From positions 1,674,001 through 1,738,000 of the forward strand of contig NZ_QKNW01000001.1 of the NCBI RefSeq assembly GCF_009663395.1: a DNA stretch of 64,000 bases. The letters are read 5' to 3'. Source of the stretch: Halosegnis longus. GTDB taxonomy: Archaea > Halobacteriota > Halobacteria > Halobacteriales > Haloarculaceae. Positions 1-64,000 of the stretch are shown here, piece by piece (within the stretch, counting starts at the first letter, position 1; the number at the start of each line of letters is the position of its first letter). Position numbers and translations under genes: made by a program. The notes under the pieces were generated by a model. It was given only the letters and a program-made list of their open reading frames with translations, did not search any database and had not been told where the DNA came from.

Positions 1-1
1 G

Positions 2-1246
2 CCGCTCGCCGACCGCCTGCTCGCGTATCTGCGCGACCTCGATGCGGTCGAGGCCGCCGACACCGCCGGGTCGCTCCGGCGCTGGCGACCGACCGTCGGT
101 GACGTGGACGTGCTGGCGGCAAGCGACGCTGGCGAGGCGGTAATCGAGCAGTTCACCGACTTCGACGGTGAGATCATCGAGGCCGGCACCTCGAAGGCGA
201 GTCTGCGCGTCGACGGCCTGCGCGTCGACCTCCGGGTCGTCGTCACCGAGGAGTGGGGAAGCGCGCTCCAGTATTTCACCGGCAGCCGCGACCACAACAT
301 CGTCGTCCGCAACCGCGCGCTCGATATGGACCTGAAGGTGAACGAGTACGGCGTCTTCGACGTGTCGGAGGTGGACGACCCCGACGCCGGCCAGCGGGTC
401 GGCGAGCGCGTCGCCGGCGAGACCGAGGCCTCGATGTACGAGGCGCTCGATCTGCCACACATCCCCCCAGAACTCCGCGAGGACAGGGGCGAAATCGACG
501 CCGCGGCCGCCGGCGACCTCCCGACGCTCATCGAGGAGGGTGACCTCCGTGGCGACCTCCACCTCCACACCGACGCCTCCGACGGGCAGGACTCCGTTGC
601 CGGGATGATTCAGGGAGCCGCCGACCGCGGCTACGACTATCTCGCCGTCACCGACCACGCGACCGGTCCGGGGATGGTCGGCGGCGTCGGGGTCGGCGAC
701 GATGGCCTGCTCGAACTCGCCGAGACGGTTCGCGAGGCGGCCAGCGACACCGACCTCCGCGTGTTCACGGGCGTCGAGGCGAACATCGGCGAGGACGGCT
801 CCGTCAGCGTGGCCGACGACGTGCTCGCGGACCTCGACTGCGTAGTCGCCTCGCCACACGCCGCGCTCGACGGTGACGGAACCGATCGACTCGTCGCCGC
901 CGTCGAACACCCCGAGGTGAACATCCTCGGTCACCCGACCGGTCGACTGCTGAACCGCCGTGAAGGACTCGACCTCGATATGGAGCGAATCGCAGAGACC
1001 GCCGCGGCGAACGATACCGCGCTTGAAATCAATGCGAATCCGAGCCGGCTCGACCTCCGGGGTGGCTACGTCAAGCAGGCAATCGAGGCCGGCACGACCA
1101 TCGTCGTCAACACCGACGCCCACCAGCCGTCGAGTCTCGATTTCGCCCGGTTCGGCGTCCACACCGCTCGCCGCGGCTGGGCCGAGGCCGACGACGTGCT
1201 CAACACGCGAAACGCCGACGGAATCGCCGACTTCCTCGGACTGTGA
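2..1246 (+). CDS. polX: DNA polymerase X family protein with PHP domain (5' truncated)
   Basis: The reading frame is already open at base 2, so the gene starts outside the window; 414 residues are visible. Near the start is the family X nucleotidyltransferase signature AGSLRRWRP followed by GDVDVL (two metal-binding Asp), then RVDLRVV (third Asp) and YFTGSRDHN, the dNTP/template contact region. The C-terminal half is a PHP domain with its metal ligands in order: DLHLHTDASDG, AVTDHA, GVEANIG, ASPHA, LGHP, INANPSRLDLR and NTDAH. Bacterial and archaeal PolX of this layout do gap filling in base excision repair, and the PHP domain gives 3'-5' exonuclease activity. Because all PHP motifs are intact, nuclease activity is expected. 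The next gene overlaps by four bases (GTGA), suggesting cotranscription. Family assignment is secure. Confidence 0.95.
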   Translation, partial: PLADRLLAYLRDLDAVEAADTAGSLRRWRPTVGDVDVLAASDAGEAVIEQFTDFDGEIIEAGTSKASLRVDGLRVDLRVVVTEEWGSALQYFTGSRDHNIVVRNRALDMDLKVNEYGVFDVSEVDDPDAGQRVGERVAGETEASMYEALDLPHIPPELREDRGEIDAAAAGDLPTLIEEGDLRGDLHLHTDASDGQDSVAGMIQGAADRGYDYLAVTDHATGPGMVGGVGVGDDGLLELAETVREAASDTDLRVFTGVEANIGEDGSVSVADDVLADLDCVVASPHAALDGDGTDRLVAAVEHPEVNILGHPTGRLLNRREGLDLDMERIAETAAANDTALEINANPSRLDLRGGYVKQAIEAGTTIVVNTDAHQPSSLDFARFGVHTARRGWAEADDVLNTRNADGIADFLGL

Positions 1247-1698
1247 GCGACGGCCCGTTCCTGCTCGACGTGATGTGCGGGAAGCTGGCGACGATGCTCC
1301 GGGTGTGTGGCTACGACGCCGCCTACGCGCTCGACCGCGGGGTACAGGACGACGACCGCCTGCTCGACATCGCGCGGCGCGAGGACCGAACCCTGCTCAC
1401 CCGCGATGTCGAACTGGCAACGCGGGCCGGCGACCGGGGTGTCTGTCTCACCGAGCGCGACACCGACGGCCAGCTGCGCGAACTCGCGGCCCGCGGACTC
1501 GACATCTCGCTCGACCCCGACCCGGACTACTGTGGTGACTGCAACGGACCGGTCGAGGCTGTTCCCGACGGGGACCCGACGCCCGACTACGCGCCGTCGA
1601 CGGACGAGTGTGCCGTCTGGCGGTGTCGCGACTGCGGGCAGTGCTTCTGGAAAGGGTCACACTGGGACTCGATGAAGGAGCGACTCGCGGCGATTTAG
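1243..1698 (+). CDS. Mut7-C family RNase-like protein with zinc ribbon
   Basis: 151 residues. The start is GTG in a GTGA overlap with the stop of the upstream polX. The N-terminal 95 residues match the Mut7-C (DUF82) PIN-like fold: FLLDVMCGKLATMLRVCGYDA, then LLDIARREDRTLLTRDVEL with conserved Asp residues for metal binding. The C-terminal part has two Cys pairs (CGDC and CRDCGQC) that should form a zinc ribbon, followed by the family's typical W-KGSHW-M ending. Members are thought to be RNases, but the archaeal substrate is unknown. Pairing with PolX could mean a nucleic-acid repair unit; that is inference. The 3' end overlaps the convergent neighbour by four bases. Confidence 0.88.
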   Translation: MSDGPFLLDVMCGKLATMLRVCGYDAAYALDRGVQDDDRLLDIARREDRTLLTRDVELATRAGDRGVCLTERDTDGQLRELAARGLDISLDPDPDYCGDCNGPVEAVPDGDPTPDYAPSTDECAVWRCRDCGQCFWKGSHWDSMKERLAAI

Positions 1699-2594
1699 TC
1701 GGCCGTCCACTCTGAGCAGGCGTCCATGTCGTCCATGACCTCCTCGTGAAGCCCGCAGTACGGCTGCAGACCGTCGTCGGTGCGGACGTACTTGAACTCG
1801 CTACAGTTGCCACAGTAGCGGTCGCCGACGGCGGACTCACGGTCCGATGTCGTGGAAAGCTGGTCGACGCCCGGCTCCGGCGAGGACCCGTCGACCTCTT
1901 GAATTGACTCCGTCGTCGCGCCGCCGTCGGAGCCGAGCACCTGCGCGCCGCCCGTCCCCGGCGTGGACTGCTGGCGCGAGCGGGTCGTCTCCGGAGCGTT
2001 CGTCTGTGTCTCGGCGTCGCCGTCGGGCGTCTCGCCGAGCAGCCCGATACCGCCCAGCCCCTGCCGGAGCCGGTCGTTCGACACCTCGACGACGCGGGTC
2101 TTCCCCTCGCGGGTGACCTCCAGCTTGACGGTGCCGCCGGGGTCGTTGCGCGCCTTGAAGTTCGCGACCGCGACGAAGAGACTCCAGAACGTCGTGATGA
2201 CGCCGACGAAGTAGACGGCCGTCACGGGGAGGGTGTAGTCGGGCGTCATCCCGAACCAGTTGCTCGGGTAGACGCTGACGAAGGCGACGACGCCGGCGAC
2301 GGCCACGACCGCGCCGGCCCAACTCGCGAGCCGAATTCCGCGTGAGGCCTTCGGGAGGACGGTCATCGCGCCGAGGAAAATCGCCGGCAGGCCAAGCCCG
2401 GCGAACACGCCCGCGAGCGTCCGCGTCGTCGTCACGTCGAAGCCCGCGACGCCGCCGCCGCCGGAGGAGGTTCCGAACACGATGCCGACCACCGTGGCAA
2501 CCGCGCCGGCGGCGAACAGCCCGAGGCCGGCGTAGAGCCGCTGTCGACCCGGCCCGCTCGCCCCACCGTCGTACACGTCAGCGAGGCTTGTCAT
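1695..2594 (-). CDS. Haloarchaeal membrane protein with C-terminal Cys-rich motif
   Basis: 299 residues from ATG at 2594; an upstream extension to 2654 exists but the protein is best started at MTSLADVYDG. It has about four transmembrane segments in the first 150 residues (for example LYAGLGLFAAGAVATVVGIV). A basic linker KLEVTREGKTRVVEV follows, then a long disordered Ser/Thr/Gln-rich stretch, and a C-terminal CGNCSEF...YCGLH...ACSEW motif that could bind zinc. I recognise this only as a conserved haloarchaeal protein of unknown function (DUF7139-like, from memory). It runs against the Mut7-C gene and shares four bases with it. The metal site facing a membrane domain suggests a sensor or scaffold, but nothing here proves it. 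Confidence 0.8.
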   Translation of the reverse strand: MTSLADVYDGGASGPGRQRLYAGLGLFAAGAVATVVGIVFGTSSGGGGVAGFDVTTTRTLAGVFAGLGLPAIFLGAMTVLPKASRGIRLASWAGAVVAVAGVVAFVSVYPSNWFGMTPDYTLPVTAVYFVGVITTFWSLFVAVANFKARNDPGGTVKLEVTREGKTRVVEVSNDRLRQGLGGIGLLGETPDGDAETQTNAPETTRSRQQSTPGTGGAQVLGSDGGATTESIQEVDGSSPEPGVDQLSTTSDRESAVGDRYCGNCSEFKYVRTDDGLQPYCGLHEEVMDDMDACSEWTAD

Positions 2595-2701
2595 ACCGTC
2601 CGTTCCGCAGCAACTACTAAAAAACTGTGTCAGACACGCGGCACACGTGCGCACCTGTGTATGAAAAAGCCCTTGATAATCCCCCTCGGAGCCTACTGAA
2701 T

Positions 2702-3667
2702 ATGAAAGCAGTCGTCCTCGCCGGCGGATACGCGACCCGGCTTTGGCCCATCACCAGACACCGCCCGAAGATGCTCCTCCCCATCGGCGACACGACGGTC
2801 ATCGACCGCGTGTTCGCCGAACTGGAACGCGACGACCGCATCGAGGAGGTGTTCGTCTCCACCAACGAGGCCTTCGCCGACGAGTTCGAGGCGTACCTCG
2901 CCGAGGGCGACTTCGAGAAGCCCGTCCTCTCGGTGGAAGACACCACGGGCGAGTCGGAGAAGTTCGGCGTCGTCGGCGCGCTCGGCCAGCTCGTCGAGCG
3001 CGAGGGCGTCGCGGACGACCTCGTCGTCATCGCCGGCGACAACCTCATCGGCTTCGACGTGTCCGAGTTCATCGACGCGTTCGAGTCACACGACGCCCCG
3101 ACGCTCGCTGCCTACGACGTCGGCTCGCGCGACAAGGCCACCTCCTACGGCGTCATCGACGTGGAGGACGACCGCGTCGTCGACTTCGAGGAGAAGCCGG
3201 ACGACCCGCCGAGTTCCCTCGTCTCCATCGCGTGTTACGCCTTCCCCGAAGAGAGCCTCCGGTTCGAGGAGTATCTCGCCGACGGCAACAACCCCGACGA
3301 GCCGGGGTGGTTCATCCAGTGGCTCGTCGAGCACGACGAGGTGTACGCGTTCCCGTTCGACGAGGCGTGGTTCGACATCGGCACGCCCGAGTCGTATCTC
3401 GCTGCCGTCGCGTGGGCGCTCGACGGTGAGTCTCTCGTCAGCGACGACGCCGTCGTCATCGACTCCGACATCGGCGAGAACGTCCACGTCATGGCGGGTG
3501 CCCGCATCGTCGACTCCACGCTCTCGAACACCGTCGTCTTCGAGAACGCTACCGTCCTCGACTGTGAGATTCACGACTCCATCATCGACGAGGAGACGAA
3601 AGTCGAGGATATCGACCTCGCGGGCGCGCTCATCGGCGCACACTCACAGCTCGGCAACACCGAGTAG
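2702..3667 (+). CDS. Sugar-1-phosphate nucleotidyltransferase
   Basis: 321 residues from ATG 2702, chosen because the family N-terminus MKAVVLAGGYATRLWPIT begins there. The GG-x-TRL loop binds the NTP phosphates and RPKMLLPIGDTT is the usual second signature; VIAGDNLIGFD holds the metal-binding Asp. The C-terminal 70 residues (VVIDSDIGENVHV... TVVFENATVLDCEIHDSII) form a short left-handed beta-helix of hexapeptide repeats. It should make an NDP-sugar (glucose-1-phosphate thymidylyltransferase type) for cell-surface glycosylation or exopolysaccharide. No other sugar pathway gene is adjacent, so the substrate is not fixed by context. A structured repeat begins right after its stop codon. Confidence 0.9.
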   Translation: MKAVVLAGGYATRLWPITRHRPKMLLPIGDTTVIDRVFAELERDDRIEEVFVSTNEAFADEFEAYLAEGDFEKPVLSVEDTTGESEKFGVVGALGQLVEREGVADDLVVIAGDNLIGFDVSEFIDAFESHDAPTLAAYDVGSRDKATSYGVIDVEDDRVVDFEEKPDDPPSSLVSIACYAFPEESLRFEEYLADGNNPDEPGWFIQWLVEHDEVYAFPFDEAWFDIGTPESYLAAVAWALDGESLVSDDAVVIDSDIGENVHVMAGARIVDSTLSNTVVFENATVLDCEIHDSIIDEETKVEDIDLAGALIGAHSQLGNTE

Positions 3668-3790
3668 CACCTCCTTGCTGTTCGGGCTTCCGCGCGCGCC
3701 TTCGGCGCACTGCGGGAGCCACTCACAGCAAAAGTCTGTATCAAAACTGCAGCCGAGCCTCCCGTCGGTCGGCTCGAAGAACCGTTTGCT
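3668..3790 (+). repeat. Dispersed structured intergenic repeat, copy A
   Basis: This begins at the base after a stop codon. It has CTTGCTGT pairing with ACAGCAAAAG, an inner hairpin GCGCGCCTTCGGCGCAC, and a second hairpin with arms CGAGCC and GGCTCG. The same three-hairpin plan recurs at 13571 and 30051. This copy is the most diverged of the three, mainly after the last hairpin. Confidence 0.7.
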
Positions 3791-3811
3791 CCGCTCACGG
3801 ACACGCTCAGC

Positions 3812-4531
3812 TTACTGTTCGGCAAGCCACGCGTCGGTAATCTCGATGTGGCCACGATCACCTTCCCACACCGTCTCGTACGCCAGATTGATGCGCCGGT
3901 CCATGTGCGGGCCGTCGACGACGAACGTCTCGAACTCGCCGCCCTCTCCGAGGACGTGGACGCCGTACTCCTCGTTGAGCGATTCGAGTTCGGCGATGGC
4001 CTCGCGGTCGAGGGTGCGCCCGAGCCACGACTCGTCTAACCCGTAGGCAGCGACCTGAATGATGAGAATCTCGAAGCCAGCATCGAGCATCGCGTCCGCC
4101 AACTCGCGGGGGTCCTCCTGCCACAGCGGGGCGAACAGCTCGGCGTCGAGCCGGTCGCACATCGCCTGAATGCGCGAGGTCTGGTACTCGCTTTCGACCG
4201 CACCGGCAGTGATACCACCGATACCACCCCACTCTTCGTGCAGCGTTTCGAGTGCGCGCTCCAGCGGTTCGAGTTCGGCGTCGCCCTGCTCGCCGGAGTC
4301 GACGGCGCTGTCGGCCTCGAAATCCGACGGCTCGACCTCCAGTAGCTCGATGCCGACCGACTCGGCGGCCAGCCGGGCGAGGTGCGTCGCCGGCGTGTGA
4401 TACATGTAGGAATCCCCCTCCGGGTGGACGGTGACGAGTCGCTCGACCGGGTGGCCGGCCTCGAGTGCGCGGTACAGCGCCCACGAGGAGTCCTTGCCGC
4501 CGGAGAACAGACTCACCCACGGTGTGTTCAT
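3812..4531 (-). CDS. dph6: Diphthine--ammonia ligase (Dph6 / PP-loop ATPase)
   Basis: 239 residues. The N-terminal PP-loop SLFSGGKDSSWALYRA binds ATP, and ESEYQTSRIQAMCDR, LFAPLWQEDP and GEGGEFETFVVDGP are the hallmarks of the Dph6/MJ0570 family. The enzyme performs the last step of diphthamide formation on elongation factor 2, amidating diphthine with ammonia and ATP. Length and motifs fit the single-domain archaeal form without the RidA-like extension of eukaryotes. The other diphthamide genes are not in the window. It is transcribed in the same direction as the DUF373 gene downstream of its promoter side, but a short gap separates them. Confidence 0.9.
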   Translation of the reverse strand: MNTPWVSLFSGGKDSSWALYRALEAGHPVERLVTVHPEGDSYMYHTPATHLARLAAESVGIELLEVEPSDFEADSAVDSGEQGDAELEPLERALETLHEEWGGIGGITAGAVESEYQTSRIQAMCDRLDAELFAPLWQEDPRELADAMLDAGFEILIIQVAAYGLDESWLGRTLDREAIAELESLNEEYGVHVLGEGGEFETFVVDGPHMDRRINLAYETVWEGDRGHIEITDAWLAEQ

Positions 4532-4562
4532 ACCCGGACACGGCGCGCTCGGGGTTTAGCAG

Positions 4563-5678
4563 TCACGGACTGGACAGCTCGCCGACCTCCTCGCGGTCGG
4601 TGATGTAGCTGACGACGAGGATGCCACAGACGGAGACGGCGAGGCTGGCGGCGACGAACAGCGCCAGTCGCTCTAACGTCGCGAGTTCGAAGGGGGCGAC
4701 GGAGATCGGCCCGAAGGAGAGTGCCGGCACCCGTGCCGGCCCGAGCACGTCACCGCGTTCGAGGAAGTAGCCAGCGAAGCCGCGGACGACGAGTCCGACC
4801 GCGACCACGCCGAAGGGGAGGTTCAACAGGGCGGACCGAACCGACTCGTCTTCGAGCAGTTCGTCGGCCAGTCGGCCGGCAGAGGCAGCGAGCGCGGCCG
4901 TCGCCAGCCACGGCACCGCGGTGTAGACGAACTCCATCACCGCGAGGAACGGGTCGTCCATCCCGGTCGCGGGAATCGCGCCGACGAACGCCCCGATGAG
5001 GGTCAGCCCCGCCGCCACCACGTAGGTGACGAGCGACACCTGCCCGGAGTAGAACGCCTCGCGAATCTGGCCGGGGAGATCGTTCGCCAGCTCGTCCACG
5101 CCCAGACCCTTGTACAGCAGGAACACGCCCAGCGCGGCGACGACGATAGCGACCGCGAGCGTCACCGACTCCGCGAGCAACAGGAGTATCGGAAACGCCA
5201 GCAGCGTCGCGCCCAGCGGGACGAGCACCGTCGACCGCAGCTCCTCGTCGGCGAGGAACTGTTTGAGCACGTAGTACGTCGACTCGATGTCGTGGCTCTG
5301 GCGCACGACGACGCGGTCGACGGCGTCGACTCGGAGCCGCGACTCCACGATGTGGACCAACCGCTCGGCCTCGGCGCTCGCGACGACCACGACCGCCGAA
5401 TCCGGATTCACGCGCTCGATGATGGTGTCGAGTCCGGCCGCGACGGCGCGGTCGGCACTCACCGCGTCACCGCCGCCCGACACCACCGCCACCTCTGCGT
5501 CTTCGTTCTCGTCGCGCAGGTCGCGCGTCACCTTCAGCGCCTCCAGCGTCGAGTTCACCCGGGAGTCACCGGGGTCCTCGATGCCGATGTCGGTGACGAG
5601 CGCCCGCACGGCCTCCCAGCCGATGACCGGCTCGTCGGTCAGGCCAGCGCGGTCGACACACACGACGAGAGTCGTCAC
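4563..5678 (-). CDS. DUF373 family membrane protein
   Basis: 371 residues. The N-terminal 130 residues form a soluble Rossmann-like domain that begins MTTLVVCVDRAGLT, with GGGDAVSADRAVAAGLD and LRVDAVDRVVVRQSHD, typical of archaeal DUF373. About six transmembrane segments follow (for example LVPLGATLLAFPILLLLAES). The family is widespread in Archaea and uncharacterised. The SppA-type protease lies just upstream in the same direction. No catalytic residues can be assigned. Confidence 0.88.
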   Translation of the reverse strand: MTTLVVCVDRAGLTDEPVIGWEAVRALVTDIGIEDPGDSRVNSTLEALKVTRDLRDENEDAEVAVVSGGGDAVSADRAVAAGLDTIIERVNPDSAVVVVASAEAERLVHIVESRLRVDAVDRVVVRQSHDIESTYYVLKQFLADEELRSTVLVPLGATLLAFPILLLLAESVTLAVAIVVAALGVFLLYKGLGVDELANDLPGQIREAFYSGQVSLVTYVVAAGLTLIGAFVGAIPATGMDDPFLAVMEFVYTAVPWLATAALAASAGRLADELLEDESVRSALLNLPFGVVAVGLVVRGFAGYFLERGDVLGPARVPALSFGPISVAPFELATLERLALFVAASLAVSVCGILVVSYITDREEVGELSSP

Positions 5679-5716
5679 GTTCCGTTGGAGGCCACGTCGG
5701 GTGAAAAGTCTTCAGC

Positions 5717-6709
5717 CTACCGCCGGAGCCGGAACTCGGCGTCGCCGTCCACGCTGTCGGTTACCCCGCGCCCGAACGCGTACGCCATCGACGCCGCCCC
5801 ACCCCGGACCGCCGACAGCGGGCCACGCGACGGCTCGAACTCGCGGACCGTCACCTCACCGAGGTCCGCTTCGAGTTGCTCCTCCACGTCGCGGCGCGTC
5901 CCCAACTCGTCGACCAGTCCCAGCTCGGCGGCCTCGGGGCCGAGATACACCTTCGCCTCCGTCGACCGGACGAACTCGGGGTCGAGGTCGCGGCCCGCTG
6001 CGACCACGTCGACGAACTCGTCGTAGTAGCCGTCGACAATCCCCTGGAGGTACTCGCGCTCGTCCTCCTCCAGTTCGGTGAACGGGACGCCGGCCTCCTT
6101 GTACTCGCCGGCGGTGAACTGCTCGTACTCGACGCCCGCGGTATCGAGCAGCTCCGTCGCCGTGAACCGCGAGCCCCGAACGCCGATGGAGCCGACGACG
6201 CTGCCGGTGCGTGCCCACAGCTCGTCACAGGCGCTCGCAATCCAGTAGCCGCCCGACGCGCAGGTGTCGGTCGTGTACGCAATCGCCGGCCCGTCGAACC
6301 GCTCGATTGCGAGCCGGATGTCGTCGCTCGGAACGACCGCCCCGCCCGGCGTGTTCAGCTTCACGAGCAGCGCCTCCACGCCGGGGTCCTCGTCGGCGCG
6401 GTCGATCTGTTCGGTAATCTCGTCTGCGCCCGGCGTCGTCGGCGAACTCGGGAGCGTGCCGCCCCCGCCGTCGCGCATGATTGGTCCCTCGACTGCCACC
6501 TCTGCGACGTTGTACGCCGGATACTTCCCGTCGAGCAGTCGGCTCGCAAGCTGGAGTGCGGTGAGCACGCTCGCGAGCACGAGGAGAATCCCCAGCAGGT
6601 CCGCGAGGTCCGCCACTTGCTCTACGAACAGATACCAGCTTACGACGGCCGCCACGACGACGCTCACGGCGAGCGCGGCGACGCGACCGAGTGTTCGTCC
6701 CAGACTCAT
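5717..6709 (-). CDS. sppA: Signal peptide peptidase SppA-type S49 protease
   Basis: 330 residues. Two N-terminal transmembrane segments (VAALAVSVVVAAVVSWYLFV and LLGILLVLASVLTALQLA) are followed by the S49 ClpP-like domain. The nucleophile is in DTCASGGYWIAS (near residue 150) and the general-base Lys is in FTAGEYKEAG (near residue 205), making the Ser/Lys dyad. LLVKLNTPGGAVVPSDDI is the substrate-groove motif. It should cut remnant signal peptides or damaged membrane proteins at the membrane. The single S49 domain length fits archaeal and Gram-positive SppA. The short C-terminal tail after the core is basic and probably flexible. Confidence 0.9.
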   Translation of the reverse strand: MSLGRTLGRVAALAVSVVVAAVVSWYLFVEQVADLADLLGILLVLASVLTALQLASRLLDGKYPAYNVAEVAVEGPIMRDGGGGTLPSSPTTPGADEITEQIDRADEDPGVEALLVKLNTPGGAVVPSDDIRLAIERFDGPAIAYTTDTCASGGYWIASACDELWARTGSVVGSIGVRGSRFTATELLDTAGVEYEQFTAGEYKEAGVPFTELEEDEREYLQGIVDGYYDEFVDVVAAGRDLDPEFVRSTEAKVYLGPEAAELGLVDELGTRRDVEEQLEADLGEVTVREFEPSRGPLSAVRGGAASMAYAFGRGVTDSVDGDAEFRLRR

Positions 6710-6790
6710 ACCGACAGTGGTAGAGCCACGGCGATAAATCCCGACGCCGCCGCTGTCGGGTCGGTAAAAACAGAGAGAGAAATACCGCGA

Positions 6791-7699
6791 TTACAGCAGG
6801 CCGGTCTTCTGCAGCTTCATGAGGTCCTCGGTGTCGAGGGTCTCGCCGTTCTGGAAGGCCTCGTAGATTTCCTCGGCCTCCTCGCGGGCCTCCTCTTCCT
6901 TGGCCTCGCGGGCCTCCTGCTTTTCGTCTTCTTCCTCCTTGTCGAGCTCGCGGAGCCGCTTTTGAACGCGGACGAAGTCGTCGTGGTGCTGGTCGGCAGC
7001 CTCCTGTGCCTCGACGAACTTCTCGTGCCACTCGTCGGCGTCGTCGCGAATCTCGTCGGCCTCTCGGTAGGCCTCGATCATCTGGTTGTGGTGCTCTTGG
7101 GCCTTGTCGGCGAGCTCCGTCACCTTCTGGTGGTGTTCGGACGCCTCGGCGCGGACCTCCTGGGCCTTCTCCTTGACCGCTTCGAGGTCGCCGGACTGGT
7201 CGAGCTTCTCCTTTCGCTCGGCCAGCTGCTCGCGTTTTTCTTCGATCTCCTCGATGAGCTCGCGCTCGTCCTCGGTGGAGAGCACCTCGGTCTGCTGTTT
7301 GAACTCCAGATCCTCGATTTCGCTTTCGAGGTCGTCGACGGACTTCCCCTCCGAGAGTTCGAGGTCGTCCTTGCGGTCGTCGACCTTGTCGAACAGCTCG
7401 TTGGCCTTGGCGTTGAGCTCGTTGCGCTTTTCCTTGTGCTCTTGGACCTGCTCGTTGAGCTCGTCGCGCTTCTCGCGGTGCTCTTGTGCCTCGTCGACCT
7501 TCTCGCGGGTCTTGGCGTTGAGCTCGTCGCGCTTGGACGCGCGCTCGGAGGCGAGCTGGTTCAGCTCGTTGCGCCGGTCTCGCAGTTGACCAGCCTTCTT
7601 GATGAGCTGTCCCTTGTTGTTCGTCTCTAGTTCGTCGTCTGTGAGTTCTACGTTGTCGCTGCTTTCGATACTGTCACTCATAGTTGTATTCGATTCCAT
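6791..7699 (-). CDS. Long coiled-coil haloarchaeal protein
   Basis: 302 residues from ATG 7699; ATG 7681 (MSDSIESSD) is an equally possible start. A TTTTTCAGTA stretch about 30 bases before 7699 on the minus strand could be its TATA box. Almost the whole chain is charged heptad sequence (RDRRNELNQLASERASKRDE, EIEEKREQLAERKEKLDQ, HHQKVTELADKAQEHHNQ) and would form a rod. It ends with a compact tail AFQNGETLDTEDLMKLQKTG. Haloarchaeal homologues are often labelled phosphoserine phosphatase, but no HAD motif is present, so that label looks wrong. Function is unknown; a structural or nucleoid/cytoskeletal role is possible. Confidence 0.85.
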   Translation of the reverse strand: MESNTTMSDSIESSDNVELTDDELETNNKGQLIKKAGQLRDRRNELNQLASERASKRDELNAKTREKVDEAQEHREKRDELNEQVQEHKEKRNELNAKANELFDKVDDRKDDLELSEGKSVDDLESEIEDLEFKQQTEVLSTEDERELIEEIEEKREQLAERKEKLDQSGDLEAVKEKAQEVRAEASEHHQKVTELADKAQEHHNQMIEAYREADEIRDDADEWHEKFVEAQEAADQHHDDFVRVQKRLRELDKEEEDEKQEAREAKEEEAREEAEEIYEAFQNGETLDTEDLMKLQKTGLL

Positions 7700-7976
7700 T
7701 ACCGCTCCGGGTACAGCGCCAGCTACTGAAAAACGAGCAACCACGGACAAGTGCATTCCCTGTCATTCTGGTTGGCTGGCGGTGCTTGAACGCCGGATGC
7801 GTTCTGGTAGTTCCACGTTACTTGCACTGGTACATAAAGATTTCCCACCCTGCGACGGCTGAAACGGCCTCACACACCCCACAGCGACCGCGTGAAGCGT
7901 TACCACACGCTCCGGAGCGATACATAAACGAACGGCGAGTCAGCGGGCTGAAGTCGCCGCGTCGCCACCTCCGCGT

Positions 7977-8396
7977 ATGCCCGAAACCGAGACCGTTCGC
8001 GCACGCGGCCACGAGCACGTCGCCGCCGAGCACGCGAGCACGTGGGAGCTAACGAGCGACGACTGGCTCACCCCCGCCGGCGACTGCATCCTGGGTATCG
8101 AAGCCGACACCACGCCCGCCGACTTCGACTCCGCGTTCGTCGCGGCGTGTCAGTCCCACGACGCCACCATCGAGGCGACGCTCCGTGTCGGCGACCGCGA
8201 GCAGACGATCGTCGGCTCCGGCCATCCCGACCTCTCCTTCGCGGACGACCGCAGCCTCGTCGCCCGCACCAGCGACTACGTCGACGACCGGACGGTGATG
8301 GTGAACGCCGACACCGCCGCCGAGGGAGTCGACCGAGAACTGGTCAACGGGCTCGCCGACGGCGGCTCCGTCGAGTGTGTCTTTCGTGTCGAGTAG
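7977..8396 (+). CDS. DUF371 family protein
   Basis: 139 residues starting MPETETVRARGHEHV. The order RGHEHV (start of the fold), HASTWELTSDDWLTPAGDCILGI, then ATLRVGDREQTIVGSGHPDLSF and DRSLVARTSDYVDDRTVMVNADTAA fits archaeal DUF371, a small beta-rich protein of about 135-150 residues. The family is conserved in Archaea without an assigned activity. Its position beside the aCPSF1 nuclease gene (convergent, about 190 bases away) says nothing clear about function. The 220-280 base gap upstream holds no gene. Confidence 0.85.
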   Translation: MPETETVRARGHEHVAAEHASTWELTSDDWLTPAGDCILGIEADTTPADFDSAFVAACQSHDATIEATLRVGDREQTIVGSGHPDLSFADDRSLVARTSDYVDDRTVMVNADTAAEGVDRELVNGLADGGSVECVFRVE

Positions 8397-8584
8397 TCTG
8401 GTGACAGTCTGACTGGGGGCTCTTGTTTCGACTTCTCTGATTGCTCTGTCGTGACCAGCCGGAAAGCACCGGGCGTGTCGCGGTGCTGGTCCCGAGGCCA
8501 AGCAACGAGAGCGGTGCTGTCGCTGTCAAATTCACACCAAACAGGGTAACGCCGTCAGAACCGAATCCCCGACCGAGCGGAGGG

Positions 8585-10501
8585 CTACTTAAATCGGAAC
8601 GTCTCCAGATTCTTCGGGGCGAAGGTGCGCATGTTGTACTCGTGGTACAGCGCGCTGGAGAAGTCCTGCACGGACGACTCGTCGCCGTGGACACACAACA
8701 CCTTCTCCGGGCGCGGATTCATCGTCTTCACGAAGTTCTCCAGCCCCTGTCGGTCGGCGTGACCGGAGAAGCCGTCGACGGTCTCCACGTCCATCTTCAG
8801 GGTGAGGTTGCCGGAGCGGCGGCCGTCGTTCATCGGAATCTCGTCCCAGCCGTTCTGGATGCGCCGACCGAGCGTCCCCTGTGCCTGATAGCCGACGAAG
8901 ACGAGGCGGTTGTCCGGGTCGGGACCGAAGTGGTGGAGCCACGACATGATGGGACCGCCGGTGACCATCCCCGACGTGGAGAGCACGATACACGGGCCGC
9001 CGTCGGCTACCTCCTGTCGCTCCTCCTCGCCGCCGTCGATGTGGTTGAACTGGTCGGCGAGGAACGGGTTCTCGTCGTCGTGGAAGATGCGGTCGCGGAG
9101 GTCATCGCGCAGGTATTCGGGGTAGGTTGTGTGAATCGCCGTCGCCTCCCAAATCATCCCGTCGAGGTGGACCGGCATCTCCGGGATGTCGCCGCTCCGC
9201 ATTGCTTCCTCCAGAACGAGCATGATTTCCTGTGACCGGCCGACCGCGAAGGCCGGAATCACGACCTTGCCGTCGCGCTCGTACGCCTCGTTGATGACCT
9301 TCTTGAGCCTGCGCTCGGAGTCGGCCTGGTCGGTCTGGTAGTCGTTGCGCCCGCCGTAGGTCGACTCCATGACGAGCGTCTCGACGCGCGGGAACTCGTT
9401 GACGGCACCGTTGAACAGGCGGGTGTCGTCGTAGTGGATGTCGCCGGAGAAGGCGACGTTGTAGAGCCCGTCGCCGATGTGGAAGTGGCTCACGGCGGAA
9501 CCGAGAATGTGCCCGGCGTTGTGCATCGTGAGCTTTACGTCCGGCGCGATGTCCGTCACGTCGCCGTACTCGATGGGGACGGTGTGTTTGATGGCCTCAC
9601 GGACCTGCGAGGACTCGTACGGAGGCGTGCGCCCCTCCTTGGCCGCCACGTCGAGGTAGTCGAGCGTGAGCAGTCCCATCAGGTCGCGCGTCGGTTCCGT
9701 GCAGTAAATCGGGCCGTCGTAGCCGTACTTGAACAGGAGCGGAATCAGCGCCGAGTGGTCGAGGTGGGCGTGGGTGAGCACGACCGCGTCGATGGTGTTC
9801 GCGCCGGCACCGAGCGCCTCCGGCACCTGCAGGTAGGGCACCTCGCCCTCCGCGCCGGGTTTGTCGCCGCAGTCGACGAGGATGCGCGTCTCCGGCGTCG
9901 AGATGATGAAGCTCGCGCGGCCGACCTCGCGACAGCAGCCGAGCGTCGTAATCCGGACCCACTCGTCGTCGGACATCTCCTCACGGTGAATCTGGCGGCC
10001 GACGCGTTCGAGGATGTCACGTCGCTCTTCGCGCTCCTGTTTGAGGAAGTTCCGGACGTTCGAGACCGTCGAGGACTCGATTGGTGGCGTCCGGACGACC
10101 TCGGGCGTCCAGCCGACCTCCTGGGTAATCTCGCGGAGGGTGGAGCCGTGGCGGCCGATGACCATCCCCGGCTTCTCGGCTTCGATGAAGATCTCCCCGG
10201 TGTCGGTGTGGAAATCGAGGTCGGTGACGCCGGCTTCCTCGGGGATGATATCACGGACCGTATCCTCGGCCTCACGCGGATGTGAGAGCACGTCCGGGTC
10301 CGGCCGAACGGTGATGCGCTTTCGAAGCTTGGAGGCGAGCCGGCGAACGAGGTCGCCGTCGCTGGCGAACTCCTTCGGGTCGCGCGTATACACGACCAGC
10401 TCCGGTCCCTCGTAGGTCACGTCCGAGATAGTGATATCCGAAGGAACCTCGTCTTCGATCTCTGCTTGTAGGTCGTCGAGTTGCCGCTCTACTGAGCTCA
10501 T
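8585..10501 (-). CDS. Beta-CASP ribonuclease aCPSF1 (KH-domain transcription-termination factor)
   Basis: 638 residues. Two N-terminal KH-like domains (about 1-145; GMVIGRHGSTLREITQEVGW carries the GxxG loop) precede a metallo-beta-lactamase domain. Zinc ligands are VVLTHAHLDHSALIPLL (motif 2), MHNAGHILGSA and AFSGDIHYDD. The beta-CASP region has VVIPAFAVGRSQEIM (motif A), LSTSGMVTGGP and GFSGHADRQGL (motif C). aCPSF1/FttA is an endoribonuclease that cleaves nascent transcripts after U-rich sites and drives archaeal transcription termination; it is nearly universal in Archaea. Length and domain order are standard. Confidence 0.96.
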   Translation of the reverse strand: MSSVERQLDDLQAEIEDEVPSDITISDVTYEGPELVVYTRDPKEFASDGDLVRRLASKLRKRITVRPDPDVLSHPREAEDTVRDIIPEEAGVTDLDFHTDTGEIFIEAEKPGMVIGRHGSTLREITQEVGWTPEVVRTPPIESSTVSNVRNFLKQEREERRDILERVGRQIHREEMSDDEWVRITTLGCCREVGRASFIISTPETRILVDCGDKPGAEGEVPYLQVPEALGAGANTIDAVVLTHAHLDHSALIPLLFKYGYDGPIYCTEPTRDLMGLLTLDYLDVAAKEGRTPPYESSQVREAIKHTVPIEYGDVTDIAPDVKLTMHNAGHILGSAVSHFHIGDGLYNVAFSGDIHYDDTRLFNGAVNEFPRVETLVMESTYGGRNDYQTDQADSERRLKKVINEAYERDGKVVIPAFAVGRSQEIMLVLEEAMRSGDIPEMPVHLDGMIWEATAIHTTYPEYLRDDLRDRIFHDDENPFLADQFNHIDGGEEERQEVADGGPCIVLSTSGMVTGGPIMSWLHHFGPDPDNRLVFVGYQAQGTLGRRIQNGWDEIPMNDGRRSGNLTLKMDVETVDGFSGHADRQGLENFVKTMNPRPEKVLCVHGDESSVQDFSSALYHEYNMRTFAPKNLETFRFK

Positions 10502-10734
10502 AGGTAGTAGGTGGGGCCCGGAACGCGCTGCGGCGCTGTCTCAACTGCAGACTGCGACGCGGCGCTTGTGTACGTAATCGTCATACGGTTTCTCAGTCAC
10601 GCGCAGTGACTGCGGGACACTGTACCGGAAAACCCGCTTACATCGGTGTAGGATTCCATTCGCATAAAAGGCTTCCCAAAGCGGGAACCGACGGCGACGG
10701 GAACACTTCTAACCGACCGCTTACACACTCCGGT

Positions 10735-11424
10735 ATGTCGTTTCTCGCAGACTTCCGTACGGGCGCACGCGATACCGCCCCTGTCGTCCTCGGTATCATC
10801 CCGTTCGGGCTGGTCGCCGGCGCGGCCGCCGTCGAGGCCGGACTCACCGGCGGACAGGCCCTCGGCCTCTCGGTTATCGTCTTCGCGGGCGCATCCCAAC
10901 TCGCGGCTATCGGCCTGCTCGGTGACGGTGCGCCCTTGGCCGTCGTCGTCGGCACCGTGCTCGTCATCAATCTCCGGATGGTGATGTACTCCGCGTCGAT
11001 TGCCCCGCACATCGCTCGGGCGCGTCGTCGGTGGAAGGCGCTCGGTGCGTATCTCCTCACCGACCAGGCGTACGCCCTCTCGCTCGCGAAGTTCCGCAAC
11101 TCCGAGACCGCAGGTATCGGCTACTATCTCGGCACCGCCGCCCCGCTGTGGGTGTGTTGGCAACTCTGTACCGTCCTCGGCGTCGTCGTCGGGGCACGCG
11201 TCCCGCCGTGGCTTCCCCTCGATTTTGCGCTCCCGTTGGTCTTTCTCGCCCTGCTCGTCCCCGCAGTCGAGGACGGCGCGACCGGGATGGCGGCGCTCGT
11301 CGGTGGGACGCTCACCACAGTCGCCGTCGGCCTACCGTACGAACTCGCGCTCCCGGTCGGGGCCGTCGCGGGTGTGGTCGCCGGTGTCGCCACCGACGCC
11401 GTCCTCGGGGGTGAGCCGCCGTGA
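10735..11424 (+). CDS. azlC: AzlC family amino-acid permease subunit
   Basis: 229 residues from ATG 10735 (MSFLADFRTGARDTAPVVLG). The conserved AzlC block FAGASQLAAIGLLGDGAPL and VLVINLRMVMYSASIAPHI are present, with about seven to eight hydrophobic segments. AzlC and AzlD together export branched-chain amino acids or analogues in characterised bacteria (BrnFE/AzlCD family). The downstream azlD starts with GTG inside this stop codon (GTGA), so the two are translationally coupled. The real substrate in this organism is not known. Confidence 0.92.
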   Translation: MSFLADFRTGARDTAPVVLGIIPFGLVAGAAAVEAGLTGGQALGLSVIVFAGASQLAAIGLLGDGAPLAVVVGTVLVINLRMVMYSASIAPHIARARRRWKALGAYLLTDQAYALSLAKFRNSETAGIGYYLGTAAPLWVCWQLCTVLGVVVGARVPPWLPLDFALPLVFLALLVPAVEDGATGMAALVGGTLTTVAVGLPYELALPVGAVAGVVAGVATDAVLGGEPP

Positions 11425-11783
11425 CCGCCTCGAACACGACCATCTGGCTCGCCATCCTCATCGGCGGGGTCGGCACGTACGCGATTCGCGGCTCGTTCAT
11501 CGCGCTGTACGGTCGGCTCGAACTTCCGGCGGGCGTCGAGAACGCGCTCCGATTCGTGCCGGCGGCCGTCCTCGCCGCGCTCGTCGTCCCCGAACTCGCA
11601 CAGGTGGACGGAACGCCGGTCGCACAGACCGGACTGCCACCGGGGGAGGCCGTCGTCGAGCTCATCACGGGTGACCGCGTGCTCGCGGGACTGCTCGCGG
11701 CCGTCGCCGCCTACGTGACCGAGGACGTACTCGCCACCATCGTCGTCGGGATGGGCGCGCTGCTCGCGCTCGGGGCACTGTAG
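11421..11783 (+). CDS. azlD: AzlD domain small permease subunit
   Basis: 120 residues from GTG 11421. Four hydrophobic segments, with GVGTYAIRGSFIALYG and NALRFVPAAVLAALVVPEL as AzlD hallmarks, and TEDVLATIVVGMGALLAL at the C-terminus. This is the partner of AzlC and completes the exporter. The length of about 110-120 is usual. The acidic loop between the second and third segments is typical haloarchaeal sequence. Confidence 0.9.
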   Translation: MTASNTTIWLAILIGGVGTYAIRGSFIALYGRLELPAGVENALRFVPAAVLAALVVPELAQVDGTPVAQTGLPPGEAVVELITGDRVLAGLLAAVAAYVTEDVLATIVVGMGALLALGAL

Positions 11784-11819
11784 CAGAACAGCCTTTGCTC
11801 CGGGTGTCTCGTTCCCGAT

Positions 11820-12047
11820 ATGGGACTTCGGTCACGGCTCCGCGCCCCGCTGCAGGCGCGCCGGCGCGTCGTCGTCAAGACGGCCTGCTACCGACTCGTG
11901 ATGGTGTGCGTCTCGATTCTCGTCGCGTATCTCGTTGTGGGGGATGTGAGCGACGCGCTCTCGATTGGCCTGATTACGAACGTCGTGAAGACGCTCACCT
12001 ACTACGGCTACGAACGGCTCTGGGACCGTATCGCGTGGGGAACCTAA
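11820..12047 (+). CDS. DUF2061 small membrane protein
   Basis: 75 residues, MGLRSRLRAPLQARR at the start, then VVVKTACYRLVMVCVSILVA, the DUF2061 signature (KT-x-YR), a second helix and TLTYYGYERLWDRIAWG at the end. DUF2061 proteins are two-helix membrane proteins. In bacteria some are fused to or sit near sulfate-activation genes, but here no such genes are adjacent. It stands alone between azlD and proS. Confidence 0.85.
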   Translation: MGLRSRLRAPLQARRRVVVKTACYRLVMVCVSILVAYLVVGDVSDALSIGLITNVVKTLTYYGYERLWDRIAWGT

Positions 12048-12097
12048 CGGCGGGCGGAAACGACCGTGTTTAAGCGACCGCCCGGACACGATAGCGT

Positions 12098-13570
12098 ATG
12101 AGCGACGACGGCGACGAGTCCGATGCGCAGTCTCTCGGCATCACGAAACGCAAGGAGTACGAGACCGGCGAGTGGTACGCGGAGGTCGTCCAGAAGGCCG
12201 ACCTCGCGGACTACGCTCCGATGGGCGGGTTCATCGTCGTGAAACCACGCGGCTACGCGCTGTGGGAACAGGTCCAGGAGAACCTCGACTCGTGGTTCAA
12301 GGCCACCGGCGTCGAGAACGCCTACTTCCCGATGATGATTCCCGAGTCGTATCTCGAACGGGAATCCGACATCGTGGAAGGGTTCGACCCCGAGGTGGCG
12401 TGGGTCACCCACGGCGGTCACGAGGAGCTGGAGGAGCGACTCGCCGTTCGACCGACGTCGGAGTCCATCATCACGCCGTACATGGCCGAGTGGACGCGGT
12501 CTCACCGCGACCTCCCGCTGCGATTGAATCAGTGGTGTTCGGTCGTGCGCTGGGAGGCGACGGACACCAAGCCGTTCTTCCGGACCAAGGAGTTCCTCTG
12601 GCAGGAGGGCCACACCGCCCACGAGAGCGAAGCGGACGCGTGGGAGGAGACGATGACCCGCCTCGAACAGTACAACCGCCTCTACGAGGACGTGCTGGCG
12701 ATGCCGACCACGCTCGGCCGCAAGCCCGACCACGACAAGTTCCCCGGCGGCGAGACGACGACGACCGTCGAGGCGCTGATGCCCGACGGCAAGTCGCTGC
12801 AGGCGGGGACGAGCCACTATCTCGGCACCGGCTTCGCCGAGGCCTACGACCTCACCTACCGCGACGAAGACGAGGAAGAGCAGGTGTGTCACACCACTTC
12901 GTGGGGGCTGTCGTGGCGCGCACTCGGCGGACTCATCATGACTCACTCCGACGATCAGGGCCTCGTGCTCCCGCCGACGGTCGCGCCCGAGCAGGTCGTC
13001 ATCGTCCCCATCTGGCAGGAGGACACCCGCGAGGAGGTGCTCGAGTACTGCGAGCAGCTCCACGCCGAGCTCGACGCCGACGGCGTCCGGGTCGTCCTCG
13101 ACGACCGCGACGAGCGCAACCCCGGCTTCAAGTTCAACGAGTGGGAGCTGAAGGGCACCCCCGTCCGCATTGAGGTCGGTCCGAACGAGGTCGACGACGA
13201 GGAGATTACCCTGGTCCACCGGCCGGACGGCGAGACCGAGACGGCCGCCCGCGAGGACCTCACCGACGCGACCGAGGACGCCCTCGATACGGTGTACGCG
13301 AAGCTGTACGCCGACGCCGAGGCGAATCTGGAGGAGAACGTGCGCGAGGCCCACGGCCGCGGCGAGATTCTCGGCACGCTCGGCCAACACGGCGGCTACG
13401 TCAAGACCGGCTGGTGTGGCGAGGAGGCGTGTGAGACGGAAATCAAAGACCAGATCGCGGCCGAAATCGTGATGCTCCCGCTGGAAGAAGACACCGACCC
13501 CGTCCACGAGACCTGTGGCGTCTGTGGCGAGGACGCGACGGAGACGGCGTTCTTCGCGAAGAACTACTAA
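12098..13570 (+). CDS. proS: Proline--tRNA ligase
   Basis: 490 residues. The class II core shows motif 2 in WCSVVRWEATDTKPFFRTKE, with RPTSESIITPYMAEW and the proline site around KEFLWQEGHTAHES. The anticodon-binding domain starts near VVIVPIWQED. The C-terminal zinc-binding-like domain (CGEEACETEIKD ... ETCGVCGE) and the terminal KNY tyrosine are typical of the archaeal/eukaryal ProS type, which lacks the bacterial editing insertion. It charges tRNA-Pro. Transcription ends into a structured repeat with a T6 run right after the stop codon. Confidence 0.97.
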   Translation: MSDDGDESDAQSLGITKRKEYETGEWYAEVVQKADLADYAPMGGFIVVKPRGYALWEQVQENLDSWFKATGVENAYFPMMIPESYLERESDIVEGFDPEVAWVTHGGHEELEERLAVRPTSESIITPYMAEWTRSHRDLPLRLNQWCSVVRWEATDTKPFFRTKEFLWQEGHTAHESEADAWEETMTRLEQYNRLYEDVLAMPTTLGRKPDHDKFPGGETTTTVEALMPDGKSLQAGTSHYLGTGFAEAYDLTYRDEDEEEQVCHTTSWGLSWRALGGLIMTHSDDQGLVLPPTVAPEQVVIVPIWQEDTREEVLEYCEQLHAELDADGVRVVLDDRDERNPGFKFNEWELKGTPVRIEVGPNEVDDEEITLVHRPDGETETAAREDLTDATEDALDTVYAKLYADAEANLEENVREAHGRGEILGTLGQHGGYVKTGWCGEEACETEIKDQIAAEIVMLPLEEDTDPVHETCGVCGEDATETAFFAKNY

Positions 13571-13715
13571 CGCACTTTTTTGCCGACTCGGGCTTCCTCG
13601 CGCGCCTTCGGCGCGCTGTGGGAGCCACTCGCGGCAAAAACCTGCACTAAAAACCGCAGCCGCGCCTCCCGTCGGTCGGCTCGGGGAAACGACTCGCTCG
13701 GCGTATGCTTGTGGG
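13571..13715 (+). repeat. Dispersed structured intergenic repeat, copy B
   Basis: This starts directly after the proS stop. It has a T6 run, TTTTTTGCCG pairing with CGGCAAAAA, the inner hairpin GCGCGCCTTCGGCGCGC, and a GGCTCGGGGAAACG end block. The arm opposite GGCTCGG carries one mismatch (CCGCGCC). The T-run could terminate proS transcription. Confidence 0.75.
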
Positions 13716-13816
13716 GTGGAGCGATTCGTGGTACTGTCATCGGTGTGGTGTTTTCCCCTTGATCCCTCGAAACACGCCAATTCTGCCCTCGCCTGGAGGT
13801 CACGCCGATGCAATGC

Positions 13817-13822
13817 TTATAT
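13817..13822 (+). promoter_or_regulatory. TATA box of a leaderless transcript
   Basis: TTATAT sits about 26 bases before ATG 13846, the spacing expected if transcription starts at the start codon. It supports the ATG 13846 start over longer alternatives. Confidence 0.6.
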
Positions 13823-13845
13823 CGCTGACCCGTCTTATCACGAGT

Positions 13846-14073
13846 ATGTTGAATCGACTCAAGGCGATGAATCAGGTCACCAAAATCGAGTACGGGTTGA
13901 TGGTCATGACAGCCCTGCTCGCGATTGGGGCCGGATTCGCACCGGTGGGGCGCGAGGAGAGCGTCCTCTTTGCGGCGGTGTTTCTCGGGATTACGATTGG
14001 TCTGTGGGTGTCACACCTGCTGACGATGTTACACACTGCGGTCGTGCAAAACGACGCTCGAACCAATGGCTGA
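13846..14073 (+). CDS. Small two-helix membrane protein
   Basis: 75 residues (MLNRLKAMNQVTKIEYG start), chosen because a TATA box lies about 26 bases upstream. Two hydrophobic segments, LMVMTALLAIGAGFAPVG and VLFAAVFLGITIGLWVSHLL, flank a short charged loop. No family is recognised. Its last eight bases overlap the start of the next membrane gene, so the two are probably one unit and their products may form one complex. Confidence 0.75.
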   Translation: MLNRLKAMNQVTKIEYGLMVMTALLAIGAGFAPVGREESVLFAAVFLGITIGLWVSHLLTMLHTAVVQNDARTNG

Positions 14074-14938
14074 GGACACACCACCGGGACAGGCAATCGG
14101 TGAGGAGTTCGGCAACTTCGCCAGCTTTGCGCTCGTCTCGGGGATGGTGTCTGCCATCTTCGTCGCGGCGTTCCTCACGGCGTTCCCGGGCCGTATCGGC
14201 CGGTACTTCGGTGGTATCGCCATCGCGGTGTTGCTCATCACCTTCGTCGTCGGGCTGACGCTCGACCTACTGGGCTTTTTCGGCAACGAGTCGTCGCTCA
14301 CCCGCGAGCAGGAATCGACGCCCTTCGAGGAGACCGACCGCTACCAGCGCGTCCGCTCACAGTCGAACGAGCCGCTGCCCCGTCAAATCAACTTCAACGA
14401 GGAAGTGACGGCGCTGAAAGAGTACTTCGACGGCGACGTACCACGGGCGGCACAGTCGTTCTTCATCGAGTACGAGAAGCTCAAATCCAGTAGTTCACGC
14501 CGGAAGACACAGGCAAGCAGCGTCCGGTCGGCGCTCAACCCTGTCCTCGCGTTGGTCGACGACGAGCAACTGGAAGCCGACCTCGAACAGATGGGTGAAG
14601 ACCTGTTCGCGTACATCAAATCCAACCCCGCGGAGAACATCATCGTCTCCGAGATGACGCTCACCCACGACGGCACCGAACAGTCCGTCATGGAGACGCA
14701 AGGGGAGACGGCCCACCTCACGGCCACCCTCCACAACGAGGGCGAGGCGGTCGAGGCCGAGCTCTCGATTCGGTTCACCAACCCGAACGGGGCGAAGATC
14801 ATGGAGACGACGCTCCCGACCGGCCGGCTCTCGACGGAGGAGCAAATCGAGGTCAGCACGGACCTCCTCGTCCCGCCCACGGCCACCGACATCCACTTTT
14901 CGATCATAAACGCACGGCAGGTGGACACGGCGGCCTGA
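14066..14938 (+). CDS. Membrane-anchored protein with C-terminal beta-sandwich-like domain
   Basis: 290 residues. Two N-terminal helices (FALVSGMVSAIFVAAFLTAF; GGIAIAVLLITFVVGLTLDL) are followed by a polar helical region (about 90-185). The C-terminal region (about 190-290) has alternating hydrophobic strands (IVSEMTLTHDGTEQS, AHLTATLHNEGEAVEAELSI, STDLLVPPTATDIHFSI) and reads like a CARDB/Ig-like fold. No known family is recognised. The gene overlaps the preceding two-helix gene by eight bases. Together they look like a small membrane module with unknown role; whether the C-terminal domain is outside or inside cannot be settled from two helices alone. Confidence 0.75.
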   Translation: MAEDTPPGQAIGEEFGNFASFALVSGMVSAIFVAAFLTAFPGRIGRYFGGIAIAVLLITFVVGLTLDLLGFFGNESSLTREQESTPFEETDRYQRVRSQSNEPLPRQINFNEEVTALKEYFDGDVPRAAQSFFIEYEKLKSSSSRRKTQASSVRSALNPVLALVDDEQLEADLEQMGEDLFAYIKSNPAENIIVSEMTLTHDGTEQSVMETQGETAHLTATLHNEGEAVEAELSIRFTNPNGAKIMETTLPTGRLSTEEQIEVSTDLLVPPTATDIHFSIINARQVDTAA

Positions 14939-14976
14939 CCCGAACCGTTTCCTCACTACCCGTCGTACCGTCTCCG

Positions 14977-15393
14977 ATGACCGAGCCCGCATTCGACGAG
15001 ATTCTCCCTGCTGTCGCCGGCATCGTCCCGACGACGGACGACCGACTGCTCTTCGTCCACAACGAGGTGTTCGACGCGTGGACGCTCCCGATGACAGCCG
15101 TCGAGCCGGGCGTCTCGCTGGAGACCGCCCTCCGAAACGAGGTCGAAACCGAGTCCGGACTCACCGCCGACCCGGTCGAACTCACCGGCGTCTACTCGAA
15201 TCCGAACGTGCAGGCCGTCCAGTACGAGTCGGGCGAACTCGTCCACTACGTGACGACGTGTTACCGGTGTCGCCCGGTCGACGCGCCGGCCTCGCTCGAC
15301 GGCTATCCCGACGCCGAACTGTTTTCGGTCGCCAACCACCCGTATCTCGGCTACATGCAGCAGTGGCTCGACGACGGTCTCGCCGTCGAATAA
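14977..15393 (+). CDS. Nudix-fold protein with degenerate catalytic box
   Basis: 138 residues. The fold is recognisable: ILPAVAGIVPTTDDRLLFVHN, WTLPMTAVEPGVSLETALR, NEVETESGL, then ELVHYVTTCYRCRP. Against the Nudix consensus Gx5Ex7REUxEExGU, the Gly is Thr, the first Glu is Val, the Arg is Asn and one of the two central Glu is Thr, leaving only two acidic ligands. Catalysis like a normal Nudix hydrolase is therefore doubtful; it may bind a nucleotide-like ligand or have an altered site. It ends immediately before the palindromic promoter region of gltB. Confidence 0.8.
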   Translation: MTEPAFDEILPAVAGIVPTTDDRLLFVHNEVFDAWTLPMTAVEPGVSLETALRNEVETESGLTADPVELTGVYSNPNVQAVQYESGELVHYVTTCYRCRPVDAPASLDGYPDAELFSVANHPYLGYMQQWLDDGLAVE

Positions 15394-15407
15394 CGCCTAT
15401 ATAGGCG
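15394..15407 (+). promoter_or_regulatory. Perfect 14-bp palindrome overlapping a TATA box before gltB
   Basis: CGCCTATATAGGCG is self-complementary over all 14 bases. It begins right after the stop codon of the Nudix-like gene and embeds the TATATA element. A dimeric repressor bound here would block TBP. A transcript from it would start near 15426. Confidence 0.55.
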
Positions 15408-15434
15408 GTCAGAATTCTCGAAGGTACATAATAT

Positions 15435-15448
15435 GGGTCTAATGACCC
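15435..15448 (+). promoter_or_regulatory. Inverted repeat in the gltB leader
   Basis: GGGTC-TAAT-GACCC is a five-base-pair inverted repeat in the roughly 70-base stretch between the proposed transcription start and the gltB start codon. It may be a second operator or a leader hairpin. Confidence 0.4.
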
Positions 15449-15498
15449 CTTACATTTGGAGCGGAACAAAGATAAGGTCCAGACGGCTAGCAATGGTA

Positions 15499-18400
15499 AT
15501 GCCTGACAACGCACACGGGGGGGCCACTGAGCTACTTGCCGACCCCGACGAGACGCGCGCGAACTGCGGGGTCGGCGTCGTATTTGACCTCGACGGCGGC
15601 GCGAGCCACCAGCCCATCGCCGAAGGACTGGAACTGCTCGGTAACCTCGAACACCGCGGCACCACCGGCGCGGACCCGAACACCGGTGACGGCGCGGGGA
15701 TTCTTCTCCAGATACCGGACCAGTTCTACCGCGAGGAACTCGACGTGTCGCTCCCGCCGGCCCGCGAGTACGCCGTCGGCACCGTCTTTCTCCCGCCGAA
15801 CGAGAACGCCGCCGGCGACCTGCGTGACATGGTCGCCGACGAGTTCACCACACACGGACTTGAGGTGTTGACGTGGCGAGCCGTCGAGACGAACAACGAC
15901 GACCTCGGGCCGACCGCGCTGGAGTCGGAGCCGCGCATCGAACAGGTGTTCGTCGCGCCCGAGACCGACCTCGACGGCGAGTCGTTCGACCGCCGACTCT
16001 ACGAGGCCCGCCGCGCCGTCGAGACCCGCATCGAGGACACCCGCCCGCCCGGCGGTGGCCGCTTCTACGTCTGCTCGCTCGACCGCAAGACCGTCGTCTA
16101 CAAGGGACTGCTCACCGCCGAGCAGCTGGTCGAGTATTTCCCGGAACTCTCCGACGAGCGGGTCGCCTCCACGTTCGCGATGGTCCACGCCCGGTTCTCG
16201 ACGAACACGCTCGGCGCGTGGCACCTCGCGCACCCGTACCGGAACATCATCCACAACGGCGAGTTCAACACCATCAAGGGGAACGTCAACTGGATGCGGG
16301 CCCGCGAGACCGATATCGACCACGACGGCCTCGACGTGGACACGGTCAAGCCAATCATCGACGACCCCGACCAATCCGACACCGCGAGCGTCGACAACGC
16401 GCTCGAACTGCTGATGCAGGGCGGCCGGAACCTCCCGCACGCGCTCCGCATGCTCATCCCCGAAGCGTGGCGCGGCGAGGCGAATCAGGTGTCCGAGGAG
16501 CGCCGCGAGTTCTACGACTACCACGCCTCGCTCGTCGAGCCGTGGGACGGGCCGGCGCTCGTCTGTGCCACCGACGGCGACCGCATCGGTGCCGTGCTCG
16601 ACCGCAACGGCCTGCGGCCGTGTCGCTACGACGTGCGCGAGGACAACACCCTCGTGATGGCCAGCGAGGCCGGTGCGCTCGACACCGACCCCGCAGAGAT
16701 TCGCGAGCGCGGGCGGCTCTCGCCCGGCCAGCTGTTCCTCGTTGACCCCGAGGAGGGCCGCGTCGTCCCCGACGACGAGGTCTTCGATTCGCTCACCGAC
16801 GAGAAGTACGGCGAGTGGGTCCGCGACCAGCAGCTCCCGCTCGATTCGCTCGCCGACCACGACAGCCACGAGCCGAACGCCGGCGACGACCTCCGGGCGC
16901 GACAGGCGCTGTTCGGCTACACCCGCGACCAGCTCGACGAGATGCTCGAACCCATGGCCCGCGACGGGAAAGACCCCGTCGGCTCGATGGGCGACGACAC
17001 GCCGCTGTCGGTGCTCTCGGAGTTCAATCGGCCACTGTTCACCTACTTCAAACAGCTGTTCGCGCAGGTGTCGAACCCGCCACTCGATTACATCCGCGAG
17101 GAGATGGTCACGTCGATGGAGACGCGACTCGGCAACCAACGGAACCTCCTCGACGAGACGCGGGAACACGCAAAACAGGTCGTCGCCGAGTCGCCCGTCC
17201 TGACGAACGGGGAACTCGACGCGCTCCAGTCGCTCGACGGGAGCGACGACGTGAACGGGCTCTCGACCGTGACGCTTGACGCGACCTACGACACCGACGG
17301 CGACCTCGAAGCCGCCGTCCGCGAACTCCGGATGGAGGCGACCGCCGCCGCGAAGGAACACGACGTGCTCGTGCTCTCTGATCGCGACGCCGGGAGCGAC
17401 CGGCTTCCGATTCCCGCGCTCCTCGCGGTCGGTGGCGTCCACCACCACCTCGTCCGCAACGGGCTTCGCAACCGCGTCGAACTCGTGGCCGAATCGGGGG
17501 ACCCGCGCGAGGTCCACCACGTCGCCGCCTGCATCGGCTACGGTGCCGGAGCCGTCAATCCGTATCTCGCCTACGAGTCCGTCACCGACCTCGTGGCCGG
17601 CCCGGACGGGGCCGACGAGCAGACCGCACTCGGGGCGTACGTCCACGCGCTCGAAGACGGCGTGCTCAAGACGATGGCGAAGATGGGGATTTCGACGGTC
17701 GAGAGCTACCAGGGTGCCCAGATTTTCGAAGCCGTCGGACTGGATTCCGACTTCGTCGCCGAGTACTTCGAGGGGACGCCCGCCCGCACCGAGGGCATCG
17801 ACATCGACGACATCGAAAGCGACCTCCGGAAGCGCCACGCCGTCGCCTTCGGCGAAGGGGAACCGGAACTCGAACACCAGGGAGAGTACGACCATCGCTC
17901 GTCGGGGATGTTCCACGAGTGGAACCCCTCCACCGTGGGGACGCTCCAGCAGGCCGTTCGCTCGGGCGACTACGAGCAGTATCTCAAGTTCGCCGAGCAG
18001 ATGAACGACCAGCAGGACCAGCTCCAGACGCTGCGTGGGCTCCTCGAACTCGACTCCGACCGCGCGCCCGTCGCCGTCGAGGACGTGGAGCCGGTCGAAT
18101 CCATCGTCGAGCGGTTCGCCACCGCGCCGATGTCGCTCGGCTCGCTCTCGCCGGAGGCCCACGAGAACAACGCGATGGCGATGAACCGGCTCGGCGCGAA
18201 ATCCGGCACCGGCGAAGGCGGTGAGCCGCCGGAACGGTTCGACACCGAAAAGGAGTGTGCGGTCAAGCAGGTCGCGTCCGGCCGCTTCGGCGTCACGTCG
18301 GAGTATCTCGCCAACGCCGAGGAGATTCAGATTAAGATGGCACAGGGGTCCAAGCCCGGCGAGGGTGGCCACCTGCCCGGCGAGAAGGTCAACGAGATGA

Positions 18401-20040
18401 TCGCTCATGTCCGGTTCTCGACGCCGGGCGTCGGGCTCATCTCGCCGCCGCCGCTGCACGACATCTACTCCATCGAGGACCTCAAACAGCTGATTCACGA
18501 CCTGAAGGCCGCGAACCCGGACGCCGACATCAACGTGAAGCTCGTCGCCGAGGCCGGCATCGGCACCATCGCGGCCGGCGTCGCGAAGGCCAACGCCGAC
18601 GCGGTCCACATCTCCGGTCACTCGGGCGGCACGGGCGCGTCCCCGCGCACGTCAATCAAGAACGCCGGCCTGCCGTGGGAACTCGGACTGTCGGAGGCGA
18701 ACCAGATGCTCCGGGCGACGGACCTCCGCTCGCGCATCCGCGTCAGCACCGACGGCGGTCTCAAGACCGGCCGCGACGTGGCCGTCGCGGCGCTGCTCGG
18801 GGCAGAAGAGTACGTCTTCGGCACCGCGCCGCTCGTCACCTCCGGCTGCGTGATGGCCCGGCAGTGTCACGAGAACACCTGTCCGGTCGGGGTCGCCACC
18901 CAGCGTGGCGTGCTCCGCGAGCGGTTCCCCGGCCAGCCGGACCACGTCATCAACTACATGACGTTCATCGCCCAGGAGCTGCGCGAGCTGATGGCCGAGT
19001 TGGGCTTCGAGACGGTCGAGGAGATGGTCGGACACGTCGAGCATCTGAGCCAGCGCGACGACGTGACACAGGAGAAGGCGCGCAAGCTCGACCTCTCGGC
19101 GATGATCGCCGACCAGCCGGGCGAGGCGCGCACCAAGACCGAGCCACAGACCCACGAGATTGCAGAGGCGCTCGACTGGGAGCTAATCGACGAGGCCGAG
19201 GCCGCCATCGAACAGGGTGAGCCGGTCCACATCGACCGCGACATCTCGAATCACCACCGCGCGGTCGGCGCGACGCTCTCGAACCGCATCTCGACGAAAC
19301 ACGGCGGCGACGGCCTGCCAAACGACACGATTCGGCTCGACTTCACCGGCACCGCGGGCCAGAGCTTCGGCGCGTTCCTCGCGCCCGGCGTGACGATGCA
19401 GCTCACCGGCTCCGGCAACGACTACGTCGGCAAGGGGCTCTCGGGCGGCCGCATCATCGTCAACACGCCCGACGTAGCGACGTACGAGCCGGAGAAGAAC
19501 ATCCTCGTCGGCAACGTCGCCCTCTACGGTGGCACCCGCGGCGAGGCGTACATCAACGGGATGGCCGGCGAGCGATTCGCCGTCCGCAACTCCGGCGTGA
19601 AGGCGGTCGTCGAGTCGGTCGGCGACCACGGCTGTGAGTACATGACCGGCGGCGTCGTCGCCGTGCTCGGCGAGACGGGCAAGAACTTCGCGGCCGGGAT
19701 GTCCGGCGGCGTCGCCTACGTGCTCGACCGGGAGGGCGACTTCGAGCAGTCGGTCAACAAGGGGATGGTGTCGGTAACCGAGGAGCTCAACGAGTCCGAC
19801 CGCGCGATGCTCCGGCGGCTGGTCGAGAACCACGTCACCTACACCGACTCCGACCGCGGCCAGTACGTCCTCGACAACTGGGAGTCGGAGCTGGAACACG
19901 TCGTGAAGGTGATGCCCGACGCCTACGCCGGCGTGCTCGAAGAGGGTGCCGACGACGTGCGCGAGGACCTCCCCGTCCGCCCGGACGCCTCCGCGCGGGC
20001 GAACGACGAGGAGTCCGGCTTCGTCACCGGCGACGACTGA
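15499..20040 (+). CDS. gltB: Glutamate synthase large subunit
   Basis: 1513 residues from ATG 15499; in-frame ATGs at 15493 and 15433 are alternatives. I prefer 15499 because it leaves a short 22-residue propeptide before Cys in ANCGVGVVFDLDG, the N-terminal nucleophile exposed after processing. Domain order is class II glutaminase (1-430), central domain, FMN synthase barrel (SGHSGGTGASPRTSIKN), the Cys cluster CHENTCPVGVATQ for the iron-sulfur centre, and a GXGXG beta-helix (GNVALYGGTRGEAYINGMAG). It transfers the amide of glutamine to 2-oxoglutarate. No small subunit is nearby, so a ferredoxin donor is likely. The palindromes upstream suggest nitrogen-linked control. Confidence 0.95.
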   Translation: MPDNAHGGATELLADPDETRANCGVGVVFDLDGGASHQPIAEGLELLGNLEHRGTTGADPNTGDGAGILLQIPDQFYREELDVSLPPAREYAVGTVFLPPNENAAGDLRDMVADEFTTHGLEVLTWRAVETNNDDLGPTALESEPRIEQVFVAPETDLDGESFDRRLYEARRAVETRIEDTRPPGGGRFYVCSLDRKTVVYKGLLTAEQLVEYFPELSDERVASTFAMVHARFSTNTLGAWHLAHPYRNIIHNGEFNTIKGNVNWMRARETDIDHDGLDVDTVKPIIDDPDQSDTASVDNALELLMQGGRNLPHALRMLIPEAWRGEANQVSEERREFYDYHASLVEPWDGPALVCATDGDRIGAVLDRNGLRPCRYDVREDNTLVMASEAGALDTDPAEIRERGRLSPGQLFLVDPEEGRVVPDDEVFDSLTDEKYGEWVRDQQLPLDSLADHDSHEPNAGDDLRARQALFGYTRDQLDEMLEPMARDGKDPVGSMGDDTPLSVLSEFNRPLFTYFKQLFAQVSNPPLDYIREEMVTSMETRLGNQRNLLDETREHAKQVVAESPVLTNGELDALQSLDGSDDVNGLSTVTLDATYDTDGDLEAAVRELRMEATAAAKEHDVLVLSDRDAGSDRLPIPALLAVGGVHHHLVRNGLRNRVELVAESGDPREVHHVAACIGYGAGAVNPYLAYESVTDLVAGPDGADEQTALGAYVHALEDGVLKTMAKMGISTVESYQGAQIFEAVGLDSDFVAEYFEGTPARTEGIDIDDIESDLRKRHAVAFGEGEPELEHQGEYDHRSSGMFHEWNPSTVGTLQQAVRSGDYEQYLKFAEQMNDQQDQLQTLRGLLELDSDRAPVAVEDVEPVESIVERFATAPMSLGSLSPEAHENNAMAMNRLGAKSGTGEGGEPPERFDTEKECAVKQVASGRFGVTSEYLANAEEIQIKMAQGSKPGEGGHLPGEKVNEMIAHVRFSTPGVGLISPPPLHDIYSIEDLKQLIHDLKAANPDADINVKLVAEAGIGTIAAGVAKANADAVHISGHSGGTGASPRTSIKNAGLPWELGLSEANQMLRATDLRSRIRVSTDGGLKTGRDVAVAALLGAEEYVFGTAPLVTSGCVMARQCHENTCPVGVATQRGVLRERFPGQPDHVINYMTFIAQELRELMAELGFETVEEMVGHVEHLSQRDDVTQEKARKLDLSAMIADQPGEARTKTEPQTHEIAEALDWELIDEAEAAIEQGEPVHIDRDISNHHRAVGATLSNRISTKHGGDGLPNDTIRLDFTGTAGQSFGAFLAPGVTMQLTGSGNDYVGKGLSGGRIIVNTPDVATYEPEKNILVGNVALYGGTRGEAYINGMAGERFAVRNSGVKAVVESVGDHGCEYMTGGVVAVLGETGKNFAAGMSGGVAYVLDREGDFEQSVNKGMVSVTEELNESDRAMLRRLVENHVTYTDSDRGQYVLDNWESELEHVVKVMPDAYAGVLEEGADDVREDLPVRPDASARANDEESGFVTGDD

Positions 20041-20077
20041 GCAGAACGGTTATCCCGCCTTCGCTACTCCTTCGGCC

Positions 20078-20245
20078 GTGGTCTCAAAGAACACCCAGCG
20101 GTCGATTCTGTTCGCCTTCGTCGCGACGGGGCTGTGGGTCGTCACCGGTCGTCTGACCGACAGCACCCTGCTCCGGTGGGGGCTGCTCGTCGGCGTCGGC
20201 GTCATCCTCCCGACGATACTCGCCCAGCGGGACGGCGACGACTGA
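20078..20245 (+). CDS. Small two-helix membrane protein
   Basis: 55 residues from GTG 20078 (MVSKNTQRSILFAFVATG). A GGTTATCCC element lies about 28 bases upstream, fitting a leaderless start. Two hydrophobic segments (ILFAFVATGLWVVTG and LLRWGLLVGVGVILPTILA) are joined by a short loop and the chain ends with QRDGDD. It is a typical haloarchaeal small membrane protein of unknown role. It lies between gltB and an epimerase gene with its own promoter-like sequence. Confidence 0.65.
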   Translation: MVSKNTQRSILFAFVATGLWVVTGRLTDSTLLRWGLLVGVGVILPTILAQRDGDD

Positions 20246-20280
20246 GAACCGTTTTCCCATCTCCCTCCGGAGACGTGACC

Positions 20281-21273
20281 ATGACAGCGACGGCACTCGT
20301 CATCGGCGGGACGCGGTTTATCGGTCGCCACACGGTGAGTGAACTGCTCGACAACGGCTACGACGTGACCGTGTTCAACCGCGGCAACCACGAGAACCCC
20401 TTCGCGGACCATCCGGACGTGGCCCACGTCGAGGGGGACCGGACCGAGGAGGGCGAACTCCGACTCGCCGGCGAGCGGGTCGCCCCCGACATCGTCATCG
20501 ACTGCGTGGCCTACTATCCGCGAGACGTGCGGGTCGCGACGGACATCTTCGCCGACGTGGACGCGTACGTCTACATCTCCTCGGGCGCGAGCTACGGGGC
20601 AAAGCGCATCCCCAAACGCGAGGACGAGACGCGGCTCCGCGACTGCACGACCGAGCAGGCGACCGACGACAGCGACGCGACGTACGGCCCGCGCAAGGCC
20701 GAGGGCGACCGCGCCATCTTCGCCGCCGCCGAGGATGGCGTCAACGCGATGGCCGTCCGCCCGCCGGTCGTCTACGGGCCCCACGACTACACGGAGCGGT
20801 TCGACTACTGGATCGACCGCGTCGACACCCACGACGAGGTCGTCGTCCCCGGCGACGGGACGAACCTCTGGCATCTCGTCTACGTCGAGGACGTGGCCAG
20901 CGCGCTCCGCATCGTCGCCGAGGAGGGCGAGGCCGGCGAGGCGTACAACGTCGGTGACGGCCACGCGCCCGTCCTCGGGGAGTGGGTCGACCGCATCGCC
21001 GACGCCTGCGACACCGAGGTCGAGACCGTCTTCGCCGGCCCGCGTGAACTCGCCGCGGCCGACCTCGAGCTGACGGACTTCCCCCTCTACATCGAGTATC
21101 CACACCTGCTCGAAACGGCGAAGATTCGCGAGTTAGGCTGGGAGCCGACGCCGTTGGCGGAGACGGTCGCCGCGACGGTCGAGGCCCACCGCGACTCCGA
21201 CCGCACCGGCCGCGACAACGGGCCCGACCGCGAGGCGGAAGAACGCGTGCTCTCCGTGCTGGAGACGTTTTAA
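20281..21273 (+). CDS. NAD-dependent epimerase/dehydratase family protein
   Basis: 330 residues from ATG 20281. The Rossmann motif GGTRFIGRHTVSELL is the extended-SDR variant. VYISSGASYG carries the Ser, but the usual YxxxK position reads YGPRKAEGDRAIF, matching the atypical group often called mRNA-binding or CSP41-like. Middle-region motifs RPPVVYGPHDYTERF and LWHLVYVEDVA fit a nucleotide-sugar or related substrate. The function is not fixed. It ends in a four-base overlap with the convergent hydrolase. Confidence 0.85.
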   Translation: MTATALVIGGTRFIGRHTVSELLDNGYDVTVFNRGNHENPFADHPDVAHVEGDRTEEGELRLAGERVAPDIVIDCVAYYPRDVRVATDIFADVDAYVYISSGASYGAKRIPKREDETRLRDCTTEQATDDSDATYGPRKAEGDRAIFAAAEDGVNAMAVRPPVVYGPHDYTERFDYWIDRVDTHDEVVVPGDGTNLWHLVYVEDVASALRIVAEEGEAGEAYNVGDGHAPVLGEWVDRIADACDTEVETVFAGPRELAAADLELTDFPLYIEYPHLLETAKIRELGWEPTPLAETVAATVEAHRDSDRTGRDNGPDREAEERVLSVLETF

Positions 21274-22100
21274 CCGCGCACGCCGGCACAGAACTCGCGG
21301 AGCGTCTGGCGGACGAACGCCGGTCGGTCGACGTAGGAGACGTGGCCGGCCTTCGGTATCTCCCGAAACTCGCCGTCGGGCAGGCGCTCGCTCATGTAGC
21401 GGCCGTGTCGCTGCACCTGTGGTATCTCGTACTCGCCGACGAGATGGAGCGACGGCACCGTAATCTCGTCGTACGCGATGAATTCCTCGTGGTAGCGCTC
21501 CAGCGCCGCGTCCACCTTCGCACGCTCGGCGTCGTCCATCGCCGGCACGTCGTCGCCGTGGCGGTCGTGGACGCGCTCGATAGCCGCCATATCCCCCTTG
21601 CCGCGCTCGTCGAACCGGAGCGAGTCGAGCCGAACGAGGAGGTCCTTCACGCGCTCGCGCCCGAGCAGCGGCGCAAGCGCGTTGACGAGTGCGGGTCGGT
21701 AGGGCTCGATACGTTCGCCCAGGGAGAGTGGTTCGGGCACCTCTGCCCCGAGCGTGACGAACCCGGCACAGGCGTCGGTGTATCGGGCCGCATAGCAGAG
21801 CGCGACGAAGCCACCCAGCGAGTGGCCCACGACGACCGGCGCGCCGAGGTCGAGTTCGGTCACGAGCGCGTGTACGTCGTCGGCGAACAGCCCGACCGAG
21901 TAGCTGTCGCGCTCGGAGCCGCCCGTCCGCCCGTGGCCGCGCAGGTCCGGCACGACGAGTCGGGACGCGTCTGCGAGCGGGCGGGCGAGTTCGGCCCACG
22001 GCCGACCGTCCATCATCGTCCCGTGAAGCAAGACGAGCGGGGGTCCCTCGCCGGCCGTCTCGTAGCACAACTCGGTGCCGTTCGCCGTGACGGTGGCCAT
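21270..22100 (-). CDS. Alpha/beta hydrolase
   Basis: 276 residues from ATG 22100 (MATVTANGTELCYETAGEGP). PLVLLHGTMMDGRPW is the oxyanion-hole region and VVVGHSLGGFVALCYA carries the nucleophile Ser in G-H-S-L-G. The acid is likely Asp in the cap-distal strand region and the base is His in IPKAGHVSYVDRP. Family members include esterases, lactonases and haloperoxidase-like enzymes, so the substrate is open. It runs toward the epimerase gene and is divergent from egsA, with about 80 bases between start codons. Confidence 0.88.
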   Translation of the reverse strand: MATVTANGTELCYETAGEGPPLVLLHGTMMDGRPWAELARPLADASRLVVPDLRGHGRTGGSERDSYSVGLFADDVHALVTELDLGAPVVVGHSLGGFVALCYAARYTDACAGFVTLGAEVPEPLSLGERIEPYRPALVNALAPLLGRERVKDLLVRLDSLRFDERGKGDMAAIERVHDRHGDDVPAMDDAERAKVDAALERYHEEFIAYDEITVPSLHLVGEYEIPQVQRHGRYMSERLPDGEFREIPKAGHVSYVDRPAFVRQTLREFCAGVRG

Positions 22101-22179
22101 CGGCCTGCGTACGGCCGCCGGCGACTTCGGCGTTCCCCATCCGGACAACCGTTTTGTCCGGGGGCCGCGAGTCGGGAGT

Positions 22180-23238
22180 ATGTTCGAGAAATCGACGTGG
22201 ATCAAGCTCCCGCGGAGCGTCATCGTCGGCCACGGCACCATCGACCGCGTGCCCGAGGCCGTCGCCGACCTCCACCTCGCGGGGCGACCGCTCGTCGTCA
22301 CCTCGCCGACGCCCGACGACATCGCGGGCGACCGGCTCCGCGACGGACTCGCCGGCGTCGGTCCCGCCGCCGAGACCGTCGTCGCGAAAGAAGCCAGATT
22401 CGAGACGGTCGAGCGCGTCATCGAGACGGCCCGCGCCGAGGAAGCCGGCTATCTCGTTGGACTCGGCGGCGGGAAACCCATCGACATCGCGAAGATGGCC
22501 GCCGACGAACTCGACGTGGGCTTCGTCTCCGTGCCGACGACCGCCAGCCACGACGGTATCGTCTCCGGGCGCGGCTCCGTCCCGGAGGGGGACACCCGCC
22601 ACTCCGTCGCCGCCGACCCGCCGCTCGCCGTCATCGCCGACACGGAACTCATCGCGAACGCGCCCTGGCGGCTGACCACCGCCGGCTGTGCGGACATCAT
22701 CTCGAACTACACGGCAGTGAAAGACTGGCAGCTCGCGAACCGACTGAAGAACGTCGAGTACAGTGAGTACGCGGGCGAGCTCTCACAGCTGACCGCCGAG
22801 ATGCTCGTCTCGCGGGCCGACTCGGTGAAACGAGAGCTGGAGGAGTCGGCGTGGCTCGTCACGAAGGCGCTCGTCTCCTCGGGCGTGGCGATGTCGATTG
22901 CCGACTCCTCGCGGCCCGCCTCGGGCGCGGAGCATCTCATCAGCCACCAGCTCGACCGGCTCGCGCCCGACGCCGCGCTCCACGGTCACCAGGTGGGCGT
23001 CGCGAGCATCGTCACGGAGTATCTCCACTCGGGCAACGACGGCGAGTGGACGCAGGTGCGGGACGCGCTCGCCAGCATCGACGCCCCCGTGACGACGGAC
23101 GAACTCGATATCGACGGCGAGACGTTCATCGAGGCGGTCACCTCTGCCCACGAGATTCGCGACCGCTACACGATTTTGGGTGACGGAATGAGTGAAGGCG
23201 CAGCAATCGAGGCCGCGACGGTGACGGGCGTGCTCTAA
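22180..23238 (+). CDS. egsA: sn-Glycerol-1-phosphate dehydrogenase
   Basis: 352 residues from ATG 22180 (MFEKSTWIKLPRSVIVGHG). GLGGGKPIDIAKMAADEL binds the nicotinamide nucleotide and VSVPTTASHDGIVSGRGSV is the G1PDH signature with Asp and later His (SGAEHLISHQLD, HGHQVGVASI) ligands for zinc. It reduces dihydroxyacetone phosphate to sn-glycerol-1-phosphate, the stereospecific backbone of archaeal ether lipids. It is a defining archaeal enzyme. Its stop overlaps the next convergent gene by four bases (CTAA). Confidence 0.97.
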   Translation: MFEKSTWIKLPRSVIVGHGTIDRVPEAVADLHLAGRPLVVTSPTPDDIAGDRLRDGLAGVGPAAETVVAKEARFETVERVIETARAEEAGYLVGLGGGKPIDIAKMAADELDVGFVSVPTTASHDGIVSGRGSVPEGDTRHSVAADPPLAVIADTELIANAPWRLTTAGCADIISNYTAVKDWQLANRLKNVEYSEYAGELSQLTAEMLVSRADSVKRELEESAWLVTKALVSSGVAMSIADSSRPASGAEHLISHQLDRLAPDAALHGHQVGVASIVTEYLHSGNDGEWTQVRDALASIDAPVTTDELDIDGETFIEAVTSAHEIRDRYTILGDGMSEGAAIEAATVTGVL

Positions 23239-23675
23239 GGCGCTCGCCACGCGGCCGGCGACCGCGGCTCGCCGCGTTCTGGAATCGCCGAGAACTGGAG
23301 TTGGAGTTGGTAGGCTTCGTCGTCGCTCGACTCACAGCCGAGTGCGACGATGGCGGCCTGTTCTAACGCCTGAATGTCGGGGACGACGCCGGTCTGTCTG
23401 GCGACGGTGTCGCGAACCGTCTCGCCGAGCGACTGGCCCGTCGAGACGGTCGTGCTCGGCGCGTGCCAGCCGGTCGTTCCGTTGATGAGCAGCCGGTCGC
23501 CGTCGCTGTTCTCGACGTGTACCTCGGCGAGGACGGTCTCCTCGTCGCCGGTGATGTCGGCGAACGTCTCGGGCGAGACGCTGACCGTGGTCTGCTGGAT
23601 GTCGAAGTTGTCGTAGCTCCCACGGAGTTGCGCGAGCCGAGCCGTCACTCGCTCTCGCGCAGTCGCCCCTGCCAT
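23235..23675 (-). CDS. Conserved haloarchaeal protein resembling an inactive Nudix fold
   Basis: 146 residues. The N-terminal 40 residues are helical (ARERVTARLAQLRGSYDNF). From FADITGDEETVLAEVHVEN, through LLINGTTGWHAPSTTVSTGQ, to SLGETVRDTVARQTGVVPD, the pattern W-x-x-P-x-x-x-V-x-x-G-x-SL-x-ET-x-R-x-x-V-x-x-x-TGV is what a Nudix core looks like. The catalytic Glu cluster is missing (VARQTG instead of EExG). A non-catalytic Nudix relative is therefore my inference; no database check was possible. It is convergent with egsA. Confidence 0.7.
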   Translation of the reverse strand: MAGATARERVTARLAQLRGSYDNFDIQQTTVSVSPETFADITGDEETVLAEVHVENSDGDRLLINGTTGWHAPSTTVSTGQSLGETVRDTVARQTGVVPDIQALEQAAIVALGCESSDDEAYQLQLQFSAIPERGEPRSPAAWRAP

Positions 23676-23782
23676 ACCGTCGCCAGTCGCGCAAGCCGGA
23701 TAAATCCCGCTGACTCTTCACGACCGACTCCGGTGTGTAGCGCCCGGTTACCCGCGCTCTCGCATGCTGAGAAACAACCGAC

Positions 23783-25561
23783 TCAGACGTGCTCGCCGAG
23801 GAAATCGGCGATGCCGGCGTACGCCTCGATGCGGTTTTCCCGCTTGGCGAAGCCGTGCCCCTCGTCCTCGAAGATGAGCTTCTCGACGGGAACGTGTTCG
23901 CTGGCCTTCTCGGCAATCTGTTCGGCCTCGCCCACCGGGACGCGCGGATCGTTCGCGCCGTGGAGCACCATCAGCGGGGCGCGAATCTCGTCGGCGTGGT
24001 TCAGCGGCGAGATGGATTCGAGGAACTCCCTGTCCTCGGCCAGCGAGCCGTACTCGGCCTCGCGGAGCTTGCGCCGCCACTCGCCCGTGTTTTCGAGGAA
24101 GGTGACGAAGGAGGCGATGCCGACGATGTCGACGCCGGCGGCCCAGAGGTCGGGGTACTCGGTGAGACAGGCGAGACACATGAAGCCGCCGTAGGAGCCG
24201 CCCATCGCGACGAGCCGGTCCTCGTCGACTGCGTCGTGGGCATCGAGCCAGTCGACGCCGGCCCGGATATCGCGCACCGAGTCCATCCGGTTTTCCACGT
24301 CGTCGAGGTGGGTGTACGCCTTCCCGTAGCCGGTCGACCCGCGCACGTTCGGCTCGAAGTAGCCGTACCCCTGTGCGAGGAAGTACTGTTTCACGGCCGA
24401 GAAGGAGGGTCGCCGCTGGCTCTCCGGCCCGCCGTGGATGTCCACGATGACGGGCGCGGGCGAGTCCTCGCTGGCTCCCTCGGGGAGGGTGACGTAGGCC
24501 GGAATCTCGCGGTCGTCGAAGGTCTCGTAGCGCACCAGCTCGGACGACTGAAAGCCCTCGCGGGGAAGCCCCGCGGTGGAGGCGTTCGTCCATCGGACGG
24601 TGTCGCCGCCGACGGTCGCGACCCGGACGTTCGCGTTGTCGGTGTCGCTGGTGGCCGTGACGGCGAACCGATTCCCGTCCTCGAAGAAGCAGACGCCGCT
24701 AGCGACCCCGTCGAAGCGAATCGTGTCGAGGGTCGTGAGGTCGCCGTGCTCGATATCGCCGACCGTGAACTCCGTGTAGCCGTCGACGTTGCGGGAGTAG
24801 ACGGCCCGGCCGCTGTCCTCGTCGACCGCGACACCGTCGATGTTCCAGTCGTCGTCCGTCTGGACGTACGTCAGGTCGCCGTCCGTCGAGAGCCGCGCGA
24901 GCGCGAGCAGGTCGCGCCCCTCGTCGGTGACGAGATAGATCTCGCCGTCGGGACCCCACTCCAGTCCGCTGTAGCGCACCGACCCCTCGTGTGGGGTGAG
25001 GTGGGTTCGTTCGCCCGTTTCCACGTCGAGGGCGTACACGTCGTGGTCGAACGAGGAGTGGGCCTCGTGCAACAGGAGGGTCTCGTCGTCGGGCGACCAG
25101 CCGGCGAGCGAGAGCCAGCCGTCGCCCTCGAAGATGCGGTCGGCGGCGTCGCCGGTCGCGTCGCGGTCCTGCACGTACACGTCGAAGACGGCCTCGTCGC
25201 GGCGGTTCGAGGCGAAGGCGAACTGCGAGCCGTCGCTGTTCCAGCCGCCCCACCGGTGTTTCGCCTCGGACATCGCGGTCCACTCGGTGATGGTGCCGTC
25301 GGGGTCGAGCCGGTAGAGCTGGGCGCGTTCGTTGCCCCCTTCGTCCATGCCGAAGGCGATGGTCTCGCCGTCGGGTTCGAAGTCGGCGAAGGTGATGCGG
25401 TCCTCGAAGAAGGTGCGCTGGACCGGCCACTCGCCGGGAGCGTCCATCGTCCAGAGCTGGCTGGTGCCCGTCGTGTCGAGCAGGAAGGCGAGCGTGCCGT
25501 CGGCCGAGACGTCGGCCGCGGTCGCGCTCCTGACGTTGAGATACCGTTCGATGTCGCGCAT
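23783..25561 (-). CDS. S9 family serine peptidase (prolyl oligopeptidase type)
   Basis: 592 residues. The first 340 residues form a WD40/beta-propeller with repeated blocks such as ADVSADGTLAFLLDT, GWNSDGSQFAFASN and AGWSPDDETLLLHE. The C-terminal hydrolase has the nucleophile in MGGSYGGFMCLAC (near residue 455), the Asp in HGANDPRVPV and the His in FEDEGHGFAKREN. IVDIHGGPESQRRPSF is the oxyanion region. It should cleave oligopeptides or remove acyl or dipeptidyl groups in the cytoplasm; no signal peptide is present. It is divergent from grpE with about 70 bases between. Confidence 0.95.
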   Translation of the reverse strand: MRDIERYLNVRSATAADVSADGTLAFLLDTTGTSQLWTMDAPGEWPVQRTFFEDRITFADFEPDGETIAFGMDEGGNERAQLYRLDPDGTITEWTAMSEAKHRWGGWNSDGSQFAFASNRRDEAVFDVYVQDRDATGDAADRIFEGDGWLSLAGWSPDDETLLLHEAHSSFDHDVYALDVETGERTHLTPHEGSVRYSGLEWGPDGEIYLVTDEGRDLLALARLSTDGDLTYVQTDDDWNIDGVAVDEDSGRAVYSRNVDGYTEFTVGDIEHGDLTTLDTIRFDGVASGVCFFEDGNRFAVTATSDTDNANVRVATVGGDTVRWTNASTAGLPREGFQSSELVRYETFDDREIPAYVTLPEGASEDSPAPVIVDIHGGPESQRRPSFSAVKQYFLAQGYGYFEPNVRGSTGYGKAYTHLDDVENRMDSVRDIRAGVDWLDAHDAVDEDRLVAMGGSYGGFMCLACLTEYPDLWAAGVDIVGIASFVTFLENTGEWRRKLREAEYGSLAEDREFLESISPLNHADEIRAPLMVLHGANDPRVPVGEAEQIAEKASEHVPVEKLIFEDEGHGFAKRENRIEAYAGIADFLGEHV

Positions 25562-25632
25562 ACGTCCGGGTGTGGGCCGTCGGGTATCACTGTTTCTACA
25601 CGCTTATACGCGCGCCACCCCTCTCTGGTGGT

Positions 25633-26193
25633 ATGAGCGACGAGCAGGCGGCACACGAGATTCCAGAGCCCGACGCCGACCTCGTGGCACGCATCGAGGA
25701 GGCGTCGCCCGAACAGACCGCCCGGGAGATCGCGACCTTGCGCGAGCGCGTCGAGGAGTTGGAAGCTGACCTCGAAGCCAGCGAGGAGCAACGCGAGGAG
25801 CTAGAATCGAAGCTCACGCGCAAGCAGGCGGATTTCCAGAACTTCAAGAAGCGCCAGCAGAAGAAGACAGAGCAGGCTCGCGAGCGCGCCACCGAGGACC
25901 TCGTCGAGCGGCTGGTCGACGTGCGCGACAACCTCGTCCGCGCGCTCGACCAGGAGGGAGAGATTCGCGACGGCGTCGAGACGACGCTCCGGCAGTTCGA
26001 CGAGGTGCTCGACGCCGAGAACGTCGACCCGATCGAACCCGACGCGGGGACGGACCTCGACCCGCAGCGCCACGAGGTGTTGATGCGCGTCGAGAGCGAT
26101 GCGCCCGAGGGGACGGTCGCCGACCTCCACCGCCCCGGCTACGAGATGGCCGGCAAGGTGCTCCGGCCGGCGCAGGTCACGGTCGCCGAGTGA
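25633..26193 (+). CDS. grpE: Nucleotide exchange factor GrpE
   Basis: 186 residues from ATG 25633. A long coiled coil (TLRERVEELEADLEASEEQR, then KQADFQNFKKRQQKKTEQAR, the GrpE signature) is followed by a four-helix and beta-wing region ending with HRPGYEMAGKVLRPAQVTVA. GrpE releases ADP from DnaK. It opens the chaperone locus and is followed after 136 bases by dnaK, which has its own promoter. Confidence 0.95.
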   Translation: MSDEQAAHEIPEPDADLVARIEEASPEQTAREIATLRERVEELEADLEASEEQREELESKLTRKQADFQNFKKRQQKKTEQARERATEDLVERLVDVRDNLVRALDQEGEIRDGVETTLRQFDEVLDAENVDPIEPDAGTDLDPQRHEVLMRVESDAPEGTVADLHRPGYEMAGKVLRPAQVTVAE

Positions 26194-26297
26194 GTTAGCG
26201 GTTCTGTTTATACGTGTCGGTCGTTCGCAGACGAGAGCGTGAAAACCGCACGGAGACGCCCCGTCGTGCCTATCCGTGTGTCTCCCCATCACGCAAC

Positions 26298-26303
26298 TTT
26301 TAA
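26298..26303 (+). promoter_or_regulatory. TATA box of dnaK
   Basis: TTTTAA within ACTTTTAATC lies about 29 bases before ATG 26330 (or 23 before GTG 26324). It shows that dnaK can be transcribed separately from grpE. No other heat-shock element was recognised. Confidence 0.5.
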
Positions 26304-26329
26304 TCAGTTTAGCCCGGTAACGAGTGGTA

Positions 26330-28243
26330 ATGACGAGCAACAAGATTCTCGGTATCGACCTCGGGACCACGAACTCTGCGTTCGCGGTGATGGAGGGTAA
26401 CGACCCCGAGATTATCGTCAACGCGGAAGGCGACCGGACGACCCCGTCGGTCGTGGCGTTCACCGACGACGAGGAGCGACTCGTCGGGAAGCCGGCAAAG
26501 AACCAGGGCGTCCAGAACCCAGAGCGCACGATCTCCTCGATCAAGCGCCACATGGGCGAGGAAGACTACACCGTCGACATCGACGGCGAGGAGTACACGC
26601 CCGAGCAGATTTCGGCGATGATTCTCCAGAAGATCAAGCGCGACGCCGAGGAGTATCTCGGCGACGACGTTGAGAAGGCCGTCATCACGGTGCCGGCGTA
26701 CTTCAACGACCGCCAGCGACAGGCGACGAAAGACGCCGGCGAGATTGCCGGCTTCGAGGTCGAACGCATCGTCAACGAGCCGACCGCCGCCGCGATGGCG
26801 TACGGGCTCGACGACGAGACCGACCAGTCCGTCCTCGTGTACGACCTGGGCGGCGGGACGTTCGACGTGTCCGTCCTCGATTTGGGTGGTGGGGTCTACG
26901 AGGTCGTCGCCACGAACGGTGACAACGACCTCGGCGGCGACGACTGGGACGAGGCAATCATCGAGTACCTGGCCGACGAGTTCGAGGCCGAACACGGCAT
27001 CGACCTCCGCGAGGACCGCCAGGCGCTCCAGCGGCTCACCGAGGCGGCCGAGGAGGCGAAGGTGGAACTCTCCAGCCGGAAGGAGACCACCGTCACGCTC
27101 CCGTTCATCGCGGCCGACGACTCCGGGCCGAAGGACCTCGAACAGAAGATTTCGCGGGCGAAGTTCGAGTCGCTCACCTCCGACCTCACCGACCGCACCG
27201 TCGAGCCGACCAAGCAGGCGCTGTCGGACGCCGGCTACGACGCCTCCGACATCGACGAGGTCATCCTCGTGGGCGGCTCCACGCGGATGCCGCAGGTCCA
27301 GGACAAGGTCGAAGAAATCACCGGCCAGGAGCCGAAGAAGAACGTCAACCCCGACGAGGCCGTCGCGCTCGGCGCGGCCATCCAGGGTGGCGTGCTCTCG
27401 GGCGACGTGGACGACATCGTCCTGCTGGACGTGACGCCGCTCTCGCTCGGTATCGAGGTGAAGGGTGGGCTGTTCGAGCGACTCATCGAGAAGAACACTA
27501 CCATCCCGACCGAGGAGTCGAAGATCTTCACCACCGCGGCGGACAACCAGACGCAGGTGCAGATTCGCGTCTTCCAGGGCGAGCGTGAAATCGCCGAGGA
27601 GAACGAACTGCTCGGCGCGTTCCAGCTGACGGGCATCCCGCCGGCACCCGCCGGCACCCCGCAGATCGAGGTGACGTTCAACATCGACGAGAACGGTCTC
27701 GTCAACGTCGAAGCCGAGGACAAAGGCTCGGGCAACAAGGAGGACATCACCATCGAGGGTGGCGTCGGTCTCTCCGACGAGGAAATCGAGGAGATGCAGG
27801 AGGAAGCCGAGGCGCACGCCGAGGAGGACAAGGAGCGTCGCGAGCGCATCGAAGCGCGCAACGACGCCGAGAGCGCGGTCCAGCGCGCCGAGAGCCTGCT
27901 CGAAGAGAACGAGGAGGAACTCGACGGCGACGTCATCGACAACATCCACGACGCCATCGAGGACGTGGAGGCCGTGCTCGACGACGAGGACGCCACCACC
28001 GACGAACTGGAGGAAGTGACCGAGGAACTCAGCAGCGAACTCCAGGAGATCGGCAAGCAGATGTACCAGCAGGAGGCCGGCCAGCAGGCCGCCGGCGGTG
28101 CCGGTGGCATGGGCGGCATGGGCGGCGCTGGTCCCGGCGGCATGGGCGGTGCCGGTCCCGAGGGCGACGGCGAGGACGGCGAGTACGTCGACGCCGACTT
28201 CGAGGACGTCGACGACGAGGAACGCGACGAAGACGAAGAGTAA
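26330..28243 (+). CDS. dnaK: Molecular chaperone DnaK (Hsp70)
   Basis: 637 residues from ATG 26330 (two codons after GTG 26324). The ATPase domain shows [33 protein letters not shown] and [13 protein letters not shown]; the substrate domain holds [13 protein letters not shown]. The lid helix is followed by a Gly/Met-rich tail ([16 protein letters not shown]) and an acidic end. Archaeal Hsp70 was acquired from bacteria, and the bacterial partners GrpE and DnaJ lie on either side here. The Gly/Met tail is mirrored in the linker of the neighbouring DnaJ. Confidence 0.97.
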
Positions 28244-28300
28244 GCCCGCTCGCTGACGTTCTTCCCCAACCGTGAACTACCCCGACTCGTACCCTCGGGT

Positions 28301-28618
28301 ATGAGTCGAGAGTACGACAAGCTCGTTCGCGACGATGTCCCCGACCTGCTGCGTCGCGACGGGAAACGCGTCGCGACCCACACGGCAGACGACGCCGAGT
28401 ACGTCGAGCGACTGAACGCGAAGCTGGACGAGGAGATCGCCGAGTACCGCGAGGACGGCACGCTCGAGGAGCTGGCGGACGTGCTCGAAGTCGTCTACGC
28501 GCTCGCGGCCGCGGAAGGGGCGACCCGGAGCGAACTGGAGGAACTCCGGGCGGAGAAAGCCGACCGCAACGGTCGATTCATCGACCGCGTCGTGGTGGAG
28601 TCGGTCGCCGACCAGTAG
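28301..28618 (+). CDS. MazG-like nucleotide pyrophosphohydrolase
   Basis: 105 residues. KLVRDDVPDLLRRDGKRV is the start typical of the archaeal phosphoribosyl-ATP pyrophosphohydrolase-like (MazG superfamily) proteins. The metal site EExxE...ExxD is seen in LDEEIAEY and LEELADVLEVVYALA. Such proteins hydrolyse NTPs or house-clean modified nucleotides. It follows dnaK after about 57 bases and may be cotranscribed with it, though no functional link to chaperones is known. Confidence 0.85.
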   Translation: MSREYDKLVRDDVPDLLRRDGKRVATHTADDAEYVERLNAKLDEEIAEYREDGTLEELADVLEVVYALAAAEGATRSELEELRAEKADRNGRFIDRVVVESVADQ

Positions 28619-28654
28619 CGACTGTCGCTACTGCCGGCGAGAAACGTTCGCGAT

Positions 28655-28804
28655 TCAGAGCGCGTCGCCGCCGTGCTGGAGCGTCAGCTCCTCGGCGTGG
28701 TAGATGTCGATGAGTTCCGACACCACGTCGTCGTAGCTCTGTCCCTCGACGCGGATGGCGTCGAGCCGTTCGAGCGTCTCCTCGGAGAGTTCTGTCTCGG
28801 ACAT
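28655..28804 (-). CDS. VapB-type antitoxin-like small protein (orphan)
   Basis: 49 residues from ATG 28804 (MSETELSEETLERLDAIRVE). The pattern L-S-E-E-T-x-x-R-L followed by SYDDVVSELIDIY is that of haloarchaeal DUF7557/VapB-like ribbon-helix-helix proteins. No VapC or other toxin gene is next to it. It sits between the MazG-like gene and dnaJ, on the opposite strand. It may act as a small DNA-binding regulator. The short length is normal for the family. Confidence 0.7.
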   Translation of the reverse strand: MSETELSEETLERLDAIRVEGQSYDDVVSELIDIYHAEELTLQHGGDAL

Positions 28805-28895
28805 ACACGAGGCTACTCGATAATCGGATAAAAGAGTCGGGGACTGACCGTCGGGACCCGTTCCTTTCAAACGTCTCGGCGAGTTACGGCAGGTA

Positions 28896-30050
28896 ATGAG
28901 TCAGGACTTCTACGACGTGCTCGGGGTGTCACGCGACGCCGACGAGGACGAAATCAAGGAGGCGTACCGCGAGAAGGCTCGCGAGTACCACCCCGACGTG
29001 TCCGACGACCCCAACGCCGAAGAGAAGTTCAAGAAAGCGAAGAAGGCCAAGGAGGTGCTCACGGACGAGGAACAGCGCCGGATGTACGACCAGATGGGCC
29101 ACGAGCAGTTCGAGCAGGCAGAGAAACGCGGCGGCACCGACGCCGGCGGCGGCATGGGCGGCATGGGTGGCATGGGCGGTCAGGGGAACCCGTTCGGCGG
29201 TGGCGGCGGCGGGATGGGCGACATCTTCGACCAGTTCTTCGGCGGCGGTGGTAGCCAACAGGGCGGCCCCCAACAGGGCCGTGACCTCCGCACCCGGATG
29301 AACATCTCGATGGAGGCGGCCTACGAGGGCATCACTCGGGAGTTCACCGTCACCCGCCCCGAGGCGTGTCCCGACTGCGACGGCGACGGTCACCCGCCCG
29401 ACGCCGACGCACAGACCTGCCCCGAGTGTAACGGACAGGGCCAGACGACCCGCGTCCAGCAGACGCCGCTCGGCCGCGTCCAGCAGCGCCAGACCTGCCC
29501 TCGCTGTGAGGGTGACGGCACGCTCTACTCGGAGACCTGTTCCACCTGCGGCGGCGACGGCCGCGTCCAGCGCGAGGTCACGCTCCAGGTCGACGTGCCG
29601 GCCGGTATCCGCGACGGCCAGACCCTCCGCATGAGCGGCGAAGGTGCCCCCGGCGAGAACGGCGGCCGGAAGGGCGACCTCCTCATCGAGGTGGCCATCG
29701 ACCCGCACCCGGACTTCGAACGCGACGGCGACGACCTGCATTACGACGCCGCGGTCTCGTTCCCGAAGGCCGTCTTCGGCGCGAGCATCGAGGTACCGAC
29801 GCTCGACGGCCCCGTCGAGATGGACATCGACCCCGGCACGCAGTCTGGCGAGCGGTTCCGGCTCAAGGGGAAGGGGATGCCCCGCCTTCGCGGGCGCGGC
29901 CACGGCGACATGTACGTGACCGTGCAGGTCGTCACGCCGACGGACCTCAACAGCGAACAGCAGGCGGCGCTCGAACAGTTCGCGGAGGCCGGCGGCGAGG
30001 AGGTCGACGTGGACGAGGGGTTCTTCGAGAAAATCAAGAACTCCTTCTAG
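28896..30050 (+). CDS. dnaJ: Chaperone DnaJ (Hsp40)
   Basis: 384 residues. The J domain has the HPD tripeptide in AREYHPDVSDDP. A Gly/Met/Phe-rich linker follows, containing [11 protein letters not shown] and GDIFDQFFGGG. Four CxxCxGxG zinc repeats come next (CPDCDGDG, CPECNGQG, CPRCEGDG, CSTCGGDG), then the C-terminal substrate domains. It stimulates DnaK ATPase and delivers clients. A CTTTCAAAC element about 28 bases upstream suggests its own leaderless promoter. A structured repeat starts directly after the stop codon. Confidence 0.97.
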   Translation: MSQDFYDVLGVSRDADEDEIKEAYREKAREYHPDVSDDPNAEEKFKKAKKAKEVLTDEEQRRMYDQMGHEQFEQAEKRGGTDAGGGMGGMGGMGGQGNPFGGGGGGMGDIFDQFFGGGGSQQGGPQQGRDLRTRMNISMEAAYEGITREFTVTRPEACPDCDGDGHPPDADAQTCPECNGQGQTTRVQQTPLGRVQQRQTCPRCEGDGTLYSETCSTCGGDGRVQREVTLQVDVPAGIRDGQTLRMSGEGAPGENGGRKGDLLIEVAIDPHPDFERDGDDLHYDAAVSFPKAVFGASIEVPTLDGPVEMDIDPGTQSGERFRLKGKGMPRLRGRGHGDMYVTVQVVTPTDLNSEQQAALEQFAEAGGEEVDVDEGFFEKIKNSF

Positions 30051-30180
30051 CGCACCTTTTTGCTGCGTCGGGTGCGCTTCGCGCACCACTCCTTGCAAAA
30101 ATCTGCATCAAAAACCGCAGCCGAGCCTCCCTGCGGTCGGCTCGGGGAAACGCCTCGCTTCGCTCGACGTATGCTCGTTG
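30051..30180 (+). repeat. Dispersed structured intergenic repeat, copy C
   Basis: This starts right after the dnaJ stop. TTTTTGC pairs with GCAAAAA, the inner hairpin is GGTGCGCTTCGCGCACC, and the second hairpin has perfect seven-base arms CCGAGCC and GGCTCGG. It ends GGGGAAACG...CGTATGCT. The arms differ from copies A and B but still pair. Confidence 0.75.
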
Positions 30181-30251
30181 GTGCGTTGCTGGCCTGCCGC
30201 AGTTAGCCACTCAACACACCCCTTTTCGCGCTCCCGGTCCAACCCTCGCGC

Positions 30252-30965
30252 ATGTCCGAGCAGTTCCAGACGCTCGCGGACGTGCTCGCCCGCGACCGCC
30301 GGAGCGACCATCTGGCACACCTGCACGCGCCGTCCGAGCGTAGCTACGACTACCGGCGCTTTCTCACGACCGCGTGGAAATCCGGCCTGTTCTTCCGCAA
30401 CGAGGGCGTCCGCGGCGGGATGGCCGTCGCCATCGCCGGCGACCCCATCCCCGAGACCGTGCTCTCCTTCCTCGGTGCTGGCCTGCTCGGTGCGACCGTC
30501 GAGTTCGAACCCGACACGCTCTCCGAAGGGACGAAGGCGCTCGTCGCGCCCACCGGCCGCATCAGGGAGTTCGACACCGCCCCCGGCACGCGACTCGTCG
30601 GCTACGGCGAGGAACCGGACGACCCCGCCGTCTCCTACTGGGAGCGCGACGTGTGGAGCGAGAACCCCACGCTCCCCCCGGACCCGGTCGCGCCTGACGA
30701 CCCACTGCTCCGCACCGCCGACACGACATACAGCCACGCCGACCTGCTCGATGCGGCCGTCGCGACCGCGACCGAGCACGGACTCGACGCGGGCGACGAG
30801 GTCGTGATTCGGACGCCGCTCACCGACCCCGGCACCGTCGTCGGCCTGCTCGTCCCGCTGGTCGCCGGCGCGACGCTCGTCGTGCCCAACGACGAGACGG
30901 TCGGCACGCTCGGGATCGGGTCGGGACCGGACGACGCGACGATCCGCCCCGCCGACATCTGGTAG
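30252..30965 (+). CDS. Adenylate-forming enzyme-like protein lacking the ATP loop
   Basis: 237 residues. Two segments resemble the N-terminal subdomains of ANL-superfamily (acetyl-CoA synthetase-like) enzymes. The first is YDYRRFLTTAWKSGLFFRNE with the following GAGLLGATVEFEPD; the second is TTYSHADLLDAAVATATEHG with LVPLVAGATLVVPND. The Ser/Thr/Gly-rich P-loop and the C-terminal catalytic Lys region are absent, so it cannot form an acyl-adenylate on its own. It may be a regulator or subunit. A complete acetyl-CoA synthetase lies two genes away, and the MFS carrier follows. Similar short haloarchaeal proteins are, from memory, annotated as acetyl-CoA synthetase. Confidence 0.75.
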   Translation: MSEQFQTLADVLARDRRSDHLAHLHAPSERSYDYRRFLTTAWKSGLFFRNEGVRGGMAVAIAGDPIPETVLSFLGAGLLGATVEFEPDTLSEGTKALVAPTGRIREFDTAPGTRLVGYGEEPDDPAVSYWERDVWSENPTLPPDPVAPDDPLLRTADTTYSHADLLDAAVATATEHGLDAGDEVVIRTPLTDPGTVVGLLVPLVAGATLVVPNDETVGTLGIGSGPDDATIRPADIW

Positions 30966-30974
30966 CGAGCCAAT

Positions 30975-30984
30975 CTTTTTATCC
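30975..30984 (+). promoter_or_regulatory. TATA box of the MFS carrier gene
   Basis: CTTTTTATCC is centred about 26 bases before GTG 31005. This spacing supports a leaderless transcript and the GTG start rather than ATG 31026. Confidence 0.5.
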
Positions 30985-31004
30985 GCGCTGTGTGACTCGC
31001 CCTC

Positions 31005-32231
31005 GTGCGGTCACGACTCGCGGCGATGGAGTTCTACTACGGGTGGGTCATCACCGGCGCGTGTTTCCTCGCCGCGGGCACGCTGTTCGGGCTGACGTAC
31101 TCGTTTAGCGTCTTCTTCGACGCGCTCGCGGCGACGTTTCCGGTCACGCCCGCCCGTATCTCCCTCGTCTTCGGCGTCCAGACCGCGACCCTGTATCTCG
31201 GCGGCGCGGTGCTCGGCCGACTGCTCGACCGGTTCGGCCCGCGTGCCATGCTCGGTGTCGGTACGCTCCTGTTGCCCGGCGGACTGCTGCTCGCGGCTCG
31301 CGCCGACAGCATCCTCGTGTTCACCCTCGCGTACGGCGTCGTGACGGGAGCCGGAATGAGCTGTTGTTACGTCGTCGCGTACGCGAGCATCCCCTCGTGG
31401 TTCGGGCGACGCCGCGGCTTCGCCAACGGCATCGCGGCCGCCGGGCTCGGAGCCGGACTGATTGCCGTCGTCCCTGCTGCCTCGCGGCTCACGCAGACGG
31501 TCGGCTGGCGGCGGGCCTTCACGCTCCTCGCGGTCGGGCTCGGCGGGGCGCTGCTGCTCGCGACCCTCGTCCTCGCCCGGCCGAGCGACGTAGACGCCGA
31601 CCGCTCGGGTGAGTTTCCCGACGGCGTGCCGAGCAGTGACGCCGACAGCGGGCCGCCGGCCCGCGACACCATCCTCTCGCTCCCGTTCGCGCTCGTCGTG
31701 CTCGGGTGGGCGGGGGTGTACGCCACGCTGTTCGTGCTCATCAACCATCTCGTCCCCTACGCCGACGGGCTCGGGATTCGGTGGGCCGGCGTGACGGGAA
31801 TCAGCGCGCTCGGGTTCGCAACGGCGGGAGCCCGACTCGCCATCGGCTACGGCTCCGACAGCCTCGGCCGCGTCAAGGTCTTCGTCGCCTGTTCGACCCT
31901 GATGGGCGCGTGTCTGCTCGCGCTCCCGCTCGCCCGCGGGCCGGTCGGTATCGTCGCTATCGCCGTCGTCTTCGGCGTCGGCTACGGCGGCAACGGTGCG
32001 CTTTTGTCCCCGCTCGTCGCCGACCTGTTCGGCGTCGCCAACATCGGCACGCTCCACGGTGTCGCCTCGACCGCGTTCGCGCTGGCCGGCCTCACCGCGC
32101 CACCGCTCGCGACGACCGTCGCCGCCTCCGACGGCTACCCGCTCGTCTTCCTCGTGACCGGCGTCGCCGGTCTGCTCGGTGCGGGCTGTCTCGTGCTCGC
32201 CGGGCGCACCGCGCCGCGGCCGGCCGCCTAA
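31005..32231 (+). CDS. MFS transporter, oxalate/formate antiporter-like
   Basis: 408 residues from GTG 31005 (ATG 31026 possible). Twelve hydrophobic segments; FYYGWVITGACFLAAG at the start and GLTYSFSVFFDALAATF match the OFA/monocarboxylate group. The cytoplasmic loop motif appears as LGRLLDRFGPRAMLGVG. A central polar loop separates the two six-helix halves. It probably carries a small organic acid. The flanking acetyl-CoA synthetase, convergent and sharing four bases with it, makes acetate or a similar acid plausible, but this is inference. Confidence 0.87.
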   Translation: MRSRLAAMEFYYGWVITGACFLAAGTLFGLTYSFSVFFDALAATFPVTPARISLVFGVQTATLYLGGAVLGRLLDRFGPRAMLGVGTLLLPGGLLLAARADSILVFTLAYGVVTGAGMSCCYVVAYASIPSWFGRRRGFANGIAAAGLGAGLIAVVPAASRLTQTVGWRRAFTLLAVGLGGALLLATLVLARPSDVDADRSGEFPDGVPSSDADSGPPARDTILSLPFALVVLGWAGVYATLFVLINHLVPYADGLGIRWAGVTGISALGFATAGARLAIGYGSDSLGRVKVFVACSTLMGACLLALPLARGPVGIVAIAVVFGVGYGGNGALLSPLVADLFGVANIGTLHGVASTAFALAGLTAPPLATTVAASDGYPLVFLVTGVAGLLGAGCLVLAGRTAPRPAA

Positions 32232-34234
32232 CGCGCGTTCTCCAAGCCGTCGAGCGCCCCCGGATTCTCGATGGAGGACATATCGCCGAGGTCCTCGTCG
32301 GTGTAGGTCGCCTGCACGGCTCGGCGGATAATCTTCCCCGACTGCGTCTTGGGGAACTCGTCGACGAACAACACCTCGCGCGGGCGGAACGGCTTGCCCA
32401 ACTCCTCGCCGATGAGCGACCGAATCTCCCCGCGCAGCGCGTCGGTCTCGTCCACGCCGTCCTCGACGATGACGTAGAGCACGACCGCCGTGCCGGTGGT
32501 GTCGTCGGGGACGCCGACCGCGGCGGCCTGATTCACGGATTCGTGGTCGATGGCCGCACCCTCCACCTCCGCCGGCCCGACCTTCCGGCCCGAGACGTTG
32601 AGCACGTCGTCGGCTCGGCCGTGGAGGAACCAGAAGCCGTCCGTATCCTGTTGTGCCCAGTCGCCGTGGTCCCACATATCCCCGAATCGGGACCAGTACT
32701 CGTCGAGATACCGCTCGTCACCCGACCACAGCGATTTCGTCATCGAGGGACACGAGTCGGTCGCGACGAGATACCCCCGCTCGTTGTCGTCGGCCACCGA
32801 CTGCCCGGTCGCGTCTACGATGTCGATAGCCATCCCCAGTCCGGGCTTGCCGAGCGTACACGGCTTGAGATCCGAAATCGGGAGCGGCATCAGGAAGGAG
32901 CCACAGATTTCGGTCCCGCCGGAGATGTTGACGATCGGCGCTTGCTCGTTGCCGACGTGCTCGTAGAACCACTGCCACGACTCGGGGTCCCACGGCTCGC
33001 CCGTCGAGCCGAGGATGCGCAGCGACGAGAGGTCGTGGCCGTCGAGCCACTCGTCGCCCTGCTTGCGGAGCGCTCGGATGGCGGTCGGGGAAATCCCGAA
33101 CTGCGTGAGGTCGTGGCGGTCGATCATCTCCCAGAAGCGGTCCGGCTGTGGGTGGTCCGGCGCACCCTCGTACATGAACATCGTCCCGCCGAAGGTGTGG
33201 GTGCCGATGAGCGTCCACGGTCCCATCATCCAGCCGATGTCGCTCACCCAGAAGAAGCGGTCGCTGGGTTTGAGGTCGAACCCGAAGTACACCTCCTTGG
33301 CACACTGAAGCTGTGCGCCCGCCTGCGTGTGGACGATGCCTTTCGGCTGGCCGGTCGTCCCCGAGGAGTACAGCAGCATGGACTCGGCGCTCGCGTCCAG
33401 CGTCCGGGTGTCGAACTCGTCGTCCTGCGTTTCGATTGCTTCCGTCCAGAACAGGTCCCGCTCGCCGGTCATCGACGGCTCGCTGTCAGCGAACCGGCGG
33501 TAGACGACGACGCTGGACACGTCGGTGTCGGCCTGTGCGAGCGCCTCGTCGGCGCTGTCCTTCAGCCCGATGCGCGAACCGCGCCGCGAGAAACCGTCGG
33601 CGGTGAACAACACGTCCACCTCGGGGTCTTCGAGGCGGGTCGCCGTCGCGTCGACGCCGAACCCCGAGAAGATGGGGACGGCAATCGCGCCGATCTTGAA
33701 ACAGCCGTAGAGGATGGCGATGATTTCCGGCGTCATCGGCATGTAGAGGGCGACCGTGTCCCCCTCCTCGATGCCGACGCTGTCGAGGTAGTTCGCCACC
33801 TGATTCGACCGGCGATACAGTTCGTGGTAGGTCAACTCTCGCGTCTCGCCGTCCTCGCCCTCCCAGATGCAGGCGACCTTGTTCCGGGTGTCGCTGCCGC
33901 GGGCGGCGTGGCGGTCGACGGTGTTGTGGGCGATGTTGAGCTGTCCGCCCGGATACCAGTCGGTGAACTGCGGACCGTCGCTGTTGTCGCGGGTGGCGTC
34001 GGGTTCACGCTGCCAGTCGATGCCGAGATACTCCGGTAGTTCCCCCCAGAACCACTCGACGCCGCTGTCGGGTTCTCCCGGCATCTCGGTCGTCGTGCGC
34101 TCGACGAGTTCGTCGTAGTCGTCGATACCGTACGTCTGCATGAAGTCGTAGACGTTGGTGGACTCGACGAACGCGTCGTCGGGTTCGTGGACGACGGTAT
34201 CGAGGTCTGCAAGTGTTGCCTCTTCGTTGCTCAT
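32228..34234 (-). CDS. acs: Acetate--CoA ligase (AMP-forming) family enzyme
   Basis: 668 residues. The ATP loop YSSGTTGQPKGIVHT, the motif NISGGTEICGSFLMPLP, FLHGRADDVLNVSGRKVGP and the catalytic Lys region FPKTQSGKIIRRAVQA are all present. Its N-terminal part (VEWFWGELPEYLGI) is like acetyl-CoA synthetases. It activates acetate or another short acid to the acyl-adenylate and then to acyl-CoA. Several such paralogues are common in haloarchaea, so acetate specificity is not proven. It faces the MFS carrier, with which it could form a uptake-and-activation pair. Confidence 0.92.
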   Translation of the reverse strand: MSNEEATLADLDTVVHEPDDAFVESTNVYDFMQTYGIDDYDELVERTTTEMPGEPDSGVEWFWGELPEYLGIDWQREPDATRDNSDGPQFTDWYPGGQLNIAHNTVDRHAARGSDTRNKVACIWEGEDGETRELTYHELYRRSNQVANYLDSVGIEEGDTVALYMPMTPEIIAILYGCFKIGAIAVPIFSGFGVDATATRLEDPEVDVLFTADGFSRRGSRIGLKDSADEALAQADTDVSSVVVYRRFADSEPSMTGERDLFWTEAIETQDDEFDTRTLDASAESMLLYSSGTTGQPKGIVHTQAGAQLQCAKEVYFGFDLKPSDRFFWVSDIGWMMGPWTLIGTHTFGGTMFMYEGAPDHPQPDRFWEMIDRHDLTQFGISPTAIRALRKQGDEWLDGHDLSSLRILGSTGEPWDPESWQWFYEHVGNEQAPIVNISGGTEICGSFLMPLPISDLKPCTLGKPGLGMAIDIVDATGQSVADDNERGYLVATDSCPSMTKSLWSGDERYLDEYWSRFGDMWDHGDWAQQDTDGFWFLHGRADDVLNVSGRKVGPAEVEGAAIDHESVNQAAAVGVPDDTTGTAVVLYVIVEDGVDETDALRGEIRSLIGEELGKPFRPREVLFVDEFPKTQSGKIIRRAVQATYTDEDLGDMSSIENPGALDGLENAR

Positions 34235-34362
34235 ACCCGGGTATCTGCCCGCCCCGGAATAATGGTTACCCGCGTTCGGGCGGACTGAGACGACAGTCGT
34301 CGGCGACTCGTCGCGAACGGTGCTCCGTTATGCTTTACTCGCCGGCCCCGAACCCTAATCTA

Positions 34363-35847
34363 ATGACCGCACAGACCGCCCAACAGGAGCTTTCGGCCGT
34401 CATCGGGCTGGAGGTCCACGTCCAGTTGGAGACGGCGACGAAGATCTTCTGTAGCTGTTCGACCGACGCCGCCGAGGGCGAGGAGCCGAACACGCGGACC
34501 TGCCCGACCTGTCTCGGTCTCCCCGGTGCGCTGCCCGTGCTCAACGAGGGAGCCGTCGAGGCCGCCGTCAAGGTCGGGAAGGCTATCGACGCCGACATCC
34601 CCGAGGAGACCCGGTTCCACCGGAAGAACTACTACTACCCCGACCTGCCGAAGAACTTCCAGATTACGCAGTACGACGCCCCCATCTGTGCGGACGGCAC
34701 GCTGCCGTTCCGCGTCGACGGCGACGAGCGGGCCGTCACCATCGACCGCGCCCACCTCGAAGAAGACCCCGGCAGCCTCCAGCACGCCGGCGGCTCCATC
34801 GACACCGCCGACTACACGCTCGTCAACTACAACCGCGCGGGGACGCCGCTGATGGAAATCGTCACCGCCCCGGAGTTCCGCGGTGCCGAGGAGGTGCGCT
34901 CCTTCCTCGCGAAACTGGAGGAGGTACTCGAGTATCTCGGCATCTTCGACTCCACGCGCGACGGGTCGCTCCGCATCGACGCGAACCTCTCGATTGTCGA
35001 GCGCGAGGACATCGGCGAGGACGGCTCGATTCCACAGGAGACGCTCGACGCCGCCAACCGCACCGAGGTGAAGAACATCTCCTCGCACAAGGGTGCCCAG
35101 AAGGCACTCGCCTACGAGGAGACTCGCCAGAAGAACGCGATTCGCCGCGGCCGCGAGGTCGAACAGGAGACGCGACACTGGGACGAGTCGCGCGGCATCA
35201 CCGTCTCGATGCGCTCGAAGGAAGAGGAGAAGGATTACCGCTACTTCCGGGAGGCCGACCTGCCGCCGCTGCGCGTCTCCGGCTGGAAGGACGAGATCTC
35301 GATTCCCGAACTCCCGGACGCGAGACGCGACCGCTTCCAGCGCGAGTACGACCTCTCGGCGGAGGCCGCCTCGAAGCTCACCTCCCGGAAGGCCGTCGCG
35401 GACCTGTTTGAGGACGTGGCCGACCGGTTCGACGCCGGCCTCGCGGCGACGTGGGTGGCCGACAACCTCCTCGGCGAACTCAACTACCGCGACATGACGA
35501 TTGCCGACGTAAGCGACCGCATCGACGAGTTCGAACACCTCATCGCGCTGGTCGCGGACGAGGAGATCACGACGAAAAACGCCGAGGAGACCGTCCTCCG
35601 GCGGATGCTCGATGACGGGCTCGACCCCGACACCATCGTCGAGGAGGAAGACCTCGGCAAGACCGACGACGACGCCGTCGTCGCCGCCGTCCGCGAGGCA
35701 ATCGAGGAGAATCCCGACGCCGTGGCCGACTACGAGGCCGGCGACGACGGCGCGATCAACTTCCTCGTCGGGCAGGTGATGGGGAAGACGGGCGGCTCTG
35801 CGGACCCCGGTACCGTCAACGAGCTTCTGCGAGAGGAGTTGCCGTAG
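34363..35847 (+). CDS. gatB: Asp-tRNA(Asn)/Glu-tRNA(Gln) amidotransferase subunit B
   Basis: 494 residues from ATG 34363. GLEVHVQLETATKIFCSC and PNTRTCPTCLGLPGALPVLN are the GatB core signatures, with Cys pairs for zinc. NYNRAGTPLMEIVTAPE and RSKEEEKDYRYFREADLPP follow, and the C-terminal tRNA-binding YqeY-like domain ends VGQVMGKTGGSADPGTVNEL. With GatA and GatC it converts misacylated tRNA to Gln- or Asn-tRNA. The partner genes are elsewhere. The stop codon abuts the convergent stop of the next gene (TAGCTA). Confidence 0.97.
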   Translation: MTAQTAQQELSAVIGLEVHVQLETATKIFCSCSTDAAEGEEPNTRTCPTCLGLPGALPVLNEGAVEAAVKVGKAIDADIPEETRFHRKNYYYPDLPKNFQITQYDAPICADGTLPFRVDGDERAVTIDRAHLEEDPGSLQHAGGSIDTADYTLVNYNRAGTPLMEIVTAPEFRGAEEVRSFLAKLEEVLEYLGIFDSTRDGSLRIDANLSIVEREDIGEDGSIPQETLDAANRTEVKNISSHKGAQKALAYEETRQKNAIRRGREVEQETRHWDESRGITVSMRSKEEEKDYRYFREADLPPLRVSGWKDEISIPELPDARRDRFQREYDLSAEAASKLTSRKAVADLFEDVADRFDAGLAATWVADNLLGELNYRDMTIADVSDRIDEFEHLIALVADEEITTKNAEETVLRRMLDDGLDPDTIVEEEDLGKTDDDAVVAAVREAIEENPDAVADYEAGDDGAINFLVGQVMGKTGGSADPGTVNELLREELP

Positions 35848-36438
35848 CTACCGTTCGGGCGGGCTGAGCGTCAGTCCGAAGTTGATGCCGGCATCTTGTG
35901 CGTCGGGGTCGTATCGGAGGAGCACCGCGAGCAGTCCGACGACGAGCAGTTCGAGGCCGACGGCGACGACGCCGAACAGCGTCCGCACCGACCCCTGTTC
36001 GCCGGCCGCACTCCGGAGCGTCTCGGCAATCGGGTCGATGATGTGAGCGAGGACGACGGCGACGACGCCGCCGGCGTCGTGGTTGCTCGTCGGCGGAACC
36101 TCGCCGGTGAGCGCGAAGCCGTGATTCAGGACGGTGTGCCAGCCGACCCAGCCGAGCAGGTACGCTCCCATCGCGAGGATGCCGAGCTGGTAGGCGGTGC
36201 GGCGGTTGATGGTGCCGCGGCCGGCGAGCCCGAGCCCGACGAGAATCGCCAGCCCCGAGGGAACGAACAGCAGCGGCCGGGGTCGCTGGGCGGCGTACTC
36301 GCCGAGATACTGCCCGACGAGCCCGTTCGCGACGAGCGAGACGAGCACCTCCAACCCCACGACGATGTGGATGACCGCGACGATGCCCACGAGTTGGACC
36401 GTCGCGAACTGGAGGGCGCGGAGGGTTCGCGCGTTCAT
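35848..36438 (-). CDS. Haloarchaeal membrane protein of unknown function
   Basis: 196 residues from ATG 36438 (MNARTLRALQFATVQLVGIV). Four hydrophobic segments are visible (ATVQLVGIVAVIHIVVGLEV, LLFVPSGLAILVGLGLAG, YQLGILAMGAYLLGWVGWH, LFGVVAVGLELLVVGLLAVL) around polar loops. The HTVLNHGFALTGEVPPTSNH loop contains several His residues. I do not recognise the family. It is a single gene convergent with gatB with no base between the stop codons. Confidence 0.75.
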   Translation of the reverse strand: MNARTLRALQFATVQLVGIVAVIHIVVGLEVLVSLVANGLVGQYLGEYAAQRPRPLLFVPSGLAILVGLGLAGRGTINRRTAYQLGILAMGAYLLGWVGWHTVLNHGFALTGEVPPTSNHDAGGVVAVVLAHIIDPIAETLRSAAGEQGSVRTLFGVVAVGLELLVVGLLAVLLRYDPDAQDAGINFGLTLSPPER

Positions 36439-36624
36439 ACCGGCTAGTGGAGGCAAACGACTATGAACGGCGCGATTGTCGACGTCGTTAGGGCTCGCGG
36501 CAGATGTTTCTGGCTTCTCGCGGCGACGCCGCGTTCATGTGTGGGAGTAATCGCCGTCTTCGGCGGGATTTATCATGATTATGGATGGGTTTAACCCGGC
36601 TGATACGCCTAGTACGACGTGACT
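36439..36624. other. Intergenic stretch with two short hairpins
   Basis: There is no credible coding frame. It holds two hairpins, CGCGGCGACGCCGCG and CGCCGTCTTCGGCG, and two AT-rich boxes (GATTTATC near 36568 and GGTTTAACCC at 36588-36597). The second box is placed for a transcript beginning just before ATG 36625. The rest of the gap to 36864 is the small frame listed next plus about 110 bases of untranslated upstream sequence of the phosphodiesterase gene. Confidence 0.4.
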
Positions 36625-36750
36625 ATGGCAGCGAAAAAGGGCGCGACGTTCGGTATCCGTCATCCGACGGTCGTTCCACACGACACGAGAGATCCGGACG
36701 ACCACCCGGACGCGTCCGTCGCACAGGGGCCGACCTGTTACGACGACTGA
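36625..36750 (+). CDS. Candidate 41-residue small protein
   Basis: The frame ATG 36625 to TGA 36748-36750 encodes a polar chain beginning MAAKKGATFGIRHPTVVPHD and ending GPTCYDD. A GGTTTAACCC box sits about 32 bases upstream, so it could be expressed with a very short leader. The Asp/His-rich, Lys-start composition looks protein-like and acidic as in haloarchaea, but no family is recognised. It precedes the phosphodiesterase gene by about 115 bases on the same strand. Confidence 0.35.
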   Translation: MAAKKGATFGIRHPTVVPHDTRDPDDHPDASVAQGPTCYDD

Positions 36751-36864
36751 CGCGTCGGGGCGGGCGGCCGCTGTCGGTACGTGCAGCGTCTGCCACGACC
36801 GCGGAGACCCGGCCGGGCTTCGCGTGAAACGAAACTTCTTGTGAGTAGAGCGTTCACCGAGGTT

Positions 36865-38208
36865 ATGGGCTTGTTCGACCGACTACGCGGTGACGGTGGT
36901 CCGCGTGTTGCTTTCTTCGGTATCGACGGTGTGCCGTACAGTCTCATCGCCGATAACCCCGACCGGTTTCCGAATCTGACCGACCTCGCGAACGACGGTG
37001 CCGGCGGCGCAATCGACTCCATCGTCCCGCCGGAGTCGTCGGCCTGTTGGCCGTCGCTCACGACCGGCGTGAATCCGGGGACGACCGGCGTCTACGGCTT
37101 CCAGGACCGCGAAGTGGGCAGCTACGACACCTACGTGCCGATGGGACGCGACGTGCAGGCGACCCGCGTCTGGGACCGCGTCACCGACGCCGGCCGCGAC
37201 GCGACCGTGATGAACGTCCCCGTGACGTTCCCGCCACAGCGCGACGTCCAGCGGATGGTCTCTGGGTTCCTCTCGCCGGGCGTCGAGAAGGCCGCCTACC
37301 CCGACGAGCTGCGCGACGACCTGCAAAACTCCAACTACCGCATCGACACGAACGCGAAGCTCGGCCACCAGGCCGACAAGACGGAGTTCATCGAGAACGC
37401 CTACGCGACGCTCGATGCCCGCTACGAGACGTTCTCGAAGTACGTCGACAAGGACGACTGGGACCTCTTTTTCGGCGTCTTCATGACGACCGACCGGGTC
37501 AACCACTTCCTGTTCGGCGACTACGAGCAGGACGGCGAGTACAAAGAGGAGTTCCTGGAGTTCTACGAACAGGTCGACGAGTATCTCGGCAAACTGCGCG
37601 CCCAACTTCCGGACGACGTGACGATGGTCGTCGCCAGCGACCACGGCTTCACGACCGAGCAGTACGAGGTGAACCTCAACACGTGGCTCGAAGACGAGGG
37701 GTGGCTCTCCTACCAGACGGACGACCACGACTCGCTCGCCGACATCAGCGAGGAGGCCCGCGCGTACTCGTTCATCCCCGGCCGGCTGTATCTGAATCTC
37801 GAAGGGCGCGAGCCGCGCGGCTCCGTCCCCGAGTCGGAGTACGAAGACGTTCGCGCAGAGCTAAAGGCGGCCATCGAGGAGTTGGAAGGGCCGACCGGCG
37901 AGCCGGTCGCCCAGCGCGTCGTCACGAAGGAAGATGCCTACCGTGGTCCCCACGACGACATCGCGCCCGACCTGACGGTGATTCCGACCCACGGCTACGA
38001 CCTGAAGGCCGGCTTTGCGGGCAACGACGAGGTGTTCACCACCGGGCCGCGCAACGGGATGCACTCCTTCGAGAACGCGTGTCTGTTCGTCGACGACGAC
38101 CGCGCTCGCATCGACGACGTGGACTTATTCGACATCACGCCGACGATCTTGGACCTGCTGGAGATGGAGACCGACCGCACGGAACTGGACGGCGCGTCGC
38201 TCGTCTAG
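36865..38208 (+). CDS. Type I phosphodiesterase/nucleotide pyrophosphatase family protein
   Basis: 447 residues from ATG 36865 (MGLFDRLRGDGGPRVAFFGI). The alkaline phosphatase fold metal motif is GIDGVPYSL, followed by the nucleophile region PPESSACWPSLTTGVNPG, where a Ser/Thr is expected to attack the phosphate. TTDRVNHFLFGDY and VVASDHGFTT carry Asp/His ligands, and FTTGPRNGMHSFENACLF the last His. Family members cleave phosphodiesters or pyrophosphates of nucleotides or lipid head groups. Substrate is unknown. The protein lacks a signal peptide, so it should be cytoplasmic. Confidence 0.88.
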   Translation: MGLFDRLRGDGGPRVAFFGIDGVPYSLIADNPDRFPNLTDLANDGAGGAIDSIVPPESSACWPSLTTGVNPGTTGVYGFQDREVGSYDTYVPMGRDVQATRVWDRVTDAGRDATVMNVPVTFPPQRDVQRMVSGFLSPGVEKAAYPDELRDDLQNSNYRIDTNAKLGHQADKTEFIENAYATLDARYETFSKYVDKDDWDLFFGVFMTTDRVNHFLFGDYEQDGEYKEEFLEFYEQVDEYLGKLRAQLPDDVTMVVASDHGFTTEQYEVNLNTWLEDEGWLSYQTDDHDSLADISEEARAYSFIPGRLYLNLEGREPRGSVPESEYEDVRAELKAAIEELEGPTGEPVAQRVVTKEDAYRGPHDDIAPDLTVIPTHGYDLKAGFAGNDEVFTTGPRNGMHSFENACLFVDDDRARIDDVDLFDITPTILDLLEMETDRTELDGASLV

Positions 38209-38243
38209 CGCGGTCGAAAAGTATTACTCACCCTACTCTAACT

Positions 38244-38366
38244 CCGACGTGTCGGGGTTTTCCCGACGTGGTGCCCTCGACGTGAGTCGAGCGGGGATGG
38301 GTTTCATCCCCGTCGGCTCCGGTGTCCCGTGGGCGTCGGATTCACCGGTCGAGCACCCGACAGCGC
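38244..38366 (+). ncRNA. Hairpin-rich intergenic region, candidate structured RNA
   Basis: Four consecutive stem-loops are visible. H1 is GTCGGG/CCCGAC (38251-38267). H2 is CTCGAC-GTGA-GTCGAG (38276-38291), a GNRA-type tetraloop on a six-pair stem. H3 is CGGGGATG/CATCCCCG (38292-38312), eight perfect pairs. H4 is CCGGTG/CACCGG (38319-38348) with possible outer pairs GTCGG/CCGAC. A GAAAAGTATTAC box about 25 bases before 38244 could be a promoter. The gap lies between two convergent genes, so a bidirectional terminator is the plain alternative. The CGACGTG heptamer occurs three times in it. Confidence 0.3.
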
Positions 38367-38370
38367 CTGC

Positions 38371-39444
38371 TCAAAACAGGTCGTCGAGGTCGTCGTTCAC
38401 CAGCGACTCCGTGGCGTCGGGCGTCTCCTCCGCGACGCTCGCCTCGCTCGCCCGGTCGAGGAACGCCTGCACGCGCTCGGACCGTTCGACACCGCCCAAG
38501 AGGACGAGCGCGGCCAGCCGCTCGGAGTCGAGCGGGTAATCGCCGCCGCGTACCTGCATCGAGCCGAGTTCGTCCTCCAGCCAGGTTCGGGCCGCCTCGA
38601 CCCCCTTGCGGCTGATGCGGTCGGCCTGGCCGGCGACGATGAGCAGGCCACTCTCGGCCGTCGTGGCGTCCGGGAGACTCGTTCCCGTCAGGAGCGCGTT
38701 CCGTGCGACGGAAGTGATGGTGTTGAGATTCGCGTCGGCGTCGGGGCTGCTTTCCGCGGACGCGTATCCGATTGCTGCGAGCGACCCCTCGCGGAGCGTG
38801 TTAATAACCTCGGAGCTGTCGACGACGGACTCGGCGGCGACGCTGCCCGCGTCGAACTCGCCGGCCGCGAGCAGCAGGCCAACGCGCTGTGCAATCTTCT
38901 CGTTGACGGCCGCGTACCCCTCGTCCATCGACTCGCCGGCCTGTCGCCACGCGTCGTTGTCCACGAGGATGGTCGCGTCGGCTTCCCGCGCCAGCGTCTT
39001 CAGCGACCGGCCGGCGTTGCGCTGGTACAGCGCCCCCTCGTCGCGGCCGGGGAGCACGCCGAGCACGTAGACGGGCACGTCGTAGACGCGTTTGAGTTCG
39101 TGTGCGAGCACTGGCGCACCCCCCGACCCGGTGCCGCCGCCGAGCCCAGCGGTGATGATGATGGCCTCACAGTCGGAGCCGACGCGGCCCGACACGGCGT
39201 CGACGACCTCGTTGGCGTCTTCCTGCATCACCGTCGCACCGAGTTCGTTGTCGCCGCCGACGCCGTGGCCGTTGACACGCTCCGCGCCGATGAGGAGGGT
39301 ATCGAGACCGATGGAGGAGAGATCCGCTCGCGCACTGTTGATGGCGAGCGAACTGACGACCGAATCGGCCGCCAGCGGGTCGCGCGAGAGGGCTTCGGCC
39401 AGCTTGCCGCCGGCTTGACCCACGCCGATAAGGGCGACTTTCAT
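38371..39444 (-). CDS. CetZ tubulin/FtsZ family protein
   Basis: 357 residues. MKVALIGVGQAGGKLAEAL is the N-terminal nucleotide-binding strand and ITAGLGGGTGSGGAPVLAHE holds the tubulin signature GGGTGSG that contacts GTP phosphates. RNAGRSLKTLAREADATILV and the N-terminal Q-A-G-G-K identify the archaeal CetZ branch rather than FtsZ1/2. CetZ proteins polymerise with GTP and control haloarchaeal cell shape and motility. The C-terminal tail (about 25 residues, ending LVNDDLDDLF) is acidic and probably flexible, a likely partner-binding peptide. Which CetZ paralogue it is cannot be settled here. Confidence 0.93.
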   Translation of the reverse strand: MKVALIGVGQAGGKLAEALSRDPLAADSVVSSLAINSARADLSSIGLDTLLIGAERVNGHGVGGDNELGATVMQEDANEVVDAVSGRVGSDCEAIIITAGLGGGTGSGGAPVLAHELKRVYDVPVYVLGVLPGRDEGALYQRNAGRSLKTLAREADATILVDNDAWRQAGESMDEGYAAVNEKIAQRVGLLLAAGEFDAGSVAAESVVDSSEVINTLREGSLAAIGYASAESSPDADANLNTITSVARNALLTGTSLPDATTAESGLLIVAGQADRISRKGVEAARTWLEDELGSMQVRGGDYPLDSERLAALVLLGGVERSERVQAFLDRASEASVAEETPDATESLVNDDLDDLF

Positions 39445-39506
39445 GTGATATACTCAATGTGTCGCACAATTAGTGTTGTCCCGGTCACCCGGTACGCTAC
39501 CCTCAT

Positions 39507-39896
39507 CTACCCGATTCGATATCGGAGTATTTGGGTCGTGACCGCTGCCCACGTGAACGCGATTGCGAACTGGACGACAGCGCTCAGATAGCTCGACGGA
39601 ACGACCACCCAAACGACGACCGTCCCCACGGTAATGGCGGCGAGCGTGCCGACGACAGCGATCGTGTCGTCGAGTTCACCGTCGTCAACGTCTGCCAAGC
39701 CGAGAATCGCCCCGATGCCACACAACCCACCGAGTACGACGGCTGCAGCCGTCACGGCTGGGTGCGTGACCTCGCGGGCCGGGTCGAGCAACAGCAGCCA
39801 CGGCGACCCGATAATAGCCACGAACAGCAGTCGGAGCGTCCGGGAGCGCTCGTCGTCTCTGTGGAGCCACCCCGGCTCTGTAGAGGGCTTAGACAT
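39507..39896 (-). CDS. Small four-helix membrane protein
   Basis: 129 residues. A polar N-terminus (MSKPSTEPGWLHRDDERSR) precedes about four hydrophobic segments: LLFVAIIGSPWLLLLD, AVTAAAVVLGGLCGIGAILG, VVGTLAAITVGTVVVWVVV and LSAVVQFAIAFTWAAVTTQI. No family is recognised. Its upstream region is AT-rich and contains TTAGTTGATAT, an 11-mer that recurs in the promoter region of the glycerophosphodiesterase gene about 900 bases away, also for a minus-strand gene. Confidence 0.7.
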   Translation of the reverse strand: MSKPSTEPGWLHRDDERSRTLRLLFVAIIGSPWLLLLDPAREVTHPAVTAAAVVLGGLCGIGAILGLADVDDGELDDTIAVVGTLAAITVGTVVVWVVVPSSYLSAVVQFAIAFTWAAVTTQILRYRIG

Positions 39897-40094
39897 AGCG
39901 TATTGAACACATTAGTTGATATTGAATTTTAATTCGCCGGACGTGTGCCGAGACGAACAGCGTCAGCGGCCATCTCTCGCAGTGTCATACCTCTCGTGTG
40001 CTGTCTCTGCGCTGGAGTGGACGCACTTCTCTGGCTCAACGACAGTACATAATTAACGGAGTGACTGACGCATACAGAGTCGATGAGCCGTTTC

Positions 40095-40775
40095 CTACTC
40101 GAATGGCCGGTCAGCACTGATTCGGTCGACGCCGATATCGCGATACTCTTCAAGCACCTCTGGCGTCGGTCCTTCCTCCGGTGTTGCTGTCTGGACAACG
40201 AGCCCGCGGTCGTGCGCTGTCTCGACTACGTCTGCATCGGCTCCCATCGAGTGGAACAGGTGAACAGTATTACAACCGAGATGTGCTGCGGTGTCTAATC
40301 CAAGCACTGGCGCATCTTCGTACAGTCCATGATAGAGGACATGACCAAGCGGTATCTCCGTTGTCGCCTCCGCGACGGCGTGGAGTGCAAGTGGGCTAAA
40401 GGAGATAATTGTTACTGGGTTGTCAATCGCATCGACAGCATCGAGTACGTCCTCGACGAGTCCCCACTCTTTCAGTTCGATTTCGACGCCAGTGTCCGCT
40501 GGAATCGTCTGGAGTGCCTCGTCTAACCGCGGAATCCGCTCACCAGAGTCTAAAATCTCCAGTGTCTGCAACTCATCCCAGCTCGCGTTCACCACGCGAC
40601 CGGTGGCATTGGTCAGTCGACCTAACCACTCGTCGTGGAACACGACGAGCTCACCGGTACGACACGGTCGAACGTCCAGCTCAATCCAGTCGGCTGTCTC
40701 TGCGGCCTGTTCAAACGCCGCCAACGTGTTCTCTGGATACACATCCCCGTAGCCTCGGTGGGCAACAATCTCCAT
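40095..40775 (-). CDS. ugpQ: Glycerophosphodiester phosphodiesterase
   Basis: 226 residues from ATG 40775. The active site shows AHRGYGDVYPENTLAAF (two catalytic groups near the N-terminus), WIELDVRPCRTGELVVFHDE (Glu, Asp, His metal ligands) and VEIELKEWG. It hydrolyses glycerophosphodiesters to sn-glycerol-3-phosphate and an alcohol. It lacks a signal peptide and should act inside the cell. It is divergent from a four-gene ABC importer, and the pairing is the same as bacterial ugpBAECQ, so the two are probably one pathway. A minus-strand TATA box lies about 24 bases before the start. Confidence 0.92.
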   Translation of the reverse strand: MEIVAHRGYGDVYPENTLAAFEQAAETADWIELDVRPCRTGELVVFHDEWLGRLTNATGRVVNASWDELQTLEILDSGERIPRLDEALQTIPADTGVEIELKEWGLVEDVLDAVDAIDNPVTIISFSPLALHAVAEATTEIPLGHVLYHGLYEDAPVLGLDTAAHLGCNTVHLFHSMGADADVVETAHDRGLVVQTATPEEGPTPEVLEEYRDIGVDRISADRPFE

Positions 40776-40794
40776 AGCAGCCGATATTGCGGCA

Positions 40795-40804
40795 GATATA
40801 TGAA
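40795..40804 (-). promoter_or_regulatory. TATA box of the glycerophosphodiesterase gene
   Basis: Read on the minus strand the box is TTCATATATC, centred about 24 bases before ATG 40775, fitting a leaderless transcript. A second TATATA stretch lies about 15 bases further out, within the 263-base divergent promoter region shared with the importer operon. No gene was seen in that region. Confidence 0.5.
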
Positions 40805-41038
40805 TTGGTCGGTTAGTTGATATATACTGCATATAGCCGCGCTCTCTGTCGAATCGTTCCGTGGTGGTTCGTTAACCGAGGGAAGTAAGCGTCAGTATAC
40901 AGCTCTCAGAGTGGTATTGTGAGTAACCGAGAACTATTACAAGCAGATTAGAAGTCGCGGTGAAATAATTCGCTGAATGCCACGTCGGATCTATGATTCG
41001 AACATGACCGTGAGTCAATTAGCGCGGGTGGGTGAGTG

Positions 41039-42166
41039 ATGGCACGCATAGAACTGGAGTCGCTCCAGAAAGAGTTCGGTGAGACCGTTGCGGTAAACGA
41101 CATCTCACTGTCGGTGCCGGACGGAGAGTTCCTCGTCCTTGTCGGACCGAGCGGCTGTGGAAAGAGTACGCTCTTGCGAACGATCTCCGGACTTGAATCA
41201 CAGACGTCAGGGGATATCAGTATCGGAGACGAGCGCGTCACGAACGTTGAACCGAAAGACCGCGGCGTCGCGATGGTGTTCCAAGACTACGCGCTGTATC
41301 CCCATATGACGGCACGGCGAAACATGACGTTCGGACTGGACTCACACGTCTCGATGAGCGACGACGAAATTGAGCAGGCCGTGCAGGATGTCGGTGAGAC
41401 GCTGGGCATTGGCGATCTGTTGAATCGGACACCAGATGCACTGTCCGGAGGTGAGAAACAGCGCGTTGCAATGGGGCGAGCGTTACTCCGTGAACCAGAC
41501 GTGTTCCTGCTTGACGAGCCGTTGTCGAATCTTGACGCGAAGCTCCGTGACCAGATGCGTGCGGAGCTGACGCAGTTACACGAGCGGATCGGTACGACAA
41601 CCATCTACGTCACCCACGATCAGACGGAGGCGATGACGCTTGGTGACCGTGTCGCAGTGATGAACGACGGTGAGATTGAGCAGGTGGAGTCACCACAAGT
41701 ACTGTACGACGAGCCAGCAAGCCGGTTCGTTGCTGAGTTCATCGGCTCACCGCAGATGAACTTCTTACCGGTGGATGTTGAGGGTCGGAGCCGCCCAACA
41801 GTGGCTACGCTTCAAGGACACCTCACCAGTCCGTTCCCGACCACGAACGATATGCCGTTCACAGCCCCTGAAAACGCAGTACTCGGGGTTCGCCCAGAGG
41901 ACCTCTATCTTGCACAAGCGGCTGAGAATGACTCCTTCGCTGGTCCGGTCGAGATGACCGTGACGCTTCACGAGACGCTTGGTGATTCAGTAGTACTGCA
42001 TGGTACAGTAGCGAACGAACGGATTCGCATTCGTACTAGCGAGCGACCGAACGTCACTGCGGGCGACAGTATCCGCGTCGTGGTTGACCCGACCCGACTG
42101 CACCTGTTTGATACCGACGGCGAGATAGTTGCCCACGCGGCCGACAAGGTGGCACAGACCGCCTGA
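41039..42166 (+). CDS. ugpC: ABC transporter ATP-binding protein (MalK/UgpC type)
   Basis: 375 residues from ATG 41039 (GTG 41036 is one codon earlier). Walker A is GPSGCGKSTLLR (near residue 36), the Q-loop is VFQDYALYPHMT, the signature LSGGEKQRVAMGRALL, Walker B VFLLDEPLSNLD and the switch His THDQTEAMTLGD. After residue 240 comes the C-terminal OB/TOBE regulatory domain of the MalK subgroup. It powers the importer formed by the two downstream permeases. Visibly AT-richer codon use than the rest of the window suggests acquisition or different selection. Confidence 0.93.
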   Translation: MARIELESLQKEFGETVAVNDISLSVPDGEFLVLVGPSGCGKSTLLRTISGLESQTSGDISIGDERVTNVEPKDRGVAMVFQDYALYPHMTARRNMTFGLDSHVSMSDDEIEQAVQDVGETLGIGDLLNRTPDALSGGEKQRVAMGRALLREPDVFLLDEPLSNLDAKLRDQMRAELTQLHERIGTTTIYVTHDQTEAMTLGDRVAVMNDGEIEQVESPQVLYDEPASRFVAEFIGSPQMNFLPVDVEGRSRPTVATLQGHLTSPFPTTNDMPFTAPENAVLGVRPEDLYLAQAAENDSFAGPVEMTVTLHETLGDSVVLHGTVANERIRIRTSERPNVTAGDSIRVVVDPTRLHLFDTDGEIVAHAADKVAQTA

Positions 42167-42233
42167 TAGATGCGGCAATCAGTATATACCCGTCCTGAGG
42201 CGTCATAGTGGTAATACACCTATCATCGAAGAA

Positions 42234-42249
42234 GTATATAAAATATAAA
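42234..42249 (+). promoter_or_regulatory. Strong AT-rich promoter before the solute-binding protein gene
   Basis: GTATATAAAATATAAA lies 35-50 bases before ATG 42284 and is the best TATA match in the window. It allows the binding protein to be made in excess over the ATPase, as is common for ABC importers. Confidence 0.6.
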
Positions 42250-42283
42250 CGGTCTAACTGATAGGCTACTCTTCACCGGTGTG

Positions 42284-43693
42284 ATGGACGCACAGCAGTC
42301 ACGGCGCTCCGTACTGAAAACCACTGGACTGGCGGCAACAGTCGGTCTCGCTGGGATGGCGGGCTGTTCCAGCCTCGGTGGTGGAACCGGCGGTGGCAAC
42401 GCTGCCCAGCAAATCAACTTCGAGAACCTCGGCAACCGAGAGGCGGGCGAAGACGTTGAACTGGAGTTTTGGATTTCGATCGGCGCTGAAGATCTCGTCC
42501 AAGGTATCGTCGACCGATTCAACGAACAGAGCGATTCGATTACCGTCTCGGTCTCGAATCAGGGGAACTACAACGAGGTTTGGAACCAGACGCAACAAGC
42601 ACAGACCGCCGGGAGTCCACCAGAACTGGTTCACCTCAACGCCGTGAGTACGCTCCCAGCGTGGGCAGAAGATGTCGTGATTCCAGCTGAGGATCTCATC
42701 GGTCCAGAGATTGACCGCAGTAACTTCGTCAGCGCAGTCAGCAACTACTACGTTATTGATGATACGCTGCTGGGGCTTCCGTTCGGCGTTTCAACGGTCG
42801 CGTGTAGCTACAATCGTTCTGCGTTCGAAGCAGCCGGACTGGCCTCACATCCCGACGATGTCGAACTAACGACGTTCGACGAGTGGCAGGCCGCCGCCGA
42901 TGCTGTGATGGCCGAGACAGAGATGAGCAGTGGCGTCACGTGGCCACAGCTCGGCTGGTTTTACGAGACGTTCTTCGCGATGCAAGGGCAAAACGTCATC
43001 AACAACGAGAACGGCCGGGCGAGTCCTGCGACGGCGTCGTACTTCGATTCCGACGCGGCCCAGCGGATGTACGAGTGGAACAGCAGCATGTACGAGTCGG
43101 ATCGCTACCAGCTGTCCGCTGACTGGAGCGAGGCCCGACAGGCATTCCTCAATGGACAGGTGGCAGTGCAGATGGACTCATCAGCCGCGCTGGCCGCCCT
43201 CTCGGATGGGGCCCAAGAAGCCGGCTTTGAGCACGGTGTCGGAACCGTACCGTCAGCGACGACCGATGGACGAGAGGGACCTATCATCGGTGGCGGCGCA
43301 CTGTTCGTGCCAACAGGCATCGACGGCGCAGAACTGAAAGCAGCCGCCGAACTCATGCTTTGGCTGTCACAACCCGAACAGCAAGCAGAGTGGCACATGT
43401 CGACTGGCTACTACCCGCTGAGCCGAGAGGCGATCTCGATTGCAGAAGAGCAAGGATTCTACGAGGACTCACCCCAGTTCCGTCGTGCGTTCGAGCAGTT
43501 CGCAAGCCGGCCGGAGACGCCCGCAACAGCCGGCGCATTCACCTACGACCACGGTGAGATGCGGACCGAAATCGTCAACGGGTTGGACCGACTCTACGGC
43601 GGGAGCAGCGTCGAAGATGTCGTGTCATCGACGCAATCGAATGTTGACGACGTGTTGGCGCGGGCAAGTGACGCCGATCCACGTTCTGAGTAG
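42284..43693 (+). CDS. ugpB: Extracellular solute-binding lipoprotein of ABC importer
   Basis: 469 residues from ATG 42284. The N-terminus has a Tat motif SRRSVLKTTGLAATVG and a lipobox MAGC (Cys near residue 28), followed by a Ser/Gly linker. The mature part is an SBP family 1 fold: ELEFWISIGAEDLVQGIVDR, FGVSTVACSYNRSAFEAAG and a Trp-rich ligand region (GVTWPQLGWFYETFF). It delivers its ligand to the permeases outside the membrane. Glycerol-3-phosphate or a glycerophosphodiester is inferred from the neighbouring phosphodiesterase; sugars cannot be excluded for this family. Confidence 0.9.
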   Translation: MDAQQSRRSVLKTTGLAATVGLAGMAGCSSLGGGTGGGNAAQQINFENLGNREAGEDVELEFWISIGAEDLVQGIVDRFNEQSDSITVSVSNQGNYNEVWNQTQQAQTAGSPPELVHLNAVSTLPAWAEDVVIPAEDLIGPEIDRSNFVSAVSNYYVIDDTLLGLPFGVSTVACSYNRSAFEAAGLASHPDDVELTTFDEWQAAADAVMAETEMSSGVTWPQLGWFYETFFAMQGQNVINNENGRASPATASYFDSDAAQRMYEWNSSMYESDRYQLSADWSEARQAFLNGQVAVQMDSSAALAALSDGAQEAGFEHGVGTVPSATTDGREGPIIGGGALFVPTGIDGAELKAAAELMLWLSQPEQQAEWHMSTGYYPLSREAISIAEEQGFYEDSPQFRRAFEQFASRPETPATAGAFTYDHGEMRTEIVNGLDRLYGGSSVEDVVSSTQSNVDDVLARASDADPRSE

Positions 43694-44596
43694 ATGGCCG
43701 AGCAACACTCTCGACTACAGGTCTTCACGAGCAACTGGCAGGCAGCGGCACTACTCCTGCCCACCCTCGCGCTCATCTCGGTCTTTCTCTACTATCCGTT
43801 TCTCGAAACGGTGCAACTGAGCTTCTATCAGCTGCGAGTGCTCGGTAGTGGTGAGTGGGTCGGGCTACAAAACTACGTACAGTTGTTCGAGTCCGGAGCG
43901 TACCGAAACAGCTTGATTGTCACTATACTGTTCACTGCAGCCACGGTGACAGCCTCGCTGTTTCTCTCCCTCATCATCTCGTTCCTCATCCATGAGGCCA
44001 ACCGATTCACGGATCTCTACTTGGTGGCCGCGATTTGGCCATACGCGATGCCGCTGGCTGTTGCCGGTATTGTCCTTGATTTTCTTATCAATCCCCGGAT
44101 TGGCGTTGTTACGTGGGCGATTGAAGCGTTGACGGGCTTTCAATTTGCGTGGCAGACAAACGGGGCCCTCGCCCTAGTGGCTGTCATTATTGCTGCCGTC
44201 TGGCAGGGGCTGGGCTACAGTATCATCTTCATGACAGCCGCATTCAACCAAGTCCCCGACTCAATTACCGATGCAGCCAAGCTGGATGGGATCGGACGGT
44301 TCCAGCGGCTGTTTCGCATCTACGTCCCCCTCATTTCGCCTGTGCTCGTGTTTCTGATCGTCATCCAGACGATCGGAGCGTTCTTCGGTGGCTTCGCCCT
44401 CATCGATCTGATGACAAGCGGTGGTCCGAGCAACGCCACGAACGTGTTGATGTTCAATCTGTACCAGGACGCCTTCGTGAACCAACGATTCGGCTACGCC
44501 TCCGCACAGTCTGTCGTCCTGTTTGGATTCGTTGCCGTGTTGATGTACGTTCAGTTACGTGTCACTGACCGCTACGCGTACTACGGGGGTGCCTGA
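43694..44596 (+). CDS. ugpA: ABC transporter permease (UgpA type)
   Basis: 300 residues; ATG 43694 directly follows the stop of the binding-protein gene. Six membrane segments, starting with AAALLLPTLALISVFLYYPF. The EAA loop is DAAKLDGIGRFQRLFRIYVP, which docks to the ATPase, near residue 200. It forms half of the membrane channel with the next gene. Close spacing shows one operon. Confidence 0.92.
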   Translation: MAEQHSRLQVFTSNWQAAALLLPTLALISVFLYYPFLETVQLSFYQLRVLGSGEWVGLQNYVQLFESGAYRNSLIVTILFTAATVTASLFLSLIISFLIHEANRFTDLYLVAAIWPYAMPLAVAGIVLDFLINPRIGVVTWAIEALTGFQFAWQTNGALALVAVIIAAVWQGLGYSIIFMTAAFNQVPDSITDAAKLDGIGRFQRLFRIYVPLISPVLVFLIVIQTIGAFFGGFALIDLMTSGGPSNATNVLMFNLYQDAFVNQRFGYASAQSVVLFGFVAVLMYVQLRVTDRYAYYGGA

Positions 44597-44597
44597 C

Positions 44598-45455
44598 GTG
44601 TCGATCGTCCCAGACACCGTCAACGAGCGGCTGTCGACGACGACCGGTGACAGCCAACTGGCGACGCACGGAGCACTCTGGCTCATCATCTCGGTACTGA
44701 TTTTGCCAATTGCACTGGCTGCAGTGTACAGTACACAAACGACGAACGCTGTGTACCAAATTACGAACGTCTTCCCGGGGTCTGCACTCGTCGAGAACTA
44801 CACTACGGTACTGTTTGAGTACAACTTCGGACAGTATATGTGGAACTCGTTCGTGATGGCGACCGTCGTTATCGTCGGGAAACTCGTCTTCTCGCTGCTC
44901 GCTGCGACAGCACTGGTGTACTACGACTTCCGGTTTCAGTCGCTCATCTTCTATGCAATTCTGTTTACGCTCCTGATGCCACTCCCTGTCCGAATCGTCC
45001 CGCTGTATCAACTAATGGCCGATATCGGCTGGCTCAACTCGTTTGCGGGGCTTACTTCCCCGTTTATCGCCAGTGCGACAGCCGTCTTCTTATTCCGACA
45101 GCAGTTCCGCTCAATCCCTGCATCGGTCGTTGAGACAGCCAAGCTGGACGGAATTGGCCCGATCCAATTTCTGGCAAACGTTCTCATCCCGATGTCGAAG
45201 GGGATGATCGCTGGCGTCACGGCAATCATGTTTATCTCGACGTGGAACGCGTACCTGTGGCCACTTGTCGCGATTATCGACCGCACGAATCAAGTCGCTC
45301 AGGTCGGCCTTCGGTACATCCAGGGGACCGGTGCAGAGGGCTTCGTCCAGTGGAACCTCGTCATGGCCGCTGGCATTCTCGTGTTAATTCCGCCCCTCAT
45401 CGTGCTCCTCGTCGCTCGCCGATATCTCCTCTCTACGCTGGGTGGTGGTGAGTAA
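44598..45455 (+). CDS. ugpE: ABC transporter permease (UgpE type)
   Basis: 285 residues from GTG 44598, just after the stop of the first permease; an in-frame ATG at 44559 would overlap by 38 bases. Six hydrophobic segments and the EAA loop ETAKLDGIGPIQFLANVLIP near residue 190. It ends with IPPLIVLLVARRYLLSTLGG. Together with the partner permease, ATPase and lipoprotein it completes a CUT1-class importer. A small broken membrane gene follows 43 bases later. Confidence 0.9.
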   Translation: MSIVPDTVNERLSTTTGDSQLATHGALWLIISVLILPIALAAVYSTQTTNAVYQITNVFPGSALVENYTTVLFEYNFGQYMWNSFVMATVVIVGKLVFSLLAATALVYYDFRFQSLIFYAILFTLLMPLPVRIVPLYQLMADIGWLNSFAGLTSPFIASATAVFLFRQQFRSIPASVVETAKLDGIGPIQFLANVLIPMSKGMIAGVTAIMFISTWNAYLWPLVAIIDRTNQVAQVGLRYIQGTGAEGFVQWNLVMAAGILVLIPPLIVLLVARRYLLSTLGGGE

Positions 45456-45498
45456 CGACGAGGAGCCGATTTAGTTCGTCCTCCCGGACTCGGTTCAG

Positions 45499-45694
45499 TT
45501 GGGCTGGCTGGTCACGTACTTAGATAGCGCTTCCCTCGTCGAAGAGTGGCAAACCGGTGCACTCCCCGTCATCGGAAGTGTCTGCATCGGTGTTATTCTG
45601 ATCATCATTGATCGATCCGTGAGTGGGTGGTGGGGGAGTAAGCGGTTTCGTCCTCGGCTTCCTTGCGTTCGCGTATCTCCTCTACGGTCGCTAA
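45499..45694 (+). pseudogene. Small two-helix membrane gene with a G-run frameshift
   Basis: The first frame from TTG 45499 encodes EEWQTGALPVIGSVCIGVIL and continues IIIDRSVSGWWG. It reaches the G5 run at 45632-45636 and then degenerates to a Ser/Arg/Pro-rich tail. In the next frame, from 45638 to TAA 45692-45694, the translation is VSGFVLGFLAFAYLLYGR, a clean membrane helix. Removing one G from the run joins both into one uninterrupted two-helix protein of about 64 residues. This fits a one-base insertion (mutation or sequencing error). No good ATG/GTG start is visible. The 349-base stretch 45456-45804 holds nothing else that I can support. Confidence 0.5.
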
Positions 45695-45804
45695 CCGGTC
45701 CGCTGTGATGTATCCGGGGAGACTCCTCTGCTGAGAACGGTCCACCCTGACGAGATGGTCTGTGTCTCCTCAGACTCAAATACCAACGCGCGGCCACCGA
45801 CGGC

Positions 45805-46158
45805 GTGAACGCTGACACGTTCGATGAACGACTCGCCGCCGTCGAACGCACGCTCACCGACTCCGAGACGGCTCCCGGTTCACTCGCCGAGGAAGCCGAC
45901 CTCCAACAGCGGCTCGCGACCGTCGAGGCGCGAATCGACGCGCTCGAAACGCGGCTGGCTGACGTTGAGGGCGAGGTGACCGCCGTCCGCGCACACGTCG
46001 ACGATGCCCGGCGGGTGGACCGAGAGACCGAACGGGTCGCCGAGCGTGCACTCGCACTCGCTCGCGAGCAGCCGACCGAGCCTGCGCCGCCGACATCCAC
46101 CCGGACCACCTCTCCGGTATCACGACTGGTCGCTCGGCTCCGAGCGCTCGTGTCGTGA
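45805..46158 (+). CDS. Coiled-coil protein opening the pilus-like cluster
   Basis: 117 residues from GTG 45805. Most of the chain is heptad sequence (DLQQRLATVEARIDALETRL, VEGEVTAVRAHVDDARRVD) followed by a Pro/Thr-rich linker and a basic C-terminal helix SPVSRLVARLRALVS. It has no membrane segment and should be cytoplasmic. I place it with small haloarchaeal coiled-coil proteins (DUF7310-like, from memory). Its stop overlaps the next start (GTGA), so it belongs to the operon and may scaffold the ATPase. Confidence 0.8.
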   Translation: MNADTFDERLAAVERTLTDSETAPGSLAEEADLQQRLATVEARIDALETRLADVEGEVTAVRAHVDDARRVDRETERVAERALALAREQPTEPAPPTSTRTTSPVSRLVARLRALVS

Positions 46159-46589
46159 TTGTTCGACTCGCGGTAGCCGTTCTGCTCGCTGGCGCGCTCC
46201 TCGGTGTCGGGCTTCCAGCCGCCGAGACCGCCCGCACCGAGCGAGCCGCTACCCTCACACAGAACGAACTCATCGAGTTTCGCGAGACGACGGCGAGATT
46301 CCGGACGCACAACGACGCCACCCGACCGGAACGACCGGGCGCGGTGCGAATCCACAGGCTCCGGGTGCCGGCGGGAACGACCATCCGGCTCGGGGTCGGT
46401 CCACACAACGAGTCGCTCCGGTGGAAACACGACGCGCGCCGGGGGCGCGTCGAGACCGACCTGCCCTTCGCTCGCTCGGTCCGACTCACCGCGGGGAGCC
46501 ATCGCCTCCGACTCGGGCTGGTCCGCGTGGACGGGAAGGTGCGGATTCGGCTCCGGACGTTCAAGTCGGATGCCGGGACCACCGGCTGA
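46155..46589 (+). CDS. Exported protein of the pilus-like cluster
   Basis: 144 residues from GTG 46155. The N-terminus is a signal peptide or single anchor (VRLAVAVLLAGALLGVGLPA), followed by ETARTERAATLTQNELIEF. The rest is beta-rich (IHRLRVPAGTTIRLGVGP, LPFARSVRLTAGSHRLRLGL), a compact extracellular domain. Family unknown to me (DUF7311-like, from memory). It overlaps the coiled-coil gene by four bases and is followed after one base by the ATPase gene. Confidence 0.8.
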   Translation: MIVRLAVAVLLAGALLGVGLPAAETARTERAATLTQNELIEFRETTARFRTHNDATRPERPGAVRIHRLRVPAGTTIRLGVGPHNESLRWKHDARRGRVETDLPFARSVRLTAGSHRLRLGLVRVDGKVRIRLRTFKSDAGTTG

Positions 46590-46590
46590 T

Positions 46591-48348
46591 ATGTTCGATT
46601 TCGGCGACGATTCGGACTGCGACTGCGTGGCGCAGTTCGTGGACGACACGCTCCGGCTCGACGCGAGCGACTGCCCCGACGACGGCGACCTCGCCACCGA
46701 GTCCAACTGTCGGGCGACGGCTATCGGTGCGCTCCGCGACCGCGACGCCGACCTCGTGGTCGTTCGCTCGGCCGGGCTCGACCGCCGGTACGAGGCCGCG
46801 ACGCCGTTGCTCGTCGCCGCCGGCCGGTTCGCTGCCCGCGCCGACTTCCACGACGAGCCACTCGCGGACCGCGCGCTCGCGGACCCCCTCGACGCTGCAC
46901 GGCTCGCCGCCGGTCGGGCCGGCCCGGTCGCTACTATCGCCGCCGAGACCGGCCTCGTCGAGTGTGCGACCGCGACCGAGGGGTACGAGACGCTGTTCCG
47001 GCCGCAGGTCGCACCGATACTCGCGACCGAGCGCGTCGTCGAACGCCCGCCGCCGGAAGCCACGCTTCGTGACCGGTACGAACTCGACACCGGCGCGACG
47101 GTCAGACTGTACGACGCCCCGGACGCGGACCTGCCGATGTATCATCTCACGCCGGTCGAACTCACGCTCGACGGAGCCGCGACGGCGACGCTCGAAACCG
47201 CCAGCCAGCGACTCGTGACCGACGCACTCGAAGGCCAGCGGGCCGCCGGCCGCGCCGTCAGAGCCGTGGCGAGCGACGACCAACCCGTCGAGACGCTCGC
47301 CGCTGTCCTGGACAAACACACCCGCGGGTTTGGCGTGCTCGCTGACGTCTTCGCCGACCCGGCCGTCACCGACGTGTTCGCGTCCGCACCGGTCGGCGAA
47401 ACCCCGGTCAGACTCGAACACGAGGGCCGAGCCGTCCGGTCGAACGTCGTGTTCACTCCACAGACCGCCGACGCGCTCGCCTCGCAGTTTCGTCGCGAGA
47501 GCGGGCGGGCGTTCTCGCGCGCGAGTCCGACGCTCGACGCCGCCGTCACCGTCGCCGGGCGCTCCGTCCGCGTCGCGGGCGTCACCGACCCCGTGAGCGA
47601 CGGGACCGGCTTCACCTTTCGTGCCGACAGTCGCGACCGGTTCCGACTCGCGGACCTCGTCGCGAACGACACCCTCACACCGGCGGTGGCTGGCCTGCTC
47701 TCCGTCGCCGTCGAGCGGAGTGCGTCCATCCTCGTCGCCGGCGGGCGCGGCGTCGGGAAGACGACCTTGCTCGGCGCACTGCTCGGTGAACTCGACGCCG
47801 GCACCCGAACCGTCGTCGTCGAGGACACCCCCGAACTCCCGGTGGATTCGCTGCGCGAGGCCGGCCACGACTGTCAGCGGCTGCACGTCGAGCGCGACGG
47901 TTCGGGGATGGGACCGACCGAGGCGCTCCGAACCGCGCTCCGACTCGGCGAGGGCGCAATCGCCGTCGGCGAGGTTCGCGGCGACGAAGCGGTCGCGCTC
48001 TACGAGGCGATGCGCGTCGGCGCGGACGGCACGACGCTCGGGACGATTCACGGGGAGGACCCGGAGACGGTGCGCGAGCGCGTCACCACGGACCTCGGGG
48101 TGGCTCCGACCGCCTTCGCCGACACCGACCTCGTGGTGACCCTCGAACGAACTGACGGCCGTCGCGTCGCGGACGTGTCGGAGGTGGTCGGTCGCGACGA
48201 CCCCGCCTTCGCCCCGCTGTTTTCTCCCGGGGAAACGGGTCGCATCGACCGCGGTAACAGTGCCGTCGTCGCGTCCCTCGCCCGGCCGGCCGAGACCTAC
48301 AGCGACGTGCGCGAGGCAATCGACGGCCGCGCGGCGACGTTCCGATGA
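46591..48348 (+). CDS. Type II/IV secretion ATPase (FlaI/TadA/VirB11-like)
   Basis: 585 residues from ATG 46591. The C-terminal half is a clear secretion ATPase: Walker A AGGRGVGKTTLLGALL, Asp box VEDTPELPVDSL, Walker B-like AIAVGEVRGDEA and His box GTIHGEDPETVRERV. The N-terminal 250 residues are unusual. They begin DFGDDSDCDCVAQFVDD with Cys at about 10, 12, 28 and 40, then many Ala/Arg-rich helices. Known relatives drive archaellum, pilus or Tad assembly. The next gene overlaps by four bases (ATGA) and encodes the matching membrane platform. Confidence 0.92.
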   Translation: MFDFGDDSDCDCVAQFVDDTLRLDASDCPDDGDLATESNCRATAIGALRDRDADLVVVRSAGLDRRYEAATPLLVAAGRFAARADFHDEPLADRALADPLDAARLAAGRAGPVATIAAETGLVECATATEGYETLFRPQVAPILATERVVERPPPEATLRDRYELDTGATVRLYDAPDADLPMYHLTPVELTLDGAATATLETASQRLVTDALEGQRAAGRAVRAVASDDQPVETLAAVLDKHTRGFGVLADVFADPAVTDVFASAPVGETPVRLEHEGRAVRSNVVFTPQTADALASQFRRESGRAFSRASPTLDAAVTVAGRSVRVAGVTDPVSDGTGFTFRADSRDRFRLADLVANDTLTPAVAGLLSVAVERSASILVAGGRGVGKTTLLGALLGELDAGTRTVVVEDTPELPVDSLREAGHDCQRLHVERDGSGMGPTEALRTALRLGEGAIAVGEVRGDEAVALYEAMRVGADGTTLGTIHGEDPETVRERVTTDLGVAPTAFADTDLVVTLERTDGRRVADVSEVVGRDDPAFAPLFSPGETGRIDRGNSAVVASLARPAETYSDVREAIDGRAATFR

Positions 48349-50042
48349 GTCGCCCGATGATCCTGTGGTTGGCGAGACGCTCTCCCCGAGTGCTCGACCG
48401 CAACCCGGACGCCGACCTGTCGGCCGCGCTCGACCTGCTCGGCATCGGAGTCGATGCCAAGACGTGGCGTCGAGCCGGCGACGGAGCGGCGCTCGTTCTG
48501 GTCGCCCTCGGTGTCGCGGTAACGCTGCTCATGCCACCGGGTGTGCGCCCGCTCGCGCTCGCCGCGACGCTCGCGCTCGCCGCGGCAGTTGTCGAGGCGA
48601 CCACCCGCCTCCCCCCGATGGCTGCGACTGTCGTCAGACGGCGAGCGTTCGGCGGCGCGCCGTGGCTGGTGTGTCGTGCCGCGATGCGACTCCGCGTGAC
48701 GCCGACGCTGGAGGTCGCTGTTGCGGTCGCCGCGACGAATCCGACGACGACGCTCGACCGCGCGCTCGCGGCCTCGGTCCGTCGCGGCCGGGCGACCGGA
48801 ACCGCCGGCGTCGACGACTTTCTCGGACGGTGGGGTTCGTTCCCGCCGCTCCGGCGGGGGATTCGCCTCCTCGCCGACGCGACCCGGACGGACACCGACG
48901 ACCGACCAGCGGCTATCGACCGGGCGCTCGACGCCGTCCTCGATGGGGTGCGCGAGCAGGCGGCCGAAGACGCCGCCGCCCTCCGGGGGCCGGTCACCGC
49001 CGTCTACGCCTTCGGCGTCCTCCTGCCGCTGGCGTTCGTCGCTGGACTCCCGGCCGCCGGGGTCGCGGGCCTCCCCGTCTCGCTTCCTGCCGTGGTCGTC
49101 GTCTACGATGTCGTGCTCCCGGCCGGACTGCTCGCAGCCGGCGGGTGGCTCACGACGAAGCGACCGGTCACCTTCCCGTCGACGCGGATTCCGACTACCC
49201 ATCCCGCTGTTCCCGACCGACCGTGGCGCGCACTCGGGGCCGGAGTCGCTGCCGCCGCCGGTGCCGCCGTCGTTACCTCCCTCCTGCTTCCGAGTTGGAC
49301 TCCACCACTGGCTGTCGTCGGCGTCGGACTCGGGACGGCTCTCGCCGTCTACTACCGACCGTACCGACAGCTCCGGGCGGAGACAGCCACGCTCGATGCC
49401 GGGCTTCCGGACGTGCTGTACGGCGTCGGCCGTCGGGTGCGCGACGGTGCGCCGGTCGAGCGGGCCATCGACGCGGCGGCGGAGACGCTCGACTCGCCGG
49501 CAAGTGAGGCTTTCGCGCGGGCGAACCGGCAGGGAGCGGCCCTCGGTGTCGGCATCGAGACGGCGCTGTGTGGGGAGCGAACGCCCCTCGCGACGATACC
49601 GAGCCGTCGGGTCGCGGATGTCGCTCGGCTGTTCGTCGCTGCGGCCCGAACCGGCCAGCCGGCCGGCCCGTCGCTCGTCGCGGCCGGTGAACACCTCGCC
49701 GCGCTCGCCCGTGTCGAAGCGGAGACTCGGCGGTCGATTCGCCACGCTACGGGGACGATGGGGAACACGGCGGCGCTGTTCGGTCCACTCGTCGGTGGCG
49801 TGACGGTCGCGCTCGCCGGCCGGGTCGGTGGTTCACAGCTCGGTGAGACGATTCCGCAGGCCGGACTCGCAGTCGCGGTCGGCGTCTACGTGCTTCTACT
49901 CGCGGTCGTCCTGACCGGTCTCGCGACCGGGCTGGAACGCGGCTTCGACCGCTCCGTCGTCGGCTATCGCGTCGGGCTCGCACTCGTGGCCGCGACGGCG
50001 ACGTACCTGACTGCGGCCGTCGCCGGCGGGCTGCTCGTTTGA
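48345..50042 (+). CDS. Tad/type II secretion F-family membrane platform protein
   Basis: 565 residues. Two copies of the T2SSF fold are visible, each with a soluble helical part and membrane helices. The first has LDLLGIGVDAKTWRRAGD then GAALVLVALGVAVTLLMPP; the second has GLPDVLYGVGRRVRDGAPVE, then TAALFGPLVGGVTVALAG and LAVAVGVYVLLLAVVL. About eight or nine helices are expected. FlaJ/TadC relatives sit on the ATPase and pull pilins into the fibre. No prepilin peptidase is in the cluster, so it must be supplied from elsewhere. Confidence 0.9.
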   Translation: MSRPMILWLARRSPRVLDRNPDADLSAALDLLGIGVDAKTWRRAGDGAALVLVALGVAVTLLMPPGVRPLALAATLALAAAVVEATTRLPPMAATVVRRRAFGGAPWLVCRAAMRLRVTPTLEVAVAVAATNPTTTLDRALAASVRRGRATGTAGVDDFLGRWGSFPPLRRGIRLLADATRTDTDDRPAAIDRALDAVLDGVREQAAEDAAALRGPVTAVYAFGVLLPLAFVAGLPAAGVAGLPVSLPAVVVVYDVVLPAGLLAAGGWLTTKRPVTFPSTRIPTTHPAVPDRPWRALGAGVAAAAGAAVVTSLLLPSWTPPLAVVGVGLGTALAVYYRPYRQLRAETATLDAGLPDVLYGVGRRVRDGAPVERAIDAAAETLDSPASEAFARANRQGAALGVGIETALCGERTPLATIPSRRVADVARLFVAAARTGQPAGPSLVAAGEHLAALARVEAETRRSIRHATGTMGNTAALFGPLVGGVTVALAGRVGGSQLGETIPQAGLAVAVGVYVLLLAVVLTGLATGLERGFDRSVVGYRVGLALVAATATYLTAAVAGGLLV

Positions 50043-50061
50043 CCTCCTCCCGGTGTCGAGG

Positions 50062-50068
50062 TTTATAT
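50062..50068 (+). promoter_or_regulatory. TATA box inside the pilus-like cluster
   Basis: TTTATAT is centred about 26 bases before ATG 50092. It gives the four exported-protein genes their own promoter, separate from the ATPase genes. Confidence 0.5.
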
Positions 50069-50091
50069 CAGAAGCCGGGGCCACGCGCCGT

Positions 50092-50553
50092 ATGTTCGAC
50101 ACGGCTGAGGGATGGTACAGTTGGGTCGGCGTCTCGTTCGCTGCGGCGGGACTGTTGGCCGTCGCGCTCGCGCTCCCGACCGCGCCGCCGCCGGATGCGC
50201 GGGCGGCCGCGACCGTCGTCGACGGTGTCGCGGACAGCGACTACGCCGGCCGGACGACCGTCGATATCGACGCGGCGCGGCTCCGGCTCACGACCCGCGG
50301 GCTGTCGCTCGCGGCCGACCGTGGGCGCTCGCACGCGCGGTTCGACGCCGGGCCAATCGTTCCCGTGCACGGCGGACCACTGCGGGCCGTACTCGATGGT
50401 GCCGACCCGCGGCGCGCGTTCGATGGTCCCGGTCGCTTCGCCGCAGCGGTCGAGCAGGCGCGTGCTCGCACTCCGGCGTGGCGACCCGCTCCCGAGTCGC
50501 TTTCGGCACGACAGCTAACGTGGGGTGAGACGCGTGTCACGCTCGTCGGATAG
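50092..50553 (+). CDS. Membrane-anchored exported protein (pilus-like cluster)
   Basis: 153 residues from ATG 50092 (MFDTAEGWYSWVG). One N-terminal helix, SFAAAGLLAVALALPTAP, then PPDARAAATVVDGV and an extracellular domain with no Cys. The block ALPT-P-PPDA-AAATVV recurs in the gene at 50902, so the two are probably paralogues. Family DUF7283-like (from memory). It starts a four-gene coupled unit. The 29-base overlap with the next gene suggests translational coupling. Role in the machine is unknown; a minor pilin or adaptor is possible. Confidence 0.78.
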   Translation: MFDTAEGWYSWVGVSFAAAGLLAVALALPTAPPPDARAAATVVDGVADSDYAGRTTVDIDAARLRLTTRGLSLAADRGRSHARFDAGPIVPVHGGPLRAVLDGADPRRAFDGPGRFAAAVEQARARTPAWRPAPESLSARQLTWGETRVTLVG

Positions 50554-50905
50554 GGGGCAGACCGACCCGCTCGCAGCGCTCGTCGCCGTCGCGGCCGTCG
50601 GACTCGCGCTCTCGGCGTACGGGGGGCTGCTCGGTGACGTGCTCGCTCCGGCGACCCCCTCGCCAGCGCCGCCGCTCGATTCGGTGACCGACGACCTCGC
50701 CCCGGCCGGTGTCGCCGACCCGCAACGGCTCGCTGGTCTCTCGGTGGGCGAGACGACCCACGTCTCGCTCGCGGTTCGCGGCCGCTCGTGGAGCGTCGGG
50801 CCGACGCCACCGGAAGAGGGTGTGCGCCACGCCCGCCGGCGACTTCCGATTCGGCGGGCGAACGGCACCGTCGACGCGGGCCGAATCCGGGTGACCGTCT
50901 GGTGA
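50525..50905 (+). CDS. Pilin-like/TadE-like protein with RGQT motif
   Basis: 126 residues from GTG 50525; GTG 50534 gives MSRSSDRGQTDP, a more usual start. The N-terminus SSDRGQTDPLAALVAVAAVG, continuing LALSAYGGLL, looks like a haloarchaeal pilin start: charged residues, Gly, then a long hydrophobic helix. A processing site within the DRGQTDP stretch is plausible but unproven. A Pro/Ala linker and a small beta-rich domain (THVSLAVRGRSWSVGPTPPE) follow. It overlaps both neighbours (29 bases upstream, GTGA downstream). Confidence 0.75.
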   Translation: MRRVSRSSDRGQTDPLAALVAVAAVGLALSAYGGLLGDVLAPATPSPAPPLDSVTDDLAPAGVADPQRLAGLSVGETTHVSLAVRGRSWSVGPTPPEEGVRHARRRLPIRRANGTVDAGRIRVTVW

Positions 50906-51741
50906 GCCGCGGACTCTCCACGACGGCCGACGTGCTCGTCTGTCTCGTGCTCGTCTCCGCGGCCGCGACGACGCTCGCGCTCCCGACCACACCGGCGCAG
51001 CCGCCGGATGCCGACGCCGCCGCGACGGTCGTGGAGCGCACGACGACCGATATCGAGTACCGACTCGTCGCCCCCGCCGGCGAGCACGCTCCGAAGTCGA
51101 TGCGTGACCGGCGAGCGAGCGGTCGGCTCTCGTCGCTTCTCGCCCGCAGCGCCGTCCGGAACGCGACCGTCGACGGTCGCCAACTGACGCACACGAGCGA
51201 CGAGTTCGAGCGGCGGGTCGCTGCCGCGGTCGTGAACGCCACCGCCCCGCGGACGCAGGTGGTGGCTCGCTGGCGGCCGTTCCCCGGGGCAGCTATCGGT
51301 GGAACGGCCGCCGCTGGCCCGGTCCCGCCCGCCGACGCGACCGTCGCCAGCCAGACCCGGAGGGTCGCGACTGCCGGGGAGCCGCGGCGGCAGGCGAGCC
51401 GTGCGGCCGAGGACTTCGGCTACGCCGGTGTCGCGGCCGTCGCAGCGTCACGGACGACCGAACGGCTGTGGCCCCCTACGGGGATGCAGAACGCACTCGC
51501 GGCGGACTATCCGACCGACCGGCTCGCAGTCGCGCGGTACGAAGCCGCCGGTCGCCACCTCGGCGTGTCAGTCGAGGATGCGGTCGCGGCGCAGAACGCG
51601 ACGGCGGCGAATAGCCGACTGCGCGAGACACTCCAACGGCGCTACGAAACGCAGCTCAGAGAGCGGTTCGACTCCCCGCAGGCGGCCGCTCGGGCACTCC
51701 AGCCCGGCGTGACGCTGGTCGTTCGGCGGTGGTCGGCGTGA
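50902..51741 (+). CDS. Membrane-anchored exported protein, paralogue in pilus-like cluster
   Basis: 279 residues from GTG 50902. One N-terminal helix LVCLVLVSAAATTLALPT followed by PPDADAAATVVERTTTDIEY, matching the gene at 50092 (PPDARAAATVV). The rest is Ala/Arg/Thr-rich with helices (RLAVARYEAAGRHLGVSVED; ATAANSRLRETLQRRYETQL). No catalytic motif. It overlaps its neighbours by four bases at each end (GTGA). Confidence 0.78.
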   Translation: MSRGLSTTADVLVCLVLVSAAATTLALPTTPAQPPDADAAATVVERTTTDIEYRLVAPAGEHAPKSMRDRRASGRLSSLLARSAVRNATVDGRQLTHTSDEFERRVAAAVVNATAPRTQVVARWRPFPGAAIGGTAAAGPVPPADATVASQTRRVATAGEPRRQASRAAEDFGYAGVAAVAASRTTERLWPPTGMQNALAADYPTDRLAVARYEAAGRHLGVSVEDAVAAQNATAANSRLRETLQRRYETQLRERFDSPQAAARALQPGVTLVVRRWSA

Positions 51742-54683
51742 ACGAGCGCGCCCGCGTACCGTTCGCACTGCTCGGGGTCGTCCTCCTCGTCGGGAGTGCG
51801 AGCATCACGGCCGGACTCGGTGCGGTGACACCGACGCGCGAGCCGGCAACCGAGGCAGCCGTCGAGCAGAGCCGCACCTCGCTCGGTGGGGTCGTCCACG
51901 ACGCGACTCGGGCGGCAGCGAGGGATGCAGCGGCGTCGCCAGTCGTCGCGCCGGCGAACACGACACTCGGTCGGACGCTCGCGTCGACGGGCACCCCGTT
52001 CCGGGCCGCGCTCGAACTCCGGACGTATCTCGCGGTCCGCGACCGACTCTCGGCGACGACAGAACGCGGGCTCACCGTCGAGCCGTCGCTGCCGCCGCTG
52101 CAGGACTCGACGGATATCGCCGCCGCGCTCGCACGGACGACGGTCGAGCCGGTGGGAGCGAACGCGACGGCCGTTCGAACGACCGTCGCGAACGTCACGC
52201 TCACGGCGACGCGCGACGGTCGCGTCGTCGATACGTACCGGGTCTCGCCGACCGTGACCGTCCAGACACCGGTGTTCGCCCTCCACGAACGGACGGCGAG
52301 CTACCAGCAGCGACTCGACAGCGGTGCGACCGAGCCGGGACTGGCGCGCCGTGCGACCGCGCGCCTGTACGGGGTGGCGTGGGCGCGCGGACTCACCCAG
52401 TACGGCGGCGGGCCAATCGCCAACGTCGTCTCGAATCAACACGTCGCCGTAGCGACGAACCACGCGCTTCTCGCCCAGCAGCGGGCGACGTTCGGCGCGG
52501 CCGACGACACCGGTCGCCGTGCGGTCCGGGTCGCCGCCGCTCGCGCCGCAGGAACCGACCTGCTGGCCGCGACCGGACAGTCCGGCCAGCAGATACAACA
52601 GCTCCTCGCGGGCGTCGACGCCGCGACACCGGGGTCGACGCTCGACCCGGTGACAGCGGCGAATCCATCGACGACGCCGGAGTCCACGCTGAACGTCGCC
52701 GTCGGCGAACAGGCGACGACGGCGTTCGACCGGTTCGCCGCGGCCGACCTCGAGACCGCGCTCGCTGCACCGTACCGTGCGACGGTCGAACGCCGACGTG
52801 TCGTCACCGACAGAGCGACGACGACCACCGGGCACGCACGCCCTACCGGGGCAAACTGGACGCTGGTCGGGACCGAACAGACGCACGAAACAACGGTAAC
52901 GAGTGTGGAACCGACCGCCGGCTCCCCCACGCAGCCGTGGCACAGCCTCGCCACGACTGCCCGCCGTGTCACCGAGACGACGCGGACGGAGCGCCGGTGG
53001 CGACGCAATCACACGGCGCGCACTACGGTGGAGACGACGACGGAGACGCGCCGCGTCTCGATACGGCTCGTCGCTCGCCACGACGGCGGGAACGCGCCGT
53101 CTGCTCCGATACGTTCCGTCCACGAGCGCGGTGGCGCACTCGACGGCCCGAACCTCGCAGCTATCGAAGGCCGGGCGAGGACACAGCTACTCGGTGACGA
53201 AGGAACAGTCGACGCGCTCGCGCGCCGGACCAGAAGCGACGACACCACCCAGACGACGGTTCGGGGCGAACGACCTTCCGAACTGCGCGACTGGGTGTAC
53301 CGCGACATCGTCCGGCTGCGCGAACAGGTGGCGAACGTCTCGGTCGCGGTCGAGCGGGGCGCACTCGGCACGTATCAGGTGAACCCGAGTGGCGAACTCG
53401 CGGCGGAGCTCCGAGCGCGGCGCGCGCAGCTGGTGGACGCTCCCGACGCGTACGACGGCGTCGCGGACCGCGCACGCGTCGCTGCACGCGGTGCGTATCT
53501 CGATGCGGTCATCGCACAACTGGAACGCCGGGCCGACGACCGCAACGGCGTGAAAGAGCGGTTTGCCGACCTGCTCGCGGCACGCGGACTGCGTCTCGAC
53601 CGCCTGCGCTCGATGATGACGGCGCGCTCGCAGGTCACGACGCCGACGAGCCGTTCGATTTCGGGCGTCGGTGGTCCCTACTCGCTTGACGTGGACGGAG
53701 CCCCGGCGTACCTCACGCTCGCGTCGGTGAACCGGACGCAGACCGACTCGCTGCGCGAGGGGAGCGTCCGCCCGCTCGCCGCGCGCAACACGAACATCTT
53801 CACCGTGCCGTACGGCGATGCCGCTGACGGACTCGTCGGGAAGCTATTCGACGGCGACCGGGTCAGGCTCCGGTCTGCAGCGCGTGCGCTCGCGGCCGGC
53901 GAGGAACTCGCGACTCACGACACGCTCGAAGCCGACGTTGAGGCCGCAGTGACCAGACGCCGGCGCGGGATGCGCCGCGTGCTCCGGCGGGCCGGCGTGG
54001 GTGACTCCCGTAGCGAGCGTCGCCGAATCGTCGCAACCGGACTCGGAGCGTGGCAGACGGTCGCCGAGCGCGCGCTCGCCGTCACCGAAAACCGTGGTCC
54101 CGACGCCGTCGCTGCCGTAGCAGTTCGGCGCTCCCCCGGCTCCTTCGACGGGCCCGCCGACCGCGACGACCTGCGACGGTCGCTCCGGGCCGCAGCCACT
54201 GATGGTCGTGGCGTCCCCGAGTCGTCCGTGACGCCACACGTCGAGCGCGCGAGGCAAGTGGTCGGGAAACTGGCGAAACAGAGTGTCGGGCGCGCGGCGA
54301 ATCAGACGACGACTGCCGTCCGCGAGCGACTGGAGTCGAAAACGGGCAAGCTAGCGGCTGTGCCGAGTGGACTCCCCGTGACGCCGCTTCCCTCGCAGTG
54401 GTACGCGACGATGAACGTCTGGGACATCTCGGTTCGAGGCGGCTACGACCGATTCAGCGTCAGCGTCCCCGACGGCGGGCCGGGACGCCGGCTCACCTAC
54501 GTCCGTGACGGTCGCGCCGTCGGTATCGACTGGAACGGCGACGGAGAGCCAGCGCGTGCGGGTACGGCCACGGCGGTCACGTTCGCCTACCGGACGGCCG
54601 TCGTGGTCGTCGTCCCGCCCGGTGGACAGGGCGTCGGCGACGTGGACGGCAACGCGGACGAGCGCTCTGCGGGATGGCGATAG
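51738..54683 (+). CDS. Very large exported protein of the pilus-like cluster
   Basis: 981 residues from GTG 51738 (four-base overlap with the previous gene). One N-terminal helix VPFALLGVVLLVGSASITAG anchors a long Thr/Ala/Arg-rich extracellular chain with many Asn-x-Thr/Ser sites (for example NATA, NVTL, NTTL, NVSV), suited to N-glycosylation. Two DxNxDG-like calcium-loop sequences occur near the end (DWNGDGE and DVDGNADE). It may be a tip adhesin or surface component of the machine; that is inference. No family I know (DUF7286-like, from memory). It is the last gene of the coupled unit. Confidence 0.8.
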   Translation: MNERARVPFALLGVVLLVGSASITAGLGAVTPTREPATEAAVEQSRTSLGGVVHDATRAAARDAAASPVVAPANTTLGRTLASTGTPFRAALELRTYLAVRDRLSATTERGLTVEPSLPPLQDSTDIAAALARTTVEPVGANATAVRTTVANVTLTATRDGRVVDTYRVSPTVTVQTPVFALHERTASYQQRLDSGATEPGLARRATARLYGVAWARGLTQYGGGPIANVVSNQHVAVATNHALLAQQRATFGAADDTGRRAVRVAAARAAGTDLLAATGQSGQQIQQLLAGVDAATPGSTLDPVTAANPSTTPESTLNVAVGEQATTAFDRFAAADLETALAAPYRATVERRRVVTDRATTTTGHARPTGANWTLVGTEQTHETTVTSVEPTAGSPTQPWHSLATTARRVTETTRTERRWRRNHTARTTVETTTETRRVSIRLVARHDGGNAPSAPIRSVHERGGALDGPNLAAIEGRARTQLLGDEGTVDALARRTRSDDTTQTTVRGERPSELRDWVYRDIVRLREQVANVSVAVERGALGTYQVNPSGELAAELRARRAQLVDAPDAYDGVADRARVAARGAYLDAVIAQLERRADDRNGVKERFADLLAARGLRLDRLRSMMTARSQVTTPTSRSISGVGGPYSLDVDGAPAYLTLASVNRTQTDSLREGSVRPLAARNTNIFTVPYGDAADGLVGKLFDGDRVRLRSAARALAAGEELATHDTLEADVEAAVTRRRRGMRRVLRRAGVGDSRSERRRIVATGLGAWQTVAERALAVTENRGPDAVAAVAVRRSPGSFDGPADRDDLRRSLRAAATDGRGVPESSVTPHVERARQVVGKLAKQSVGRAANQTTTAVRERLESKTGKLAAVPSGLPVTPLPSQWYATMNVWDISVRGGYDRFSVSVPDGGPGRRLTYVRDGRAVGIDWNGDGEPARAGTATAVTFAYRTAVVVVVPPGGQGVGDVDGNADERSAGWR

Positions 54684-54713
54684 CGTCATAGCCTCGGGCT
54701 GGCTAGTCGACAT

Positions 54714-54917
54714 GTGCTCGACGAGACTGCCGACTGGTATCTGCTCGCCGGCGTGGTGTGCGCGCTGCTCTCGCTGCTCGCCGTCCCGATAGCCGGGCTG
54801 GGAGCCGTCTACTGTGGCTACCGGATTCACGGCGACCGCCACCCGGTGTACAGCTACGCGCTGGCCGGCGTCGGCGCGTTCTCGCTGGCCGGCTGGGCCG
54901 CGTACCTGCTGTCGTGA
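54714..54917 (+). CDS. Small two-helix membrane protein
   Basis: 67 residues from GTG 54714 (MLDETADWYLLAGVVCALL). Two hydrophobic segments, LLAGVVCALLSLLAVPIAGL and YALAGVGAFSLAGWAAYLL, flank a loop with RIHGDRHPVYS. It is only 30 bases after the large exported protein gene and may be cotranscribed with it, but its sequence gives no link to the machine. Confidence 0.65.
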   Translation: MLDETADWYLLAGVVCALLSLLAVPIAGLGAVYCGYRIHGDRHPVYSYALAGVGAFSLAGWAAYLLS

Positions 54918-54959
54918 CCGAACTCGAAGGCATTTAGCCGTCGGTCGCGAAGCCGGGGT

Positions 54960-55385
54960 ATGCTCCACGACCTCGTTGCTGACCCGGGCGACCACTCGGG
55001 GACGGAACTGTACGACGCGATGGTAGCCGAACTCGCCGCCGGCGTCGAGTCGGTCGGCGTCGACGCCATCGCCGCCGAGACCGACGTGCCCGAAGCCACG
55101 CTCCGTGACCTCGTCGCCGGCGACCAGCCCGAACTCACCGTCGAGGAAGCAGCCGCGATTCTCGCCGTCATCGAGGACGACCACGCCGGCGATATCGTCG
55201 CGCTCTCGCGGGACGCCATCATGATGGGGATGTCACAGGCCGTGCTCGACGTGGAGGCGCTGGCGGCCGACGCCGGCGACGAACTCGAACCCCGCGAGGT
55301 CCAGTCGAAAATCGAGGGGCGGTTCCCGATGACGCTGCGGGAGTTCGCACTGTTTCACGCGACGATTCAGGCACAGACGGTCTGA
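54960..55385 (+). CDS. DUF5791 family protein
   Basis: 141 residues (MLHDLVADPGDHSG start). The chain reads ELYDAMVAELAAGVESVGVD, then ETDVPEATLRDLVAGDQPEL, TVEEAAAILAVIEDD and a C-terminal REVQSKIEGRFPMTLREFAL. I recognise this as DUF5791, a haloarchaeal helical protein with an HTH-like N-terminal half. A CATTTAGCC box about 27 bases upstream fits a leaderless start. DNA binding is possible but not shown. Confidence 0.82.
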   Translation: MLHDLVADPGDHSGTELYDAMVAELAAGVESVGVDAIAAETDVPEATLRDLVAGDQPELTVEEAAAILAVIEDDHAGDIVALSRDAIMMGMSQAVLDVEALAADAGDELEPREVQSKIEGRFPMTLREFALFHATIQAQTV

Positions 55386-55577
55386 AACGCTGTTCCACTC
55401 GCGGTCTCGGGCGCTGATACCTGCCTGGCGTACACAGCGGCTCACCTCGATAATCGGGGACGTGCCGGTCGTATCCCCACTGTCCAAACTGTGACGCAAA
55501 TCGCTAAGGACAGATGATGACTCGAACCCTCCGAGAAAGCACAAGGATTACAATTCGACATATCAGTCACGCTACAC

Positions 55578-55772
55578 ATGAGTGAAGGTTCAATACCGAA
55601 GCTCGTTGTAGACGAAAAAGTAGAAATCGCCGTGTCTCTGGCGGGTATCCTATTGGTCTGTGCAGCCACCTACCACGTTGCGAACACAGGGAATTGGGAA
55701 CCGCTGTCGGCGACAGCTGCTGGACTGGCACTCATCGTTCTGTTCGTCACGTCTGAGGAATACGCAACCTAG
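55578..55772 (+). CDS. Small two-helix membrane protein
   Basis: 64 residues (MSEGSIPKLVVDEKVEIAVS). Two hydrophobic segments, VSLAGILLVCAATYHVAN and AAGLALIVLFVTSEE, joined by a Trp-containing loop. A GATTACAATT box about 26 bases upstream supports the start. Codon use is visibly AT-richer than its neighbours. No family recognised. Confidence 0.6.
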   Translation: MSEGSIPKLVVDEKVEIAVSLAGILLVCAATYHVANTGNWEPLSATAAGLALIVLFVTSEEYAT

Positions 55773-55894
55773 CTACTGACCGTTCTATAGTTCAAACGGC
55801 GGAACGAACAGTAGTCGCTCGTCCACTGCATTCTCTGTCTCTCTCGCGTCTCCCTCTCAAATCCCGAGGATCTCAACCGAGCCCCAACGATCGA

Positions 55895-56365
55895 TCACGG
55901 TTGCGTTCTGGCGACGTACCACTCGTACCCGTATCCCAGCAAAGCGCCCAGTGGCACGACGACCGGGAGGGTGAACAGTCCGCCGTATACGGCGAAAGAC
56001 CCAGCGAAGGAGATGGCCTCGGACACCGACCCGGCGAGCGTGCTCGCGGACCCGTCTGTTATCGAGGCCAAGACGCCGATGAATGCCCTAAAGAGAGAGA
56101 TGGAGACGGCTGCCGTGGCGGCCCCTGCGATGGCACCGTAGACCGGCGTCGGTTCATCCGGCATCCCTACACGCCAGACGAGCGTCGCAACGGAGAGCGT
56201 GATGACGGGCGTGACAAGCACCGCGAGGAACGCCAGCGGAGTCCCACGGAGGCCGACCTGACCGACGTTCCAGAGCAGGTAGCCGACGACAGCGAGGAAC
56301 GCGGACCCGCCGGCGGCAAACCCCGCCCTGACCGCTCTGTGAGAGAATACTGGAGAATCGGCCAT
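55895..56365 (-). CDS. Membrane protein of unknown function
   Basis: 156 residues from ATG 56365 (MADSPVFSHRAVRAGFAAGG). Four hydrophobic segments: GSAFLAVVGYLLWNVGQVGL, PLAFLAVLVTPVITLSVATL, YGAIAGAATAAVSISLFRAF and GGLFTLPVVVPLGALLGYGY. The family is not recognised; the Gly-rich segments are like DUF-type haloarchaeal membrane proteins. It is a single gene pointing away from the small two-helix gene. Confidence 0.7.
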   Translation of the reverse strand: MADSPVFSHRAVRAGFAAGGSAFLAVVGYLLWNVGQVGLRGTPLAFLAVLVTPVITLSVATLVWRVGMPDEPTPVYGAIAGAATAAVSISLFRAFIGVLASITDGSASTLAGSVSEAISFAGSFAVYGGLFTLPVVVPLGALLGYGYEWYVARTQP

Positions 56366-56455
56366 ACTTCGATTGGCCCACACTTGCGGCCACGCGGCAA
56401 TAAGCGTGTGACGACTGTTCACCCCGATCGTCACCACTCACTCGTGCCCGACGAC

Positions 56456-56680
56456 TCAGCCGGCGACCTCGGCCACCTGCACGAGGATGCCCGGCACAAT
56501 CACGAGTAACAGCCCCACCACGACGAGCGCGGCGGGCACAAGCACCGTCACGTCGGTGACGACGAACAGCGCGATGCCCGCGAGGATTGCGAGCAGACCG
56601 ACGAGCCGGAACAGCCACGTGAGTGCACCTTCCAACCCGGCGTCGGCGGCGATATCCATCACGTCCAGTAGCTCGTCCAT
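56456..56680 (-). CDS. Small two-helix membrane protein
   Basis: 74 residues from ATG 56680 (MDELLDVMDIAADAGLEGAL). Two hydrophobic segments, LVGLLAILAGIALFVVTDVT and PAALVVVGLLLVIVPGILV. Conserved-looking N-terminal acidic helix, no catalytic residues. It is divergent from the epimerase gene with about 96 bases between start codons. Confidence 0.7.
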   Translation of the reverse strand: MDELLDVMDIAADAGLEGALTWLFRLVGLLAILAGIALFVVTDVTVLVPAALVVVGLLLVIVPGILVQVAEVAG

Positions 56681-56776
56681 ACGGCAGGCCCCACGCGCCG
56701 GCGGCAAAAGAACCACGACAGGAGGTCCGCGCCGGCGACGAATCGGCTAAGGGCCGCCCGCCCGAACACGCGGCAA

Positions 56777-57658
56777 ATGAGAGTCGCAATCTTGGGCTGC
56801 GGTTACGTCGGCTTGGAACTGGCTCGCCAACTCACGCCCGACCACGAGGTCATCGGGGTCCGGCGGTCGAAGCTCGACGTTGTCCGCGAAACCGGCGCAC
56901 AGGCCGTCGAAGCCGACGTGACCGACGCCGACGCACTCGCTGAAATACCCGACGTGGACGCGCTCGTCTTCGCCGCCTCCTCCGGGGGCCGAGGAGCCGA
57001 GGCCGCCCGCGAGGTGTACGTCGAGGGGTTGGAGACGGCTATCGACGCCTTCGCCGACCGCGAATCCTCGCCCGACCAGCTCGTCTACACCTCCTCGACG
57101 GGCGTGTATGGCGACCACGATGGGAACTGGGTGGATGAATCCACGCCAATCGAGCCGACGACCGAGAAGACCGCCGTGCTCGCGGAAGCCGAACGCATCG
57201 CCACCGAATACGCCGCCGAGCGCGGCATCGACGGCACCGTCGCCCGCTTCGCCGGGCTGTACGGCCCGGACCGCTACCGCCTCGACCGCTACCTGGAAGG
57301 ACCGGTGACGGCCGGCTATCTGAACATGATTCACCGCGACGACGCGGCGGGCGCGGTCGCGCACCTGCTCGACGGCGTCGAGCCGTCGGTCGTCAACGTC
57401 GCCGACGACGAACCGGCTTCGAAACACGACTTCGCCGACTGGTTGGCCGACCAGTGTGACGTGCCACGTCCGGACAAGCGGACGAAACAGGAGCGACTCG
57501 ACGAGGGTGACCTCTCGGAGCCGGCCCAACGCCGGATTCTCACGAGCAAGCGCGTCAGTAACGACCTGCTCCACGAGGTCGGGTACGAACTCGATTATCC
57601 GACGTATCGAGAGGGGTACGCCGCGGCGGTGGCGGCGTATCGCGAACGCAACCGTTAG
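56777..57658 (+). CDS. NAD(P)-dependent epimerase/dehydratase (YeeZ-like)
   Basis: 293 residues. MRVAILGCGYVGLELARQL is a Rossmann start with the GCGYVG variant seen in the YeeZ/SDR-a group. LVYTSSTGVYGDHDGNWVDE holds Ser/Thr and Tyr of the catalytic region. FAGLYGPDRYRLDRYLEG, NMIHRDDAAGAVAHLLDG and the later VNVADDEPASKHDFADWL are typical. A substrate cannot be named. It is followed after 24 bases by an aldo-keto reductase, likely in one operon. Confidence 0.87.
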   Translation: MRVAILGCGYVGLELARQLTPDHEVIGVRRSKLDVVRETGAQAVEADVTDADALAEIPDVDALVFAASSGGRGAEAAREVYVEGLETAIDAFADRESSPDQLVYTSSTGVYGDHDGNWVDESTPIEPTTEKTAVLAEAERIATEYAAERGIDGTVARFAGLYGPDRYRLDRYLEGPVTAGYLNMIHRDDAAGAVAHLLDGVEPSVVNVADDEPASKHDFADWLADQCDVPRPDKRTKQERLDEGDLSEPAQRRILTSKRVSNDLLHEVGYELDYPTYREGYAAAVAAYRERNR

Positions 57659-57682
57659 TCTCCGTCGCCCCGAACGCGGGGT

Positions 57683-58753
57683 ATGAACCGCGACGCGTCG
57701 TGGGAATATCGCAACGAGTTCCACGAGTCGTTCGCCCGCACCTACTTCCGTCGGTTCGGCGACGGCCTCGTCTCCTCGGTCGGTATCGGCACCTACCTCG
57801 GCGACGCGACCGACGAGCGCGACGACGCCTACTACACCGCCGTCCGCGAGGCGCTGGCGACGGGTGTCAACGTCATCGACACGGCAATCAACTACCGCCA
57901 CCAGCGCTCCGAGCGCGTTGTCGGCCGCGCCATCGCCGACAGCGACGTAGACCGCGACGCCGTACTGCTGGCGACGAAGGGCGGCTTCGTCCCGTTCGAC
58001 GGCGAGCGTCCCGACGACCCCGGACGGTACGTGCGCGAGGAGTTTTCCGACTACGAGTTCGTCCGGGGGAACTGTCTCGACCCCGACTTCGTGGGGGAGT
58101 CGCTCGACCGGTCGCTCGACAATCTCGGCGTCGAGTCGGTGGACCTCTACTATCTCCACAACCCCGAGATGCAACTGGAAGAACACGACTCCGAGACCGT
58201 CTACGACATGATCGAGGCGGCGTTCACGCGGCTGGAAGAGCGGGCCGCGGCGGGCGACATCAACCACTACGGCGTAGCGACGTGGGAGGGGCTGCGCGTG
58301 CCCGCGACCCACGAGTCGTATCTCTCCTTGCCCGAACTCGTGCGCAGGGCGCGGGCGGCCTCCGACGCCGCCGGAACGACATCGACGCATCTCCGGGCGC
58401 TCCAGCTCCCCTTCAACGTCCGGATGGCCGACGCGTTCACCGTCGAGAGCCACGCCGGACCGGAGGGCCAACAGAGCGCATTGTGGTTCGCCCACGAGGC
58501 CGGCCTCGACGTGTTCGCGAGCGCCCCACTGCTGCAGGGTGAACTTGCGGTGGAGGGTGGACTGCCGGACGGGGTCGCGGAGCGACTCGACGGCGAGACG
58601 ACCGCACAGAAGGCCATCAACTTCGCCCGGTCCGCGCCGGGCGTGACGAGCGCCCTCGTCGGGATGGGGACCGTAGCGCACGTCGCGGAGAACGTCGCCG
58701 CCGGGGAGTACTCCCCGCTCGGCGCGGACGGCTTCGACGCCGTCTTCGAGTAG
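57683..58753 (+). CDS. Aldo/keto reductase
   Basis: 356 residues. GIGTYLGDATDERDDAYYTA, then NVIDTAINYRHQRSERVVG (Asp and Tyr of the catalytic tetrad), LATKGGFVPFDG (Lys) and LYYLHNPEMQ (His) are all present on the TIM barrel. Cofactor-binding residues follow near NFARSAPGVTSALVGMG. It reduces a carbonyl with NADPH; the substrate is open. It lies just behind the epimerase gene and abuts the convergent DMT transporter (TAG then TTA). Confidence 0.92.
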   Translation: MNRDASWEYRNEFHESFARTYFRRFGDGLVSSVGIGTYLGDATDERDDAYYTAVREALATGVNVIDTAINYRHQRSERVVGRAIADSDVDRDAVLLATKGGFVPFDGERPDDPGRYVREEFSDYEFVRGNCLDPDFVGESLDRSLDNLGVESVDLYYLHNPEMQLEEHDSETVYDMIEAAFTRLEERAAAGDINHYGVATWEGLRVPATHESYLSLPELVRRARAASDAAGTTSTHLRALQLPFNVRMADAFTVESHAGPEGQQSALWFAHEAGLDVFASAPLLQGELAVEGGLPDGVAERLDGETTAQKAINFARSAPGVTSALVGMGTVAHVAENVAAGEYSPLGADGFDAVFE

Positions 58754-59656
58754 TTACCGGAGCCGAGCCAGCTCCTCGGCGACGATTTCTCGCTCCAGCA
58801 GAGAAACGCCCGCGAGCACGACGAAGAAGCCGACGACGGTGGCGAGGTTGATCGGTTGCTGGAGCACGACTAGCCCGACCAGCGCGGCGACGATGGGGAC
58901 GACGTAGCCGACGAGGTTCGTCCGCACCGGGCCGATCGCGCCGAGCAGGTGGTAGTAGATGGGGTAGGCGAACGCGGTGGAGGGAATCGCGACCAGCAGG
59001 ACGGCGAAGACGACACCGCGGGTGCCGCTGGTCACGACCGCCTCGCCGGCCGCGAGACTGCTCGCGTGGAGGATGACGGCTCCGAGCGCCATCGACCACG
59101 CGGCCATCGGGAGACTCGGGAGCGGCGGCTCGATGCGCCGGAGCAGGACGCTGCCGACGGCGATACCGGCAGCGGCACCGAGGACGTACAGCTTCGCGAC
59201 GGTCGAGCCGGCGGTGAGCGTCTCCGGCGTCGGCTGGACGATGACGACCACACCCACGAGGCCGATGAGGACGCCGACCGCGTCGCGGGCGTCGAGTCGG
59301 TCACCGAGGATGCCGATGGCGAAGACGGGGGCGAGAATCGGGTTCAGCGCGTACATCACCGACGCCGTCGCGGGGGTAATCGACTGCTGGCCCAAGAACA
59401 ACAGCCCGTTGTTGGCGGCGATGAGCGCAATCCCGCCGACCGCGATGGCGAGAAAGTCACGCGGGTCGGTCGGATACCACGCATCGTAGCGAAGGGCAGC
59501 AAACACGAGCAGCAGCGGCGCGGCGATGTCGAACCGGAGGCCGGCGAAGAACAGCGGCGGCAGCGCGTCGAGGCCGGTCTTGATACCGATGAAGGAGAGG
59601 CCAAACAGCACCGCGAGCGTGAGAAACAAGCCGGCGTTCCGGTAGCGACCGGTCAC
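58754..59656 (-). CDS. EamA/DMT family transporter
   Basis: 300 residues with ten predicted helices in two EamA repeats. GLFLTLAVLFGLSFIGIKTG and LALLLVFAALRY-like region begin the first; the second has GTRGVVFAVLLVAIPSTAFA and VVGFFVVLAGVSLLEREIV at the end. The GLLFLGQQSITPATASVMYA loop is the usual EamA signature. It exports or imports a metabolite of unknown nature. Start at ATG 59656. It is convergent with the aldo-keto reductase, whose stop it touches. Confidence 0.88.
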   Translation of the reverse strand: MTGRYRNAGLFLTLAVLFGLSFIGIKTGLDALPPLFFAGLRFDIAAPLLLVFAALRYDAWYPTDPRDFLAIAVGGIALIAANNGLLFLGQQSITPATASVMYALNPILAPVFAIGILGDRLDARDAVGVLIGLVGVVVIVQPTPETLTAGSTVAKLYVLGAAAGIAVGSVLLRRIEPPLPSLPMAAWSMALGAVILHASSLAAGEAVVTSGTRGVVFAVLLVAIPSTAFAYPIYYHLLGAIGPVRTNLVGYVVPIVAALVGLVVLQQPINLATVVGFFVVLAGVSLLEREIVAEELARLR

Positions 59657-59740
59657 GCGCGGTCACCGACTGGAGCACGAACTGTCAGCAGTTCCATACC
59701 GACACAACGCCCACAGATGCGAAAGGCCGTTCGGTCCCGG

Positions 59741-59908
59741 CTACAGCTCCTTGTACTCGCGGTCGCAGTCCGGACACGAGCGAATCTTGCCGACGCCGTC
59801 GTCGGTGTCGCGCGTCGCGAGCGACTCCCCGCAGTGGGCGCAGGTCAGCCGCTCGTAGGTGTCTTTCTCGATGTCGCCGGCGCGTAGCCCTTGTCGAACG
59901 GTGTCCAT
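59741..59908 (-). CDS. HVO_0758 family zinc finger protein
   Basis: 55 residues from ATG 59908 (MDTVRQGLRAGDIEKDTYER). Two CxxC pairs, CAHCG and CPDCD, with RSCPDCDREYKEL at the end, match the small haloarchaeal zinc-finger HVO_0758 group in length and order. The known member affects growth and motility-related expression in Haloferax. It is divergent from the MFS transporter, with about 80 bases between the starts. Confidence 0.85.
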   Translation of the reverse strand: MDTVRQGLRAGDIEKDTYERLTCAHCGESLATRDTDDGVGKIRSCPDCDREYKEL

Positions 59909-59988
59909 ACCCCGGCGTTCGGGACGAGGGGTCAAAACCGCTGGGTCGGCTTCGACAGCCTCTAACGGCGGCCCGACCGAGCCGGTGT

Positions 59989-61176
59989 GTGTCCCGTCGT
60001 CGGCTCTTCGCATCGCTGTGTTCGATGGTGTTCCTCGTCAATCTGGCGCGTGTCGTCTTCGCGCCGCTTATCGAGCCGGTAGCGGCGGATTTCAACGTCA
60101 CCCCCGGAACGCTGGGCGTCGTCACGAGCGCCGCGTGGCTCGGAAGCGCGCTCCCGCGGATTCCGACCGGCTGGCTGCTCACCCGGGTCGCCCGCCACCG
60201 GGTCGTCGTCGGTGCCGGCGTCGTGTTGACGCTGGCCGCGGCGGTCGCCGGTTCCGCCCCCAGTATTCCGCTGCTCGCCGGTGCGGCCTTCCTGATGGGG
60301 TTAGCCTCGGGCGTCTACTTCATCGCCGCCAATCCGCTCGTCGCCGAACTGTTCCCCGAGGGCGTCGGAAACGCGCTCGGCATCCACGGGATGGCCTCAC
60401 AGATGGCCGCCGCGCTCGCGTCCGTCATCGTGCTCGCGGTCATCGCCGTGACGGACGACTGGCGGGCGACCTTCGCCGCCATCGCCGTCGTCGCCGCGCT
60501 CGTGACGACGGTACTGTTCATCATCGCCCGCCGCACCGACCTGCCCGACGCGGGGAGCGAGGACCGGGACCTGCTGGCTGCCACCCGCGCGCAACTCCCC
60601 ATCGTGTTGACCGGCATCCTCATCACCGGCTCGCTCGGCTTCGTCTGGAACGGACTGTTCAACTTCTATCCGACGTACATGCAGACCAAGCAGCTGGACC
60701 CCGCGACGGCGAGTCTGCTGTTGTCGGTGTTGTTCGGGGCGGGCGTGCCGTCGTTCTTCGTCGGCGGCCGACTCGCCGACCGGGTCTCGAACGTGCCGCT
60801 GTTGTTGAGTATCGCGACCGGCTTCATCGCCTGTCTGTTCGTGCTCCCGCACGTCGCGGGGCTGTGGCCGCTGGTCGCAATCACCGTCGCCACCGGTTTC
60901 ATCATCCACCTGCTGTTCCCGACGGTCGACACGTATCTGCTCGGGTCGCTGCCCGACCAACACCGGGCGTCGGCGTACACGGCCTACTCGGCGACGATGA
61001 TGATCCCACAGGCGCTCGGTGGCGGCGTCGTCGGGCGACTCACGGACGCCGGCTACGCGTTCGATACGCTGTTCACCGGGCTGGCAGGTGGCTTGGCGCT
61101 TATCTTTGTGGGCGTCTTCGTGCTCTACCGGGCAGACCGGCTCCCGGCGCGGCGGTTCACAGAGACGAACCAATAA
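59989..61176 (+). CDS. MFS transporter
   Basis: 395 residues from GTG 59989. Twelve hydrophobic segments; SLCSMVFLVNLARVVFAPLI begins helix 1 and LPRIPTGWLLTRVARHRVVV is the loop-2/3 motif. PTYMQTKQLDPATASLLLS starts the second half. CTCTAACGG about 26 bases upstream supports the leaderless GTG. Substrate unknown. The glycosyltransferase gene follows after 26 bases and may share the transcript. Confidence 0.88.
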   Translation: MSRRRLFASLCSMVFLVNLARVVFAPLIEPVAADFNVTPGTLGVVTSAAWLGSALPRIPTGWLLTRVARHRVVVGAGVVLTLAAAVAGSAPSIPLLAGAAFLMGLASGVYFIAANPLVAELFPEGVGNALGIHGMASQMAAALASVIVLAVIAVTDDWRATFAAIAVVAALVTTVLFIIARRTDLPDAGSEDRDLLAATRAQLPIVLTGILITGSLGFVWNGLFNFYPTYMQTKQLDPATASLLLSVLFGAGVPSFFVGGRLADRVSNVPLLLSIATGFIACLFVLPHVAGLWPLVAITVATGFIIHLLFPTVDTYLLGSLPDQHRASAYTAYSATMMIPQALGGGVVGRLTDAGYAFDTLFTGLAGGLALIFVGVFVLYRADRLPARRFTETNQ

Positions 61177-61202
61177 ACGTCTCCCGGCCGTCGTGTCCGG
61201 TA

Positions 61203-62294
61203 ATGGAGTACGTGCAGGAGCAGGTGACGACGCTCCACGACTTCGGCGACGCACGCCCGACCGCACCCACGAACCGCGCGGCCGTCGTCGTCCCGATGAC
61301 CGAACGCGAACACGGCTCGCTGGCAGCCGAACAGGTGTTCACGGCCTTAGAGTCGGTCGCGCCCGACCGGGTGGTGGTCCCGCTGCGCGCGGACGCGACG
61401 GCGGCACCCGCCGTCATCGACTGGCTCGACGAGTTCGCGCTCGACATCGAGCCGCTGTGGTGTGACGGGCCGCGACTCGGTGATTTGCTCGCCGACGAGG
61501 ACCTCAACGGCACTCGCGGCAAGGGACGCGACGTGTGGCTCGCGCTCGGCGTGGCAGCCGAGTCGCCGTACGTCGCGGTCCACGACGCCGACGCGACGAG
61601 CTATTCGGCCGAGCACGTCCCTCGACTGTTGTTCCCGCTCGACCACGGCTACTCCTTCTCGAAGGGGTACTACGCTCGCGTGGAAAACGGACAACTGTAC
61701 GGGCGACTGTTCCGCCTGCTGTACCGACCGCTCGTCCGGGCGCTCGCGGCCGACAACGACGCCGACGTGCTCGGCTATCTGGAGTCGTTCCGGTACGCGC
61801 TGGCCGGAGAGTTCGCCGCCACGAGCGAGACGGTGCGGTCGCTGCGCGTCCAGCGGGGCTGGGGGCTCGAAGTCGGGACGCTTGGTGACGCCTACGCGGC
61901 CGCCGGCTTCGGCGGGAGCGCACAGGTGGATTTGGGTCGACACGAACACGACCACCGCGCCGTCTCCGGGCCCGCCGGCCTGACGACGATGGCGGACCAG
62001 GTGGCGGCCGCGCTGTTGCGTGTCGTCGAGCAACACGGGGTCGCGCCCGACTACGAGACGCTCCCCGACCGGTACGAGACGGCGGCGACCCGGCTCACCC
62101 GCGCGTACGCGACGGACGCGGCGTTCAACGGGCTCTCCTATGACCGCGAGGACGAGCGCCGACAGGTGGCCGAGTACGCCGACTCGGTTCACCCGCCCGG
62201 CGAGGATACGCGACTACCGGCGTGGACGGACGCACCAGTCTCGCCCGACGAGGTGCGGGAGGCCGCCCGGCGAGACGTGGAGGCGCTCCGGTGA
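61203..62294 (+). CDS. Glucosyl-3-phosphoglycerate synthase-like glycosyltransferase
   Basis: 363 residues from ATG 61203. The GT2/GT81-type core shows RGKGRDVWLALGVAAESPYV, then VAVHDADATSYSAEHVPRLL with the DxD metal motif, and the GPGS hallmark EVGTLGDAYAAAGFGGSAQV followed by DLGRHEHDHR. GpgS makes glucosyl-3-phosphoglycerate, the precursor of the compatible solute glucosylglycerate. The phosphatase for the second step is not adjacent. The start of the next gene lies in a GTGA overlap. Some halophiles keep such solutes as reserve, so the role is plausible but unproven. Confidence 0.82.
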   Translation: MEYVQEQVTTLHDFGDARPTAPTNRAAVVVPMTEREHGSLAAEQVFTALESVAPDRVVVPLRADATAAPAVIDWLDEFALDIEPLWCDGPRLGDLLADEDLNGTRGKGRDVWLALGVAAESPYVAVHDADATSYSAEHVPRLLFPLDHGYSFSKGYYARVENGQLYGRLFRLLYRPLVRALAADNDADVLGYLESFRYALAGEFAATSETVRSLRVQRGWGLEVGTLGDAYAAAGFGGSAQVDLGRHEHDHRAVSGPAGLTTMADQVAAALLRVVEQHGVAPDYETLPDRYETAATRLTRAYATDAAFNGLSYDREDERRQVAEYADSVHPPGEDTRLPAWTDAPVSPDEVREAARRDVEALR

Positions 62295-62743
62295 CCCTCT
62301 CGCCCGACGAGGTGGCCGGCGTGGTCGACCTGTTCGGCGAACTCTCGCCGACGGAGTTGGCCCGCGCCCGCGAGGAACTCGGCTACCGGCTGGGCGAGGC
62401 GATTCCCGAGACGGACGTGCGGGCGGCCGTCCGGGCGTACACGCTCGTCCCGTACGAGCGCGACGGAGAGCGCCGCATCGCGGTCGGGCCGACGGCGTTT
62501 CCGGTGATTCCCGACGGCGGCGAGGACCTCCCACACATCCTCGATATCGAGCCGCGCACGCCCGAGCGGGACGCGCTCGTCGCCGCCGCACTCGACCGCT
62601 TTCGCGAGGCGAGCCTGTTGGCGCTCCGGATCGAGCGAGCGGGGGCGTGCGAGCGGCTGGTGGACGTGAGCTACGACATCGAGGCGTGGGCGGACGTGTC
62701 GCTCGGCGCGATTCGCGAGCGACTCGACGCGGCTACTCGATAG
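62291..62743 (+). CDS. Conserved haloarchaeal protein coupled to the glycosyltransferase
   Basis: 150 residues from GTG 62291 (MTLSPDEVAGVVDLFGELSP). The N-terminal helices (TELARAREELGYRLGEAIPE) are followed by a beta-rich middle (YTLVPYERDGERRIAVGPTA) and a C-terminal helical tail. No family with known activity (DUF7109-like, from memory). Translational coupling to the GpgS-like gene suggests a related job, for example regulation of it. Its end overlaps the convergent regulator gene by 11 bases. Confidence 0.75.
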   Translation: MTLSPDEVAGVVDLFGELSPTELARAREELGYRLGEAIPETDVRAAVRAYTLVPYERDGERRIAVGPTAFPVIPDGGEDLPHILDIEPRTPERDALVAAALDRFREASLLALRIERAGACERLVDVSYDIEAWADVSLGAIRERLDAATR

Positions 62744-62993
62744 CGAGCGTGTAGACGCGTTTTCGCGCGTCGGTGAAGGAGAATCGCGACGCGACGACGC
62801 CACACTCCTCCAGTCGGGAGAGGGCGTATCTGACCGTCCGGGTCGGCAACAGCGTCTCGTCGGCCAACTGCGACTGCGTGAGCCTGTCTTCGTGTTCTAA
62901 CGTCTTGGCGACGAGCTTCGCGCTCGGCGGGAGCTCGCGGACGGCTTCCCAGCCGTCGGCGTCGTCTGTCTGCTCGGATTCGGTGGCGCTCAT
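62733..62993 (-). CDS. MarR/TrmB-type winged-helix regulator
   Basis: 86 residues from ATG 62993 (MSATESEQTDDADGWEAVRE). The winged helix reads PPSAKLVAKTLEHEDRLTQS, QLADETLLPTRTVRYALSRL, EECGVVASRFSFTDARKRVY, the usual TrmB/MarR order with a recognition helix at TRTVRYAL. It has no effector domain, so it would be a simple DNA-binding protein. It is divergent from the PAN gene with a 165-base promoter gap between, so PAN may be a target; this is inference. Confidence 0.85.
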   Translation of the reverse strand: MSATESEQTDDADGWEAVRELPPSAKLVAKTLEHEDRLTQSQLADETLLPTRTVRYALSRLEECGVVASRFSFTDARKRVYTLAIE

Positions 62994-63130
62994 TACCCAC
63001 ACGAGTGGATGCGAACAAATAATACTTTCTCAATAAAGATTACTATGGAACATACAGTAACCACGGCGTAACCGGGTGATATCCGGAGAGGGCGGCGCGA
63101 AACGGTCGGATTTCGTGCCACCCGAAGCCT

Positions 63131-63140
63131 CTTATAAGTA
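63131..63140 (+). promoter_or_regulatory. TATA box of the PAN gene
   Basis: CTTATAAGTA, itself nearly palindromic, is centred about 24 bases before ATG 63159. The spacing indicates a leaderless transcript. Confidence 0.6.
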
Positions 63141-63158
63141 CACGCGCTACATAGAGTA

Positions 63159-64000
63159 ATGACTGACACTGTCGAGAACATTGATCTCCCGTACGACGAG
63201 GGAGACTCGAAGCAGGAGAAACTCGACTCGCTGCGCGAGCAGCTGGAGACCATCGAGGCGCAAAACGAGGAGATGCGCGACAAGCTGTTGGACGCGAACG
63301 CGGAGAACAACAAGTACCAACAGAAGCTCGAACGGCTCACCCACGAGAACAAGAAGCTCAAGCAGTCGCCGCTGTTCGTCGCGACGGTCCAGGAGCTGAC
63401 CGACGAGGGCGTCGTCATCAAACAGCACGGCAACAACCAGGAGGCGCTGACGGACGTGACCGACGAACTCCGGGAAGACCTCTCGCCAGACGACCGCGTC
63501 GCCGTCAACAACTCCCTGTCCATCGTCAAGCAACTCGACGACGAGACGGACGTTCGCGCCCGCGTGATGGAGGTCGAACAGAAGCCGGACGTGGGGTACG
63601 AGGACATCGGCGGCATCGACGCCCAGATGGAGGAGGTCCGCGAGACGGTCGAACTCCCGCTCAAGAGTCCGGAAATGTTCGACGACGTCGGTATCGACGC
63701 CCCGAGCGGCGTCCTGCTCCACGGTCCGCCGGGGACGGGGAAGACGATGCTCGCGAAGGCCGTCGCGAACCAGACGGACGCCACGTTCATCCGGATGGCC
63801 GGCTCCGAGCTGGTCCACAAGTTCATCGGCGAGGGTGCAAAGCTCGTGCGTGACCTGTTCGAACTCGCCCGCCAGCACCAGCCGGCGGTCATCTTCATCG
63901 ACGAAATCGACGCCATCGCCTCCAAGCGCACCGACTCGAAAACGTCGGGCGACGCCGAGGTCCAGCGCACGATGATGCAGCTGCTCGCCGAGATGGACGG
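63159..64000 (+). CDS. pan: Proteasome-activating nucleotidase PAN (3' truncated)
   Basis: 280 residues are visible and the gene runs off the window. An N-terminal coiled coil (KLDSLREQLETIEAQNEEMR) and an OB domain (LFVATVQELTDEGVVIKQHG) are followed by the AAA core. Walker A is HGPPGTGKTMLAKAVANQT (near residue 190) and Walker B FIDEIDAIASKR. PAN unfolds proteins and feeds them to the 20S proteasome. A second nucleotidase is common in haloarchaea, so the paralogue (A or B) is not decided here. Confidence 0.95.
   Translation, partial: MTDTVENIDLPYDEGDSKQEKLDSLREQLETIEAQNEEMRDKLLDANAENNKYQQKLERLTHENKKLKQSPLFVATVQELTDEGVVIKQHGNNQEALTDVTDELREDLSPDDRVAVNNSLSIVKQLDDETDVRARVMEVEQKPDVGYEDIGGIDAQMEEVRETVELPLKSPEMFDDVGIDAPSGVLLHGPPGTGKTMLAKAVANQTDATFIRMAGSELVHKFIGEGAKLVRDLFELARQHQPAVIFIDEIDAIASKRTDSKTSGDAEVQRTMMQLLAEMD

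Follow-up and report, generated by a model that had tools for sequence, protein, structure and literature searches.

A widely conserved haloarchaeal gene cluster best read as part of a subclade 4F type IV pilus, with a candidate pilin and a HerA-like ATPase encoded elsewhere

Among the type IV pilus systems of archaea, the one closest to the locus described here is subclade 4F of Makarova, Koonin and Albers (2016). In the portion of their account drawn on here, this group is distinguished by a variable, Cys-rich N-terminus of the ATPase that is strong in methanogens, by a halobacterial intracellular coiled-coil partner (arCOG07564) and by a dedicated PilA-type pilin (arCOG02981) that is usually stand-alone and that at the Methanocella locus lies beside the motor (PMC4858521). 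A second point of reference is the PilA/PilB3-C3 system of Haloferax volcanii, which the present locus resembles in that the motor operon lacks the major pilin, PibD is supplied in trans and pilins with a nearly invariant H-domain are encoded elsewhere (PMC4371748). Archaeal (class III) prepilins follow a rule by which position -1 is G, A or S, position -2 is charged and a hydrophobic H-domain comes next (PMC4371748).

Our cluster occupies positions 45805-54683 of the window, the 64-kb stretch of Halosegnis longus DNA that was analysed (~1,719,805-1,728,683 of contig C1). It consists of eight mostly overlapping genes, all in the same direction and, with Pfam assignments, in the following order.

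45805..46158, + strand: DUF7310 coiled-coil protein, 117 aa (PF23991, 74.3 bits); the operon's first gene in relatives
46155..46589, + strand: DUF7311 protein, 144 aa (PF23993, 82 bits), with one N-terminal hydrophobic segment; GTGA overlap with DUF7310
46591..48348, + strand: VirB11/PilB-type assembly ATPase, 585 aa (T2SSE, PF00437, 63.6 bits), with conserved motifs
48345..50042, + strand: PilC/TadC-type membrane platform, 565 aa (T2SSF, 22.5 bits); orthologues adjoin the ATPase
50092..50553, + strand: DUF7283 protein, 153 aa (PF23954, 154 bits), with an N-terminal TM anchor and an exported domain
50525..50905, + strand: DUF7285, pilin-like (PF23956, 83.8 bits); start GTG at 50525 or 50534
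50902..51741, + strand: DUF7284, pilin-like (PF23955, 243.5 bits)
51738..54683, + strand: DUF7286, large exported protein, 981 aa (PF23957, 1014 bits)

All eight open reading frames claimed in a preliminary description of this DNA were found on the + strand at these coordinates, and the GTGA or ATGA overlaps that it listed at 46155, 48345, 50902 and 51738, together with a one-base gap at 46590, are exact. A 29-base overlap given at 50525 holds if DUF7285 starts at the GTG there, but relatives favour the GTG at 50534, which leaves 20 bases; the family median for this overlap is 23 bases and the ATG start of DUF7283 at 50092 is conserved. An overlap of four bases is the commonest spacing in relatives for DUF7310-DUF7311 (38/47), DUF7285-DUF7284 (31/59) and DUF7284-DUF7286 (40/62), and the junctions flanking the ATPase are not conserved, with median gaps of 53 and 44. 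The fixed stoichiometry that had been read from the overlaps is weakly founded, because the ATPase-PilC pair is separable from the rest of the cluster: several haloarchaea, and every methanogen examined, encode it at another site. Each of the exported or uncharacterized proteins matches a haloarchaeal DUF family far above the Pfam cut-off. The names of the six families (DUF7310, DUF7311 and DUF7283 to DUF7286) were not found in use in the literature searched, and the proteins of a widespread system are still annotated as 'domain of unknown function'.

A search of 292 Halobacteria genomes finds DUF7286 in 224, spread over 58 of 77 genera, so that about three quarters of the sampled haloarchaeal genomes carry the system, among them Haloferax volcanii, where DUF7286 was looked for as a control. 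Of 68 loci that were selected, not drawn at random, for retrieval around DUF7286, 45 have all eight genes in the order of the window, as do most of 64 named loci in a separate scan; the clustering is far above chance. These data agree with the expectation that conserved gene order would mark a dedicated system. A DUF5791 gene lies near the locus in 45 of the 68 chosen loci, which argues that the chromosomal place is old. Five genomes (G012, G056, G067, G125 and G234) retain only remnants with internal deletions at this same place, and the system is therefore dispensable; three of the five (G012, G067 and G234) belong to one related genus. Several genomes of Natrialbaceae type have the DUF block at one place and the ATPase-PilC pair at another. 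The same separation is found in genomes that we label, provisionally and in part from a control hit, Methanocella-like and Methanosarcina-like, where a DUF7311-like gene, a gene in the place of DUF7283, and DUF7285, DUF7284 and DUF7286 stand together or nearly so and the ATPase-PilC pair is located elsewhere. Profile comparison identifies the methanogen DUF7311 homologue (95.7%); homology between DUF7283 and the gene in its place is not supported (hhalign, 6.8%).

The ATPase contains the Walker A (GGRGVGKTT), GEVRGDEA and GTIHGED motifs noted earlier, and these are largely invariant in 14 relatives. Its N-terminus carries a Cys motif, CxC ... DCPxxGxLxxxxxCR, of which C28 and C40 are invariant and C10 and C12 near-invariant in haloarchaea, and the methanogen ATPases (loci L249-L254) have Cys-rich N-termini too. 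By sequence, the nearest solved structure is that of CpaF, the TadA-type ATPase of bacterial Tad systems. The Tad label of the preliminary description is nevertheless wrong, since the ATPase scores 133.8 against a TIGR03819 cut-off of 373.15 and there is a single platform gene of 565 aa in place of TadB plus TadC; in contrast to bacterial Tad, the locus is also without TadZ, TadV and a Flp pilin. An archaellum was likewise rejected, the ATPase reaching 85.7 bits against a FlaI/ArlI equivalog cut-off of 550. The platform protein, with ~7 predicted TM segments, gives one T2SSF match only, at 22.5 bits just under the Pfam cut-off, and its two halves align with an hhalign probability of only 4%, so the duplicated T2SSF domain proposed previously was discarded.

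In our own tree the haloarchaeal and methanogen ATPases form one clade apart from the sampled paralogues (support 100/98), and in searches the window ATPase scores 820 bits as compared to 124-142 bits for paralogues in its own genome. When haloarchaeal orthologues are defined by scores >700 bits (paralogues score <175 bits), an orthologue is found in 12 of 14 DUF7286-positive haloarchaea with an unlinked DUF block, or in their genus mates, the exceptions being genomes G045 and G250, and an intact one is found in 0 of 27 DUF7286-negative haloarchaea, two of which (G044 and G073) contain N-terminal fragments. Outside Halobacteria the corresponding numbers (>365 bits) are 23/25 and 0/55; because the genomes are not phylogenetically independent, the significance of these and the other co-occurrence counts reported here is overstated. 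Had the ATPase been kept in relatives without the exported genes, a dedicated system would have been called into question; an intact orthologue occurs in none of the 82 DUF7286-negative genomes, which argues against such a refutation.

Three proteins of the cluster begin with class III or class III-like signals, namely DUF7285, DRG/QTDPLAALVAVAAVGLALS (DRG/QTDPLAALV), DUF7284, SRG/LSTTADVLVCLVLV (SRG/LSTTADVLV), and, class III-like, DUF7286, ERA/RVPFALLGVVLLVGS (ERA/RVPFALLGV), where the slash follows position -1. Positions -1 and -2 both fit in 100/112 (DUF7285), 69/104 (DUF7284) and 104/107 (DUF7286) relatives, and the -1 residue is G, A or S in 111/112 for DUF7285 and G or A in 106/107 for DUF7286, all of these being motif-anchored counts over those relatives where the motif was located, without a shuffled control of their own. 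The H-domain of DUF7284 includes a conserved Asp, which is why this protein is missed by the automatic signal-site rule; Haloferacaceae-type DUF7284 has no n-region and starts M-T-S-T-V-L-D. DUF7311 and DUF7283 each have an N-terminal anchor. By the class III rule there is no prepilin-type site in DUF7311, and the matches in DUF7283 are acidic DA or EG sites for which a role in processing is not assumed. AlphaFold models of DUF7284 (pLDDT 92, with an alpha/beta ectodomain) and DUF7286 (pLDDT 81) return no match at E<=0.001 in a structure search against the PDB. DUF7286 is a candidate tip or minor pilin; its size (~980 aa) and the missing fold match of DUF7284 are both unusual and count against a minor-pilin role. 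An A24 prepilin peptidase is encoded elsewhere in the same genome (C1:1429359), so that the combination expected of a type IV filament, prepilin signals plus peptidase, is present.

The stand-alone protein DUF7382, encoded in this genome at C1 ~1,190,563-1,191,003, has the N-terminus DERA/IEGLPIRLVIALVVGVASLSVMM, and haloarchaeal members of the family are ~150 aa in length with RA/IEGLPIRLVIALVVGVASLSVMMNM followed by an Ig-like domain. Among 116 Halobacteria genomes, which again are not independent, DUF7382 occurs in 83 of 89 with DUF7286 as against 1 of 27 without. The six misses include the remnant genomes G056 and G067, and G005 and G079, also scored as misses, nonetheless encode the pilin motif beside the operon. 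In ten haloarchaeal loci, of Natrialbaceae type, the pilin gene adjoins the operon and in most cases diverges from a HerA-like gene located ahead of DUF7310, and PilC is followed in two Methanocella-like loci (L249 and L250) by the gene for a class III pilin, G/VEGLPVRLIVVLVIGVIALA, which matches DUF7382 weakly. Co-occurrence with DUF7286, the adjoining Natrialbaceae-type genes and the relative that follows PilC suggest that DUF7382 is probably the major pilin of the system. The earlier statement that no recognised pilin or peptidase is present is true only locally; the absence of a pilin is not supported, in view of the signals of DUF7285, DUF7284 and DUF7286, of DUF7382 0.5 Mb away and of the A24 peptidase elsewhere on the chromosome. 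The broader suggestion of a type IV pilus-like machine is supported by the ATPase, the platform, the prepilin-type signals, the peptidase and the co-occurring pilin.

The HerA-like protein is 334 aa long, with DUF87 and HerA_C domains (HerA/FtsK family) and an intact Walker A motif; it resembles CedB/CedD only distantly. In the present genome its gene (C1 ~1,191,076-1,192,080) is divergent from that of the DUF7382 pilin, a pairing seen in most pilin loci; in L249 and L250 it lies near the ATPase, and in L250 it is followed by an A24 peptidase and a DUF7311 paralogue. Scores >400 bits are obtained in 18/18 system-positive versus 0/24 system-negative haloarchaea, and >310 bits in 6/6 system-positive methanogens, counts subject to the same phylogenetic caution. 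In one genome (G355) the HerA-like gene occurs although the system is absent, and two (G043 and G068) have a more distant homologue only.

We consider it highly probable that the cluster encodes the assembly apparatus and the minor subunits of a subclade 4F type IV pilus machine. Prepilins would be trimmed by PibD, encoded elsewhere, and a hexameric ATPase of PilB type, docked on the PilC-type platform, would drive a filament formed mainly from the stand-alone pilin DUF7382, with DUF7285, DUF7284 and the large DUF7286 priming or capping it as minor pilins. DUF7283 and DUF7311 would act as membrane-anchored accessory proteins, DUF7310 as a cytoplasmic regulator or scaffold and the HerA-like ATPase as a second motor; the filament might serve in adhesion or in DNA exchange. 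This model builds on observed gene content, signals, conservation, linkage and co-occurrence, from which processing, filament formation, the roles of the subunits and possible functions are inferred. Some observations sit less easily with a 4F pilus: the absent n-region of Haloferacaceae-type DUF7284, the undetected methanogen homology of DUF7283 and the exceptions G045, G250 and G355. With a named candidate pilin, candidate minor pilins and a putative second motor, the system can now be treated as a testable machine.

The HerA-like protein, a HerA/FtsK-family ATPase with an intact Walker A motif, co-occurs with the system, and its gene either belongs to the locus or accompanies that of the pilin. 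This brings to mind pilus-linked DNA exchange, in which the HerA-like protein would pump DNA and the 4F pilus would make contact or capture DNA, by functional analogy with the pairing of Ups and Ced in Sulfolobales and with that of TdtA and the competence pilus in Thermus, where the HerA-type TdtA is required for DNA donation (PMC5365140). HerA-fold ATPases serve other jobs too, however, and neither a pore nor a nuclease (NurA) nor a ComEC-like partner is seen in the locus; we regard this scheme as rather unlikely. In its fullest form, which we think unlikely, haloarchaea and methanogens would inherit as one unit a previously undescribed ten-component apparatus: a type IV pilus and a dedicated pump of HerA-like type would together capture DNA or pass it from cell to cell, and DUF7284 and DUF7286 would be pilin-like subunits of new folds. 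Should the HerA-like ATPase indeed move DNA, the system would bear on DNA exchange in haloarchaea.

Several pilin-like subunits with large ectodomains, an ATPase and a platform could also make up a pseudopilus akin to type II secretion, which would export enzymes and form no long fibre, in line with the lack of a co-transcribed substrate. This we judge improbable, as the separate, co-conserved pilin, with its almost invariant H-domain and small Ig-like domain, resembles a filament subunit, and haloarchaea lack an outer membrane and so have no clear need for such a system. That the block from DUF7283 to DUF7286 is an independent surface complex, next to a pilus motor by chance, is very improbable: the block does lie apart from the ATPase in methanogens and in a number of Natrialbaceae-type genomes, but even there genomes retain or lack it in step with the ATPase, the pilin and the HerA-like gene.

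The 4F pilus, then, remains our preferred reading, and it is instructive to set it against the nearest haloarchaeal systems. Relative to Haloferax volcanii PilB3-C3, the ATPase belongs to a different clade and the pilin is DUF7382, not of the Pilin_N type. Halobacterium salinarum pil-2, OE1347R-OE1332R, is similar in being a PilB-PilC operon that is confined to haloarchaea and includes three prepilins positive by FlaFind (PMC4292770). As judged from its published description, however, pil-2 comprises seven ORFs in 6.9 kb (PMC4292770), while the six genes of our cluster from the ATPase onward span 8.1 kb; since gene count and length differ, an identity with pil-2 was not adopted. With subclade 4F, so far as the portion of the description used here extends (PMC4858521), the cluster shares a VirB11-family ATPase with an adjacent single TadC-type platform, a Cys-rich ATPase N-terminus and methanogen relatives. 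Matched by description, DUF7310 corresponds to the coiled-coil partner, and is probably arCOG07564, and DUF7382, with its class III signal, co-occurrence and partial linkage, corresponds to the dedicated pilin. An FtsZ-like gene noted in 4F loci (PMC4858521) is not seen beside the cluster within the 64-kb window, and that same portion of the 4F description mentions neither a HerA-like partner nor the DUF7283-DUF7286 block. Our best reading, by match to this part of the published description and by our own ATPase tree, is therefore a type IV pilus of the known subclade 4F to which further components are here newly linked.

Upstream of the pilus operon the window carries an apparent carbohydrate-type ABC transporter operon. 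Its permease at window position 44559 was not seen adjoining the pilus genes in any of the other loci that were fetched.

Window 42281-45455: apparent ABC transporter operon, comprising a solute-binding lipoprotein and two permeases

At the downstream end, between DUF7286 and DUF5791, there is a 67-aa ORF with two hydrophobic stretches (window 54714-54917) that did not turn up in any other locus fetched from the relatives' genomes. In methanogens DUF7286 is followed by a secreted protein of ∼200 aa with a C-terminal hydrophobic segment (12379-12987 in locus L208 and 5421-6032 in locus L206), for which Pfam returned no family above cut-off.

In five genomes (G067, G012, G234, G056 and G125; loci L128-L132) the ancestral site holds only internally deleted remains of the operon, and some of these genomes retain the pilin or HerA-like gene that lies at a distance from it. 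The DUF7286 block is kept in G045 and G250 (L108) without an ATPase orthologue. Genome G058 contains an additional, complete ten-gene copy of Natrialbaceae type (L217), pilin and HerA-like gene included, and this second copy looks like a transfer of the entire unit.

The N-terminus of DUF7284 is shortened to M(xx)TSTVLD... in Haloferacaceae-type genomes (L061, L065, L142-L158 and similar), lacking the basic n-region and the peptidase site that are both kept by other families.
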